Shown here in pieces: positions 1 through 64,000 of a stretch of DNA of 64,000 nt. The DNA comes from Beroe forskalii. Taxonomy: Eukaryota; Ctenophora; Nuda; Beroida; Beroidae. The notes under the pieces were generated by a model. That model saw only the letters and a program-made list of their open reading frames with translations, made no database searches and was not told where the DNA came from. The stretch's first letter is position 1. Each line of letters starts with the position of its first letter. Made by a program: the position numbers and the translations under genes. The DNA is taken from positions 124,001-188,000 of the forward strand of contig WFMF01000049.1 of NCBI GenBank assembly GCA_011033025.1, written 5' to 3'.

Positions 1-161
1 ATTGCTGACTTCATCGCTCTTTCGATAAAGACATTCTTGTGCACGAATGACAAATTTAAAAGTGAGGATTGAGCCTTAAAATCCCTCGATTGAATCTCCA
101 CGAATTGATTGAATTGCCCCGAATATCAAATTTTCCCGAATAAACTGAATCTCTGTGGCAG

Positions 162-360
162 GGTGAAGAACGTGATGCAGCTGATTGAGAACAAGTACAC
201 CCGGACACTGGACATGCAGGCTCACATTTCAAAACTCACTCAGCACCGCTCCATCCCTCTCTTCCTCGCCGACCACACCTCCGACCTCTTCCACCGACAA
301 ACCTTCCTCCAGGACCTACCCGAGCAGACGTGTGAGTTCGGGGGATTTTCTAAGAAGTGA
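162..360 (+). pseudogene. Duplicated terminal exon of MAD1L1 (orphan copy)
   Basis: This is an inverted copy of MAD1L1 exon 14 (15365-15563). It has the same 199-bp length, the same acceptor (CTCTGTGGCAG before position 162), the same reading frame and the same stop codon. It encodes the MAD1 C-terminal segment VMQLIENKY to QTFLQDLPEQ with one visible change (FLAD for FLTD), then the repeat-derived tail CEFGGFSKK. The upstream exons are not in the window on this strand. It is either an orphan exon or the end of a second MAD1L1 copy lying left of the window. Confidence 0.75.
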
Positions 361-488
361 GGAGCAGACCTGCGAGTTCGGGGGATTTTCTAAGAAGTGA
401 GGAGCAGACCTGCGAGTTCGGGGGATTTTCTAAGAAGTGAGGAGCAGAACTGCGAGTTCGGGGGATTTTCTAAGAAGTGAGGAGCAGA
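320..488 (+). repeat. 40-bp minisatellite in the duplicated MAD1 exon
   Basis: About four head-to-tail units of 40 bp begin at GAGCAGAC and contain GAGTTCGGGGGATTTTCTAA. Units start near 321, 361, 401 and 441. The first unit supplies the last codons and the TGA stop of the exon. Because 40 is not a multiple of three, successive units are read in different frames. Confidence 0.9.
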
Positions 489-2444
489 TAGGGTGAGTCT
501 TTTACTATAACTTTTCTAAGAAGTAAGAAGTGAGGAGGAAATGTATGATCAGTTTATTCATGGACTTTTCTAAGAAGTTAGGCTGGATATAGGGTGTCTT
601 TAATGTGACTTTTGGCATTTTTCTAAGAAGTAAAAAAGGAGATGGTGAGTCTTTTTGGAATAGGTTTTCCTGAAGTTAATTTAGAACAGAACGCGGGTTT
701 TGTAACTTTTTTTATTGATTTTATTCCCAAAAAAGTGAAGAAAAACGTATTTTTGACTTCATACCCTAATAGATAATATATCAGCGAAATTTTTTCCTCA
801 GTAACGCCTTTTTATCTTACAAAAAGACATTGAAGAGGGTTCAGGGTTAGCAGAGATCGTGGTTGGGAAGGTGAGAAATAGGATATTTGTATAGGGTCAA
901 TTTTTGCTATAGAGCAACCGTAATTTATGGGATGTGCCCGGATTAATCCTTTATTATATCAGCCGCAAAATTCCCTCCCTCCCCTGATGTCCAATGCGAG
1001 CATTTTGGATGAATCAGCACGTGCAAATGCGTATCATAATACTAAGTCAACATCAAGCACCATGGGGAGGGAAATTTTAAGCGCCTGCATACGGGATCAA
1101 CGCAATTACAAGAATTGTTCTTGTTGAATTATTTATATTGGAGTTAGTGGTTTTTTGTTATAGAAAAACTGTGTATGGCCCTACGAGTTACACTAAATAT
1201 AGGATATGGTTGATCATATTACAGCGCTTCCGTACTGTGGTATATATGTATAGGTTAAGGTAACAATCTTGACGTGTACTGATTTTCACCTCAAATTGGT
1301 AATTGAGGAGACTTTCATTATTTGGTAACCACAATGATCGTGAGCTAGCTAAGATAATGAATACATTTTGATGTTATGACTTGACCATTCATTATTCTAG
1401 CTGTAGTTTTTTTGACTGATCCCCGAGCTGAAACATGTAAATTATGCACACTTGTCGTATCAGATTAGCGATTAAGGAGATTTAATGATTGGGATTGTAT
1501 TGGCGAATGGTGCATTGCATCCTTTTTCCCACGGTAACCTGTCAATTATTGAGCTAGGATGTGCGTAGTTTTCCGGCAGCTCTTTTTGGCTTGACTTCTT
1601 TCTAATCCTTTAATTATTTCTTTCTGCCAGTTTTCCTGACTGGTCAGTGTTCTTCATTTTTGTTTTCCTTGATTGGAATTACTATTTTTATTTTAGATTA
1701 AATTATTCATTAAGTTATCCTTATTATTAGTTATCATATTATGATATGCAATGACATTGTCAATTTTGAACTATCGAATAAATTGTTTTTACAAACTTAG
1801 CTCAATTCTTTGCAATTGAAGTAAAACACCTATCATCAGCAAATCTCTTGATTGAAAAGGGGTTTGCATCGGTCCATTTTCTTAAATAAATGATGAATGA
1901 AATTTGCTAAATTGCCTTATTAATGATGTGGCCAGACATCAAATCGGCGTGATGTCAGAGACAAGACTACTGACTCTAAAACGCAAGGTGTAATGTCTAG
2001 AAAACTAAAAAATTGATTGACAAATTAGCAATGCTATTACAGAATTATCATACTCCTTCCAACTCTCAAACTAATTATTACTAGTCTTATTTCAAATTTT
2101 CAGCCAGGCAGATCCAAGTGATATTAAGGACTTATACTCTTCGTATATCACTGAAGGCAAATGTTCACAAGAACTACCAGGTAAGATGTAGGTAGCTATA
2201 GAAATATTACCATATAATATGATCACTAATCAGTTTCTATTTATTGGAGTTATTATTGAAGCATTGATTGGAGTTAATATTCATATTAGGTAACTTCAAT
2301 CAATATTAACTTCAATAAATAGTTACTCCAAAGTATTACTCTCAAGCGACAAATAGGTATAATAATAATAATAATAGAAATAATTTAGACTTTTAAAGCC
2401 AAACAAGTCAAACAAATGATTGATATTTATAGCTCACAGAATTT

Positions 2445-3855
2445 CTTCAATTATACACCGCCTATCGGCGCTTTCCGACTGCATATAGGCGCCTACGTTT
2501 TTCATCGCCATTAGGCGCCGATGCTGTTTTCATCATAAGATTTCTAGATTACTAGAAATCAATATCGGCGCCTATAGGCACCGATATTGATTTCTAGTTA
2601 TCTATTTTCTTCCACTTTTTTTCGAAGAATTAAGGCAGTCCTGAACTGGCGAGGATGAGTTTAATTAGCTGAGCTCCGAGTCAATTATCGGCCGATGACC
2701 TAAATTCATTGGCCTAAATTCTATAAACCTATAGGCGCCGATGAATTAAAGCGGTCCTAAATTGACATAAGCCATCGTTGCACGGTATGCCCTCCACATT
2801 TGGGTCAGGGTTAAGGTTTGAGTTAGGTTTAACCCAAACCCTAACTCAAACCCTAACTCAAACCCTAACCCAGACCCTAACCCCAACCCTTAACCCGTAC
2901 CTAACTCAAACCCTAACCCAAACCCTAACCCTAACCCAGACCCTAAACCCAACCCAGACCGAACTCAAACCCTTACCCAGCCCCAACTCTTACCCTAACC
3001 TGACATACCGTGAAATGACAGCGCATGCCAATTAAGGACTGTTTTAAGTCATTGGCGCCTAATGCCTATAGGCGCCGAAAAAAGAAGGAAGAACAGGCTA
3101 AATCCTATGTATGCAAACCGCCTATTCGGCGCCGACAAGCGCCAAATCGGCGCCTATATATTTATTTAGGCGCCTAACCGGCGCCTATAGGCGGTGCTTT
3201 TAGGCGCCTATAATAAACATTTGTCAATTTATCGGCGGCCATCGGCGCCTAAAGGCACCGAAAAGCGCCGATACACCGCCTATCGGCGCTATTCGACCGC
3301 CTATAGGCGCCTACGTTTTTCATCACCTATAGGCGCCTTTAGGCTCCGATGCTGCTAGAGAAAAATATCGGCGCCGATACTTAGGACATTGCTGAGGACA
3401 AAAACCAATATCAGCGCCTATAGGCGCCTATAGGGAAGAAAAACGTGGGCGCCTATAGGCGGTCGAAAAGCGCCGATAGGCGGTGCATAGACGCCTATAG
3501 TCGCCGATGACCGCTGATAAATTGACAACTGTTCACTATAGGAGCCTATAGGCGCCTAAAAGCGGTACCGCCAATAAGTGCCGGTCGGATCGGCGCCTAT
3601 AAAAATTATGCGTGCCTATAGGAGATCAATAAAAAAAAACTTTGTTTACTTAAAACTTTGTTTACTTAATTCGGCGCTTGTTGGCCGATAGGCGGTGCAT
3701 AGACGCTTTTCGGCGCCTATATGCGTCTATAGTCGCCGATGACCGCTGATAAATTGACAACTGTTCCCTATAGGAGCCTAAAAGCGGTGCCGCCTATAGG
3801 TGCCGGATCGGCGCGCCTATAAAAATTATAGGCAACAATCCGGCGCCGAATCGGC
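2445..3855. repeat. GC-rich nested palindromic repeat block (GGCGCC/TATAGGCGCC)
   Basis: Dozens of copies of CCTATAGGCGCC, CGGCGCC and close variants occur in both orientations. Longer stretches such as ACCGCCTATCGGCGCTTTTC and its complement recur at about 2452, 3275, 3450 and 3690, so the block consists of inverted repeats within inverted repeats. No open frame here looks coding. It stands out sharply from the AT-rich flanks. Confidence 0.8.
2762..3032. mobile_element. MITE-like insertion with telomere-like interior
   Basis: Terminal inverted repeats of about 30 bp (left CCTAAATTGACATAAGCC and CACGGTATG; right CATACCGTG and GGCATGCG with CCAATTAAGG) bound the block. The interior is a degenerate array of CCCTAACCCAAA/CCCTAACTCAAA, related to the animal telomere repeat TTAGGG. 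A short opposite-strand copy at 2810-2835 makes it fold back. It interrupts the GGCGCC block. It is more likely a transposon with a telomere-like minisatellite than a chromosome end, because unrelated DNA continues on both sides. Confidence 0.55.
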
Positions 3856-4852
3856 GGTTTGCATATAGAGAGAGTTATAGGACTTATCCCATATATGGGA
3901 AGGATGAAAATATCCATAAAGGCAGTAATTTAGAAAATATTGTAATAGGGGTAATTAATGAAGGGTTTGAATATGCACAAACAATTAAACTCTGGCAACT
4001 TAAATTCAAAGAAGGTACAACTAAAATCTAATCTAAATAAAGTTATTTTTAAACACAATGAAATTTTGTGAAATTTAAAAAATGGATATTTTCACTTCTG
4101 AGGCCTAAATCAAAAATCAGCCCAATTAAAAGTTTTGCTTTATGCCCTAGAACATAAAACTACCAAGTTTTGAGGGGTTTTCTCAAAAACTTTAGAAATT
4201 TATTTTTGGCAAATTGTGAAACTAGAAGTTTGTGTTACTAGAAGTTTGAAATTACAGATGAATCCACAATTTCAAAAATTCATAACTTTTGCTAGAAACA
4301 ATATTTTCTTATGGGTTAAAACCTAATGGTAGCTGGCATTCTCCTCTATCACTTAGTGAACATAAACCCAAATAGGGACCTCAGGCCCTCAAACACCTTT
4401 CATTGCTTCATTGGTGTGGGAGAGACCAATAAACGCCCACGCCATTGGTATAATAATTTAAGATGAAATTCATGTACAGAAACTCGAAAGACACAATAAC
4501 TGGATTCTGGAGCTCCTAAAATTGAATGGCACCTATAGACTTTGGAGTTGATGTAGGTAATATCACAGGAAATTAGGATAAAACAAGTTAATCAAATTTA
4601 TATCCCATTTTACAATCTACTAGAGTGAGATTTACACTCAATTAACAATATACATAATGTACTCATGACTGTATCACATATTATTTAAAGCTGACAAAGT
4701 TTTCATAAACATGTGACCTATAATTAGGTGTTGGATTTCTATTAGGCAGTATATGATTGTTAGTGTTTACAAGGAGACATTTCACAATAAGGGCTTAATT
4801 GCAACATTTCAAAGGTTGTAAAATTCTGGGGGAAAGGAAACACAAAATAAGG

Positions 4853-5092
4853 CGCATGTATAGTACATCATTTGATAGAATGGAATTGGTCGATGGATCA
4901 ACTTCACTTGATCAACTGATGTGTTTCACACAGAATATCTTTAGGCTAGGAGGGAAACAACTATACTAAATGCTTATTTAAACACAATGTTTGTAATTTG
5001 GGAACCAGTTTAACACATCAGTCGTTCATATGGAGTTGATCAATTAACCAATTCCATTTGATTGACCAGTGTACTATATACATGCACCTAAA
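4853..5092. mobile_element. MITE, old copy of the GGTCGATCGA family
   Basis: Inverted terminal sequences GCATGTATAGTACA and GTACTATATACATGC enclose an inner inverted repeat (AATGGAATTGGTCGATGG and its complement). The core matches the much better preserved element at 40450-40684, including the middle segment AGGGAAACAACTA. Confidence 0.6.
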
Positions 5093-5170
5093 ATAAAAAC
5101 AAAATAAAATATTTTCATTTGACACTCATTTTATAAAACAGTGTCCATGATTCGATAAACAGGCTGACAG

Positions 5171-5275
5171 ATTACCTTATTGGCCTTCATTTAACTGACC
5201 CTTAAGGACAAAAATAGGGCCAGTTAAAAAAGGGTCAGTTAAAAAAGAACAGCTTAATAAAGGCCAATAAGGTAG
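5171..5275. mobile_element. Short MITE with ATTACCTTATTGGCC termini
   Basis: It begins ATTACCTTATTGGCCTTCAT and ends AAAGGCCAATAAGGTAG, with internal GGGTCAGTTAAAAAAG-type repeats. A longer relative with the same termini and the same CTTAAGGACAAAAAT segment lies at 29545-29958. Confidence 0.65.
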
Positions 5276-5568
5276 TTTTGTTTTGAGTACCAATTGGACA
5301 AATAGTAGTTGATTTTCATACTTAAGTTTTGCTTATTTGCTACGTGGAGATTTGCTATTTTCAAAAACTTTCCAACTGATGCAGTTATATCTTAGAATTT
5401 GGAAAATTTGTTTAAATGATGCCAGTTGGGCTACTCTAAATTGTAATTTGTAAATGGTTATATAAGTAGTAAGCTTTATTTCAAAAACACTCTATGAATA
5501 ACTTACTTAGATATATAAAAATCGAGAGACCTGTCTTTTTGCAAAACAAATATAAGGCTTTGTTTTGC

Positions 5569-6025
5569 AAAAATGTATTTTGTTTTGAAGGCTCGTATTT
5601 TAGAGCTGGTTCAAATCAAAAAAAATTGTCTTTCAAGACATCTGTCTGTAAGACTTTTCGCCTCCTGTTTATGTGGTTTATTGATGATTATATAGTTTAG
5701 TTATTATAATTTACTAATGACCCGTTGAATTTATAACCTTGTCAAATGTCTTGTCTTGAACCTGGAGAGTAACTCTAACCAAAGCCGCCTTGGATTTAAT
5801 CCAAGGCGGCTTTGGTTAGAGTTACTCTCCAGGTTCAAGACAAGACATTTGACAAGGTTATAAATTCAACGGGTCATTAGTAAATTATAATAACTAAACT
5901 ATATAATCATCAATAAACCACATAAACAGGAGGCGAAAAGTCTTACAGACAGATGTCTTGAAAGACAATTTTTTTTGATTTGAACCAGCTCTAAAATACG
6001 AGCCTTCAAAACAAAATACATTTTT
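5569..6025. repeat. Near-perfect 457-bp palindrome, no spacer
   Basis: Positions 5569-5797 read as the reverse complement of 5797-6025. The centre is GATTTAATC flanked by CCGCCTTG and CAAGGCGG, and the outer ends are AAAAATGTATTT and AAATACATTTTT. Arms are about 229 bp with essentially no loop. A second small hairpin follows directly (6027-6061, GACATCCATAAAATCCA arms). Open frames inside are mirror images and are not credible genes. It is probably a fold-back transposon. Confidence 0.85.
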
Positions 6026-6039
6026 GACATCCATAAAAT

Positions 6040-6900
6040 CCAATGGATTTTATGGATGTCATGTCTTCCATCCCTAGCGCGCAACACAGCAACACAGCAA
6101 CAGGGAAATTCGGCGGGCGCGCGCGACGTGAACAGCGTATACGTGTTTAACAATCTAAGTCGAGTCGACGTTTTCCCCTTGCCCGACTCTGCGAGTCGGG
6201 CGCGCGCCTGACCCCTCGCGGGCGCCACAAATAAATTTAATGGGTCATTGGGTCTGATGACGACGTCAGACTTCCGCTTCCTAAGCCCGCATAGGTGTGT
6301 GTACGCGCGCGGCGCTTCTGGGGAAGCGCGCCGCGCAACGCAGACAGGGATATACGTGTTTAGCAAACGTCAGACAAGTCAGACGACGCCTCGCCTGACA
6401 ACGCGCGCGTCCGCCGAATCAGAAATTAACTTCACAATCTATCTCCGACAGTTTTTTGAGGAAAACCCTTGGTAGTTATCCTCCGTTGTAAAATCTATTT
6501 TGCGGCTTTGCGCGTGTACGCGATGAGGAAAAGACGCGCGCTTCCTAAGCCCGCATAGGTGTGTGTACGCGCGCGGCGCTTCCCTACGCGCCGCGCAACG
6601 CAGACAGGGATATACGTGTTTAGCAAGACGCGCGCGAACAAACAGGGACACATAGCTTCACCTAGCTTGCTAAATACACGTATACTGTATACCCCTGTTA
6701 TCGTCGCGCTTCTCGACCTCAGATCACAGATGCACGACCGCGCGGCCCGGCGCGCGGTACACACGTATGCGGGCTTAGGAATCACTTAACTAGGTGCTTA
6801 AACGCGCGGCCTACGGTTGCTAAACACGTATATCCCTGTGGCTCGCGCGGCGCGCTTCCCGTAGGGAAGCGCGCGGCGCGTACACACACCTATGATAACG
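6040..6900. repeat. GC-rich dispersed repeat cluster (CCTAAGCCCGCATAGG family)
   Basis: The segment CTTCCTAAGCCCGCATAGGT followed by GTACGCGCGCGGCGCTTC occurs at about 6278 and 6541, in inverted form at 6765-6900, and again at about 34095. Each copy is linked to AGGGATATACGTGTTTAGCA. Overlapping open frames on both strands of 60-155 codons fall here, but they share no conserved frame between copies, so I treat the region as a repeat. Confidence 0.65.
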
Positions 6901-7275
6901 TTATCATTCGGGAAACCCCCTCTGGGATTTACGTAATATCAAATATGCGAACGTAACGATCCCATTTCACTTGTCAGGCCAAAATCAAAAATCGGCCTGC
7001 ATGAAAGTTTTGTTTTAATTTTATGCCATTGCCTTAGAACTGAGATTGAGAACACGACTTTTTATCGATTGATAACGAGGGAATTGATGCTGCTCAGATA
7101 GAATATAAGGCTTTTTTCATCAAGGTTTGTTCCATAAATAATTTCACAATTCAATAAATTACAGCTTTACAGAAATGGGCTTCAAATTCAATAAATAAAT
7201 AAAATAAAACATGTCAATACAAGACGAAATAGAAATATTTAGACTCGAACTGTCGAACTCGAACCACGTCTTTGC

Positions 7276-7695
7276 CAGGCCCGTAGCCAGGATTTTTTTC
7301 CGGGAGGGGCCCTGCGCTGCGAGCGAAGCGAGCAAGCTGCGCCAGGGGTCTGGGGGCGCAGCCCCCAGCAGGGTCCAGGTGCGAGCCCCTGTCATGTCAG
7401 GGGGTTAGGGGGCGAAAAATTTTAGGGAAATTAGGGTGCTGCATGATGATTTTTACAATAAAAAAAATGTACAGGACGATATTTGTCAAAATTAGAGCAT
7501 CGAAAAAGTATATACTCAAATATAAACGAACTATAACAGTCGGAATAAGATTAAACTGCCACTATTTAACCAAGCCAAAGTATTATATAATTATGATTAT
7601 CATCCAAAAAACTTTTATTCTAACTCTTTTTTGAAATGGTACCTTTTCTTCCGAGGGGGGCTGCAGCCCCTAGCCCCCCTCTGTCTACGGGCCTG
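7276..7695. mobile_element. Non-autonomous hAT-type element with 8-bp target duplication
   Basis: The 420-bp element starts CAGGCCCGTAGCCAGG and ends CTACGGGCCTG. It is flanked by the perfect 8-bp direct repeat GTCTTTGC (7268-7275 and 7696-7703). An 8-bp duplication with CAG...CTG termini fits the hAT superfamily. The inside is a GC-rich inverted region plus AT-rich filler with no transposase frame, so it depends on an autonomous element elsewhere. Confidence 0.85.
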
Positions 7696-8173
7696 GTCTT
7701 TGCAATGGTTTTGAACTTCTCTAACTCCCGTAAAGTGATAGCTTGATAAAAGAAAGTTGCCTCGGAAAAACTCAAATGTCAAAGTTGAATTTGCCTCAGG
7801 AGATTTAAAGTTGGTTCAGAAAACGCTGTACGTCAGTAAAACTTTTGGCTTTCTTCTGCAAGTGCAACCAAAAACAGTTTCTGGTTCATAAGTTATAATT
7901 CACTAGTTCACTGAATGCTTTAGTTCACATGCTGATTAATATCTGGGAGCTGTCATATACTCACATACTGTTTAAGTAATTTTTGATCATTTCATACTCA
8001 CTCCCTCTCCTCAGTCAGCATGGGCAGTAGGGTATTGGATTTGGCATTAGCCTCTCAGCTCCCCTTGTCAATCGTTGATAGACCCTTCCGAGCTGACGCA
8101 AGCTGCTGCGCGGCTTGCGTCAGCGGGTCAGACATCGTCTGACAAAGCTCCCCCTGCTGACATCAGCGTTGGC

Positions 8174-8477
8174 GGTCATACGAGAAAATAATACTGCGAG
8201 AGTCCTCCTGGAGTCCCCGGGAGTCCTCCTGGAGTCCCAGGAGTCCGACGGGAGTCCCCCGGGAGAACCCCAGGAGTCCGACGGGAGTCCCCCAGGAGTC
8301 CGACGGGAATCCCCCGGGAGTCCTACATTTATAGGGGTCCGACGGGAATCCCCCGGGAGCACCAACGGAGTAGTACGGAAGTCCCGCGGGGGACTCCCGG
8401 AGGACTCTCGGAGTACTCCCGCAGTACTCTTGGAGGACTCCCAGGAGTCTCCCGCAGTAATTCGCGCTCGTATGACC
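8174..8477. mobile_element. MITE whose body is a GGGAGTCC minisatellite
   Basis: Ends are inverted: GGTCATACGAG at the left and CTCGTATGACC at the right, each followed inward by an ACTGCGAGAGTCC-type segment. The interior is a tandem array of 11-13-bp units (GGAGTCCCCC / GAGTCCGACGG) that turns around near its middle. The array stays open in a forward and a reverse frame, which follows from repeat composition and is not evidence of coding. Confidence 0.65.
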
Positions 8478-8731
8478 TAAAAAGCCTTAAATCATTCTGG
8501 TAAAATTCTTGTTTTTGAAATTCACTTTTTCGTGTTTTCTAAAATATGAGGGGTGACCCCCCCTCCTCCCTTAAAGTGCAGTAAAGATCAAATTAACGAT
8601 CATTTTAAAACGATTAAAAAGTAGCTAATACTACTGTTGGACACATTATTATCACATCAATTCACGGACACCCCAATCACACATCTCATCAACTTTCATC
8701 TCATTCTTGTCTCTTTAATCTCATTTATTTC

Positions 8732-10404
8732 TCATATCTCCATCTCCTTGCACGCGTTGAACTCACTGGAATCCTCTCCCTTCTTCGCCTCTTCTTCCTT
8801 CTCGGAGCGTGCCCGGGCCCAGTGACACACGATGTAACCTGAGATCATAGGTCTCCCATGTAAACGGGCTGAGTGACGTCACAAAATCTCAATCTTTTTG
8901 TATCCTTAACCTAACCATAGCCCTAACCAAAACCCTTACTTTAACTCAAGAGGTTGAAGTTTAAACGAAATAACTGATACGAGGGAACTGTAAAAAGTCT
9001 CTAGAAAATTTTGTCTTATCGTCGTCAACCTTAATCTTTAACCATGAAAAAAACAAATCCAGGCAATCCTGCCCTTAAAGCGCTAGATGCGCTAAAATAT
9101 AAACCCATGCGTCATCATCAACGAAAGTTCTCGTTTATATGGGAGACTGACCTGAGATCATGAGGACCCCCAGGACGATGTAAATGTACGGGTACATCTT
9201 CCAGAACGTAAACTTCTCACAGGCGCACACCGCCCGGCCGATCTCGTCCGTTTCGCAGCTGCAGATATATTAAATTTAAATATCTTTATTTTCTAATTTG
9301 ATTGTAAAATTGCCAAGAAATTTATAATAAAATTGTTCACTTAAATAAAATTGTTTACCTGCACTTTTCGTAGATTTCCGGCAGGCATTTGACCGTGGTC
9401 CGGTTGGCGTACGATACGCAGTGCGGTTTTCCGTGCCGACTCCGATGGCACCATTTTCTCTTTGATTTGTGGTCCTCTGCTTCGACGATAACGTCTGCCG
9501 GAAATAATCTGTTTTAAACTTTAAAGGTCGAGGGTAAAGAATGTAAGGGAATGTCCTTTTCTTCCTATTCACTTATATTTGTAGGTGCCCTTCGGGGTTT
9601 TACAACAACAATTTCCTTAGGGAAACAGCCCTTTAAATATTGAACTAAAAACTTCCCATTATTCCGATTGAGTATGGCCGTTTCGTTGACCTCTTCAATA
9701 TTGAAGAGGTCAACGAAACGGTCAAACTCAATCGGATAATGGGAAGTTTTCAGTTTCATAACCTTCGTCTTTTATCGCAGTGCAGTTAACGTGCTCTTCT
9801 GAAAACTTCCCACTTCCCCAGCACAAGCCGTCAATAATCCTATCGCTGCAGTAGCCTGAAAAATGTAAATGTAAAACTAAAAACAAGTACAAGTACAAGT
9901 ACAAGTACAAGTACAAGTACAAGTACAGGTACAAAATATGAAATATAACGGCAATATTGTGCTTAAAAACCAATCGCTATCAACGATTTACATTCAATGT
10001 ACATTCTATAAATGTACATTGTACATTGTATTTGTACAATGTGCATTTTACAAATGTATACATTGTACACTGTACATTTGCATACATTGTACAATGTTCA
10101 TTCTACAAATGTACATTGTAAATAAATACAAATGTGAATTCTACAATGTGCATTTTACAAATGTATACAAATGTTCTGTTTACAATGTATAGAAATGTAC
10201 ATTATACAATCTAAACAAATGTACATTGTACAATGTATACAAATGTACACTGTACAATGTATACAAATTACCCAGTTCCTCGGTGATGCTCATCAGTTCC
10301 TCCAGCGTGGCTCGTTTGCCTGGCTCACTGCACTCCTCCGCTCTCAATAAGTGTCGGAGTAGCCAGGGGGCACTGATTACCAGCCATCGGATCAGGAATA
10401 GCAT
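8732..10404 (-). CDS. Small cysteine-rich type I membrane protein (191 aa, 5 exons)
   Basis: CDS = complement join(8732..8838, 9152..9258, 9359..9494, 9763..9855, 10272..10404), 576 bp with all phases consistent. The ATG has CACC before it, and AATAAA follows the TGA directly. The protein opens with a hydrophobic signal-like segment (MLFLIRWLVISAPWLL). Next comes an ectodomain of about 110 residues with eleven Cys, including KWCHRSRHGKPHC and CSCETDEIG, and sequons NCT and NRT. One transmembrane segment follows (YPYIYIVLGVLMISGYIV), then a short charged tail (RSEKEEEAKK) ending CKEMEI. The spacing hints at a small disulfide-rich receptor ectodomain, but I recognise no family. Exon 1 is preceded by two partial copies of itself. 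The last intron is a transposon insertion (see 8849-9149), and without splicing the frame ends at once. I am confident in the gene structure; the function is unknown. Confidence 0.8.
8849..9149 (-). mobile_element. Introner-like MITE forming the last intron of the 191-aa gene
   Basis: The 301-bp element has inverted ends (GTCTCCCATGTAAACGGG left; right end reads GTCTCCCATATAAACGAG on the other strand). It is flanked by a perfect 12-bp direct repeat, which reads ATGATCTCAGGT on the gene strand (9161-9150 and 8848-8837). Both splice sites fall inside that repeat: the donor is CTCAG|GTCAGT at 9152/9151 and the acceptor is CTCAG|GT at 8839/8838. Removing 8839-9151 restores exactly one copy of the target, the reading frame and an uninterrupted transmembrane helix. 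The element contains no open frame. Confidence 0.85.
9645..9752. repeat. 108-bp palindrome in intron 2 of the 191-aa gene
   Basis: The arms (AAAACTTCCCATTAT..CCGATTGAG and CTCAATCGGATAATGGGAAG) meet at CTTCAATATTGAAG with almost no loop. The right arm ends only about 10 bp from the exon 2 donor at 9763. It is probably a small fold-back element. Confidence 0.75.
9881..10262. repeat. AAGTAC microsatellite and TACAAATGTACATTG repeats (intron 1)
   Basis: 9887-9930 is a 6-bp array (AAGTAC). 9985-10262 is a degenerate array of TGTACATTGTACAATG/TATACAAATGTACA, rich in self-complementary TGTACA. It lies within intron 1 of the 191-aa gene. Confidence 0.8.
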
Positions 10405-10443
10405 GGTGGAGATCTGTACTGGGAACTCGGTTAGGGTGTACGA

Positions 10444-10577
10444 CATTTCATCTCAGGACACTTCATCTCCCTTTCCTGACCCGAACCATTACCCATATTG
10501 AAACTCTAACCAAGACCCTCACCTTTGCATTAAACCCGAGTTGAAACCGTCACTAATGAAGTGTCGAGATGAAATGT
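10444..10577. mobile_element. Small fold-back element upstream of the 191-aa gene
   Basis: It starts ACATTTCATCTCAGGACACT and ends in the complement (ATGAAGTGTCGAGATGAAATG-like), separated by AT-rich and CCCTAA-like DNA. It begins 40 bp upstream of the start codon at 10404, so it lies in the 5' leader or promoter. Confidence 0.55.
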
Positions 10578-10679
10578 TTGTGAGATGAAATGTTTTGAGA
10601 TAAAATTGTGAAATAAATGAGATGAAATGATGAAATGTCCGTTCCTCCTCGGTTACAAATAATAATAGGTACCTAAGTT

Positions 10680-10835
10680 CAAAAAACAGCCATCGGATCA
10701 GGAATCGTATGGTATGGTGGGAATCTGTACTGAGAACTCGGTTACAAATAACAATAATGCCCTCGTTCAGAAAACAGCCATCGGATCAGGAAAAGCATGG
10801 AAGGAATCTGTACTGGGAACTGGGTAGTAACTAGT
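10680..10835 (-). repeat. Two partial tandem copies of exon 1 of the 191-aa gene
   Basis: CAGCCATCGGATCAGGAA...CTGTACTG appears in the true exon (10381-10420) and again at about 10687 and 10778, spaced about 90 bp. Each copy keeps the leader, the ATG region and the first signal-peptide codons. Both stop matching immediately after GGCTG on the gene strand, so they lack the rest of exon 1. They may be remnants of tandem duplication or alternative first exons. Confidence 0.6.
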
Positions 10836-13800
10836 AGTAGTACCTCACACGGCTCGAGCGTTATGCACAGAATAGCTTAACCCAGGGTGTACTATAAAAA
10901 CTCGGTACAGAAAGTATTGACCGACTACTACACAGTAGACGTGATCAAAACTTTGAAATCACTTTGACTCGTGTTTGACGTTTCTGACTCCCCGGTTTGA
11001 CCCAGTCCTCTGAGGGAGGCTATGGCCCCTTCTTGCAAAAATCATGGGGTCTAACTTTAGAACATGTCCTATACCTCTACTCCCTACGATGGCCTGCCAG
11101 AGGACAGAAATTGAATGTTAAAATCAATCCGATTAATAACATCCGATTAATAACGCCCAATATTAATGCATTTCCGCGGGATTATTTATTATTTAGCTAT
11201 CAAATAACTCAAAGCAAACTCAAATAATTACTAGGCTAGTGGCTGGCAAATAACAGCAAATGTATGACAATCCCAAGATATATGGATTATTATGCCGAAC
11301 TGAAAAGTCGCAGTGTATGCGATAGCTAAGATAACCATGTTCACCCCTACCGTAACTTCACACCGCACGTCTCCAGATAATGGATAATTCCCGCACACAG
11401 AACATTGCTAGTTGGGAAGTCGTCCGAGCAACGTCATCAACTCGCTACATTGAGCTATGATAATGACGTCATCATACCCGCCTATTTTCCGCACAGAGAT
11501 ATATGACTAGTTGGAAAGTACTCCGAGTAACGTCGTCAACTTCCCACTTTAGGGCGTGATAATGACGTCACATCACAACCGAATATATATTATCATCACA
11601 CGCCAATACATCATTAACAAACTTACAACTGCCAGTCACAATTCTGTATTTCAAGCCAATTTTATGATTATCCACCGTTGGCAAAGTCAAAACTTCCAAT
11701 TAAAATGCTCGAGCAGGAATGGGAAAGTACCGTAATTATCAGAGGTTGACATGGCTTATTGATGACGCTCGGTTTCCGTATAAATGACATTTAATTGACA
11801 GATATATGGGAGATATATAATAGGATATTATTAATTGCGGTACATTAAACGGGAGGGGTTTCAGCCTCATTTCCTAGGATCAGATCTTTTCAATATAATA
11901 GGCGGTTAAAGTGGCGTCAGTATCAGGGTTTAAGAGGGTGAACGGGTGACGCCCACAAACCGCCCACTTTTGGTGGCGCTTTATTTATTACTATTGTTCG
12001 GCAATTGAAATTTGTCTAGACGCAACAGTTGAAGGAATATATCGATTACTTGGCAAGGTGAATCGGCGTATGGAAGGGAAATCAATATTGTGGGAAAATA
12101 CGGAATTGATGATGCTTATTGATGCTTATGTGTTATGCCTTATGATGGAGGGAAGTCACTATTGGGACGGAAGTCGCTATTATGGGAAAATAGGGAATTG
12201 TAATGCTTATCATCACATTTTTTGTCAAAATTTCAAAAGCAACCAAGCGAAAGGGTGAAAAAGGGGCGGTAGAAAGTGTGGCCAAAGTCCCCGGAAAAAA
12301 CACTATAAACAGGTACCTCTCGACGTGTGGCTTTTTATTGATAAGTTATTAATATTTGCCAATTCTGGTTGAAAAATCTGTCATCCAACAATCTTACATC
12401 GTAAAAATTCTAAAACAGGAGCGGGAAGATTCCAAATTTCTCACGAAATAAAAATAACCTTCCACTGGGCAAAGAAGAATCGTCGACATAACGTCACGCT
12501 TTTCTGACTACTTCGGCACACAATGTAAATTCACCATTATCGATATCTATGCATAACTAAACCGCGCGCGCAAAATATTTAGGCAGTTCAACGTCATCAA
12601 CCTCCTACACTGCACAATGATAATGACGTCATTTTAAGCGCAAATTGATGCGGTGCGAACATATTAAGACTCATTCACTGCGGTCTGATTGGAGCCAGGA
12701 GCCAAATTGACTCTTCCTTAATTATTCATAACGCTAATAGCTGTGAAAATTCCATTTTTCTCTTGCATCCATTTTTCTAGATGTATAAAGCATTTTCACG
12801 GAGGATTATCAACCGTGGAGACAAACATATGATATGATCAGGAAATAAGGTTGCAAATCTTCAAGGGAATTTTTTTAAATTATTTTACGGCAGGAGTCGC
12901 AATTCCACGACGACTTCTGTGAGAAATTGATAAAACTGGCTATCATTATATCTACAACCCTCCCTCACATACGCGGTTGACTGCTACATCGGTACCAGGG
13001 ATCACAGTGGCGAATTGATGGCGATTAATCGCCTATCTTCCGCGCGCGCGGGGCGTATAAAAGTAAAATAATTGCTGCCTATCCAGCGTGATTGATGATA
13101 ATGATTTTGGAAAGCCTACATAATAATCGGCTCATGGGCGAATTTCTAATTGCCAGATCACTTGTTCCTCGATATTTCGAGTCAACGGAAATTAGTAAGC
13201 ATAATTATAGAATATAACTGGCATTCACCAGAAATTCTGACTTTTTATATTTCTTTGCAAGGAGGATTCTGATGGCGAAAATCTAAAACAGGCGATTATT
13301 TTGCCATCAATTGTCCATTCTAACGCATGATAATGAAATCACTTTCAGAAAACAGCACTAAAACGTGCAGCATATTGTTAATGAGATTGATAATGAGGAA
13401 TGATGACCGGATTATATACGAATTAGATATCTTTATGTATGCGTTCATGTCAACCCAGAGGAGGGTTAGTTAATCTAAACGCAGTTGATAACGTGACAAG
13501 CGTTTAGACGGAAGGGATCACGCGCAACAAATATGCGGCACTATTCGTCATTAACGCCCTGTTTCGAGCCCTGATAATGATGTCACACTTTGTTGCCATG
13601 AGTTGCATGATAGGTCTCCATAGAATGAGATGCGTGGCGCCATACGTTCTGGTGGAGATGTACAATAGATCGCAAAATCGTCAAGACATTGACCAATCAG
13701 TGAACAAGTTTGCAGTCAAATCGTGCGCTGATTGGCCGATGCCAAATTGACCTGTGGGTAAACTGATACGCCGTCGACAATTCAAAAGATATTAGCATCT

Positions 13801-14292
13801 TGATAGTGCTAAATGCTCGTATTTTTATCTACAAACCACAGTACAGAAGTGCTGGATTCTGATCAATCCAATGTCAGTAATGTTAGTGAAAATGTAGGAG
13901 AGTCTCTGGGGTTGAGCTAGCGGAAGTTTGCCCTGGAGACCCGGTGATAAAGCTCCACAGCACTGCTGTTGTGACTACAAACCGGAAACTGCAGAAGAAA
14001 AGTAGGAGAGAAGATCATGCTGAGTGCACCAGCGTGTGCACTGGTGTTTACACAGGTTTGGTTTAAAATGATGAGTCAGTGAGTGTGGTGAGTGGCTGGT
14101 AGGGTGGCGTGGCTTGCAGGTGACATGTTGTGGAGTGTGGGTAGAGATCAGCTGTGATGGTGTGACGTCACCAATTTACCAATATATTTAAAGTATTATG
14201 ATGTTATCTCAGCTGCCTATTCTGTATTGTAAACATTTCTAGAGAGGTTAAAGTAAGCATTGTTATCATGGATTCACCATCAGTTTGAGCGT
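10836..14292. other. No gene seen; dispersed repeats with TGATAATGACGTCA
   Basis: No exon with plausible coding content and splice sites was found. Two direct copies of a roughly 95-bp unit (TAGTTGGGAAGTCGTCCGAG...AACGTCATCAAC...TGATAATGACGTCA) lie at 11390-11478 and 11489-11570. A shorter piece lies at 12589-12632. CACTGGTGTTTACACAGG-type low-complexity DNA leads into the right inverted arm. Confidence 0.6.
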
Positions 14293-15757
14293 TTTAGTTT
14301 TATCTAGACATTACACCTCGGGTTTTAGAGTCAGTAGTCTTGTCTCTGACATCACACCGATTTGATGTCTGGCCACATCATTAATAAGGCAATTTAGCAA
14401 ATTTCATTCATCATTTCAATCAAGAGATTTGCTGATGATAGGTGATTTTCTTCAATTGCAAAGAATTGAGCTTAGTTTGTAAAAACAATTTATTCGATAG
14501 TTCAAAATTGACAATGTCATTGCATATCATAATATGATAACTAATAATAAGGATAACTTAATGAATAATTTAATCTAGAATAAAAATAGTAATTCCCATC
14601 AAGGAAAACAAAAATGAAGAACACTGACCAGTCAGGAAAACTGGCAGAAAGAAATAATTAATTGGAAAGAAGTCAACCCAAAAAGAGCTGCCGGAAAACT
14701 ACGCACATCCTAGCTCAATAATTGACAGGTTACCGTGGGAAAAAGGATGCAATGCACCATTCGCCAATACAATCCCAATCATTAAATCTCCTTAATCGCT
14801 AATCTGATACGACAAGTGTGCATAATTTACATGTTTCAGCTCGGGGATCAGTCAAAAAAACTACAGCTAGAATAATGAATAGTCAAGTCATAACATCAAA
14901 ATGTATTCATTATCTTAGCTAGCTCACGATCATTGTGGTTACCAAATAATGAAAGTCTCCTCAATTACCAATTTGAGGTGAAAATCAGTCAATATTGTTG
15001 GTTATCTATACATATATTCCACAGTACGGAAGCGCTGTAATATGATCAACCATATCCTATATTTAGTGTAACTCGTTGGGCCATACACAGTTTTTCTAAA
15101 ACAAAAAACCACTAACTTCAAAGAAATACAAATAATTCAACAAGAATTGCGCCTGCCGGCACAATTAGAAAAGTCACATTGAAAAAACTCACCATATTTC
15201 CTCCTCACTTCTTAGAAAATCCCCCGAACTCGCAGTTCTGCTCCTCACTTCTTAGAAAATCCCCCGAACTCACAGGTCTGCTCCTCACTTCTTAGAAAAT
15301 CCCCCGAACTCGCAGTTCTGCTCCTCACTTCTTAGAAAATCCCCCGAACTCGCAGTTCTGCTCCTCACTTCTTAGAAAATCCCCCGAACTCGCAGGTCTG
15401 CTCGGGTAGGTCCTGGAGGAATGTTTGTCGGTGGAAGAGGTCGGAGGTGTGGTCGGTGAGGAAGAGAGGGATGGAACGGTGCTGAGTGAGTTTGGAGATG
15501 TGAGCCTGCATGTCCAGTGTCCGGGTGTACTTGTTCTCAATCAGCTGCATCACGTTCTTCACCCTGCCACAGAGATTTAGTTTATTAGTGGAGATTCAAT
15601 ATTCGCGGAGATTCAACATTCGGGGAGATTCAATATTCGGGGAAATCTAATCGAGTTATTTTAAAGCTCAATCCTTACTTTTGTCATTTGTGGCATATGT
15701 AAATTGTAAGTTTTAGAATGAGAATGACTTTATCGAAAGAGCGATGAAGTCAGCAAT
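14293..15757. repeat. Inverted duplication, right arm (partner 1-2012)
   Basis: This is the reverse complement of 1-2012 with indels. It contains the genuine 3' end of MAD1L1 (exon 14, its minisatellite and downstream DNA). The two arms face each other across about 12.3 kb that includes the 191-aa gene. Confidence 0.85.
15200..15405 (-). repeat. 40-bp minisatellite spanning the MAD1L1 stop codon
   Basis: About five units of 40 bp (on the gene strand, GAGCAGAMCTGCGAGTTCGG then GGGATTTTCTAAGAAGTGAG). The unit nearest the exon encodes CEFGGFSKK and the TGA stop of MAD1L1; the rest form the start of the 3' UTR. Confidence 0.9.
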
Positions 15758-18700
15758 AGGGCATTATAAAGCCTGATGATGACGCGCACGAAAAAAAGCG
15801 GGTTTTTTTCAACAATTTGGCAGCGCGCACAATGTAAATGACGTCATTTTGACTGCCTATCTATTCTGAGCGCACATTAACCGAAAGAAGAGAACATTGC
15901 CGTCCAGCACCAGTACCAACCGGAAGAAGAGAATCTTGTCGTCCTGTGAGCCAGCGAACACGGAGAGCAGAGCGTACTGGTTGTCAGCAGGACACGACAC
16001 AGTGTACCCGAACAGATCAAATATCCCCTCCTTGAACTCCTTCACCTGCAAGTAAACAATGGGAATTGAGAGAAAATAACAATGGAAATTGATATGAGAG
16101 GAAACACCGCAAATTTAACAGATAACTACTTGTCGTACTTCTTTCACATATATTTTGCAATTTGAGCGCAAATCAGGAGTTAATGAGCGCAGTAAATTTG
16201 CGCTCAGTAAAGCCTTGCGCTGAGCCTTTCACTCACTTTCGCCTTTCACTCACTTTCGCCTGGTAGATAGTCTTTGTTTTCTTGAGCGAAGCCTCGCTCT
16301 CTGAGAGTTTCTGTTGGCAAACCTCCAGCTCCTGAATCACTGAAACGTTCTGAGCTTGCTCCAGTTGCTTCCGGAGCTTTGCGTTTTCTTCGTTGACTCG
16401 CTTTAACTCAAGGTCCAACTAGAAGAAGTGATATAAGCTGTTAATTAAGTGTTAACTCTGAAAAGAGCCCAGAAAATGGTTGCAGCATGTATCGACTAGT
16501 TGGGGTCAAAACGAAAGAGTTCAAGGAAAACTGTAAGTTGTAACCATCTTATTTATCCTTACAACAATGTGAATAATATCATCCATCAAAATTATCCTTA
16601 GAACTATAGAAGTTGAATTCATTTTGATGGATGATATTAGAAATCCCAAACCTTAATCTGGTAAGGGTTTTGCTTCATGTGCAGGATTTTAGGGCCAGGT
16701 TTCTTGGGTAAGCTCTGCCGTTCCTCCTCATTCGAAGTTTGGTAGGTGTCAAGAAGTTTCTTGTAGCTGGATGCTTCCTCCCTGGGATCAGCGAAATGGT
16801 GTCATTATCATGGTTTATAATTGTTGTTATCAGTAGCCTGGCAACAGGGACCTCCCAGCGGGAGGTCCCGTGCTGGGGACTCTGTTTGGATCTCTTGTAG
16901 ATCCAACCCCCGTTTGGTAGTAATGGTTAAACGAAGACGGCAATGTTCAAAAAGAAAACTGGAAAAGCGATCGTACTGTCACACGATTGCATCCTGCACT
17001 TTATCTCTTGAAACATTGGAAATGTGTCCATTTTAACAATGTACCGTATTGACAACGGTATCTTATTAAACAGTTGTACCTTACTAACAATGGTACCTTA
17101 TTAAAAGCGGTAGCTTATTAACAACGGTAGCTTATTAACAACGGTACCTTATTAACAATGGTTCCTTATTAAAAGCGGTACCACGTTAACAACGGTACCT
17201 TATTCACAATGGTACCTTATAAACGATGGTACCTTATTACAAGCGGTACCTTATTAACAATGGTACCATATTAACGACGGTACCTTATTAACAACGGTAC
17301 CTTCGGGTACCATTTTAACAGCGGTACCTTACTAACTTTATTAACAACGGTACCTTATTAACAACGGTACCTTATTAAAAACGGTACCTTATTAAAAACG
17401 GTACCTTATTAACAACGGTACCTTATTAACAACGGTACATTATAAACAACGGTACCTTATTAACAACGGTACCTTATTAACAACGGTACCTTATTAAAAA
17501 CGGTCCCTTATTAACAACGGTACCTTATTTTAACAACGGTACCTTATTTTAACAACGGTACATTATAAACAACGGTACCTTATTAACAACGGTACCTTAT
17601 TAACAACGGTACATTATAAACAACGATTACAACATCTTAAAAACTTTTTTAACAACAATTAAGCAAGACAACTCGAGAAGAAGAAAATGAAAACTAATGA
17701 CCAGAGCTGCCAGCATGCCTTTATATATGATGGTTGACACCACCTGTCATCTATGACGAACGGCGACGTATGCACATTCCACATACCAACGCTATGACGT
17801 TGACACCACTTTGAACCCACTCAAGCATGACGAATGACGCTACGTATACATACCAAGTCTATGACGTTGACACTACTCAGCATCAAATCAAGCATGACAA
17901 ACAGCAGCATTTGCACATTCCACATATCTTTGGATTGCTATGTGCACTTTTCACCTACCATGACCTACCTATCTGTGTGACCTTGCTAATGGTACCTTAT
18001 ATAGGCGCCAAATACCTACCATTCCTGAATCGCATTCGGGAAAACAAACCGTTTATTGTTTCAGTCAGGCAAGCGAAAGTCTTGCCACGTTATTGGCTTA
18101 TATTAGCCGACTGACCGATAGCGTCGTTATTTTCTGCAAAACTACAAAAAATATTATGTACTGTACGCGCGCGCACTACGCGCGATTAAATTATTTGGCG
18201 CTAAAAGTGGTTGTTACAACTAAAATGCGTGCGTTGTTCGCGCGTCCCGAACTTTTTCTTCTGTGGTACAGGCCGAAAAGATAATGTAGCAACATTCGGA
18301 TTGTTTTTAATATTTGGGCCCTTACCCAATTATATCTCTTACCTGAATTCAGTGCACTTCAGTTCGCTAGCACTCAGGTTTTTACGTAACACCTCACAGA
18401 TGTTCCTATCTTCAGCAGCACGCTGACTCAGTTCTTCGTGTGTAGATTTCAACTCAGACAGCTCCGTGGAAAGGGCAGAAAGTTCTGATTTGTACTTCTC
18501 CATCGTAGATGAGGGGGGATTGGAAGTTAAAAGATTGAGTTTTGAGGTTAAATATGGCAAAATATTCGAACAAATAATTCACTCAAAATTAATAATAATC
18601 AACACAATGGCCAATCGGTAATGTTAATTTGAAATTAGATTAATTTTCGATTAAAAATCCTGATTTCAACAAACATGTCATCTGAAGGGCATCTTTCTGC

Positions 18701-21700
18701 AGTTGAGATACAGTAGATATGATGGAGAGAGGCGATGACATTTTAAGTTCAGATTGAACTTTCTTCCAGTCTTTCAACTCATCTGGTAAACAACAAATAA
18801 TCAAGATTTAGTTATTAATTGAAGATCAATTCCACTAAAACAGTTAATTCCACAAAAGCAGTAGAGTTAAAGAGGGATATTGTTTAGAAATTAAGTTCTA
18901 AGATAATTGATGAATAACGAAAACTTTGATATGAGCTCTAAATTAACAATTATAACCTGTGACAGAGTCGTATTGGTCCTTGCATGACATGTAGTAAGAA
19001 AGTTGGTTCTTTAGTGAGCCTATTTCTGTAGTAGCGTCTTCCAGCTGTATCTTCAGCAACTGAGTGGATTCTGAAATGGGGAAATAATTGGCATAAAATT
19101 AGAAGCACTGAAAGTAGAAAATCCTTGGACACATAATCGGCAAGCCGTGATAGTAGAAACCCTTGGAATTGGAGGGATTTTCAATGCAAATGTTAAACTA
19201 CATTCTGAAATCATTCATAATCCGATCCCAAGATACGGAAAACCAAATACAATTTATCGAATTTATCATAGGCTTCACACTTTACCTTTATCATCTTTAA
19301 GATTTTTTATGTCTCGCTGTAGTTTTAAATTGTCCTCGTGAACTTGGGCTGACTTGATGATCTTTTCTGGAAAAACGCTGGCGTACGCCTGAAAAGTTTT
19401 TATGAGACCATAACTTTTATCCCGCCCGCGAGAAATAGGAGATCTAGAAAAAAAATAGGCGGTTCAGAAAAAAAACATAGCTATATATAGTCCTACAATC
19501 AGGTCGCAGCATCATGCAAATCCTGCTCTCTCATTGATCAAACCTTACCGTGCTATGGGAAACTATGTTACTCAGCTAACATTATACGCCGTGCGCGAGA
19601 AATAAGCGGTCAACGTCATCAACGCACTACATTGAGCTATGATAATGACGTCATCCTACCTCTTTGTTCTTCATGGTATCTAGCTCCATCCTCAGTTGGA
19701 ACTCTGACTTCTGCAGGGTAGTAAACTCCTTGAGACGGCTCTGAGTTGACTCAACTTCCTCTGTGTACCGAGCAATAGTTAATTCTTTCAGCTTGTTATC
19801 GTTCTGCGAGAGATATTTCACCTTTTTCTGGATAATTCGATACAACAAAGGTTAGTATCATTTCACCAATTCTGGGACAGATATGAATATGTTGTGTGTC
19901 AGTTGCATCTTCTAAGTTTCTAACTAATTAACTTCTCAGAATGTATGAATATGATGAAAGACGTTCACAAGAACACGACGTTTTAATTGCTACAGTTTAA
20001 GTTCTGTGAGTGATAAGTCACGAATCTCTAGCGTAATAGGTCACGAACCTCTAGAGTGATAAGTCACGTACCTCTAGAGTGATAAGTCACGTACCTCTAG
20101 AGTGATAAGTCACGTACCTCTAGATTGATAAGTCACGTACTTCTAGAGTGATAAGTCACGTTCCTCTAGAGTGATAAGTCGCGTACCTCTAGAGTGATAA
20201 GTCACCTACCTCTAGAGTGATAAGTCACGTACCTCTAGAGTGATAAGTCACGTACCTGTCGGGTGATGCGTCACGTACCTCTAGAGTGATAAGTCGCGTA
20301 CCTCTAGAGTGAAAAGTCATGTACTTCTAGAGTGATGAGTCACGTACCTCTAGAGTGATAAGTCACGTACCTCTAGAGTGATGAGTCACGTACCTCTAGA
20401 GTGATAAGTCACGTACCTCTAAAGTAATAAGTCACGTACCTCTAGAGTGATAAGTCTGTGTTCCCTCTCTGACAGCTCCTCCCTAAGACGTTTCTCCGTT
20501 AACCACAGCTCCTGTGCCGCTTTTCTCTTCTCACTGTACATCTCATCTGTCGTTTGGAGGAGCTTTGATTTGATGTCCGCAAGTTCAGCTAGCGACTGAA
20601 ATTAAGTAGGTGAAATGTCAAGTTAAATTTCAGTAGTTGTCCAAAGTATAAGCACACCTTTCGACTATGAAAGCACTTAATAACTTGTCCACAAGCAAGG
20701 CACTTTGAGCTCTAACCACAAATAACATGAAGTACAAATGAAATCATGAAATATACATGGAGTATCAAGATTCAAGCATAGAGTATACATAAAGTATACA
20801 TGAAGTATACATGGGATATACATGGGATATACATGGAATATACAATATGAAGTATACCTTGTTGTTCTTCTCAGTCATCTCCTTATGGAATGCCATGTAA
20901 GTTTGGGAGACGCTCTCCAATTCCTCAGTAAGAGCTGCGTTCTTCTCATACAGCGCATCCCTGGGGGAGACAGAAAAGTTTACACACTTTGTAACATCCT
21001 AAAGTTTCCGCTTCTTACTAGAAGGAAGCAAACAAAGACTATTACGAATTATGATAGACGAATTATCTTTATTCACGAGTAAAATGAAAATAGGATCTGA
21101 GAGAAATTTCTTAATTTAATATTATCAGTTCACTTTCTCACACATAAAGACATAGGCTACATACTTAAGATACAAACGTATGGTATAGAGGGTACACAAG
21201 GTACACACAGTTCAAAGTACATAATTATAAGGAACATAAGGAACACAAAGTGCAATACAAGGTTCCTACCTCTGGCTGACGACCCTGTCCCTCGCATTCT
21301 TCTCATCCTCATCCTCTCTCAGACCAGAGAACCGCTTCTGTCTGTCCTTGTACTCGGACTCTATCTTCAGCTTTTCGTTATCTGCCTTCAGCTTTGTAAT
21401 CTGGGAATAAGGAGATAAGATACCTAAATATATCATGCCAGTAGTAGGCCAGTATCGCACAAGTATCAGGCCTACCTCACGCCGTTATCACGCCAGTAGC
21501 GGGCCAACTGGCCTAGACGGATCGCTCAACTTACCCCAAAAATCAGTACACACAGCATGCAAGTTGGCTAGCTACCTGCATTTCCAGGATGGTTATCTGC
21601 TTGACGTGGTCAATGTGTTTCAACGCGTCTCCTGTCTCCACACTGTTAGACGATACTTCTGAGAAATAGAGGATTTCTTACATTGTATGGAATTTATACA

Positions 21701-23506
21701 TTGTATAAATTATATCGTGTAATTGTATAATATTATTTTCCCAAAACCAAAAAGGATTTGGTTGTGATGGTCCGCGGCGGTTTTAAGGCGTTCTTTACTG
21801 TAAAACCCATGATATGAGAAAGAACGCGACGGTTAAAACTGCTGCAACGTCACTTAAAAAATATACAGCATTCACGTTGACGTAACTTTAATGCGTCAAA
21901 AAAGTGCCGTTGCGGCAGTTTTAACCAAATACGCGTTCTTTCTCATATCATGGGTTTTACAGTAAAGAACGCCTTAAAACCGCCGCGGACCATCACAACC
22001 AAATCCTTTTTGGTTTTGGGAAAAATATCATCCTTTTTCTGTGCCCAGATATTGAAATTTGGTGTCAAATCGCGCGTAAAAAATTCGCGTTACCTAGCAT
22101 TACTGATGACGTCACAAATACGTCATAAAATTTGATAAGCTATCTAAAACCCATTCATCTGCACTCTTGGGACTATGATCGACAACATATCCAAAGATGA
22201 AATTCTGGGATGGTCCCGTTCTCTCTCCACTAGCTTCAACGTTTTTGCCATTTTTTGGGATTTTTTTCGTGCAAAAGTGTTTCAAACAATCGCTTATATC
22301 TCAATGATGCCGGACAGTCCAGAACTTTTCAACCACATTTTTCAAAAGTACATTAAATTTCCTTTTTACGCCAGCAGGAGCATTTTTTCCTATCTCAAAA
22401 GCTTCATACCGAAAAATTGCGTTGAAAAACGCCTATTTTTGGGAAAATCGACATTTCAAATTCATTGTTTTGTGACGTCATTATGACGTCATTATCATGA
22501 CGTGAAATAGTTTTGAAGGTCATTTTTAGCAAGTTCTATCTTTCTTCTTTCCAACGCTGGGTCGATGAGCTCTGTATCTTTTACGGTTCCCGAGATATAG
22601 CTGTTTAAAGAGGGTATACTTCGTGCACTAAAAAAGTCTCTCGTATATGTATATCTATATGTCTCTCTATATGTATATATATATGGTCGTAACCCAATTT
22701 AACAAGAACACCCTCGAATTTGGCAATATTCAAGTTGTAATAACTCGGCCATTTTTCATCCGATTGACCTGAAATTTTGACAGTTGCACCTTTGGCCTCT
22801 GAACATGCGATGCTCAAATTTTAGTGCGATTTCGGCAACGGGAATTTACTCAAATTTCAACGTGAAATATAGCGAATCCATGAAAACATATAGTTGGGGG
22901 CTGGCAAGCAAAGTTAACAAAACTCACTTCCGATGTCCGGAAGCTCGTTTACTGTTAGGATCGCCGTTCAATGCTCGCCCTCGGACCCTTCGGGTCCTCG
23001 GGCTCGCGGCTCGGGCCTTCGGCCCTCGCACTGTTAGGACCGCCGTCCAATGCTCGCCCTCGGGCCCTTCGGGCCCTCGGGCTCGCAAACCGCCGCGGGG
23101 GGCTTGCCAGCCCCCTGATACCAATAGAGAACATTGTATACATTACTCACTGAACTACACGATATAAAACCCAACACTTGGACCTCTATCCTAGATCACT
23201 CATGATCACAAAATTTCAAAAGCCCATTGATTGTCTAATGAACTTAACACAACTCAAGCTGCGACGAGTGCAGGAGCATGTTTAGGAGGGAAACCAACTC
23301 ATCAGATAATGTCAGGGAAACCAACTAATTAGAACACTGTCAGTCCACTCACCGCTGTCTTCTCTGATGCGTTTAGCTGAGAAGTGTCGGTCACGTGACA
23401 AAACATCACGTGATGACGACGTCATGTCACGTGGTGCAGCGCTCCGGGTGCTGCTATCGCAGGAGGAAGGCGTACAGAACTCTGCCTCTTTCCTGCCACT
23501 CGACAT
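15365..23506 (-). CDS. MAD1L1: MAD1-like spindle assembly checkpoint protein (628 aa, 14 exons)
   Basis: CDS = complement join(15365..15563, 15921..16045, 16254..16418, 16652..16781, 18343..18497, 18682..18782, 18957..19070, 19286..19388, 19660..19827, 20440..20595, 20858..20960, 21270..21400, 21576..21658, 23353..23506), 1887 bp, phases consistent. MAD1 is a coiled-coil homodimer that recruits MAD2 to unattached kinetochores. Most exons are heptad-rich coiled coil (for example KADNEKLKIESEYKDRQ). Exon 11 has KILHMKQNP, matching the MAD2-interaction pattern [KR]-hydrophobic-hydrophobic-x-hydrophobic-x-x-x-P. Exons 13-14 form the C-terminal globular domain (KEFKEGIFDLFGYTV, NQYALLSVF, MQLIENKY, SIPLFL..DLFHRQT). 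At the position of the human RLK motif needed for BUB1 binding I read KTK. The length is somewhat below human MAD1L1 (718 aa). The tail EQTCEFGGFSKK is minisatellite-derived. The exon 9 donor (after 18682) is not GT, so that junction is uncertain. Donor regions of exons 5, 12 and 13 are tandemly duplicated. Confidence 0.9.
17038..17625. repeat. 17-bp minisatellite in MAD1L1 intron 10
   Basis: About 34 units of AACAACGGTACCTTATT with variants (AAAACGG, AACAATGG, TATAAACAACGGTACAT). A few units are 19 bp. The GGTACC hexamer recurs in most units. It lies between MAD1L1 exons 10 and 11. Confidence 0.95.
20008..20458 (-). repeat. 23-bp array repeating the MAD1L1 exon 5 splice donor
   Basis: On the gene strand the unit is CTTATCACTCTAGAGGTACG + TGA. 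The first unit straddles the exon 5 boundary: exon ...CTTATCACTCTAGAG|GTACGTGA (20440/20439). About 19 further units run into the intron, most retaining CTAGAG|GTACGT. Each is a potential 5' splice site. Using a more distal donor would lengthen the exon by 23 bp per unit and change the frame. Confidence 0.9.
21735..22024. mobile_element. Fold-back MITE in MAD1L1 intron 1
   Basis: Arms of about 110 bp (left TTTTCCCAAAACCAAAAAGG...GTAAAACCCATGATATGAG; right the complement) surround about 70 bp containing TGACGTAACTTTAATGCG. Arms are nearly identical, which suggests recent insertion. It lies between exons 1 and 2. Confidence 0.8.
22896..23115. mobile_element. GC-rich fold-back element in MAD1L1 intron 1
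   Basis: Ends GGGGGCTGGCAAGC (22896) and GCTTGCCAGCCCCC (23102) are perfect inverted repeats. Inside are two direct copies of CTGTTAGGA(C/T)CGCCGT(C/T)CAATGC, each followed by palindromes such as GCCCTTCGGGC. Overlapping open frames on both strands are composition artefacts. Confidence 0.7.
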
Positions 23507-23526
23507 CAGCTAGATGGGATGTGTGG

Positions 23527-23757
23527 TCAGGTGGTGGTGTAATGGTATTTAGTCTGCCTCGTGATCAAAAGATCCCGGGTTCGATTCCCTGCCATTCCCA
23601 ATGAGCTCAGGGTGAAAGATACTTAGGTTTCTTGACGGACACTCGGGATGTTTAATGCCGGGTTAATAAGAGTGATTCTAATTTAACTGTCTATCTTGAG
23701 ATGGTCTATCTTGATGCAAAAATTGTAGATCCTTTGTTAAAATAAAATAACTTAATT
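23527..23757 (+). mobile_element. tRNA-derived SINE next to the MAD1L1 start codon
   Basis: An A-box-like TGGTGTAATGG (23535-23545) and a perfect B box GGTTCGATTCC (23578-23588) have tRNA spacing. The tRNA-like head does not fold into a clean acceptor or anticodon stem. A non-tRNA body follows and ends in TTGTTAAAATAAAATAA. This is the layout of a SINE with an internal RNA polymerase III promoter. Its head begins about 20 bp upstream of the MAD1L1 ATG (23506), on the opposite strand, and it fills nearly half of the gap to TIMM21. Confidence 0.6.
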
Positions 23758-24062
23758 GTTCAATACAAAACCCCTTCAATTACGGATATATTTACAGATC
23801 ATATTATGAAACGGTTTGTAACATTCTTGTTATATCGCAGGAATCGTACAATGCACACAATCTTACGCCTGACATCCACACATAACAAAACATTCATTTA
23901 GCCTACAGATTCTGCTATCATAAACTAGACACACAAAAATAGGCTGTTCATAAAAGCAATCAAGTCACCAATCTAAGGCATGATTATGACGAATCTCTCA
24001 ACATGTGTATTCAAGAGATTGAAGTTTAAACGTGTCTATAAGTATCATCCCATGTCAGATAT

Positions 24063-26146
24063 TTATGATTTTTCCTCGTTGTCAAAAGCGAACTCGCTGT
24101 AGTCAATATCTGGGAGGTCCTCTGAATCTGTTTCCAAAGAATTGTCTTCTATTGTAAGTTTACCAGGTGGAAAGCCATCAAGATGGATGATGATGGCCCT
24201 GAAAATGGTAGAATGAGTTATCTCATGATAATGATAGCGTTGATAAAGTGACAATAAGAAAAATATGTGGGGTTCTTGATGATAATAATGGGTGAGAACA
24301 TTTAAAAAATTTCACCAATATTTTCGGAATACTGTACCTATCTAAAACTAATAATAGTTGTTAGTCATGTCAATCTTTTGTTGGGTTAAACTTTAAATTA
24401 AACTTTAAATTTTGTTTTTAAAAGTGTTTGAAAGTTCAATTTTGATTATCATTATTATTATTAAATATTATCTCAACATTGTACCTAGTTTTCCAGCCAT
24501 TCTTTGCTTTCTTCAAGTCACATATCACGACACCACTTCGTTTAGTTCCTTCAACATGAAACCTTACCCTAATATAATCAACACCTGCAACCTGAAAGAT
24601 GACATAAGAAGCTGATCCAATTCATTTAAATCATCAGTCAAGAGATTACCATCAACAAAATCAATCATGTAAGAGAATATCAAAAATGAAAATTGTTAAA
24701 ATTAGAATTTTGGCATTTTGCGGCCATTTCTTACCTCATATGGCTGATGCTCCAGTCTTTTTCTAGTTCGGCTGTTTGGGTCACCAAAGCCTTTGATCTT
24801 GTCTCCAAGTACCAAATTAGCCTGGAAGAGGAGGAATATCATTTCTAATGCTTGGAATTTTTGCAAACATTAGTGATGAGGCAACTTTTCCCTTTACCAT
24901 AAGTTAACCATAAGTTTAAAATAAGTTCACCATAAGTTAAGCATGACTTCACCTTAATTTCAAGACGGAAAAATGAAAATTTGCCAGTGATGCTTGATCA
25001 GGTTAATAATTAATACCTCAGTTTGATACAGAACAGGCCTGATCACCAACATCTATCAAAAATTTCAATAGGAATTCACAATCCACATATATATGGATTA
25101 TAATCAGAGTTGACTATTAGCGAGATGCCAAGTTTTGTGGTGAAGACACACAACATGGAGTGTAAGCCACGAATTCTATGTTTGTCTTGCAGACTTTTCT
25201 TGAGACCTACCCGCTCATTGGCCATGATCTTCTTCATGCACATTTTGAAGATTGAAGAAGGAGATACACTGGAAAACATTTCTGATGTCACCATATAAAT
25301 GAGATAGACCACTACCCCAAGACCACCAATGATAACGAAAAGGTTTATAGTTGTCTTTGTGTTTTCTACCTGAAAACATATAATAGTATAAAATACTATA
25401 TGAATATCATTGAGAGATTAAATGAAACATGAAATTAACTTTTATATTATTCTCATATGCCTACTTTTCTGGTTCAGTACTTCTGGCAGATAAACTCAGT
25501 AATTAATGAACTTACCACTTTTTGTGTTGTTGTAAGTGCAGTTGGTTGCTCTTTTTGTAACCTTTCAAACACAGAGACATTATGATCAGATGAGCTTTGT
25601 TTATCCAATGTAACACCCTTTCCTGCCTGTTTCTCATTGAAAGATCAGGAATGGTGAGTGCTCCTTAATACATCAAGGAGTAATTCAAGGAGTAATTCAA
25701 GAAATTGAATGATTGATCATTTCAATTTTTAACTGTAATTTCACTTGTTAGTAGATGCTTAGAGGTACAAATGTGTGCATTTGAGATTATCAGATAATCT
25801 GCTTTGATGTAGAATAGGCATCTTAGCAGATATTAATAAAATAGTATTAAAATAGTATTAAAATAGTATTATATTTAATAAAACTGCTGTCTTTCATTGA
25901 AAGTAACAATTATGATTCAAGCCAAATAACTACTCCACAATATCAACTGACAGTTTCGAAACATAACTTTAAGATTGACTTTATGAAAAGCTAGTATGAA
26001 AATAGTATTAAAATAGTATTAAAATAAGTGCAACATACCTCATTGAAATGCACACAAGAAGTGTGGAGTAGAAAATTTCGATTCCTCAGGCAAATAGTGT
26101 TGTTGTTTAAGTGCCTTAAGCACCGTGAAGGAAGGAGGAACACCAT
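24063..26146 (-). CDS. TIMM21: TIM21-like mitochondrial inner membrane translocase subunit (235 aa, 6 exons)
   Basis: CDS = complement join(24063..24198, 24485..24591, 24735..24821, 25211..25369, 25516..25626, 26039..26146), 708 bp, all GT-AG, phases consistent. TIM21 is part of the TIM23 presequence translocase. The N-terminus is rich in Arg, Leu and Ser without acidic residues (MVFLLPSRCLRHLNNN), fitting a mitochondrial presequence. A single transmembrane helix (INLFVIIGGLGVVVYLIYMV) precedes the intermembrane-space domain. Family landmarks are MFSSVSPSSIF, DKIKGFGDPNSRTRKR, YIRVRFHVEG and LTIEDN. After the usual end at IEDN there is an extra acidic tail (TDSEDLPDIDYSEFAFDNEE). MAD1L1 lies 557 bp downstream on the same strand with a SINE between, so the two may be independent or co-transcribed. 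I am confident in the family. Confidence 0.9.
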
Positions 26147-29100
26147 GCCTCTTGCCTATGCACAATCAAATAATTTAGAACATGAAAAGGTGAGTGTTTG
26201 CATTACAAGGAGAAATTTTCATTGAAAAAATTCAAACAGCAATCAATCATTAATAATTTAAGTCTGATTACATATATGACTATGCAACTTGACGGATTGT
26301 GTGAAAGCAACCACCATTACTGCTCCTTTGGGAAAACTGAGCAGTTATGCATAAATGTGATGCATGTGAGTACTTTTGCCAGTTTTGTGCACAGATGAGA
26401 AGTGCGTGTTCACAAATCTTACAGGAACTTAATGTAAAAACATAATATAATCTTCAGTACAATTTCGTAAGCACACATGAATTATGTCTATTTTCCATTA
26501 AACACTCAACAATCAAATTCGAGCTTGCCAAGAAATTATCAAGGAAAACAGAGGCAAAAAAGAAAAGAAGCATCATTGCTATATATGGAGATTAGATAAT
26601 GCTCGTAGGATGTTACCCTACCCTCGCGCGCGCGGCGCAACGTTCCACATTTGGACGTCACTTTGCGCCTGTCGACAACAAGTCAGAAGAAAGGGACGGA
26701 CATCGCCCGTCGAAGATAATGCCTTCAGAAATTGGTGTTATTTTAATTTGTAGTTCATGACTTCATGAGGCATTAAGAAAGACAATTAAATTATTGGAAA
26801 TTTAGGAGAATATGAAATTTAGTTCAATCGATGAAAATAATTTCACGTAGAAAGATGTTTATTGTCTGTATGTCTTTCTCGGGGTGTTTCAAAATTTTAA
26901 ATTAAATGATAACTTCATTAAATCCGATTCAGGCCGAGGAATTTTTGAACTTAAGAACTGAAAAACGAGTGTGTCGCTTGCACATCTAAAATTATAAAAA
27001 TATAAAAATTATTGTGCAAATTTGCGCGCGCCTCTTTCACTTAACCAGGTACTGAATAACGCGATCCGAACGCCTCCTCTTTTCAGCGCGCGCAAAAGAG
27101 GGCTCTGGTTAGAGTAAGGTGTGCGTACGCGCGTTGCTTAGCACGTACACGGGAGGGTAGGGCTCAATACGACAGGCTGTGCAGCAGAATTTGCTGCACG
27201 ATCTGATTGGCTGAGCGCGTGTCGACGTCATTATCAGGGGTCAACGTGTAGCGCTACGGAACGACGCGCGCGCGTTCGTTTAGCATTTCTTAGCGATATT
27301 TTGCTCTGGTTGGCAAATGAGTGAAAATTATTTCAAAAACTTTTTACAAATCTTATATCATTCGATAGATCTCATTCTTAGCTACACATTCATGCAAAAA
27401 TATTTGAAAAAGGGGTAATGGATCAAAAGTTATGGGCGTTTCAGTGAATTCTCGGTAAGTTGCTCGGGCGTCCAGCCTCGCTCCAAAATCGAGCGCTGGC
27501 TTCACTCACCTCGTGTTCAGTCTCTGGGTGTGCTGCTACAACTTTTTCATGCCATTTTATCTGTTGCTTGTGCCGGCTCTGCATATTGCATTTTTCCGAA
27601 TTTTACTTAATTTCTATATCTTATTTTTACAAAAGTCATGGATTGCCACCTTGACCCAGTCAGCTTTCTTAAGGTACCCATCATGATCAATTTGGTCTTT
27701 GTTCACATGTACAGCATATGTATGTGGCATTTCCATATCGATCATCGGCACTCACAGGATCAGCTTGTGTATCTGAGCTTTCTGCTGATTGATATTCAAT
27801 TCAATTCAATTCAATTTTAGAATTTTAAATATTATTTCCTTTCAATTTATTTTTTGCAAGATTGTATTGACTTGTCACTTATTTAGTTATTTAAGTCGAT
27901 TATAAGACGTCAATCTTTAAAACAAAGAAACATTACCTATCTCAGAAGTTTAACTGCTGGTACTCCTCAAGTCTCTAGATCACTTTCATGACTTCTGACC
28001 GGTATTTGCTCAAGCTAATAATATAGTTATATAGGTACCTAGCTTTTATTATGATTATTTATTATTTATCATGATTATTGTGCTAAAGAGCTTAAGATGC
28101 TGTCCATTTGTTTTTCTGCAGGAGTCAGCTGTTGCTCTGTCGGACTTTTTCTTAATCATTTGATCTTCAATAAGCAGACCAACGAAAAATAGGAGCAATT
28201 TTTTGCTTCATGCTTTCATGCTTTCATGGCATCAATGCATGTTTAACATATTCTTTACAATTTAGACTTTTATAGAGTTGTAATTTGACTTAAAAGCTTT
28301 AAGTTTAGCATTCTAATTCTCATTCAGATGAGGCTGAATTACTCACTGAGTATGAAGGCCTAAACTGTGTCCAAGGGTAAATCACCTAGAGCAGCAAAAT
28401 CTTCCATTTGAAGTTCCAATGTAGCAATTTTTCATCTCCATTTATATTATTCAACTTGATAGGGACACAAAGGCCTTTAAGGTACATGCGGGAATGTAAT
28501 TACGCATGTAATTCTTTAGCTCCTAATAAACCATAGATTTCAGACTTTTTCATAACTTCATAAGATTTTTAGTTTTCATTTTACAGTGGGTTTTTAATCT
28601 GTATAAGTATTCCAAAACTGAGTGACCGAGAGTCATAGGTACATTTTGATTTTTTGGTACCTATATAAGCTCTCCGCTTTCAACACTGGTTTTTTATACC
28701 TAAGTAGTAATAGTACCTAGTTGAGTCATGTGTATATGGAGCGAAAACTCAATGAAAGCTCCCTGGCATGAAACACAAGTGGTTATATTTTGCTAGTTTG
28801 CCGCATTTCATCTTGAAAATGAAACAAAAAGTACCTTTAAATGTTTGCAGTTGTTTGCTTTTATAGTAACGTAGGTAGTAGGTACCCTATTTATTTGACC
28901 AACTCATTTAGGTACCATACTACCATATACCTATTTATTTTCCGTGTTCATTTACCCTGTTCAGTTTTATAACCAAGCTTTTACCTTACTCCCAAAGAAC
29001 TGTATGTATGATGTACCTACTATTTACGCACAAACACAATAACCAACACCCTTGAATCATCATACTTTTTACATTTGCAAAAACCTATAATTACCTACAG

Positions 29101-29544
29101 CTGTGCAATGTATACGGATTACAGTGTAAGTGTACTCCATGAGTGAGTTATCTAGTTCTTCATTTTGTACTTTTTCCTTGGTTTGTCCTTCAGTGTTCTA
29201 CAGAGTGTACATTTTATGGAATTTTTTGTTGCTGCTAGTGCCTACATACTATTTTGCTTGATTTTCAATGTTAGATTATGATGCATCGGTGAATGAAGTA
29301 TCGAATCGACTTAATGTGAGTGATAACTGAAGCGAACCCGCCCGGCGCTTCCGGATGTATTAATTTTAGATGTGGGTTGTTGATTTTAGATGTGGTTTGT
29401 CGATTAAGTGTTTGGCGTGCAATTTAGTTTCTCAATCTCACTTCTCAGTGTGAGTGAACAGGACTTGTTGGTCCTCACGATCATTTTGATTCTACCTATA
29501 AAGCTATAAACTTTCTGAAACATTTTCAGCCACGTTTGATATAG
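26147..29544. other. No gene seen; AT-rich with GC-rich CGCG patches
   Basis: 26460-26560 carries a dispersed repeat (TTCGTAAG...GAGCTTGCCAAGAAA..TATCAAGGAAAAC) that recurs at 45345-45430. 26620-26710 and 27020-27290 are rich in CGCGCG and contain GACGTCATTATC. 27795-27815 is a short ATTCA microsatellite. No exon with matched splice sites and coding-like content was found. Confidence 0.5.
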
Positions 29545-29958
29545 ATTACCTTATTGGCCTTTATTTAACTGGCCCTTAAGGACAAAAATGACTTAAGGAT
29601 TGTTGTCCAAATTAAAGGCCAGTTAATTAAGGTCGAATTAAACTTTTATGACTTGACTTATACAGTGTTAAATTCTCTTGAACGTCATTATGTAACACGA
29701 TAATGACCTAAATCATCATATCAGATCAGGATTTGGGTCTTTTGGTGCAATTTATTAACTTATAATTTTTCTAATGGTTTTAATGGCCATTTTAGAGCAT
29801 AAAATCCTTGGTCTGGTGACCACTAGAAATTTTTTTGTCCTAGGGGCCGGCTAAAACGGTCAAAAATAATTCGATTTTTGTCCATAGGGCCGGTTCGAGA
29901 AGGACCGGTTAAAAAGGGCCGGTTAAAAAAGGCCGGCTAAAAAAGGCCAATAAGGTAA
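29545..29958. mobile_element. MITE with ATTACCTTATTGGCC termini
   Basis: Terminal inverted repeats ATTACCTTATTGGCCTTTAT and AAAAAGGCCAATAAGGTAA bound 414 bp. Near the right end GGGCCGGTTAAAAA-type units repeat. It is the same family as 5171-5275. Confidence 0.75.
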
Positions 29959-31534
29959 ATTGGTGTGTTGTTTCCTGTAAAGGGCCAGAATGTGTTTGAA
30001 TTTAGCGCCCACTTCGTTCGCCTGTATTGCAGATATTCACCACGATGTGCGCGGCGAAAAGAAGAAAGTCTCTTCTTGTCGCGTGGTAACTGACTATGCA
30101 GCATCATATACCTCTACATCACACTTAAGGGCATGGGGGTGGGTGGGTACTTCGAACTAGCGACCAGATAGCGGCAGACGGTAAATGGTATAAATTTTAG
30201 GGTAAAATGCAGTAAATCCACTAAATTTGTTACGAAATTTTTGAAAAATTTGTCAAAAAATGCCCATTTTCAGAAATTTTGGATATTGAAACTGGATTTC
30301 TCGGCTGTTCTAGCGCTCTTAAGTAAATTTAATTATGAATCAGGAATCTTAACCTTAAATTGGTGTGACGTCATCATGGACTATTACATGCTACAAAAGA
30401 TGACGTAACCAGCTGATTTCTAATATCGATGATATATGCCAATGATTTGGCACAATTGTTTGAAGAATTCACGTGACATAAATGTTACTATGGAGATAAG
30501 ACTTCAAAGTTTCAAGTTGATTAGTACCTAGTTAGTAAAAAAAAAGTTTGAGTTCGTAAAAATGTTGCGGGTCACATCAATTATTGGAAGTGAGGAGGAA
30601 TGGTTCCGAAGTAAACTTTAAGATCACTGACTCATCATGAGAATTTTTCGTCATTATACGTGCCAGGGCCTATCCACGATTATCTATGCCCATTAAACAG
30701 AGTTACCTTCACACCTGCTGTAGTCTTTACTCTTGCTGCAAAGGTTCAAGGTTCTATAGGTAGCAGGTATATGTGATCAAAGTTTTCGTTGTGGGTGATA
30801 TCATGGACTCAGCCACAACACATTTCACACCAGCCAACATTTCCATTTATGCAAGGTGCATACTACATAAATACTACGCTTGATGAAACCAATCAATCAC
30901 ATGAAGGTACATTCCTTGAACTTCAGCTCAAATGACACGACGTTTTGATTTAAATTGCCAGGCATGATGTGTCCCGCGGTGAGGAACAAACGCCAGTAAT
31001 TCTTCCTTCATCAGCACATAAGGAAATGTCTATACTTTTAACCACCTTGAGTTACCTCTTATCTCAATTCAAGTCTTAAGTTATCAAAATAGCTGTCAAT
31101 TTCCGAGCAAATACCAAATTTCCGTGTTTCAAATAGCCGCCACTACTCCATGTACATTTTCTAATCTAACATATCGGACATATTATTTGATTGTTGATGT
31201 AAAATAAACTATTTCTTTTACTAACTATTTCTTTTACTGAAGATAATCTTTGATTATGAAGCAAATAAGCAATCATGCAGTGACCATCTCTCCTTACATT
31301 AAAACAATTTCTTAATTCAGGTTGCTAGTCCACTCTGTCATCTGATCCTACCTGGTTCATTCATATTAAACTCCACACATCTTCAAAAAGACGATCAACA
31401 CCCCTCCCTGAAGATATATCAGATGTGGAACCTTCACCCTCGAAATCTTAATCGGTGGCACTTCACAAGACTCTCTCCCGACTCCCAAGCCCACCCTCTC
31501 ATCAGAAGAGATGAACCTTCTTTGCTTGTATTGC
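29959..31534. other. No gene seen
   Basis: AT-rich DNA with no convincing exons. It includes one TGACGTCATCATGG at about 30365. Nothing else stood out. Confidence 0.5.
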
Positions 31535-32085
31535 CTGATTCCCCCTCCCATCAGAATGCACTGTTTGTATCGTCTAATTCCCTTTTTCATCAGAATGCAC
31601 CGTGTCTGTATCGTCTTATTCCCCCTCATATCAGAATGTAGGTAGGTACTGTGTTTGAATCGTCTAATTCTCCCTCTCATCAGAATGTACTGTGTTTGTA
31701 TCGTCTAATATCCCCTCATATCAGAATGCACTGTGTTTGTATCGTCTAATTCCCCCTCTCATCAGAATGCACTGTGTTTGTATCGTCTAATTCCCCCTCT
31801 CATCAGAATGCCCTGTGTTTGTATCGTCTAATTCCCCCTCATATCAGAATGTACTGTGTTTGTATCGTCTAATTCCCCCTCTCATCAGAATGTACTGCGT
31901 TTGTATCGTCTAATATCCCCTCATATCAGAATGCACTGTGTTTGTATCGTCTAATTCCCTCTCATATCAGAATGCACAGTGTTTGTATCGTCTAATTCCC
32001 CCTCTCATCAGAATGCACTGTGTTTGTATCGTCTTATTCCCCCTCTCATCAGAATGCACTGTATTTACATCGTCTTATCCGTATT
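31535..32085. repeat. 41-bp minisatellite
   Basis: About 13 units of CAGAATGCACTGTGTTTGTA followed by TCGTCTAATTCCCCCTCTCAT-like sequence, with ATATC/CTCTC variants. Reading frames across it are repeat artefacts. Confidence 0.95.
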
Positions 32086-34190
32086 AAAGTATTAACTTGG
32101 GTTCCTATATAGTCTTGAGGTTTCCCACTGCCCCTAAAGTTTGTAAACAGTTCAGATCAGAAGATAAGACGTGTATCGATGTCCTGTATGCAACATAAGC
32201 TGGTGAGACGTGAGAGGTGTGTCCGAATTCCGATTTTATAACCATCTGACCATACGAAACATCCAAGCGGTAACGGCAGTGATTCATCCAAGAACGGCTG
32301 TTGGCTAAACCCTCTCTCCCTCCCTTCTGATTTATGGAATTGCAAAAGATCAATGATCATGTGAGTATCTTTTGGGGTACTATGAAATCACTCTTTCCAA
32401 CCCAGTCGAGTTTTTGTGACAGTACTAAACCCTTTCTTCTATAAAATGAATGAATAGTTGCATCGTTTTGAAATTCAGGCTTTAAAGGCGCGTAGCAAAT
32501 TAAATAGCACACAACCAAAAACCAATCAATTGCTATCCAATTACTTTCCAAATTCCAATCACTTTCCAATCACTTTTTGGCATCTTTGTCACAATTTGGC
32601 AATTTATTTTCAAAAGGGTCTTCTTAAATAGGCTTGAAATCAAGTAGAGGATTTCTAAAAGCAGTGACCATATTATTAGCTCGCGCGCGGCGCGCCGCCG
32701 CGCATTGTATTAAACGAAATGTCTCAGGTAAAGCAATGGTAAATAGATATATAAATTTGTTCCCTGAACTTCTCAAATAATATAGATCCACATAACTGAC
32801 ATGTTTTTCAGATAAATCTTCTTTTCAGATAAATCTTCTTGTGCAACAGTGATGACGGACCAGCCGAAGTATCCCTGCAGTTATCACATTCACTTGATCG
32901 GTGCGCCGGTGCAAGTGAAAAGCAGCACGTCGATAGAGTTTATAGGTACTACCTCATACTCAAGAGAGGAGATAGTGATGTTCTGCTCCTAGCCCACAGT
33001 TAATTTTTGGCACTTTTTGTTCGAATCTCATGAGTTCCCCTAACCAGGGGAGCAAGGGGAGTTCCCCTAACCAGGGGAGCAAGGCGCGGCGCGCGCGTAA
33101 AACTAGGGATCTGGTTAGAGCAACTCATGAGTTAGATTATGTCCAGCTTTACAATTTCAGCTTTTACTTTTAGGGAATCATTTGAGTACTTCAGCTCATT
33201 TCAGTACTGGCTCATTTCAGTATTTCTGTTATTCTGTGCTGAACCAAGCATGACCTTATTTTGCAAATTGAAGCTTAATGCAGTAATTTTAATTTGACTC
33301 ATATGTTAAAAGTTCTTAAATCTTAATCACTTTTGAGATTTGATATTGGTTATACGTTGTGCTTTGAAAAATACATACCCTTTTTTGCGTGTGTTACATG
33401 CGTAATTTGAGCCTTTACTGGAAGATTTGATGTAGCTGTAACTTTTTTGTCCGAATTCATCCGTCTATGAGACTTTCACCCCCTTCACATTCGGACTTTT
33501 GCCAGCACTATCCAGTCAATCTCATTCCGCGGAAAAGCGCGGAACATGGTCAAATCAGCCGTCAAAGACGAGATGCTTTTTGGGAAATCAGCGCAATTTA
33601 CTGTGCATACGTACGCGTAGTCGCGTCGTTTTCTCTTATACCATCAATCTTTGACGGCCGATTTGACCATGTTCCGCGCTTTTCCGCGCCATAGGATTGA
33701 TTGAATGTTGTTGGCGGGAGTCTGAAAGGGGAGCGGGTGGGGGTCTCATAGACGGATGAATTCGGACAAAAAAGTTACAGCTACAGCAACTTACCCTAAG
33801 TTCCGCGTATTAGAAACCATATGAAATGTTGGAATTTCGGAAAATGGGTTATACTGTGATAATCTGCAATCTTAATTGAATTAGAAAAACCGCACTTCAG
33901 CCATTTTGATGAATATTAACACTGTTGGGGATGTCCCCAAAGTGAGGACACTTTTTAAATTGACGCGCATCCGTAAAATCAGCCTAGTGCCGCGCCTCGC
34001 GAAACTGGCCTATAGTGCGACGTCAGACAAGACAGACCCGGGCCCTGGGGCCCGCCCTCTCGAGAATCAGCTTCGCGGCTGGCGTCAACGGGTCTTCCTA
34101 AGCCCGCATAGGTGTGCGTACGCGCGCCGCGCTTCCCTGTGCTGGGGAAGCGCGCCGCCGAAAGCTAAGGGGTCAGACAACGTCTGACAA
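32086..34190. other. No gene seen; contains one MITE and GC-rich patches
   Basis: AT-rich DNA with short GC-rich islands (32680-32705; 33045-33110 with GAGTTCCCCTAACCAGGG twice). A copy of the CCTAAGCCCGCATAGG repeat lies at about 34095, just before the satellite. The MITE at 33431-33785 is listed separately. Confidence 0.5.
33431..33785. mobile_element. MITE with long inverted repeats (TGTAGCTGTAAC)
   Basis: Left end TGTAGCTGTAACTTTTTTGT and right end ACAAAAAAGTTACAGCTACA match perfectly. Inner arms (GAATTCATCCGTCTATGAGA, GCGCGGAACATGGTCAAATC and complements) extend the pairing to about 150 bp per side with indels. Confidence 0.85.
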
Positions 34191-37100
34191 GCTGTAACAG
34201 CGTTACGCTGCTGTAACAGCGTTACGCTGCTGTAACAGCGTTACGCTGCTGTAACAGCGTTACGCTGCTGTAACAGCGTTACGCTGCTGTAACAGCGTTA
34301 CGCTGCTGTAACAGCGTTACGTTGCTGTAACAGCGTTACGTTGCTGTAACAGCGTTACGCTGCTGTAACAGCGTTACGTTGTTGTAACAGCGTTACGCTG
34401 CTGTAACAGCGTTACGCTGCTGTAACAGCGTTACGCTGCTGTAACAGCGTTACGCTGCTGTAACAGCGTTACGCTGCTGTAACAGCGTTACGCTGCTGTA
34501 ACAGCGTTACGCTGCTGTAACAGCGTTACGGCGTTACGCTGCTGTAACAGCGTTACGCTGCTGTAACAGCGTTACGCTGCTGTAACAGCGTTACGCTGCT
34601 GTAACAGCGTTACGCTGCTGTAACAGCGTTACGCTGCTGTAACAGCGTTACGTTGCTGTAACAGCGTTACGCTGCTGTAACAGCGTTACGTTGCTGTAAC
34701 AGCGTTATTGCTGTAACAGCAGCGTTACGCTGCTGTAACAGCGTTACGTTGCTGTAACAGCGTTGCTGCTGCTGTAACAGCGTTACGCTGCTGTAACAGC
34801 GTTACGCTGCTGTAACAGCGTTACGCTGCTGTAACAGCGTTACGCTGCTGTAACAGCGTTACGTTGCTGTAACAGCGTTACGCTGCTGTAACAGCGTTAC
34901 GTTGCTGTAACAGCGTTACGCTGTAACAGCGTTACGCTGTTGTAACAGCGTTACGCTGCTGTAACAGCGTTACGCTGCTGTAACAGCGTTACGCTGCTGT
35001 AACAGCGTTATGCTGCTGTAACAGCGTTACGCTGCTGTAACAGCGTATACGTTGCTGTAACAGCGTTACGCTGCTGTAACAGCGTTATACGCTGCTGTAA
35101 CAGCGTTACGCTGCTGTAACAGCGTTACGCTGCTGTAACAGCGTTACGCTGCTGTAACAGCGTTACGCTGTAACAGCGTTACGCTGCTGTAACAGCGTGT
35201 TACGCTGCTGTAACAGCGTTACGCTGCTGTAACAGCGTTACGCTGCTGTAACAGCGTTACGCTGCTGTAACAGCGTTACGCTGTAACAGCGTTACGCTGC
35301 TGTAACAGCGTTACGCTGCTGTAACAGCGTTACGCTGCTGTAACAGCGTTACGCTGCTGTAACAGCGTTACGCTGCTGTAACAGCGTTACGCTGCTGTAA
35401 CAGCGTTACGCTGCTGTAACAGCGTTACGCTGCTGTAACAGCGTTACGCTGCTGTAACAGCGTTACGCTGCTGTAACAGCGTTACGCTGCTGTAACAGCG
35501 TTACGCTGCTGTAACAGCGTTACGCTGCTGTAACAGCGTTACGCTGCTGTAACAGCGTTACGCTGCTGTAACAGCGTTACGCTGCTGTAACAGCGTTACG
35601 TTGCTGTAACAGCGTTACGCTGCTGTAACAGCGTTACGTTGCTGTAACAGCGTTACGCTGCTGTAACAGCGTTACGCTGCTGTAACAGCGTTACGCTGCT
35701 GTAACAGCGTTACGCTGCTGTAACAGCGTTACGTTGCTGTAACAGCGTTACGCTGCTGTAACAGCGTTACGCTGCTGTAACAGCGTTACGCTGCTGTAAC
35801 AGCGTTACGCTGCGTTACGCTGTAACAGCGTTACGCTGCTGTAACAGCGTTACGTTGCTGTAACAGCGTTACGCTGCTGTAACAGCGTTACGTTGCTGTA
35901 ACAGCGTTACGCTGCTGTAACAGCGTTACGCTGCTGTAACAGCGTTACGCTGCTGTAACAGCGTTACGCTGCTGTAACAGCGTTACGCTGCTGTAACAGC
36001 GTTACGCTGCTGTAACAGCGTTACGCTGCTGTAACAGCGTTACGCTGCTGTAACAGCGTTACGTTGCTGTAGCAGCGTTACGCTGCTGTAACAGCGTTAC
36101 ACCGCTGTAACAGCGTTACACTGCTGTAACAGCGTTACACTGCTGTAACAGCGTTACACTGCTGTAACAGCGTTACGCTGCTGTAACAGCGTTACGCTGC
36201 TGTAACAGCGTTACGCTGCTGTAACAGCGTTACGCTGCTGTAACAGCGTTACGCTGCTGTAACAGCGTTTACGCTGCTGTAACAGCGTTTACGCTGCTGT
36301 AACAGCGTTTACGCTGCTGTAACAGCGTTACGCTGCTGTAACAGCGTTACGCTGCTGTAACAGCGTTACGCTGCTGTAACAGCGTTACGCTGCTGTAACA
36401 GCGTTACGCTGCTGTAACAGCGTTACGCTGCTGTAACAGCGTTACGCTGCTGTAACAGCGTTGCTGCTGCTGTAACAGCGTTACGCTGCTGTAACAGCGT
36501 TACGTTGCTGTAACAGCGTTACGCTGCTGTAACAGCGTTACGCTGCTGTAACAGCGTTACGCTGCTGTAACAGCGTTACGCTGCTGTAACAGCGTTACGC
36601 TGCTGTAACAGCGTTACGCTGCTGTAACAGCGTTACGCTGCTGTAACAGCGTTACGCTGCTGTAACAGCGTTACGCTGCTGTAACAGCGTTACGCTGCTG
36701 TAACAGCGTTACGTTGCTGTAACAGCGTTACGCTGCTGTAACAGCGTTACGCTGCTGTAACAGCGTTACGCTGCTGTAACAGCGTTACGCTGCTGTAACA
36801 GCGTTACGCTGCTGTAACAGCGTTACGCTGCTGTAACAGCGTTACGCTGTAACAGCGTTACGCTGCTGTAACAGCGTTACGCTGCTGTAACAGCGTTACG
36901 CTGCTGTAACAGCGTTACGCTGCTGTAACAGCGTTACGCTGCTGTAACAGCGTTACGCTGCTGTAACAGCGTTACGCTGCTGTAACAGCGTTACGCTGCT
37001 GTAACAGCGTTACGTTGCTGTAACAGCGTTACGCTGCTGTAACAGCGTTACGCTGCTGTAACAGCGTTACGCTGCTGTAACAGCGTTACGCTGCTGTAAC

Positions 37101-39042
37101 AGCGTTACGCTGCTGTAACAGCGTTACGTTGCTGTAACAGCGTTACGCTGCTGTAACAGCGTTACGCTGCTGTAACAGCGTTACGCTGCTGTAACAGCGT
37201 TACGCTGCTGTAACAGCGTTACGCTGCTGTAACAGCGTTACGCTGGTGTAACAGCGTTACGCTGCTTTAACAGCGTTACGCTTAAGTAACAGCGTTACGC
37301 TGCTGTAACAGCGTTACGCTGATGTAACAGCGTTACGCTGCTGTAACAGCGTTACGCTGTTGTAACAGCGTTACGCTGCTGTAACAGCGTTACGCTGCTG
37401 TAACAGCGTTACGCTGCTGTAACAGCGTTACGATGCTGTAACAGCGTTATGATGCTGTAACAGCGTTACGCTGCTGTAACAGCGTTACGCCGTTGTAACA
37501 GCGTTACGCTGCTGTAACAGCGTTACGCTGCTGTAACAGCGTTACGCTGCTGTAACAGCGTTACGTTGCTGTAACAGCGTTACGCTGCTGTAACAGCGTT
37601 ACGCTGCTGTAACAGCGTTACGCTGCTGTAACAGCGTTACGCTGCTGTAACAGCGTTACGCTGTAACAGCGTTATGCTGCTGTAACAGCGTTACGCTGCT
37701 GTAACAGCGTTACGCTGCTGTAACAGCGTTGTTGCTGTAACAGCGTTACGCTGCTGTAACAGCGTTACGCTGCTGTAACAGCGTTACGCTGCTGTAACAG
37801 CGTTACGCTGCTGTAACAGCGTTACGCTGCTGTAACAGCGTTACGCTGCTGTAACAGCGTTACGCTGCTGTAACAGCGTTACGCTGCTGTAACAGCGTTA
37901 CGCTGCTGTAACAGCGTTACGCTGCTGTAACAGCGTTACGCTGCTGTAACAGCGTTATGCTGCTGTAACAGCGTTACGCTGCTGTAACAGCGTTACGCTG
38001 CTGTAACAGCGTTATGTCTGCTGTAACAGCGTTACGCTGTTGTAACAGCGTTACGCTGCTGTAACAGCGTTACGTTGCTGTAACAGCGTTACGCTGCTGT
38101 AACAGCGTTACGCTGCTGTAACAGCGTTACGCTGCTGTAACAGCGTTGCTGTAACAGCGTTACGCTGCTGTAACAGCGTTACGCTGCTGTAACAGCGTTA
38201 CGCTGCTGTAACAGCGTTACGCTGCTGTAACAGCGTTATGTTGCTGTAACAGCGTTACGTTGCTGTAACAGCGTTACGCTGCTGTAACAGCGTTACGCTG
38301 CTGTAACAGCGTTACGCTGCTGTAACAGCGTTACGCTGCTGTAACAGCGTTACGCTGCTGTAACAGCGTTACGCTGCTGTAACAGCGTTACGCTGCTGTA
38401 ACAGCGTTACGCTGCTGTAACAGCGTTACGCTGCTGTAACAGCGTTACGCTGCTGTAACAGCGTTACGCTGCTGTAACAGCGTTACGCTGCTGTAACAGC
38501 GTTACGCTGCTGTAACAGCGTTACGCTGCTGTAACAGCGTTACGCTGCTGTAACAGCGTTACGCTGTTGTAACAGCGTTACGCTGCTGTAACAGCGTTAC
38601 GTTGCTGTAACAGCGTTACGCTGCTGTAACAGCGTTACGCTGCTGTAACAGCGTTACGCTGCTGTAACAGCGTTACGCTGCTGTAACAGCGTTACGCTGC
38701 TGTAACAGCGTTACGCTGTTGTAACAGCGTTACGCTGCTGTAACAGCGTTACGCTGTTGTAACAGCGTTACGCTGCTGTAACAGCCTTACGGCCTTACGC
38801 TGCTGTAACAGCCTTACGCTGCTGTAACAGCCTTACGCTGCTGTAACAGCCTTACGCTGCTGTAACAGCCTTACGCTGCTGTAACAGCGTTACGCTGCTG
38901 TAACAGCGTTACGCTGCTGTAACAGCGTTACGCTGCTGTAACAGCGTTACGCTGCTGTAACAGCGTTACGCTGCTGTAACAGCGTTACGCTGCTGTAACA
39001 GCGTTACGCTGCTGTAACAGCGTTACGCTGCTGTAACAGCGT
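34191..39042. repeat. 4.85-kb satellite, 19-bp unit of interlocking palindromes
   Basis: Roughly 255 head-to-tail copies of GCTGCTGTAACAGCGTTAC. Each unit contains two overlapping near-palindromes: GCTGT-A-ACAGC and AGCGT-T-ACGCT. Variants cluster locally: GTTGCTG units are scattered, TTACACTGCTG units near 36110-36170, CAGCGTTTACG units near 36260-36310, and CAGCCTTACG units in a run near 38785-38880. A few units are truncated (TTACGCTGTAACAGCG). This local sharing suggests ongoing slippage or conversion. The array ends abruptly in GTATCAGCAGCGTAATAAAA. Confidence 0.98.
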
Positions 39043-41545
39043 ATCAGCAGCGTAATAAAATAACTTATGAAAATAGCTTATCCTCCTGGGACACACACGT
39101 GTCCCAGAAGGATTAAAGTTATTTTTCTCTTTCAAAAATAAAGAATAACTTATCTTTCTGGGAAGGATAAGTTATTTCTATTCCAGAAGTAGCGATATCT
39201 TATATAGCAATCCTTCTGGAACACCGTAGCGCGGACGCACATTTAATAATAATTTAGTGTTCCTAATCCTTAGCCAGCATTTGGGTGGTTTTCACTACGA
39301 GAAATAGCTTTTTCTCATCTCTCGTGAAGCTTAGATTGGAACTATTATATGCAATTGTCAAGCCATGAATTATGTCTCAACAGATGATCATTAAGAATCA
39401 GAAGACATGTCCCATAACTATTAACTGTCAAGTGTCAACAAATTTGAAATTGTAGAAATTTTTCCCATTCGCATTCAGTGTTTGTCCTAGATGTTGATAG
39501 ATCAAACCCTTGGTCAAAGATTCAAATTCACGCCCCTTTTATTGAATCCCTTAAATATTTTTATGACACTTGAAAAACTGTATTGGAGGACCCCGGACTG
39601 AGGACAGCCCCTTGTATACCAGAATGCTATTGAAGAGTTATAATGTTTAAAAAAACAGTTGCTGTTTACGTTTTTGTTCGTACAGTTTAAAAGGGTCGCA
39701 TAGAATTGTGTCAGTGACAGCTGCCCATTTAATTTAAAAGGTGACATAATCAACACAACCACTTCATCATGTATAATTACAGTGCTTTCTCTGTACTAAT
39801 TGTGTGTTTCAACTGTAAGTATAAGATCTGTTGCTCTGAAGAGAATTAAAAGGCTTTCCCCTGACACTGGAGCAACTCATCTTCAGTCCCATGACCAATC
39901 TCTCAATTGTCTCCAAACCTTAATGAGGGTCCACGTGGCACAGTACATTGTAATGAGAATAATATGTTGGTGCAGTGTTACACGTTGTATTGAAATAACG
40001 GTGCGGCTATAACAATACGCAGATTGAGGCAACTATCTAACCATGCCTGACTCTCCCTTATAATTAGAGCGAGCACCTGGCCGCATTATATCCCAGCTGT
40101 GTATGGTATAAGTGGTGTACACAATGCGTACAGAATGTGGTGAGCTGCTCTGTATACGCGTCATTGTAAAATTGTAGTTGTACACCTCGCGCTGCTTCTC
40201 TCTATCATTGATCGCTTGTGCTTCCATCGTTTTGTGTATTGAGATTTTGTACTTGAAGTACTACCATATGGGACATAATTTACACGGACTTCAGTTTCAC
40301 GGACCTAAATATCTACGCTTATAATTCCACCACTTCAAATTTCAACAAAAATCTAAATTTTCGGCACGATTTTCCCCATTTTCTTCCACGATTTGAAAAC
40401 TCGAATTGAAGATTTTTCAATATTTTTCGTTGATTAATGATAAATTTTCAGGCGGCTGTAACGTTCGTCGGTCGATCGAATGGAATTGGTCGATCGATCA
40501 ACTTCATTTGATCGAATGATGTGTTTTAAATAGAAAATCTTTGAGCTAGTAGGGAAACAACTAAATACTGCTCATTTAAACACGATTCAAGTCATTTGGG
40601 AACAGTAAAACACAGATGTCGATCAAATGAAGTTGATCGATCGACCAATTCCATTCGATCGACCGACGAACGTTACGGCCGCCTCATATTGCAGTTAATG
40701 AGAATGAAAAAGAAGTACAATTTCGGTTTTGAATCGAAAGGTTAAATTTTTACAAGTTATGGAACTGAATTATACACCGACCTCATTATGCGTTCAAAAC
40801 AGCTCCTTTTAAGCAGTAAGCACGAGGAAATGCCATGGATAACTAATTAACTACATCACATGAATTTATGGATCTGTCTTCAATTCATATCATATATGGT
40901 AATCCAAGAAATTTCCTTGTGTTTGGAAAGACCCTTTTTGGCACAACTGTGCGAAAAAATTACTGTACACAGTTTCACGGTTCCTTAGTGAATTAATATT
41001 TTATCGCTAAACAATAGTTCATGATAGATTACTATGAACAATATTACAGCGCGTTGTTGGTTTCAAAATACACTGCCTCAACATGGTGAGTAGGTGCATA
41101 TTGCGCGTCTCCTTTTAGAAAGGGAGTCTTTTCTTCTCTTCAGAGTTGACCACATAAAGACATAAAGCGGTGTGTGAGGATGTAAGAATGTACGTGTGTA
41201 ATGTGAACGCACGCTACACACTGTGTCATGAGGCGTTGTTGAGTTTTAGTACTATTACTCCAGTATTGGTGATCATTTATTTCAATTGTTCTCTTGTTTA
41301 ATATGCGGGGATATTTGTAATTGTACACTTAGTTTGAATTGTTGGCCAATTTTTCATCCTATTTAATTTAAAATGAAATTTTGTTTTTGCTTTTCAAAGT
41401 TTTTGGCTCCCACCCTTTTAATGGTTTTACTGCCATCAAATCTTTGACATATTTGACATTGAATACGCGGTAGAAAGCACGAGAGGGGCAATTCATTGGT
41501 TATGATTAGGGGCAATTCTGATTAACAATATCAACAGGACATAGA
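39043..41545. other. No gene seen; one MITE, hairpins, then the leader of the glycoprotein gene
   Basis: 39085-39115 has a hairpin around GACACACACGTGTC, and 39150-39215 has related CTTCTGGRA/TCC pieces. The rest is AT-rich without credible exons. The MITE at 40450-40684 is listed separately. Confidence 0.5.
40450..40684. mobile_element. MITE, well preserved GGTCGATCGA family copy
   Basis: Ends AGGCGGCTGTAACGTTCGTC and GACGAACGTTACGGCCGCCT are inverted repeats. Pairing continues through GGTCGATCGAATGGAATTGG for about 80 bp per arm. The middle resembles the degraded copy at 4853-5092. Confidence 0.85.
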
Positions 41546-43379
41546 ATGAAGTGGACTGGCATTCTACTTTTGATATGTTTATCCTGGGCCGCTGAAACCG
41601 AAACCGAACAGGTAAATACATCAAGGTTCAATTCTTATGTTTGATCTTGCTTTGAGTTATACTTGAAATAAAAGGATGGATGAAACTTTTTATATTTGGC
41701 TTTCATGAAACTATGATCTCGTCCGTAATAGTCTCAGGAAACGATCGAAACACAACCGGCAGAAGAAAAAGAACAGGACACACAGAAAATCGCTACAGCT
41801 GAGGCTACAGTCGAAAAAGAGGTTGCAGTTGAAACTACTGAAAATAACAGTAAGTATATTTTAAAAGCTGTTTATGTACAAACTATGAGCTGATGTTAAT
41901 TGAGATTTCCTTTGTTTGTAGTATAGTCTCAGTCTGTCATTCACCACCATTACAAGTATATATCCCCTCACCAGGTACAGTCAGTGAAGTGGGGGAGTGT
42001 AAGGCGGTCTCAGACACCCTGGGAACCACCGTCATAGAGCAGAACTGCACGGTACATCAGGACTGCCGGGGGGCTCTCTGCCACACCCAGATACTCGGCC
42101 ACAACATCACCTACAACTTCACTGTCATGCCCTGCCACGACCCTTCAGTGCACCTGGTCTTCAACATGACCGATCTGACAGGTACTAGAACGGTAAAACA
42201 AAATGCTGGATTCCAACATGAGCTGCGGCCCTCACATCTCATTCAATTCAATTAAGTCAGATTGATTTTGAGCTTTGTTTGATCAGGTTTATTTTCTTCA
42301 GGGGCGTATATCAACAATTCGATCAATTCAACTGGTCAATTCAACATTCCCGGTGGCAACATGAGCTACCAAGGCTGGTATGAAACGGCCTCGAATGTCC
42401 AAGTGAAGCTGGAAACTGTTCTTGACATTACTCACTTTAGGGTTAGTATTTACAGCGAGTAAATTAAATATAAAATTCTTCTATTGCTGATGAAACCCTC
42501 CTTTCAGCTTATCATCGAGTTGTCATTCAAAACGCCTTCCTTTCAGCTTGACTTCAGTCTTGAGTACAAGGTTTTAAAAAGTGACCCCCTAAAGGAGTTG
42601 TTCCTTCACACCCTGGTCCCAACGCTGTCCATAGACTATTCTGAGTACCTATGTGAAAAACCAGAAGGTAATACCTTTTCGCCCATTTTTAATTCAAGGT
42701 CCCTTTTCAATTAAAAGCCAAAAATTAACTTCTTCAGATGAAATATTTTGTCAATTAATATTAGCTCATTTCTGAAGATGATCACGGATATATGTATTCA
42801 CAAATAAGACCATCGTAGCCAGGAAAATACTCAAATACCTCCCTATCTTTAAGAATCAGAAGTAGACGCTGACGACGAAGACAAGTACTTTGGTGTCATC
42901 CCGAAAGAGTACGTAAAGGACAAGAAAACTCTGGCTTTGATTGCCACGTCAGCGACCCTGGCCGTCATAGTGATCATTGTCGGAATCTACTGCGTCATTT
43001 CTAAACGGAGGTAGACTAATCACACCACTCATGTACTAAGCACTAAAAACTTACTTAGGACTTACTGACTTATATTTCAATGCAATTCTTTGAATTAAGA
43101 TCATTCTTTGAATTCCATGTCTGTATCTATCGCAACTTAGGAAATGCCCCTCACCCAAGATGCCGATGGCAGCGTTATGGGAGATGGGTGGTTGGTTGAT
43201 CCTTCCGGATCATTTGGCTTATTGCAACGATCCGTTACGAGATTGGATAACCTCACTTGTTCCCTTCCCACAGGAATTCGGACAACTTCTACAGAACCTA
43301 TGTCTCGACTGATGAAAACAGACACCTGACGAAAGGTAACGACGGATTTGAGCCACTCGATGATTCAGACATTGATTGA
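41546..43379 (+). CDS. Unidentified type I membrane glycoprotein (302 aa, 7 exons)
   Basis: CDS = join(41546..41611, 41738..41849, 41975..42181, 42302..42441, 42547..42667, 42854..43010, 43274..43379), 909 bp, phases consistent. A signal peptide (MKWTGILLLICLSWA) is followed by a Glu/Thr-rich acidic stretch (ETIETQPAEEKEQ). The extracellular domain has Cys (GECKA, EQNCTVHQDCRGALCH, VMPCHD, YLCEKP) and many N-glycosylation sequons (NCT, NIT, NFT, NMT, NNS, NST, NMS). One transmembrane helix (TLALIATSATLAVIVIIVGI) leads to a cytoplasmic tail of about 45 residues ending FEPLDDSDID. The start of exon 2 could also be six bases upstream. I do not recognise the family. The topology suggests a cell-surface or lysosome-type glycoprotein, but the tail lacks a C-terminal tyrosine sorting motif. 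Confidence 0.8.
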
Positions 43380-46176
43380 TGGCAAAGTTTTCAGTGAACT
43401 CTTGTTTGCTTGCGCCACTCCGCCTTTGCAACAAGTCGGGGTAACCTAAGAACCTAACGGTTCATCTGTTGAGATTCAAGTATTTGGACTAAATGATTGT
43501 TTGACGGTGTGAATTTTCGATCGAAACCCAGAAGACACAGTGGTTAGATTGAATTCTAAGTCCCTATTTAATTTGATTTTTAAGGAGACGAAAATTTGAA
43601 GACCGAGATCAGTTAAGCAGTTATAAGCTTTCAGATTATTCATCATGCCTCACTTTTGCTCCAAATAATAATTTATTCAAAAGTTATAAATTTCAACTTT
43701 TTGCCAAATTGCCAACTGAAATTGTTCGGGGACTGCAATTTTCGCTGTTGTCACAATGGTACCATATCGACAAGATTTGTGTATAGGCATGTTAATTTTC
43801 TTTTTTCTCGATTGTCAGCTATTGGCAGATATTTTCGGTTCTAGTGCCACAATTATCGCGAAATTTTCATTGATCTTTGCATGAGTATGATGGCGATACT
43901 CAGTAACGTTTCTTTTCATTTTGTATGCACTAGAACCGAAAATATCTGCCTTGAAAGAATCTTCTAGTTTTTCCTAGTTTCAGATTTCTGCTTGCTTATT
44001 GGCAAAACTAAAGCACTCGCGGAGTAGTGGAGGAAAAGAGTCTGAATTGGTTTCAAAACCGGGACATACCTTTTCGCTACGTCAGGAAATCGTTGGTTAT
44101 CCCCAAACAACTTTAAACTTTGTTCTCGGGCCTCAATAATGAGTGAGGTCAAACAATGCTTTAAAGTCGTGATTGGTGTCATAATTTTCACCATAAATGA
44201 TGATAAATTCGATAAAGTTGACCTAGAAAATATCTGACTAAACGCCCATTGCCTACACTTACTGCTGACAATCGAAAAACTAACATAGAGTCACATGATC
44301 ATTTGTAATGGCTGATTAAAGTTGTCACTGCGAAACGTCTGTAAAATGCGCGCGCACAAACGCGCCAATAATTTTGACACCCTGCTGTACTTATGCATAT
44401 TGCCTTTAACTACTAATACCTAAAAACAACTTTACACAAATCTTATCTATCTCATGATCTATCTTAAGACGGAAATTCAGTTTAAAGTGATTTCAGCGGT
44501 ACTCGGTAGGTCGAAGTTAACACAATGCACTATGCAAGTGCATGATGCATCTGCTACATGTCTTATCATCAAACTGACAAGGTAATAAAAATGATGGTAA
44601 GTGGTAACTACTAAATAGGGCAGCTAAAATCTTAACATAGTGCTCTAGCGATCAAAAATTATTCTATTGCTTTATTGGAATTTTTGTTATCCCCACTAGT
44701 TACCACTTCCAGATGCCTAGGTCTCAGAATATGTTTTATACTACCCTTCTGTGACATGTGTCCAATTGCCGTTGATGGATGAGTGAATGACTGGTTAGGT
44801 AAAGAAATTTTCCTGATTTCTGAAAATGGCGGTGGAAATTGGATGATGAAGTTTCACACTGCGCGCACTTACGCGCGCAGCGCATCTATGTTTATGTCAA
44901 AGTCAAGCTTACTGGGGGTCCTTGCTACACAAGTATATCGTGCGGATTTCGCGCCCAAATGAAATTATCGCGCGGTAGAAACCAGGAGCTATTAGCCAAA
45001 TTGATGGAAATGGAATTTTACAAATCTTTTTTGGCGATAAATTATTATTTGAATCATAAATTTTGCCCGCTTGTTGAATGAATGTATGAAGGACCTAAAA
45101 TTGCAAATAAATTTCCATATTCATACCTCTTTTTCTCAAAATGAATTATTTAAAAACACAGAGACATGAGTTGATCGATTCACTGCAAATTTGTGCTGTG
45201 TTTTGAAAATTAAGAAAAAACTACATGATCAACATCCACAAACAGCTTTTCCACAAACTTCGTGATACATTAGAATGAATTTACATTAGAACAAGATAAT
45301 AATTAAGTAATGATATCTTAATATCTGAATGAATCTTAATTATAATTTCGTAAGAGCACGTGAATAATGTATGTCTGTGCGGGCGCACAGTTTAAATTTG
45401 AGCTTGCCAAGAAAGTATCAAGGAAAACGAAGGGTAAGATGCGCATAATGGTACCGTTGCTATGGATACACGTATTCTGCACGTGCAGATTATGATCAGT
45501 TCTATGCGAGTGCTTCCTAATACGTTGTTGACTGCTGCATTTTAAAGTTTGAAAGAACGGCGTGTTTACTGTTTTTCATTTGAAATTCAAGATCTGAAGA
45601 CAGAGGACGACCTTATGGCTGGCATCGTGGTGGCTGTTTCTGATAGCATCTCTTCATAAATCTGAGACAGACGTCGGTCGATTTAAATTAATGCTGAGTT
45701 GATGGTAACAGAAAAATGTGAATTTAGAGCAATCTAAGATTGAACAAAAGCAAAATCAAATTGAATCTAATTTGAGCATAAGCACATTGCGATTTTGGCG
45801 TGAATCAATGCTATAATTCAACGTTCAGTATGAATACGATACTCGGTTTTAATTTTCAGATTGAACTATATCATACAAGAGCAAATTATAATAATCAAAA
45901 CTTGCAGGGTCCAGCATTAATAAAAGTTACCAACGAATAATGGTAAATTTGCCCTTCATAAATTTGAGAGCTTATTATTTGGTCCTGTACTATCTAGCCG
46001 GCCCAACGTAGCGCCGCCGAGTGAACTATGTATTAGCAGGCCCATCGGGCCTGCTAGTAATGATTATAATCTCAACAAATAATCAAATAACATCAAAGCA
46101 TTATCCGAACAAAAAGACTATTTTGAATTAATGTTCCCACAAAAATTATTAGGAAGAATATTAATTTCTTCAAAGT
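43380..46176. other. No gene seen; one MITE and dispersed repeats
   Basis: The MITE at 43801-44286 is listed separately. 45345-45430 repeats a segment found at 26460-26560. A frame of 80 codons at 44839-45081 has no splice context or recognisable motif and is left out. The remainder is AT-rich. Confidence 0.5.
43801..44286. mobile_element. MITE with TTTTTCTCGATTGTCAGC termini
   Basis: Left TTTTTCTCGATTGTCAGC and right GCTGACAATCGAAAAAC are inverted. An inner pair (GGCAGATATTTTCGGTTCTA at 43824 and its complement at 43931) folds the left half separately, and ATATTTTCTAGGTCAAC on the right side resembles it. It is a moderately diverged non-autonomous element. Confidence 0.65.
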
Positions 46177-46612
46177 TTATTCTCCATCAAGGACCCAACT
46201 CATTTTCCCTTTAATCTTCCCCGTATCTTCTGAGTCTAAAAGCGAAGTGACAAACTCTAGCTTTGCTCGCAGCTGGGATTGTACTGCCAGTACTCGGGTA
46301 AGGTTTGATTCTATTTGTTGGATAGCTGTCTCCCCTCAACCTGCAAGTAATAACTCCACTGTGATCTCAAGCATTCTCGTGTGTGAATAATTCAGGAGGG
46401 TCAGTTCATCCATAGTAACTTTTTGACTGTCAAAATGCCACAGGATAACGTAGGCAACCCAGAGTCTTATCAATTATCGCAAAAATTCAATAGAACAGGA
46501 ATTCAAACCTTTCGCTTTCTGGAGAGAATGTCCGATATGTCGAAACCTTTAAATTCATAGGGGGACGCTCCCCTCCAAGTCAGTTTGTTTGGAAATATCT
46601 TGCCCTGAAATG

Positions 46613-47170
46613 TCAAACCCTTACATACACGGAACTAAAAAGCAATGAATTTATGCAATGATATTATGCATTTCCCTAATGCGAAACTGACTCAAATGTG
46701 ATTCAAATCGCTCCCTTACTGTACCCTGCACAATTTTTAGTAAAATCATGATACAATTAATAATTAGATAAAGTCCAGGCCAGAAACGAAGGGGCCAAAA
46801 TGTCAAAACCCTTACATACACGGAACTAAAAAGCAATGAATTTATGCAATGATATTATGTATTTCCCTAATGCGAAACTGACTCAAATGTGATTCAAATC
46901 GCTCCCTTACTGTACCCTGCACAATTTTTAGTAAAATCATGATACAATTAATAATTAGATAAAGTCCAGGCCAGAAACGAAGGGGCCAAAATGTCAAAAC
47001 CCTTACATACACGGAACTAAAAAGCAATGAATTTATGCAATGATATTATGCATTTCCCTAATGCGAAACTGACTCAAATATGATTCAAATCGCTCCCTTA
47101 CTGTACCCTGAACAATTTTTAGTAAAATCATGAAACAAATAAAGTCCAGGCCAGAAATGAAGGGGCCCAA
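46613..47170. repeat. 191-bp tandem repeat in the TRPA-A intron
   Basis: Nearly three copies (unit start CCTTACATACACGGAACTAA at 46619, 46810 and 47001) are almost identical, and the last is truncated at the LINE junction. Identical open frames recur 191 bp apart and are artefacts. The first copy starts directly after exon 46509-46604. Confidence 0.9.
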
Positions 47171-48150
47171 AACAAGGTGAGAAGGTTATGAAGCTACAAT
47201 ATAAATACCAACTTAACCCTGGTAAAACACAGATCATTGTCTTTGCACCACCCAACATCCTCAAGAATATCTCTATCAATGGTGTTTTCCTGCCAGGTGG
47301 CATTTGTGTGAGATTCTCTAGTACTGCCAAGAACCTTGGAGTACTGTTTGATGAAAGTCTGAGCTTCAAAAATCATGTAACCCGAGTTAAACAGGACTCT
47401 TTCAGAATGCTGCGCAACATCAATAAGCGTAAGTTTTTGTTTGACACAGACCAAGTGAAACTCATAATCAATAGCCTTGTTGCCTGCAAACTCGACTACT
47501 GCAATGACTTGCTCTATGGTATTAATGAAGACACACTATCAGAGCTTCAGCGGATACAGAATGCTGCTGCAAAGAGTGTTGTTGGACTCTACAAACACGA
47601 TCATGTAGGCAACACTCTAAATGAACTTCATTGGCTTCCCGTAAAGCAACGGATTACATACAAGATACTTTTATTAGTATTCAAGTGTTTGAACAGTCTC
47701 GGTCCAGAATATCTTTCATCAGATTTGAATTATGCTAATATTTTGGGATCAAATGTGCAATTATATTAAAGGAACCTAAGATGCTCACTAGTTATGGTGA
47801 TAGGTGTTTTTCGAAGGCTGGGCCTAAGTTGTGGAACATGCTACCCTTACATGTTAAGCACTGTTCTGATATTGTAGCTTTCAAAACTGCTTTGAAGACT
47901 CATTTATTTTTAGAAACATATAAAGAACATTAGTTAACATTAGATATCCATTTAGTTGTTGTTCATTAAACAGTGCAAATTAGGTATAATTTTATTTCTT
48001 GAATTTTTGACCTAATGAAACTGATTAGCATTTTTAACATACTTGACCACTGTTTATGTAATCTTGACAGTTATGTTTTTGTGGCACACCTGAGTGTGAT
48101 AGAAGTTGTGCCACCATAAATTATAAATATAACTTATTATTATTATTATA
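47171..48150 (+). mobile_element. 5'-truncated non-LTR retrotransposon (reverse transcriptase C-terminus)
   Basis: An open frame at 47188-47769 encodes the end of a LINE reverse transcriptase: LNPGKTQIIVF, LGVLFDESLSFKNHV, CKLDYCNDLLYG, LQRIQNAAAKSVVG, LHWLPVKQRITYKILLL. After one frameshift near 47767 the typical C-terminus continues (SKAGPKLWNMLPLHV, FKTALKTHLF) to a stop at about 47932. A 3' UTR follows and ends in a TTATTATTATTA tail. Motifs resemble CR1/L2/RTEX-type elements. It lies antisense in an intron of TRPA-A. Its tail reaches the third base of that intron, immediately beside the exon ending at 48152. Confidence 0.85.
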
Positions 48151-49389
48151 CCGTTGGGAAGGTTGAATTGGGTTTAGATATCGGTAATTTCTCTCCAAGG
48201 AATATCTGTTTTATTCTCTCAGCAGATCTCAGCACCTTCGATGTTCGGCGAGTTTCAGCCACATCGATAATCGCCAAACCAGTCTATGAAGGATGAAAAT
48301 CAAAGATACAGAAATAGTTTACTGACAAATTATAGATATTACATTCCAAAGGTTCTGTTTTCCAATGCTCATTTCCCACAGCCATAATCAATATAAAACC
48401 GATTAACTGATAAACAGATAAACTGATAAACCACAAGTTTCGAGTTCTAACTCACGAGTAAGTTCATGAGGATAACAGGGAAAAGGAAAAGGAAGACGAC
48501 ATAGAGAGGGTAGGTGGAGTAGGGAATTCCATGGGGTTCTCGTCGTTTATGTTGTAGGGAACAAAGTACACGTCAAAGTTGAACTCCCCCGTAAACATGG
48601 TCATGAGCTTGGCAAAGGTGAATCCAAGAGTTCGGTACGTTCCAAACTGAGGGAGTCAGATCATCAGATGGAGTACCTACGTTTATATCGAAATAATACC
48701 GGAAAAAGGAATGAATACGTCAAGGAGTTCTTGTTCAATTAGGACACATCTTCAGCTGAATTTTTAAAATATGACTATTTCCATTGCATAGTATGTCAAA
48801 ATCAAACCGTTGGTCCAAGAGCCATGTAGAAGAAGAACCAGAAGGGAATGAAGAAGAGGAACATAGGAAATGCGACCCAAATGAAGGTCTTGATGAGAAC
48901 GTATATCATGATCATGTAGATACCAATGTAGGGCAGTTTCTTGAGAGTCATGAGCATACTGAACCAGGCCCAAACTATCGTGTAACAACCGATCTGAGAG
49001 AGATGGTTTCAAATTCACATTATTAAAATTTTTAAGACCTCCTTGTAAGCATTCAAAATTCAAGTCCAACAATTGATTAGTAGGGGGGGGGGGCAACCTC
49101 GAAAAACCCCCATAAACCCCGAAAAATTAAACCCCTATTTGGCTTTTTTATATCCACTTTGGTGTTTTTGGGGGTTTAAATGGGTACCATTTCAAAATAG
49201 GGCCAAAAATCAACAACTGAAATGATTCCCGGACTTTATGCCGACACTGGACCATATGCCGACTTCGAAAAACCCCTGGTCGGCATAAAGTCCAAAAATG
49301 GACTTTATACCGACACTGGACGTTATGCCGACATGATTTCCCGGGCTTATTAAAACTTAGAACTTATAGAGTGTTCAATGTAATTTCAA

Positions 49390-49963
49390 GGATATGAGGG
49401 GGATCTCTGGTCATGTGCTTCACGATCTGTGAGGGAGTGCTCCAGCTTCAAGGCATCCAGGAAGGACCAGATGGTGGGGTTGGTGCAGGTCACAATGCTC
49501 TTGAAGCCTTTGTGCCATCCCTCCGCCAGGTTTGAAGACCTATTAGGTTAAGGCCGCAGATGGTGGCATCAAACTGGTTCCACCCCAACTGGTCGAAGAG
49601 AGGTATGGTAGAGGAAGTCCCCAGCCAGGTGTACTCCATGTAGGCAGCAAAGGATTCCATCTCTGAGGGAAGGAGAGGTTTGAGGTGCCGCCAAGCCATG
49701 TCGACATCACCGGGAGGAACAGAGGGGAGAGCTCCTAACATCAGGAAGGACTTCCGGACTTCTGAACCCACCACTCTGTAATCAGGGACCAGGTCTGTTG
49801 AAGCGAACTTCCTCCACAGTGCTTGAAATGGAAGTAGCAGTGGTGGTTCCTGGCCAGACAGAGAGGACAGCGTTGCGGAGACCGGTCCAGCTCCTCCAGG
49901 AGGTTGGTGTACAGAGCTTCTGACTTCCCAAGAAGGAGTCCGTAGGGAGATCTTGGTGGACAC
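49390..49963 (-). pseudogene. MULE-type transposase remnant
   Basis: The minus strand encodes ALWRKFASTDLV, PPGDVDMAWRHLKPLLP, FAAYMEYTWLG and GWNQFDATICGL. After a frameshift near 49540 it continues RSSNLAEGWHKGFKSI, TNPTIWSFLDALKLEHSL. This order (Y/F-x-x-TW-G, W-x-x-F, [RT]xxN-x-x-EGWH-x-x-F) is the C-terminal signature of animal Mutator-like transposases. A second frame change occurs upstream near HCYFHF/ALWRKF. The DDE core is missing or unreadable, so it is inactive. Confidence 0.75.
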
Positions 49964-50489
49964 TCACAAAATATCACTGCATTTACTTCACCTAATAACA
50001 AGCTTCATCCGAGCACCTCATCAGCGATCGAACCTTGTTAGCGACACATGACACGCGATCCACCGGATAAGCTCTCGAATAACAGGCCTGATACTGTCTG
50101 ATCCCAATCACAGCTTCATAAAAAGTCCCTAAATTCATACAACCCAATAATCTCATTCTCAGCTTCACAAAATATCACTACATTTTCTTCACCTAATAAC
50201 AAGCTTCATCCGAGCACCTCATCAGCGATCACATCTTGCTTAAGCGACACATGACACACTATCCACCGGATACGCTCTCGAATAACTGGCCTGATACTGT
50301 CTCATAACCGCTATACACTATCGGATAAGACACAAGGATACGATAAACCAAATAACAGAAGGGTATCACAGATTGACCTGTCGGCATATAGTCCAAAAAC
50401 GGACTTTATGCCGACAGACGATATACCGACATGTCCCTAGAAATCCAATGTCGGCATATAGTCCGCTGTCGGCATAAAGTCCGGGTACC

Positions 50490-51450
50490 GCTCAAATGGT
50501 ACCATTTCAGAAAAGGGTCGAAAATCATCATCAAAAGTGGTACCATTTGAAAAAAAATCGGAAAATTTTCTATAAAATGGTAAAATTTTCTATAAAATGG
50601 AACTGTTTCTGAATAAATTTTAAAATTTCTCAACAGAAAATGGTACCATTTTAGAAAAGGTTCGAAAATCCTCAACAAAAATGGTACTATTTCAGAAAAG
50701 TGCCAAAAATTTTCAGCAAAAATGGTACCATTTCAGAAAAGGTTCGAAAATCCTCAACAAAAATGGTACCATTTCAGAAAAGTGCCAAAAATTTTCAGCA
50801 TAAATGGTACCATTTCAGAAAAGGGTTGAAAATCCTCAACAAAAATGGTAGGTACCATTTCAGAAAAGGGTCGAAAATCGTCAACAAAAATGGTACCATT
50901 TCCGAAAAGTGCCAAAAAATCTTCAGCAAAAATGGTACCATTTCAGAAAAGGGTTGAAAATCCTCAACAAAAATGGTACCATTTCAGATTAGGGTCGAAA
51001 ATCGTCAACAAAAATGGTACCATTTAAGAAAAGGGTCGAAAATCCTCAACAAAAATGGTACCATTTCAGAAAAGTGCCCAGAAAAAATTTCCAGCAAAAA
51101 TGGTACCATTTCAGAAAAGGGTTGAAAATCCTAAACAAAAATGGTACCATTTCAGATTAGGGTCGAAAATCCTCAACAAAAATGGTAGGTACCATTTCAG
51201 AAAAGGGCCAAAATTCCTCAACAAAAATTATGGTACCATTTCCGAAAAGTACCAAAAACCTCCAGCAAAAATGGTACCATTTCAGAAAAGGGTTGAAAAT
51301 CCTCAACAAAAATGGTACCATTTCAGAAAAGGGTCGAATATCCTCAACAAAAATGGTACCATTTCAGAAAAGTGCCAAAAATCCTCAACAAATATGGTAC
51401 CATTTGAGAGAAGAGCCGAAAATCCACAACTAAAGTAGTACCATTTTGAG
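50490..51450. repeat. 42-bp minisatellite with central GGTACC
   Basis: About 22 units of AAAAATGGTACCATTTCAGA followed by AAAGGGTCGAAAATCCTCAAC. AATGGTACCATT is a perfect palindrome. The unit is a multiple of three and lacks stops in some frames, which creates long but meaningless open frames. It forms the right part of the transposon at 49084-51592. Confidence 0.95.
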
Positions 51451-52384
51451 AGGAAATCGAATTTCCCGACCGAAAAACGGCTATTTTTATCAGTTTAGCC
51501 TCCTTAAACCCTCATAAACCCCGAAAAATTAAACCCCCATTTGCCAATTTTTATATCCACCCGGGGTTTTTCGAGGTTGCCCCCCCCCACCCTTAGTAGC
51601 TACAAAAAATATTGTTTATCCCTACTTATACTCACTTCCCACTGCCAGTGTGATACACTATCAGGATTAATGAAGATTGATGAAACGAAGATAAAAGCAA
51701 GGGTAAATCCAGCAAATTCCAAGTACGCCAAGGGGTTTCTGAAACAGCAAAAAATGATAAATTTCACACGTTTCAGGGCTTCAGGGTTGGTTAAATCATT
51801 ATTAATTTATCGAGAATTAAACAAAAATTGTAGAAATCTCAATTCACTTTCAAATTTTCAATCAAAAGTAAAATTTATAAACAAGAGGAAAATTTAAGAT
51901 TTTCATTTTAAAAGATGAACCTGAAGTAAGCTTTGAAGTCGGTGGTTGCATTCAGTATTTCGGTACAGATCCGTATGATAATGAACAAGATAGACAAGCC
52001 GGATGAAATTTGGAGGATGGTTTTAGGACGCTCATCGGTTGATAAGGGATTTACTTCAAACGAAGCATAGATCCTGAAATATTATGTAATGAGAGTTTTA
52101 GCCTTAAAAAGTGGAACGCAAAAAATTATAAACTCTTTCATTCTTTAATATAAATCCAGACTTTTCATTTTAAAGATGTATTAAAGCTAAATAAATAAAT
52201 AAATAAATCAAAACGATGAATAACGATCAATTCTTTACAGAACTCACGTGACAAAGACAACCAGAAGAAAGTTGAAGACCACGTTAAGATAACAGGGGAA
52301 TTTGCCATAGGCATCCCATTTATATGTGATGAGTGAGCTAACCATTGGGTGATCAAGGAGTTCAATCCTGTCATAATTCAACTA

Positions 52385-52590
52385 AGTGGAAAATGAAATG
52401 AGTAAGTGAGTACGTGGGTGGGTGAATTAGTGAGTGGGTGAGTGAGTGAGTGAGTGGGTGATTGAGTAGTTGGAAAAGTGAGTGAGTGGATGACTGAATG
52501 AGTAAGTGGGTGATGAGTGGGTAGTTGGGCAAGTAAGTGAGTGGATGGGCAAGGGAGTGAGTACTTCAGTAAAGAAAGAAACCGAGTAAA
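52385..52590. repeat. GTGAGTGAGTGGGTG repeat in the TRPA-A intron
   Basis: Degenerate 4-bp-based array (GTGA/GTGG/GTAA) filling the intron between exons 52603-52720 and 52248-52381. TRPA-B has the same array in the equivalent intron, so it predates the gene duplication. Confidence 0.85.
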
Positions 52591-55500
52591 AATTTTAATC
52601 ACCATGGTTGTAAAGGGATGCACGGCAGCATTGTTTCCTTCTGATTCCAACAAACTGTAATCAAACGAAGCCCAAAATTCAGTTTTATCGTTTGGAATTG
52701 CCTCGTCTCCATCAGAACACCTAGCAGAAGTCATCATTCATTAAAAGTTCTTCATACTCTCATACTGTGATTTTGCTCAATTATATTTTTTTTCAAAAAT
52801 AAAAGCAAGATTTCCGCCTTACGCCATTACTGGATTATACAGATGATTGGTAAATTGATGTTTTACCTGTCAAACAGGATCTTTGCTTGCTCAGGGAAGT
52901 GAATAATGAGTTGATGGAGAGGGTTGGAGTTGATATTTTCCTGTTTTTCATCATGATTGTCATTCATCGTTGTATCGTTAACTGGGACGTTTTCAGTTAA
53001 GAGAGGGGTTTCAAAATGCTAAAATGAATCAAAAATATTATCATTTAAGGTTTTATTAAAGTTTATTTACCAGCATGACAAAATAATTATATTTTGTGTC
53101 TTATCAATAAATTTGCACCGTCCGCCTGGGCTTCTTTCGATAAAAAACCTAACCTGCTTTTGGTTTCGGTTGCTGCTTTGGTTGCTTCTGTTGCTGTTTT
53201 GGTTTCTTCTGAGGTGACAACATTTGCTGTTTTGGTTCCATAAGCTGCTGTTCAGAAGTTGGGCGGGGTTTAATTGCCTCCATATACTGATCCGACCTCA
53301 ACAGCAAAGATACAATGTTCTCATTATTAGCCCTGATAGCTGTCAGAAGAGCGTTTTCTCCAAGTTGATTGAACGCATCCACCTGACATCCCTTTTCAAG
53401 TAGCAGTTTGGCTGCCCCCTCCTCCCCAGTTTGTGCAGAGTAATGGAGGGGCCTGTCCTCATTGCTATCAACAGCTTCCAGCAGAGCACCCTCGTTTATA
53501 AGTAGCTTTATCACGGTAACAGATCCTGATTGAGCTCCAAAATGGAGAGGACTTACTCCTCTCATGTTTCTTCTGTTCACATCAGCCCCTCCAGAGAGTA
53601 GTACCCTAAAAGAGTGGTAAAATTCGGGTTTTGAAAATCAGGATGCACTGTCTCCACAATTGGGACATAATTCATGGTCTTACAACAAAATACAAAAAAA
53701 TTCACGCTATCAATAGAACTATCATCAATAGAATTATCACCACTTATCATCAATTATAGACCTGCAGGATTGAGAATGACTGCGTTTAGCAGCCAGATGT
53801 AATGGAGTGTTCCCCAATCTATCCTCATACCCTACACATAGATTACGCTCGCCTATCATGAACTCTAAACTCCTGGAAAGTAGAAGGGATATAATAAATC
53901 AATTGATAAAACGATAAACACCCATTTGTTCGTGTACTTAGGAGGGCAAAAAGTAATCATGAAATTGTAACCCATCAATTAATGATATCGGATTAGCTTC
54001 ACTTTGATATACTCAACTCTAATTGTCATACAATAGAGTTAATAAGGAGTTAAATGGTATTGACTAACTCTTTTCTCCCCTCCTCTGCCGCCAAGTGTGC
54101 GGCTGTCTTCCCTTGCTTGTTCTTTCTACTCAAATCATAGCCTTGTTTCAAGAGCAACTGCGAGGAAAAATCAGAGATGAATGAGATTTTTAGGTTTTTG
54201 GGGTAATTCAATCTATATTATACATGCATATTGCTGTATTTCATCAGATTATTTCTGGATTTCATTTGATATATTTGCTCATTCGTCATGTTGATGCATT
54301 TTCTCAAAGCAATGTATTTAAGCACCTGTAGACACATGATGTATCCGTGTTTAGCAAGCAATGTGAAGGGGAGTGTTATGTCCGTTATCAATATCATCCT
54401 CTATCGTATTCTCCTTCATCAGTGTCATCAGGTACCGCACTACTTCAACCCGGTTCTTTAGAACTGGGAGAGGGGATGTTATGAATTTCAAGAATGAATA
54501 ATAAAACCAATAAAACACTTTCAGTAGAAACATTTTATGGATTGAAAACCAACCAGCAATGCTAAGATGGATCAGATTTCATGGCGATTTTATGAGGTCG
54601 ACAGTATCATGAACTGATCCAAGTCCCTTCATTGAATAGTTGAATACAAACCTGCATGTGATATGGGAGTGAGTCCTGAGTAGTCATGTGCCCAGTGGTT
54701 GGCTCCATTCTCAACTAATAGTTTGGGAAGGTCTATGGCCTCGTTAGCAGCACATGCATACATGAGAGGGGTCTCTCCGTGCATGTCCTTACACTCTGTG
54801 TCCACTTGACTGGAAATAAGTTGTTGAAAATAACATGAAGCCTCGGCGTGAAGTCATTACTCAACATTTGAAGCAGTGATAGCCTTTCATAACGTACAAT
54901 CAAAATAATACACAATACCTTGATCATTAAAAAATCAAATGAGTTATGAGTGATAACTGGACATCTGATCAACTTTACTTACTATTTGAGAACGAGAGTT
55001 TCTGCCGCTTTGAATTGACTGTGTTGAACTGCCAAGTGAAGTGGAGTCTGCCCCACTTCATTGACGCATTTCTCATCAGCACCCGCCTCAATGAGAACAT
55101 CTATGATGTCACTAGCACCTCCTACAACTGCACAGTGCAATGCCGTCTCACCTGAGAAGTGAACTCTTTAATTATATCCAGCAGCCCCTGGTTTACCTCC
55201 GCAGTCCGTTGACAATCACTCAACGGACCGGACGCTCAAGTGTCAACGGTCACTTAATAAGTTGAAAATGGTACTTAATTTACCTGACTCTGTCGCATAA
55301 TTGACATTGATAGAATCCTCATAGGACACTTCTCTTCCAATTGCAGTGAGATATTTGACAATCTCCAGATTGTTGTTGAGACACGCGTGTAAGAGTGGTG
55401 TTCTTCCTTCACTATCTACACTGTCCAGCTCGGGAATGTACTTTCCTTTGTATTTCTTATCGGGTGTAGCTTCCACCAGAGACTTGACTATCTCAACATT

Positions 55501-57088
55501 CCCTTGACAACATGCAACATGCAGGGGCAGCTGAGACTTTCTGAAGATGGAGGGAAGTGGATTAGTCAATCAAAGTCTTTATCAGTAATCAGACTACCTA
55601 TTCATATCAGGCAGTAGGTCGTTATACCGTTATTTCAAGTCAACTATGCCAATAATAAACCTCCACTATATATGAGTTTGTCGACGTCAACTATCCTGAA
55701 ATTTAGATACTAGTAAAATTCTTAAAATACCCATTTTTGATCTTGGTGGAAGGTTTGAGGTCGAATTCAAAGAGAAGTGCAGCAACACAGTCTGCATATC
55801 CATTTGCAGCAGCAAGATGGAGGGCTGTCATTCCACTCCTTCTGTCCATCAAATTATCTGATTGGGAAAGATTGATTTTTATTGAAAGAGATAACTTATA
55901 TCTTATATATAAAAGATATGAAATGGCAATGTTCCAGTATTAGAGGGTTGCGGGTGGTATCACTAAAAGAATCAGTCGAATCATTAAGAATGATAGTCGA
56001 CAGCCTCCTGGTTCATCAATAACAACTTTGTAAAAAATCAATTATTCAGAAAATAAGGTATTATTTTAATAATTTACCTGTCAAGTCAAGATCAATTCTC
56101 ATCTCGGTAGAGAGGTGTATCAGAGCTCTCATGTTTTCCAACAATCCTTTTGCAGCACATGCGTGGATTGGGGCACGACCAAAATTACCCTAAAATGATA
56201 CTATTACCATGGAACATAACGCCTCTTGGAAACTTCTCATGGTAGCATAGAGTCCAAATTCCCTTTGTTCTTTTGGCGTCTATTGCAACATCCAAAATAG
56301 AATACAAGAAGTACAAACAAAATTAAAAGTTGAAAAATTGAAAAACAAACTTTTTGACTTCATCAAGTCTGATACGACATTATCATAAGCCTTATCAAAC
56401 CTGCAAGTTAGGATCGGCAGCATATTCAAGTAGAATTTTGATAATATCTGCCCGATTTGGTGTCCTTGCTGCCCAATGTAAGGGTGAGCATCCATCAGAA
56501 CCAATAACGTCAACTCCTTCGGAAAGTGAAATTTGTAGAAATGAAAAGGAGTTGAATAAACCAATAAATACTTAAATAGCTCGAAGAAATTATCTACATA
56601 CCAAAGCCATTCAACCAATTGCAGCATTACTCCTTTGCACTTTGACGAACCTGCATGATATTTACTGAGCAGCAACTTAACAACTTCTGTGTTGCCTGCA
56701 TCTGCAGCATAATGTAATCCAGTAGCACCATCAACAGGGTTAACATCATTTACATGTAAGTGCCCCTTACTGAGAAGATCCTCAATGGTAGGTATGTCGC
56801 CATCTTCACATGCCTGAAATTAGGACAGTAATGACTAATGTACTAATGTAGGGTAAAATGAAATGTTGTTTCTGAGTTCATTCATCAAGATCAATTTTAA
56901 GCATCACATGATGATATTTAAATAATAAATAAATTTCTAACACGCTCGAACATTTAATGAACTATCACAGTTTCAGCAATCAGCATATTGTATTATATGC
57001 TGATTGCTGAAACTGCTGATTCCTGTACAGGAAATGGAAAATAATTGAAACAATTTCATACCTGGTAAAAGCTTTTGGACCGTCCCAT

Positions 57089-58057
57089 CTCAGGCTTGAA
57101 GTTGTTTTAGTTAGTATTATGATCTCTCAAAAGCCATTTGTATTCGTCCTATTAAATGTACAAACAATTAATACTTATGCTGATAATAGTAATAATAATA
57201 AAACACACATTTTCAACCCGCTTAACAAATTCTCAAGGCATCTTAGCAGTAACTGTTAAGGGGCCATTCATAAAGGACATCCGCAAAATTTTGGCTACTT
57301 TATACCCCTCCCTCCCTCCTTGTCCGCAAACTGAAATACCCCCTTCCGGATGTCCGCATTTGCATTCAAAATCTTTTGGATCATCATAAAGCCCGGTTTT
57401 TCAAATATGGTGACAAAATCAACTTTATTATGTCATTATTTGACTCAATACTGAATATCTAAGTCAAAATTGTAAAAAGATCGACCAAAATTTTCACAAA
57501 TGCGGACGTCTGCATTTGGCCAAACACCCCCTTCCCTATTTGCGGACGTCCTTCATGGAATCATGGATGGCACCCTATGTGACATTTCACATCCTTTTGA
57601 TGAAGATTATAAATAAACAAATAACGACGCTCATGATAACTGAAACGTAGGAACGAAGAAAATTGGCATCATTATGGTAAGGAAAAAAGATTGAAACTCA
57701 GTGATTAAAACTCAGCAATGATACGAAAAAGGTTGCAACTCGGTTTGATAGCCATATCATTCAGCAATAACTGAAAACATCCACTTAAACAATTAGCAGA
57801 TTAATTCTATCAAATAGGAAATGAAACATAATACACAATCATTTTATTGATATCTGACATGATATGTAAAACAAAGTTCATGTTTTCTCAATTATATGAT
57901 AACACAATAATAAGAATGAACAGCACCACATAATGATGATGAAATAATCTCACGAAAAAATACATCATTTCATTAAGAAAATACCTTTTAACGTTTGAAT
58001 ATATAATTTGATAACTAATGAATTAATAATTAGGAAGGATACAACTTTTATTTTGTT
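57089..58057. other. TRPA-A/TRPA-B intergenic region
   Basis: This 969-bp gap carries the TRPA-A promoter or leader and the TRPA-B 3' end. The only structured feature is the MITE at 57258-57572, listed separately. I see no additional exon. Confidence 0.6.
57258..57572. mobile_element. MITE with GGGGCCATTCATAAAGGAC / GTCCTTCATGG..GGCACC ends
   Basis: Left GGGGCCATTCATAAAGGACA with TCCGCAAA and right TTTGCGGACGTCCTTCATGG to GGCACC are imperfect inverted repeats. The interior has CCTCCCTCC and TGCGGACGTCTGCATTTG. It lies about 170 bp upstream of the TRPA-A start codon, so it may sit in the promoter. Confidence 0.6.
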
Positions 58058-61000
58058 CTATTCACCATCTAATACCTTGCTCATTTTCCCTTTAACCTGT
58101 TCTGCACCTTCTGACTCAATGAGTGAGGCTACAACATCCACCTTAGCTCGCAGCTGTGATTGAACGGCCAGCACTCGGGCAAGTTTAGATTCTATCTGCT
58201 TGATAGTCGTGTCACCTTCAACCTGAAAACAAAAAGCGCTAAGGTGAAGATTTCAGGTTGAACAATTGATAGATGATTGATATGCTTTATCATTTTAAAT
58301 AGTAACTGAGTAAGTTATCATCATTTACAACTGATTGATTTATTCGGGTACCATATTTAGGTATTTAGTCTATTTTGGTATTTCAACTGGTTAATCAATA
58401 CTTCAAAGGAACAAATTAATGTTTCAAACCTTTCGCTTTCTGGAAACAATGTCCGTTATTTCGCAACCTTTAAAGTCATAGGGGGACGCTCCCCTCCAAG
58501 TCAGTTTGTTTGGATACACCCGACCCTGAAAAGTAAAGCGTTTCACTGCAAATGGTGATGATGAATGGATGATCCAACAAACGGTTAAAGGCTTAAATCT
58601 GAAATAAGGTGAGGAAAAAGTTAAAATGATCAAGACACACCCAATCACCCAGATAGAAAATAACGAATATAGAGGGCCCAATACTCAATAGACTAATGGA
58701 GCTTCAAAAGCAATCTACAATGGAGGTAAACTTGGAATCAGCTTCTCTGTTACAGTTTCACTGTTACACGAGAATTAACTTTGAGTTTCAGAGCAGTGGA
58801 TTAGATCGTATGAAAATATACCAATGACCCCCTACTGACCCCTTACTGACCCCCAATTGATCCCCTGGTGAAACCCTACTGACCCCCTGTTGAACCCCTA
58901 CAGAACCCCTGCTGAACCCCTGGTGAATCCCCACTGACCACTTTCTGATCATTGTTTTAATATTTTCATGAGTGATTTTTAAACATCTAAAAGCACTTTA
59001 AATTTAACTTAGCCTTATAAGCTTATATATCTTATCATAGTATCATGACGCTTCACATTTCAGGTGGTATGAAAGTATACCGATGACCAGTCGACCGATG
59101 CACCCTCAACGCAACAGCCAACAAAGTACCATTTAAACACACCCTATGAGTTGAGTATGTTATGTTAGTTATGTTAGTCTTTTAGCTATGTTAATTGTGT
59201 TAGTTATGTTTGTCATAACTGACATAAATAACATGTGAAACGTCATGATAAGGCAAAGTGAGATCTAAAGTGCTTTTAGATGTTCAAAATCACTCATGAA
59301 GTCATGATAAGAGTTGAAACAATGGTCAGAAAGTGGTTAGTAGGGGTTCACCAGGCCCAGAGCTGAGGGTTCACCAGGGATTCAGTAGGGGGTCACCAGG
59401 GGGTCAGCTAGGGATCAGCAGGGCCGGGGGTCACCGCGGGGTCAGCTGGGGTTCAGCAGAGGGTTCAGTAGGGGGTCAGCTGGGGCTCAGCAGGGGTCAG
59501 CCGGGGTTCAGTAGGGGGTCAGCTGGGGCTCAGCAGGGGTCAGCTTGGGTTCAGCTGGGGTTTAGCTGGGGCTCATTGGTATACTTTCATACGACCGTGG
59601 ATTATGTCCTACCGCCCAATTAGCAGTATTTACCTTCGGGAAGGGTGAATCGGGTTTAGATATCGGTAATTTCTCTCCAAGGAATATCTGATTTATTCTC
59701 TCAGCAGATCTCAACAACTTCGATGCTTGGCGGGTTTCTTCGACATCGATAAGCGCCAAAGCAGTCTGTCAAAATAGAAACGTAAATCCCAGAGATTATG
59801 CATAATCTTTTCGATAATGTTATTTCATGTTCAACAGCATCTTACTGGTAAATTAAAGAGTAATTTGAGGTTGGTTTCGAGTTCTAACTCACGAGTAAGT
59901 TCATGAGGATAACAGGGAAAAGGAAGAGGAAGGCGACATAGAGAGGGTATGTAGAGTAGGGGAATTTCACGGGGTTCTCAGCTTCGAAGGTGGCCGGGAC
60001 GAAGTACATGTCAAAGTTAATCTCTCCCGTGAACATCGTAACCATCTTGGCAAAGGTAAATCCAAGTGTTCTGTAGGTGCCGAACTGAAAAACAAGAACA
60101 ATTGAAAGTTGGTTAATTCTATATTCAAGTATTTCCATGACATGAGAGGAGCCTATTAAATTATCTGATGAAAATAGGGAGAAAGTTAACAAATATCATG
60201 GGAAAACTGATGATAGCCTGTTTTAAATCAAACATCTATCTACTTATCAACAATTAAAACAAAGTGGAATACAATAGGACAGAAATAAAGCATAAGTTAC
60301 TAACCAATGACCCAAGAGCCATGTTGAAGTAGAACAGAAAGGGAATGAAGAAGAGGAAAATAGGGAATGCGACCCACACAAAGCTCCTAACCAGAGTGGA
60401 TATCATGATCATGTAGATACCAATGTAGGGAAGTTTCTTGAGAGTCATGAGCATGCTGGACCAGGCCGTAACTATCGTGTAACAACCGATCTGGCAGAAA
60501 ATTATTAAGGCATTGAAATTCGTTATCAACTTTTTTAAACTAGTAAAAAAGATAAACCCGGAACAAAATAATTACCGTAGTAAATCGAAGTTACTCTATT
60601 TGTATACATATAGATAAGCAGTTTTGTAGTTTAAAAATGTGAAAAACTACCCAGCACAAGCAAGAACCAAGAAAGCAACTTGAAGAATTGAACGAGGTTG
60701 ACAAGGAATAAGTGTCACGCTTGTGAACTATCTATCAAACAGTGACTCACTTCCCATTGCCAATGAGTAACTTTATCAGGGTTGATAAAGATTGATGAAA
60801 CGAAGATAATAGCAAAGGCAAAACCAGTCCATTCCAAATACGTCAAGGGGTACCTAAAATGATTAAGTGGATTTATTGAAAAATGAACATTAATAATAAT
60901 AATAAACTATGGTGGCTTAAAGACAGCAACGAAAGAAGTTAAAAGAAGTTAAGGATCAAATACTATAGATTGTCAGCGTGTTTCCAGCGTGTTTCCAGAC

Positions 61001-61917
61001 AAATGTGAGAGGATAGAATTTGAGTTTCCTTTCAAAGACGTAGGTACCTCAAGTAGGCTTTAAAGTCAGTTGTCGCGTTCAATATTTCAGTACCCATCCG
61101 TATGACAATAAATAAAAGAGACATGCTCGCTGCGATTTGGAGGATGGTTTTAGGACGCTCATTTGTTGACATAGGATTCACTTCAAACAAGGCATACATC
61201 CTGGAACATTGGAACGTTATAATCAAAATATGAAATAAAAGTGAATTCTATTGAATTTAGGATTAAAGAATTGCTGTAGTAGATAACATAGAAGCAACAT
61301 GATGTCATGATAGGTTTCCAGAAGCACAAAAAGCAATTTTAACTAAGATGAGATGCGATTATGCGGATAATTAATAACATATCAGCCAGAACTCACGTGA
61401 CAAAGACAACCAGAAGAAAGTTGAAGACCACGTTAAGATAACAGGGGAATTTGCCATAGGCATTCCATTTATATGTGATGAGTGAGCTAACCATTGGGTG
61501 ATCAAGGAGTTCAATCCTGTCATAATTCAACTGAGTGGAAAATGAAATGAGTATGTGAGTACGTGGGTGGGTGATTCATTTGTAGGGCAAATGAATGAAT
61601 GAGTGAGCGAAGTGATTGGTTCGTAGATGGGCAAGTGAGTGTATGAGTAAGTGAGTGGGTGGGTGATTGAGTAGTTGGGTAAGTGAGTGTCGGTGAGTGA
61701 GTTGTTGGGGGAAGTGAGTGTATGGGTCGGTGAATGAGTGGTTGGGCAAGTGAGTAGGTGATAAATGAGTAAAATGCAAGCAATTTTTTTACGAATCACC
61801 ATTGTTGTAAAGGGATGCACGACAGCATTGTTTCCTTCTGATTCCAACAAACTGTAATCAAAGGAAGCCCAAAATTCAGTGTTATCATTCGGATTTGCAT
61901 CGTCACCAATAGTACAC
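58058..61917 (-). CDS. TRPA-type ankyrin channel gene B, 3' part (transmembrane region to stop)
   Basis: Exons on the minus strand: 61800-61917, 61397-61530, 61048-61200, 60751-60853, 60305-60490, 59893-60084, 59634-59765, 58430-58525, 58058-58222. All are GT-AG, in phase and free of frame breaks. TRPA channels are tetrameric cation channels for chemical, thermal or mechanical stimuli. The order seen is pre-S1 (NYDRIELLDHPMVSSL), S1 (YLNVVFNFLLVVFVT), S2-S5, pore loop GFTFAKMVTMFTGEINFD, S6 (FPVILMNLLV), ALIDVEETRQ, YPNKLTWRGASPYDFKG and a coiled coil ending SKVLDGE. The last 40 bp of the window match the TRPA-A intron just before exon 52867-53018, so the ankyrin exons should begin just beyond 64000. 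Introns hold two transposons. This is the better candidate for a working channel of the pair. Confidence 0.9.
58804..59596. mobile_element. 793-bp MITE with minisatellite arms and 8-bp target duplication
   Basis: Ends GATCGTATGAAAATATACCA and TGGTATACTTTCATACGACC are inverted repeats. The element is flanked by the perfect direct repeat GTGGATTA (58796-58803 and 59597-59604). Arms are long arrays of (TGAACCCC/TGACCCC)CTACTG and, inverted, GGGGTCAGCTGGGGCTCAGC. The centre contains TAGTTATGTTAG repeats and a second pair of GTATGAAAGTATACC. An 8-bp duplication is compatible with hAT. It sits in the intron before exon 59634-59765 of TRPA-B. Confidence 0.8.
61550..61790. repeat. GTGAGTGGGTG repeat in the TRPA-B intron
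   Basis: Orthologous to the 52385-52590 array of TRPA-A, between the same two exons, with different unit arrangement. Confidence 0.85.
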
Positions 61918-61946
61918 CTAGTAGAGGGTCACCATTAATTGCTCAT

Positions 61947-63882
61947 CGATAGCAGCCAGAATGCAAGTTGGCCATTTTTGACACTTAAAGGCTTCTGTGC
62001 AGTGAAAGAGGCATCCCAGATGGTTGGAAACAGTCTTATATGAAAGAACTCATTGATATCTATCATTTGCAACAAAATTATCAAAATCCGACCTTGCGTT
62101 GAGATTTTATGAGGTTAAAACCACCTAAAAAGTCGCTCGATTTGTGACATGCGACTCGATTTTCCCTCACAAAAGAGCTCATAACTCAAAAACTAAAAGA
62201 GATACAGCCTTGGGACCTATCTCAAAAATTCGAGAAGACCCTCTTACATAAGAAGAGTCTTCACTGGAAAGGTCAAGTCCTTCGTGGCCCGGTTGAGGTT
62301 ATCGAAGGCGGTGTACGCGCGCGCGCGCGTAGACCGGCCTTCTTAACCTCAATATCCAACACAGAAGAGAAACCAATCCTACACCAAACTGTAGTACCCA
62401 TGGCTGCTACAAGTTGACATGGATAGATCCTGGCTACCTGCTTTACTTTTTCCGTGGTCTGGTCAAAGAGGCGGTATGCCACAGCGCGCGTAGACGACCT
62501 ATTATTCCCAGAGGGGGAGGGCCTGACCTGAAGTTGTCTTACCAACTTGTAGTACCCATGGTGGCTACAAGTTGGTGGCATTAAACTGGTCCTACCTCTT
62601 TATGTTGTCCCTCAGGGTTAATCTTAGGCCCGTTTTCCGAAAACCGGGTTTTCGGATGTCGCGACACAAATTTAGCCTCAAGACCACAACAGAAGCCAAT
62701 GAAAACATATTTTTGTTACCAAGATGAAGCTGAAACTGTCAAGGATCACCTCAAACCAAAATTTAGCACAATGGGATGAATTTGTGGCTCTCAGGAGAGG
62801 TTAAGGGATGTCCTCCCGGGAATTTCATCGTAAAATTTGGCCTTGTTTTTGCCTCAAATGAACAACACAAGGTCAAAAACTCCCAACTTTGAACCAAGGA
62901 AGTATATTCTGACCTCTTGATTAAGATTACATTTCTTTAAGAGGACTGAAGCACCTCCATGAGGTTAAAAATGGCTAAAAACTGTAAAATCCAGGTTTTC
63001 AGATGTCGCGACACAGTTTTAGCCTCAAGACAGCAACAAAAAGCCAATGAAAACAGATTCTTGATGGCAAAATGAAGCTGAAACTGTCTAGGATCACCTC
63101 AAACCCAAATTTTTCACAATGGGATGGATTGGTGGCTCTCAGGAGGTTAAGTGACTTCCTCCCGGGATTTTATCAAAAATTCAGGCCATTTTTTAGCCTC
63201 AAATGGACAACGCAAGGTCAAAAACTCCCAAATTTGACCAAGGAAGTATATTTTGACCTTTTGATTGAGACTGATAATTTTGGGAGGACTCAAACACTTC
63301 TTTGATGCTTGAAGTGGCTAAAAACAGTAAAATCCAGGTTTTTGAGATGTCGCGACAAAATTTAGCCTCAAAACAGCAACAAAAGCAAGTAAAGACATAT
63401 TCTTGATACCAAAATGAAGCTGAAACTGTCTAAGATCACCTCAAATCAAAATTTTATTCATTAAGATTTGTTGGCAGATCTCAGGTGAGGATAAGTGTCT
63501 TCCTTCCCATGTTTTTATCAAAAAATTGGATTTTGTGTTAGCCTCAAATCCACAACGCAAGGTCACAAATTCTAAATTTTGACCTAAAAGGTGGATTTTG
63601 ACCTCCAGATCAAGAAAAAATACTTTTGGAGGACTAAAACACTCCTTTGATGCATTAAATGGCCAAAAGCTGTGAAGTAAGGCATTTTTTGCTCAAATCA
63701 GCCTCATATTTAACCTCACAGTTGCCACAAATAAGGTAATATCATGTTCAAAAAGTTTTTGGTCACCACAGATGTCCAAACTAACTTTTTATGTGAAAAG
63801 ATTGGCATTATAACCTTTTTGAAAAAATGATGTATAAATAAGCCAATGTCACAAATTCCTTACATTCTGGCTGCTATCAATG
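61947..63882. mobile_element. 1.94-kb TIR element in the TRPA-B intron
   Basis: Left CGATAGCAGCCAGAATG and right CATTCTGGCTGCTATCAATG are inverted. The direct repeat TGCTCAT (61940-61946 and 63883-63889) flanks them. The TRPA-A intron at the matching position lacks it. The body has a CGCGCG-rich stretch with two inverted TGTAGTACCCATGG(C/T)(T/G)GCTAC copies (62390 and 62551) and three tandem units of about 345 bp. No transposase frame is visible. Confidence 0.75.
62640..63760. repeat. About 345-bp tandem repeat, three copies
   Basis: Units start at AAGCTGAAACTGTC (62726, 63074, 63418) and share GTGGCTCTCAGG, TCCTCCCGGGA, AGGTCAAAAACTCC, GATGTCGCGACA and TTTAGCCTCAA. Divergence increases to the right, and the third copy fades by about 63760. 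Frames across the units are broken differently, so coding is unlikely. Confidence 0.85.
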
Positions 63883-64000
63883 TGCTCATTTGATAATTTG
63901 ATAAGAACTTAAATTATTTTCGTGCCAAAATTTTTAATGAATATAGAAGTCGCAGCTAGATTTACTGCCTTACACCATTACTGGTTATGATCGGTAGATC

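Follow-up and report, generated by a model that had tools for sequence, protein, structure and literature searches.

A probable transposon-made intron in a gene of the ctenophore Beroe forskalii, beside an intron that looks to come from a second repeat

The origin of new introns is a long-standing question. Plant insertions of the Ac/Ds type are known that are spliced from transcripts: the element lies in an exon, and its termini serve as splice sites. For introners, the Methods of PMC9860276 require of a family at least four introns that are similar to near both boundaries, and in the survey given there, animals and land plants taken together show introners in only two groups, both of them animals, with copepods named. 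The introner elements of Amoebophrya, in the sections of PMC7789003 that deal with them, are mostly non-canonical introns with direct repeats of 3-5 nt and no family-specific inverted repeats. Among the papers listed, our literature search, outside of which most subscription papers fell, turned up no ctenophore intron reported as the product of a transposon. Here we describe a gene in a stretch of 64,000 nucleotides of the Beroe forskalii genome (assembly GCA_011033025.1, contig WFMF01000049.1, positions 124,001 to 188,000), which is called the window below. We consider it quite probable that a transposon in a coding exon of this gene is spliced out as intron 4, and that the preceding intron had a similar origin from another repeat family.

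The gene was read by hand on the minus strand as five exons encoding 191 residues, with every exon in phase. Exon 1 (10272..10404) begins with the ATG start and is without homology support. For exon 2 (9763..9855), from the same hand-read model, an alternative donor that lies 51 bases upstream and keeps the frame is possible. Exon 3 (9359..9494) aligns in its 3' part with a homologue, P0001; exon 4 (9152..9258) also aligns with it, and exon 5 (8732..8838, including the stop codon) does so up to the final residue of P0001 and is open as far as its stop. Between these last exons lie intron 3 (9259..9358, 100 bp, GTAAAC...CTGCAG, phase 2, within a serine codon) and intron 4 (8839..9151, 313 bp, GTCAGT...CTCAG, phase 1). 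The latter is placed by the reading frame and by the gap-free homologue over the junction, and its putative boundaries, taken from sequence alone, are GT-AG. Taking out 9151-8839 fuses exons 4 and 5 in frame at Gly156 (VLMISG|YIVCHW) inside a hydrophobic segment of the predicted protein, in which the 19-residue hydropathy window reaches up to 1.9. When intron 4 is retained, the frame reads MISGQSPI and then a TAA stop, and beyond residue 100 of this unspliced reading no 19-residue window exceeds 1.6. The original prediction had held that removing 313 bp restores the frame inside a membrane helix and that the unspliced frame soon stops at TAA, and reading of the sequence confirmed both points. 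The 191-residue model protein gave no Pfam match at E 0.01.

Intron 2 of the same gene holds a 113-bp near-perfect palindrome (9643-9755, minus strand, 93% self-complementary), and intron 1, at 9870-10271 on the minus strand, is largely a palindromic minisatellite of the GTATACATTGTACAATGTACATTT type that starts a few bases after the donor. Neither was kept as a candidate transposon intron: the palindrome matched only itself in the genome search, and the minisatellite, which is dispersed and has many genome relatives (40 of 85 candidates scored), is more likely a secondary expansion.

A search with the peptide of exons 4 and 5 (70 residues) found one homologue, P0001, which aligns with the full query at 69% (E 4.2e-24); the next-best protein match was 31% identical, with an E of 0.0035. 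Against exons 3-5, P0001 is gap-free at both intron positions, KCS|C and SG|Y. The sole internal gap of the alignment is one residue close to the C terminus, and the final residues of exon 5, SEFN-CKEMEI, agree with P0001. An alignment-based search returned P0001 again and no additional relative, and the full-length model as query found no longer homologue. Since P0001 is the sole homologue found, exons 1 and 2 are a hand reading. P0001 backs the predicted product and not the gene structure (the longest of its source contigs has 1,758 bp). In this assembly the gene is present at one locus only, and a genome search for an empty allele or close paralogue showing the ancestral site found none.

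The insert carries a perfect 12-nt direct repeat (8837-8848 and 9150-9161, at a spacing of 313) and a 16-nt inverted repeat that is 94% complementary (8851-8866 and 9132-9147), in agreement with the general picture of the original prediction, in which a 301-bp element was flanked by a perfect 12-bp duplication. Both lengths are revised by comparison with 66 other copies of the element. The window copy has 305 bp (8848..9152, minus strand, with ends GGTCAGTCTCCC... and ...GGGAGACCTA), and its target duplication, TGATCTCA, has one exonic copy at the end of exon 4 (9153..9160) and the other at the 3' end of intron 4 (8840..8847). A target duplication of 12 bp was dropped in favour of these 8 bp, which is the length in the 66 other copies. 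In the 12-bp repeat, the 8-bp duplication is extended by a coincident A in one direction and by GGT in the other; of the two copies of this GGT, one belongs to the transposon terminus and one to the host exon. On the acceptor side, the window copy ends 2 bp short of the family terminus, with CTA instead of CTACC. The donor GT and the acceptor AG had both been placed within the duplication copies, but the donor, G|GTCAGT, is part of the transposon end, the first G of the element being the last base of exon 4, and the acceptor is only half inside: its A is the final base of the duplication and its G is host base 8839. With the donor in the element end and the acceptor at the duplication edge, intron 4 amounts to the element and a single copy of the target, minus the 2 missing bp.

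The genome assembly (216 Mb, 1,134 contigs) was searched for further copies by their ends, as had been proposed, and the 18-base family end gave 1,039 exact matches (551 + 488), with none for the reversed control. In 88 loci (290 kb, some overlapping), the 66 other copies have paired ends and an 8-bp duplication, which is perfect in 59 of them. This set admits at most one mismatch in the duplication and excludes copies with unpaired ends as well as the window copy with its 2 missing bp; it leans to well-preserved copies because the search patterns required exact ends, and part of the loci were picked for CAGGT or AGGT. The length is 249 bp in 30 of the 66 copies, and the consensus of the family ends is GGTNN(G/C)TCTCCCATRTAAAC. 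Judged by terminal inverted repeats common to many dispersed copies and by a target duplication of fixed length (8 bp in the 66 copies), the insert is a copy of a large family of non-autonomous DNA transposons, or MITEs. Insertion at AGGT sites, which had also been suggested, finds no support in the duplications of the 66 copies, as these have a weak AAWWTT centre without AGGT preference, and the GGT on the donor side is the element's own. GT stands at bases 2-3 in 120 of the 132 element ends of these copies and GTNNGT in 96 of the 132, both being upper figures because the search pattern favoured such ends; the commonest donor-like ends are GTATGT (40), GTCAGT (23), and GTATCT (23). Since both ends of the MITE are alike, a copy supplies a donor-like sequence whichever way round it inserts. 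Copies nested within each other or close together were seen at L008, L012, L014, and L038.

The family, its ends, the duplication, the restored frame, and the gap-free homologue are established from the sequence. From them we infer that the ancestral exon was free of this intron, that the insert is spliced, and that its persistence is due to splicing. The coding exon would have been hit by a non-autonomous DNA transposon that duplicates 8 bp of its target; the transposon end would supply the 5' splice site G|GTCAGT, and the last A of the duplication together with the adjoining host G would supply the acceptor AG. The spliceosome would remove the insert as intron 4 and restore the ancestral coding sequence, and the insertion, apparently old when compared with other copies, would have been retained; the preceding intron would have arisen likewise from another repeat family. 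Exact restoration requires a duplication that ends in A and is followed by a host G, and the window copy has both. Where copies had been picked without regard to CAGGT, such a restoring A|G occurs in 5 of 90 orientations, and in the CAGGT-selected set in 9 of 42. With so few of them, clean removal by splicing would be open to a minor part of the insertions into exons, the window copy among them.

The original prediction went further and proposed an active or recently active family that adds introns genome-wide. Recent activity is borne out, as many copies are near the consensus. That the MITEs are a true introner family, with many copies being introns and introns being added across the genome, is in our opinion unlikely, even if the donor-like ends in both orientations, the high copy number, this recent activity, and one clear (predicted) intronic copy would all suit it. 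The window copy also has its intron edges at or near the element ends, as the boundary criterion of PMC9860276 has it, when judged on the sequence. One intron from this family has been seen, and at the junctions of the 66 other copies there is no coding excess. The rejoined site is spanned by a frame of 100 aa or more in 14.4% of 132 readings (66 copies, both strands), and the same holds for 13.9% of 396 controls, and the median open frame is 59.5 vs 55 aa. None of nine junction frames had a Pfam match; these nine were drawn from the 14 longest, leaving out L048 and L070 (tandem repeats) and L052, L015, and L068 (dispersed-repeat sequence). The 14 orientations with a restoring A|G showed no evident exon by eye. 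As the coding test covered 66 copies of possibly more than 1000 and may overlook short exons, a minority of the copies may be intronic.

For the age of the insertion, 56 rows including the window copy were compared over their well-aligned end, each row having an end that matched the test stretch almost throughout. Only one row is more diverged than the window copy, which stands at 84% to the consensus counting gaps (median 97%); when gaps are ignored, it is the third lowest, at 89%. Among the matches listed, its element bases at about 97-178 have no counterpart in other copies, and bases 179-253 were matched by few copies, at 73-76%. Judged by this divergence, the insertion is old relative to the sampled copies, against the young event that had been proposed. 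Dating by the identity of the two target copies was rejected, since 8 bases hold little information and the element itself is diverged.

Such an insert might also have broken the gene: left unspliced or poorly spliced, it would cut the protein short within the membrane segment, and the gene would be decaying. The pyrimidine tract of the acceptor is scant, which counts against efficient splicing, and the unspliced reading stops at once; yet few copies are more diverged than this element, while exon 5 is still open and its final residues match P0001, and donor and acceptor lie exactly at the positions needed for restoration. We regard a broken gene as quite improbable, whereas an old insert followed by an intact downstream exon fits removal by splicing. 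The chance is slighter still that an intron already existed at this position and that the transposon inserted into it later and took over both boundaries. Other repeats are indeed carried by introns of this gene, but intron 4 contains only the element and one target copy, and its target duplication lies half in coding sequence, which requires that the insertion struck an exon or the very edge of one. An assembly error or chance resemblance is hardly credible, since in spite of the single locus of the gene in the assembly, the ends, the duplication, and the family membership agree independently.

Intron 3 resembles a second, interspersed repeat. A genome search with 9160-9500 gave 20 other places that match this intron, and 16 of the 20 matches start at most 6 bases from the donor. 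When aligned, they form a repeat with CAGGTAAACAATTATTTATT at its end, often as a tandem pair; flanks of about 120 bp were read around the copies. The resemblance runs from the donor to TATATCTG, three bases short of the acceptor end, and the final portion of the match is short and AT-rich. The repeat core has 69 genome matches with at most two mismatches, the window's own included, and the control has none. Several copies stop, by eye, at differing points on the far side. The comparison suggests that the repeat behind intron 3 is a 5'-truncated retroposon lying antisense. TGCAG may be a 5-bp duplication, or the insertion may have been blunt, and either way splicing would give KCSC, as in P0001. 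Intron 3 looks transposon-made as well, its donor lying at the end of the repeat and its removal giving exact restoration. For a control, 53600-56500 was searched, a stretch of a nearby ankyrin-repeat gene with its introns; all its matches, in a search that skips very common words, lie on the same contig and resemble tandem paralogues.

This ankyrin-repeat gene lies on the minus strand and has more copies at G000:C569:189007-202281, in pieces 72-88% identical; the copies on the contig are apparently a tandem array. Elsewhere in the genome, a contig of 13,339 bp carries mitochondrial COX1 (L109, G000:C1134:1-990) with 53% identity to an insect-type query. It has three in-frame TGA codons and reads under code 4. 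Its AGA codons fall at arginines that we take to be conserved. Mitochondrial code 4 is used by sponges and cnidarians as well. Ctenophores are thought to use this code too (PMC6991124). The COX1 is very divergent, which makes a ctenophore the moderately favoured source.

One can read from the locus described here its source family and its empty site, along with the two target copies and the two splice sites; another repeat within this gene appears to have arrived at the same solution. It is possible, though on balance we doubt it, that unrelated transposon classes (a DNA MITE and an apparent retroposon) gave introns in one gene with ends that happen to form good donors, and that this process may add introns elsewhere. 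If that were true, one process would have produced the two adjoining introns independently. We think that, with a locus so readable and a second intron that looks repeat-derived, donor-like ends of transposons become a predictor of intron gain that can be tested.

Intron 4 is probably a transposon-derived intron of the known introner type. It shares with the introners described in PMC9860276 a non-autonomous element with terminal inverted repeats and a target duplication, the intron being the insertion. Moreover, as in the type drawn in Fig. 2C of that paper, the 5' splice site is carried by the element and the other is recruited from the duplicated target, and the length of the mRNA is left unchanged by splicing, which is here a prediction. 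Unlike the families defined in PMC9860276 by at least four similar introns, the MITEs have given one intronic copy seen here, and 66 others are without coding excess. With the Amoebophrya elements, as PMC7789003 presents them, our locus has in common the internal inverted repeats and the direct repeats that overlap the exon-intron boundaries, and it differs from them in its canonical GT-AG, its 8-bp duplication, and its family-specific ends. What sets our locus apart from the plant cases of Ac/Ds type is the exactness of the predicted splicing and a copy that looks old instead of being a new mutation.
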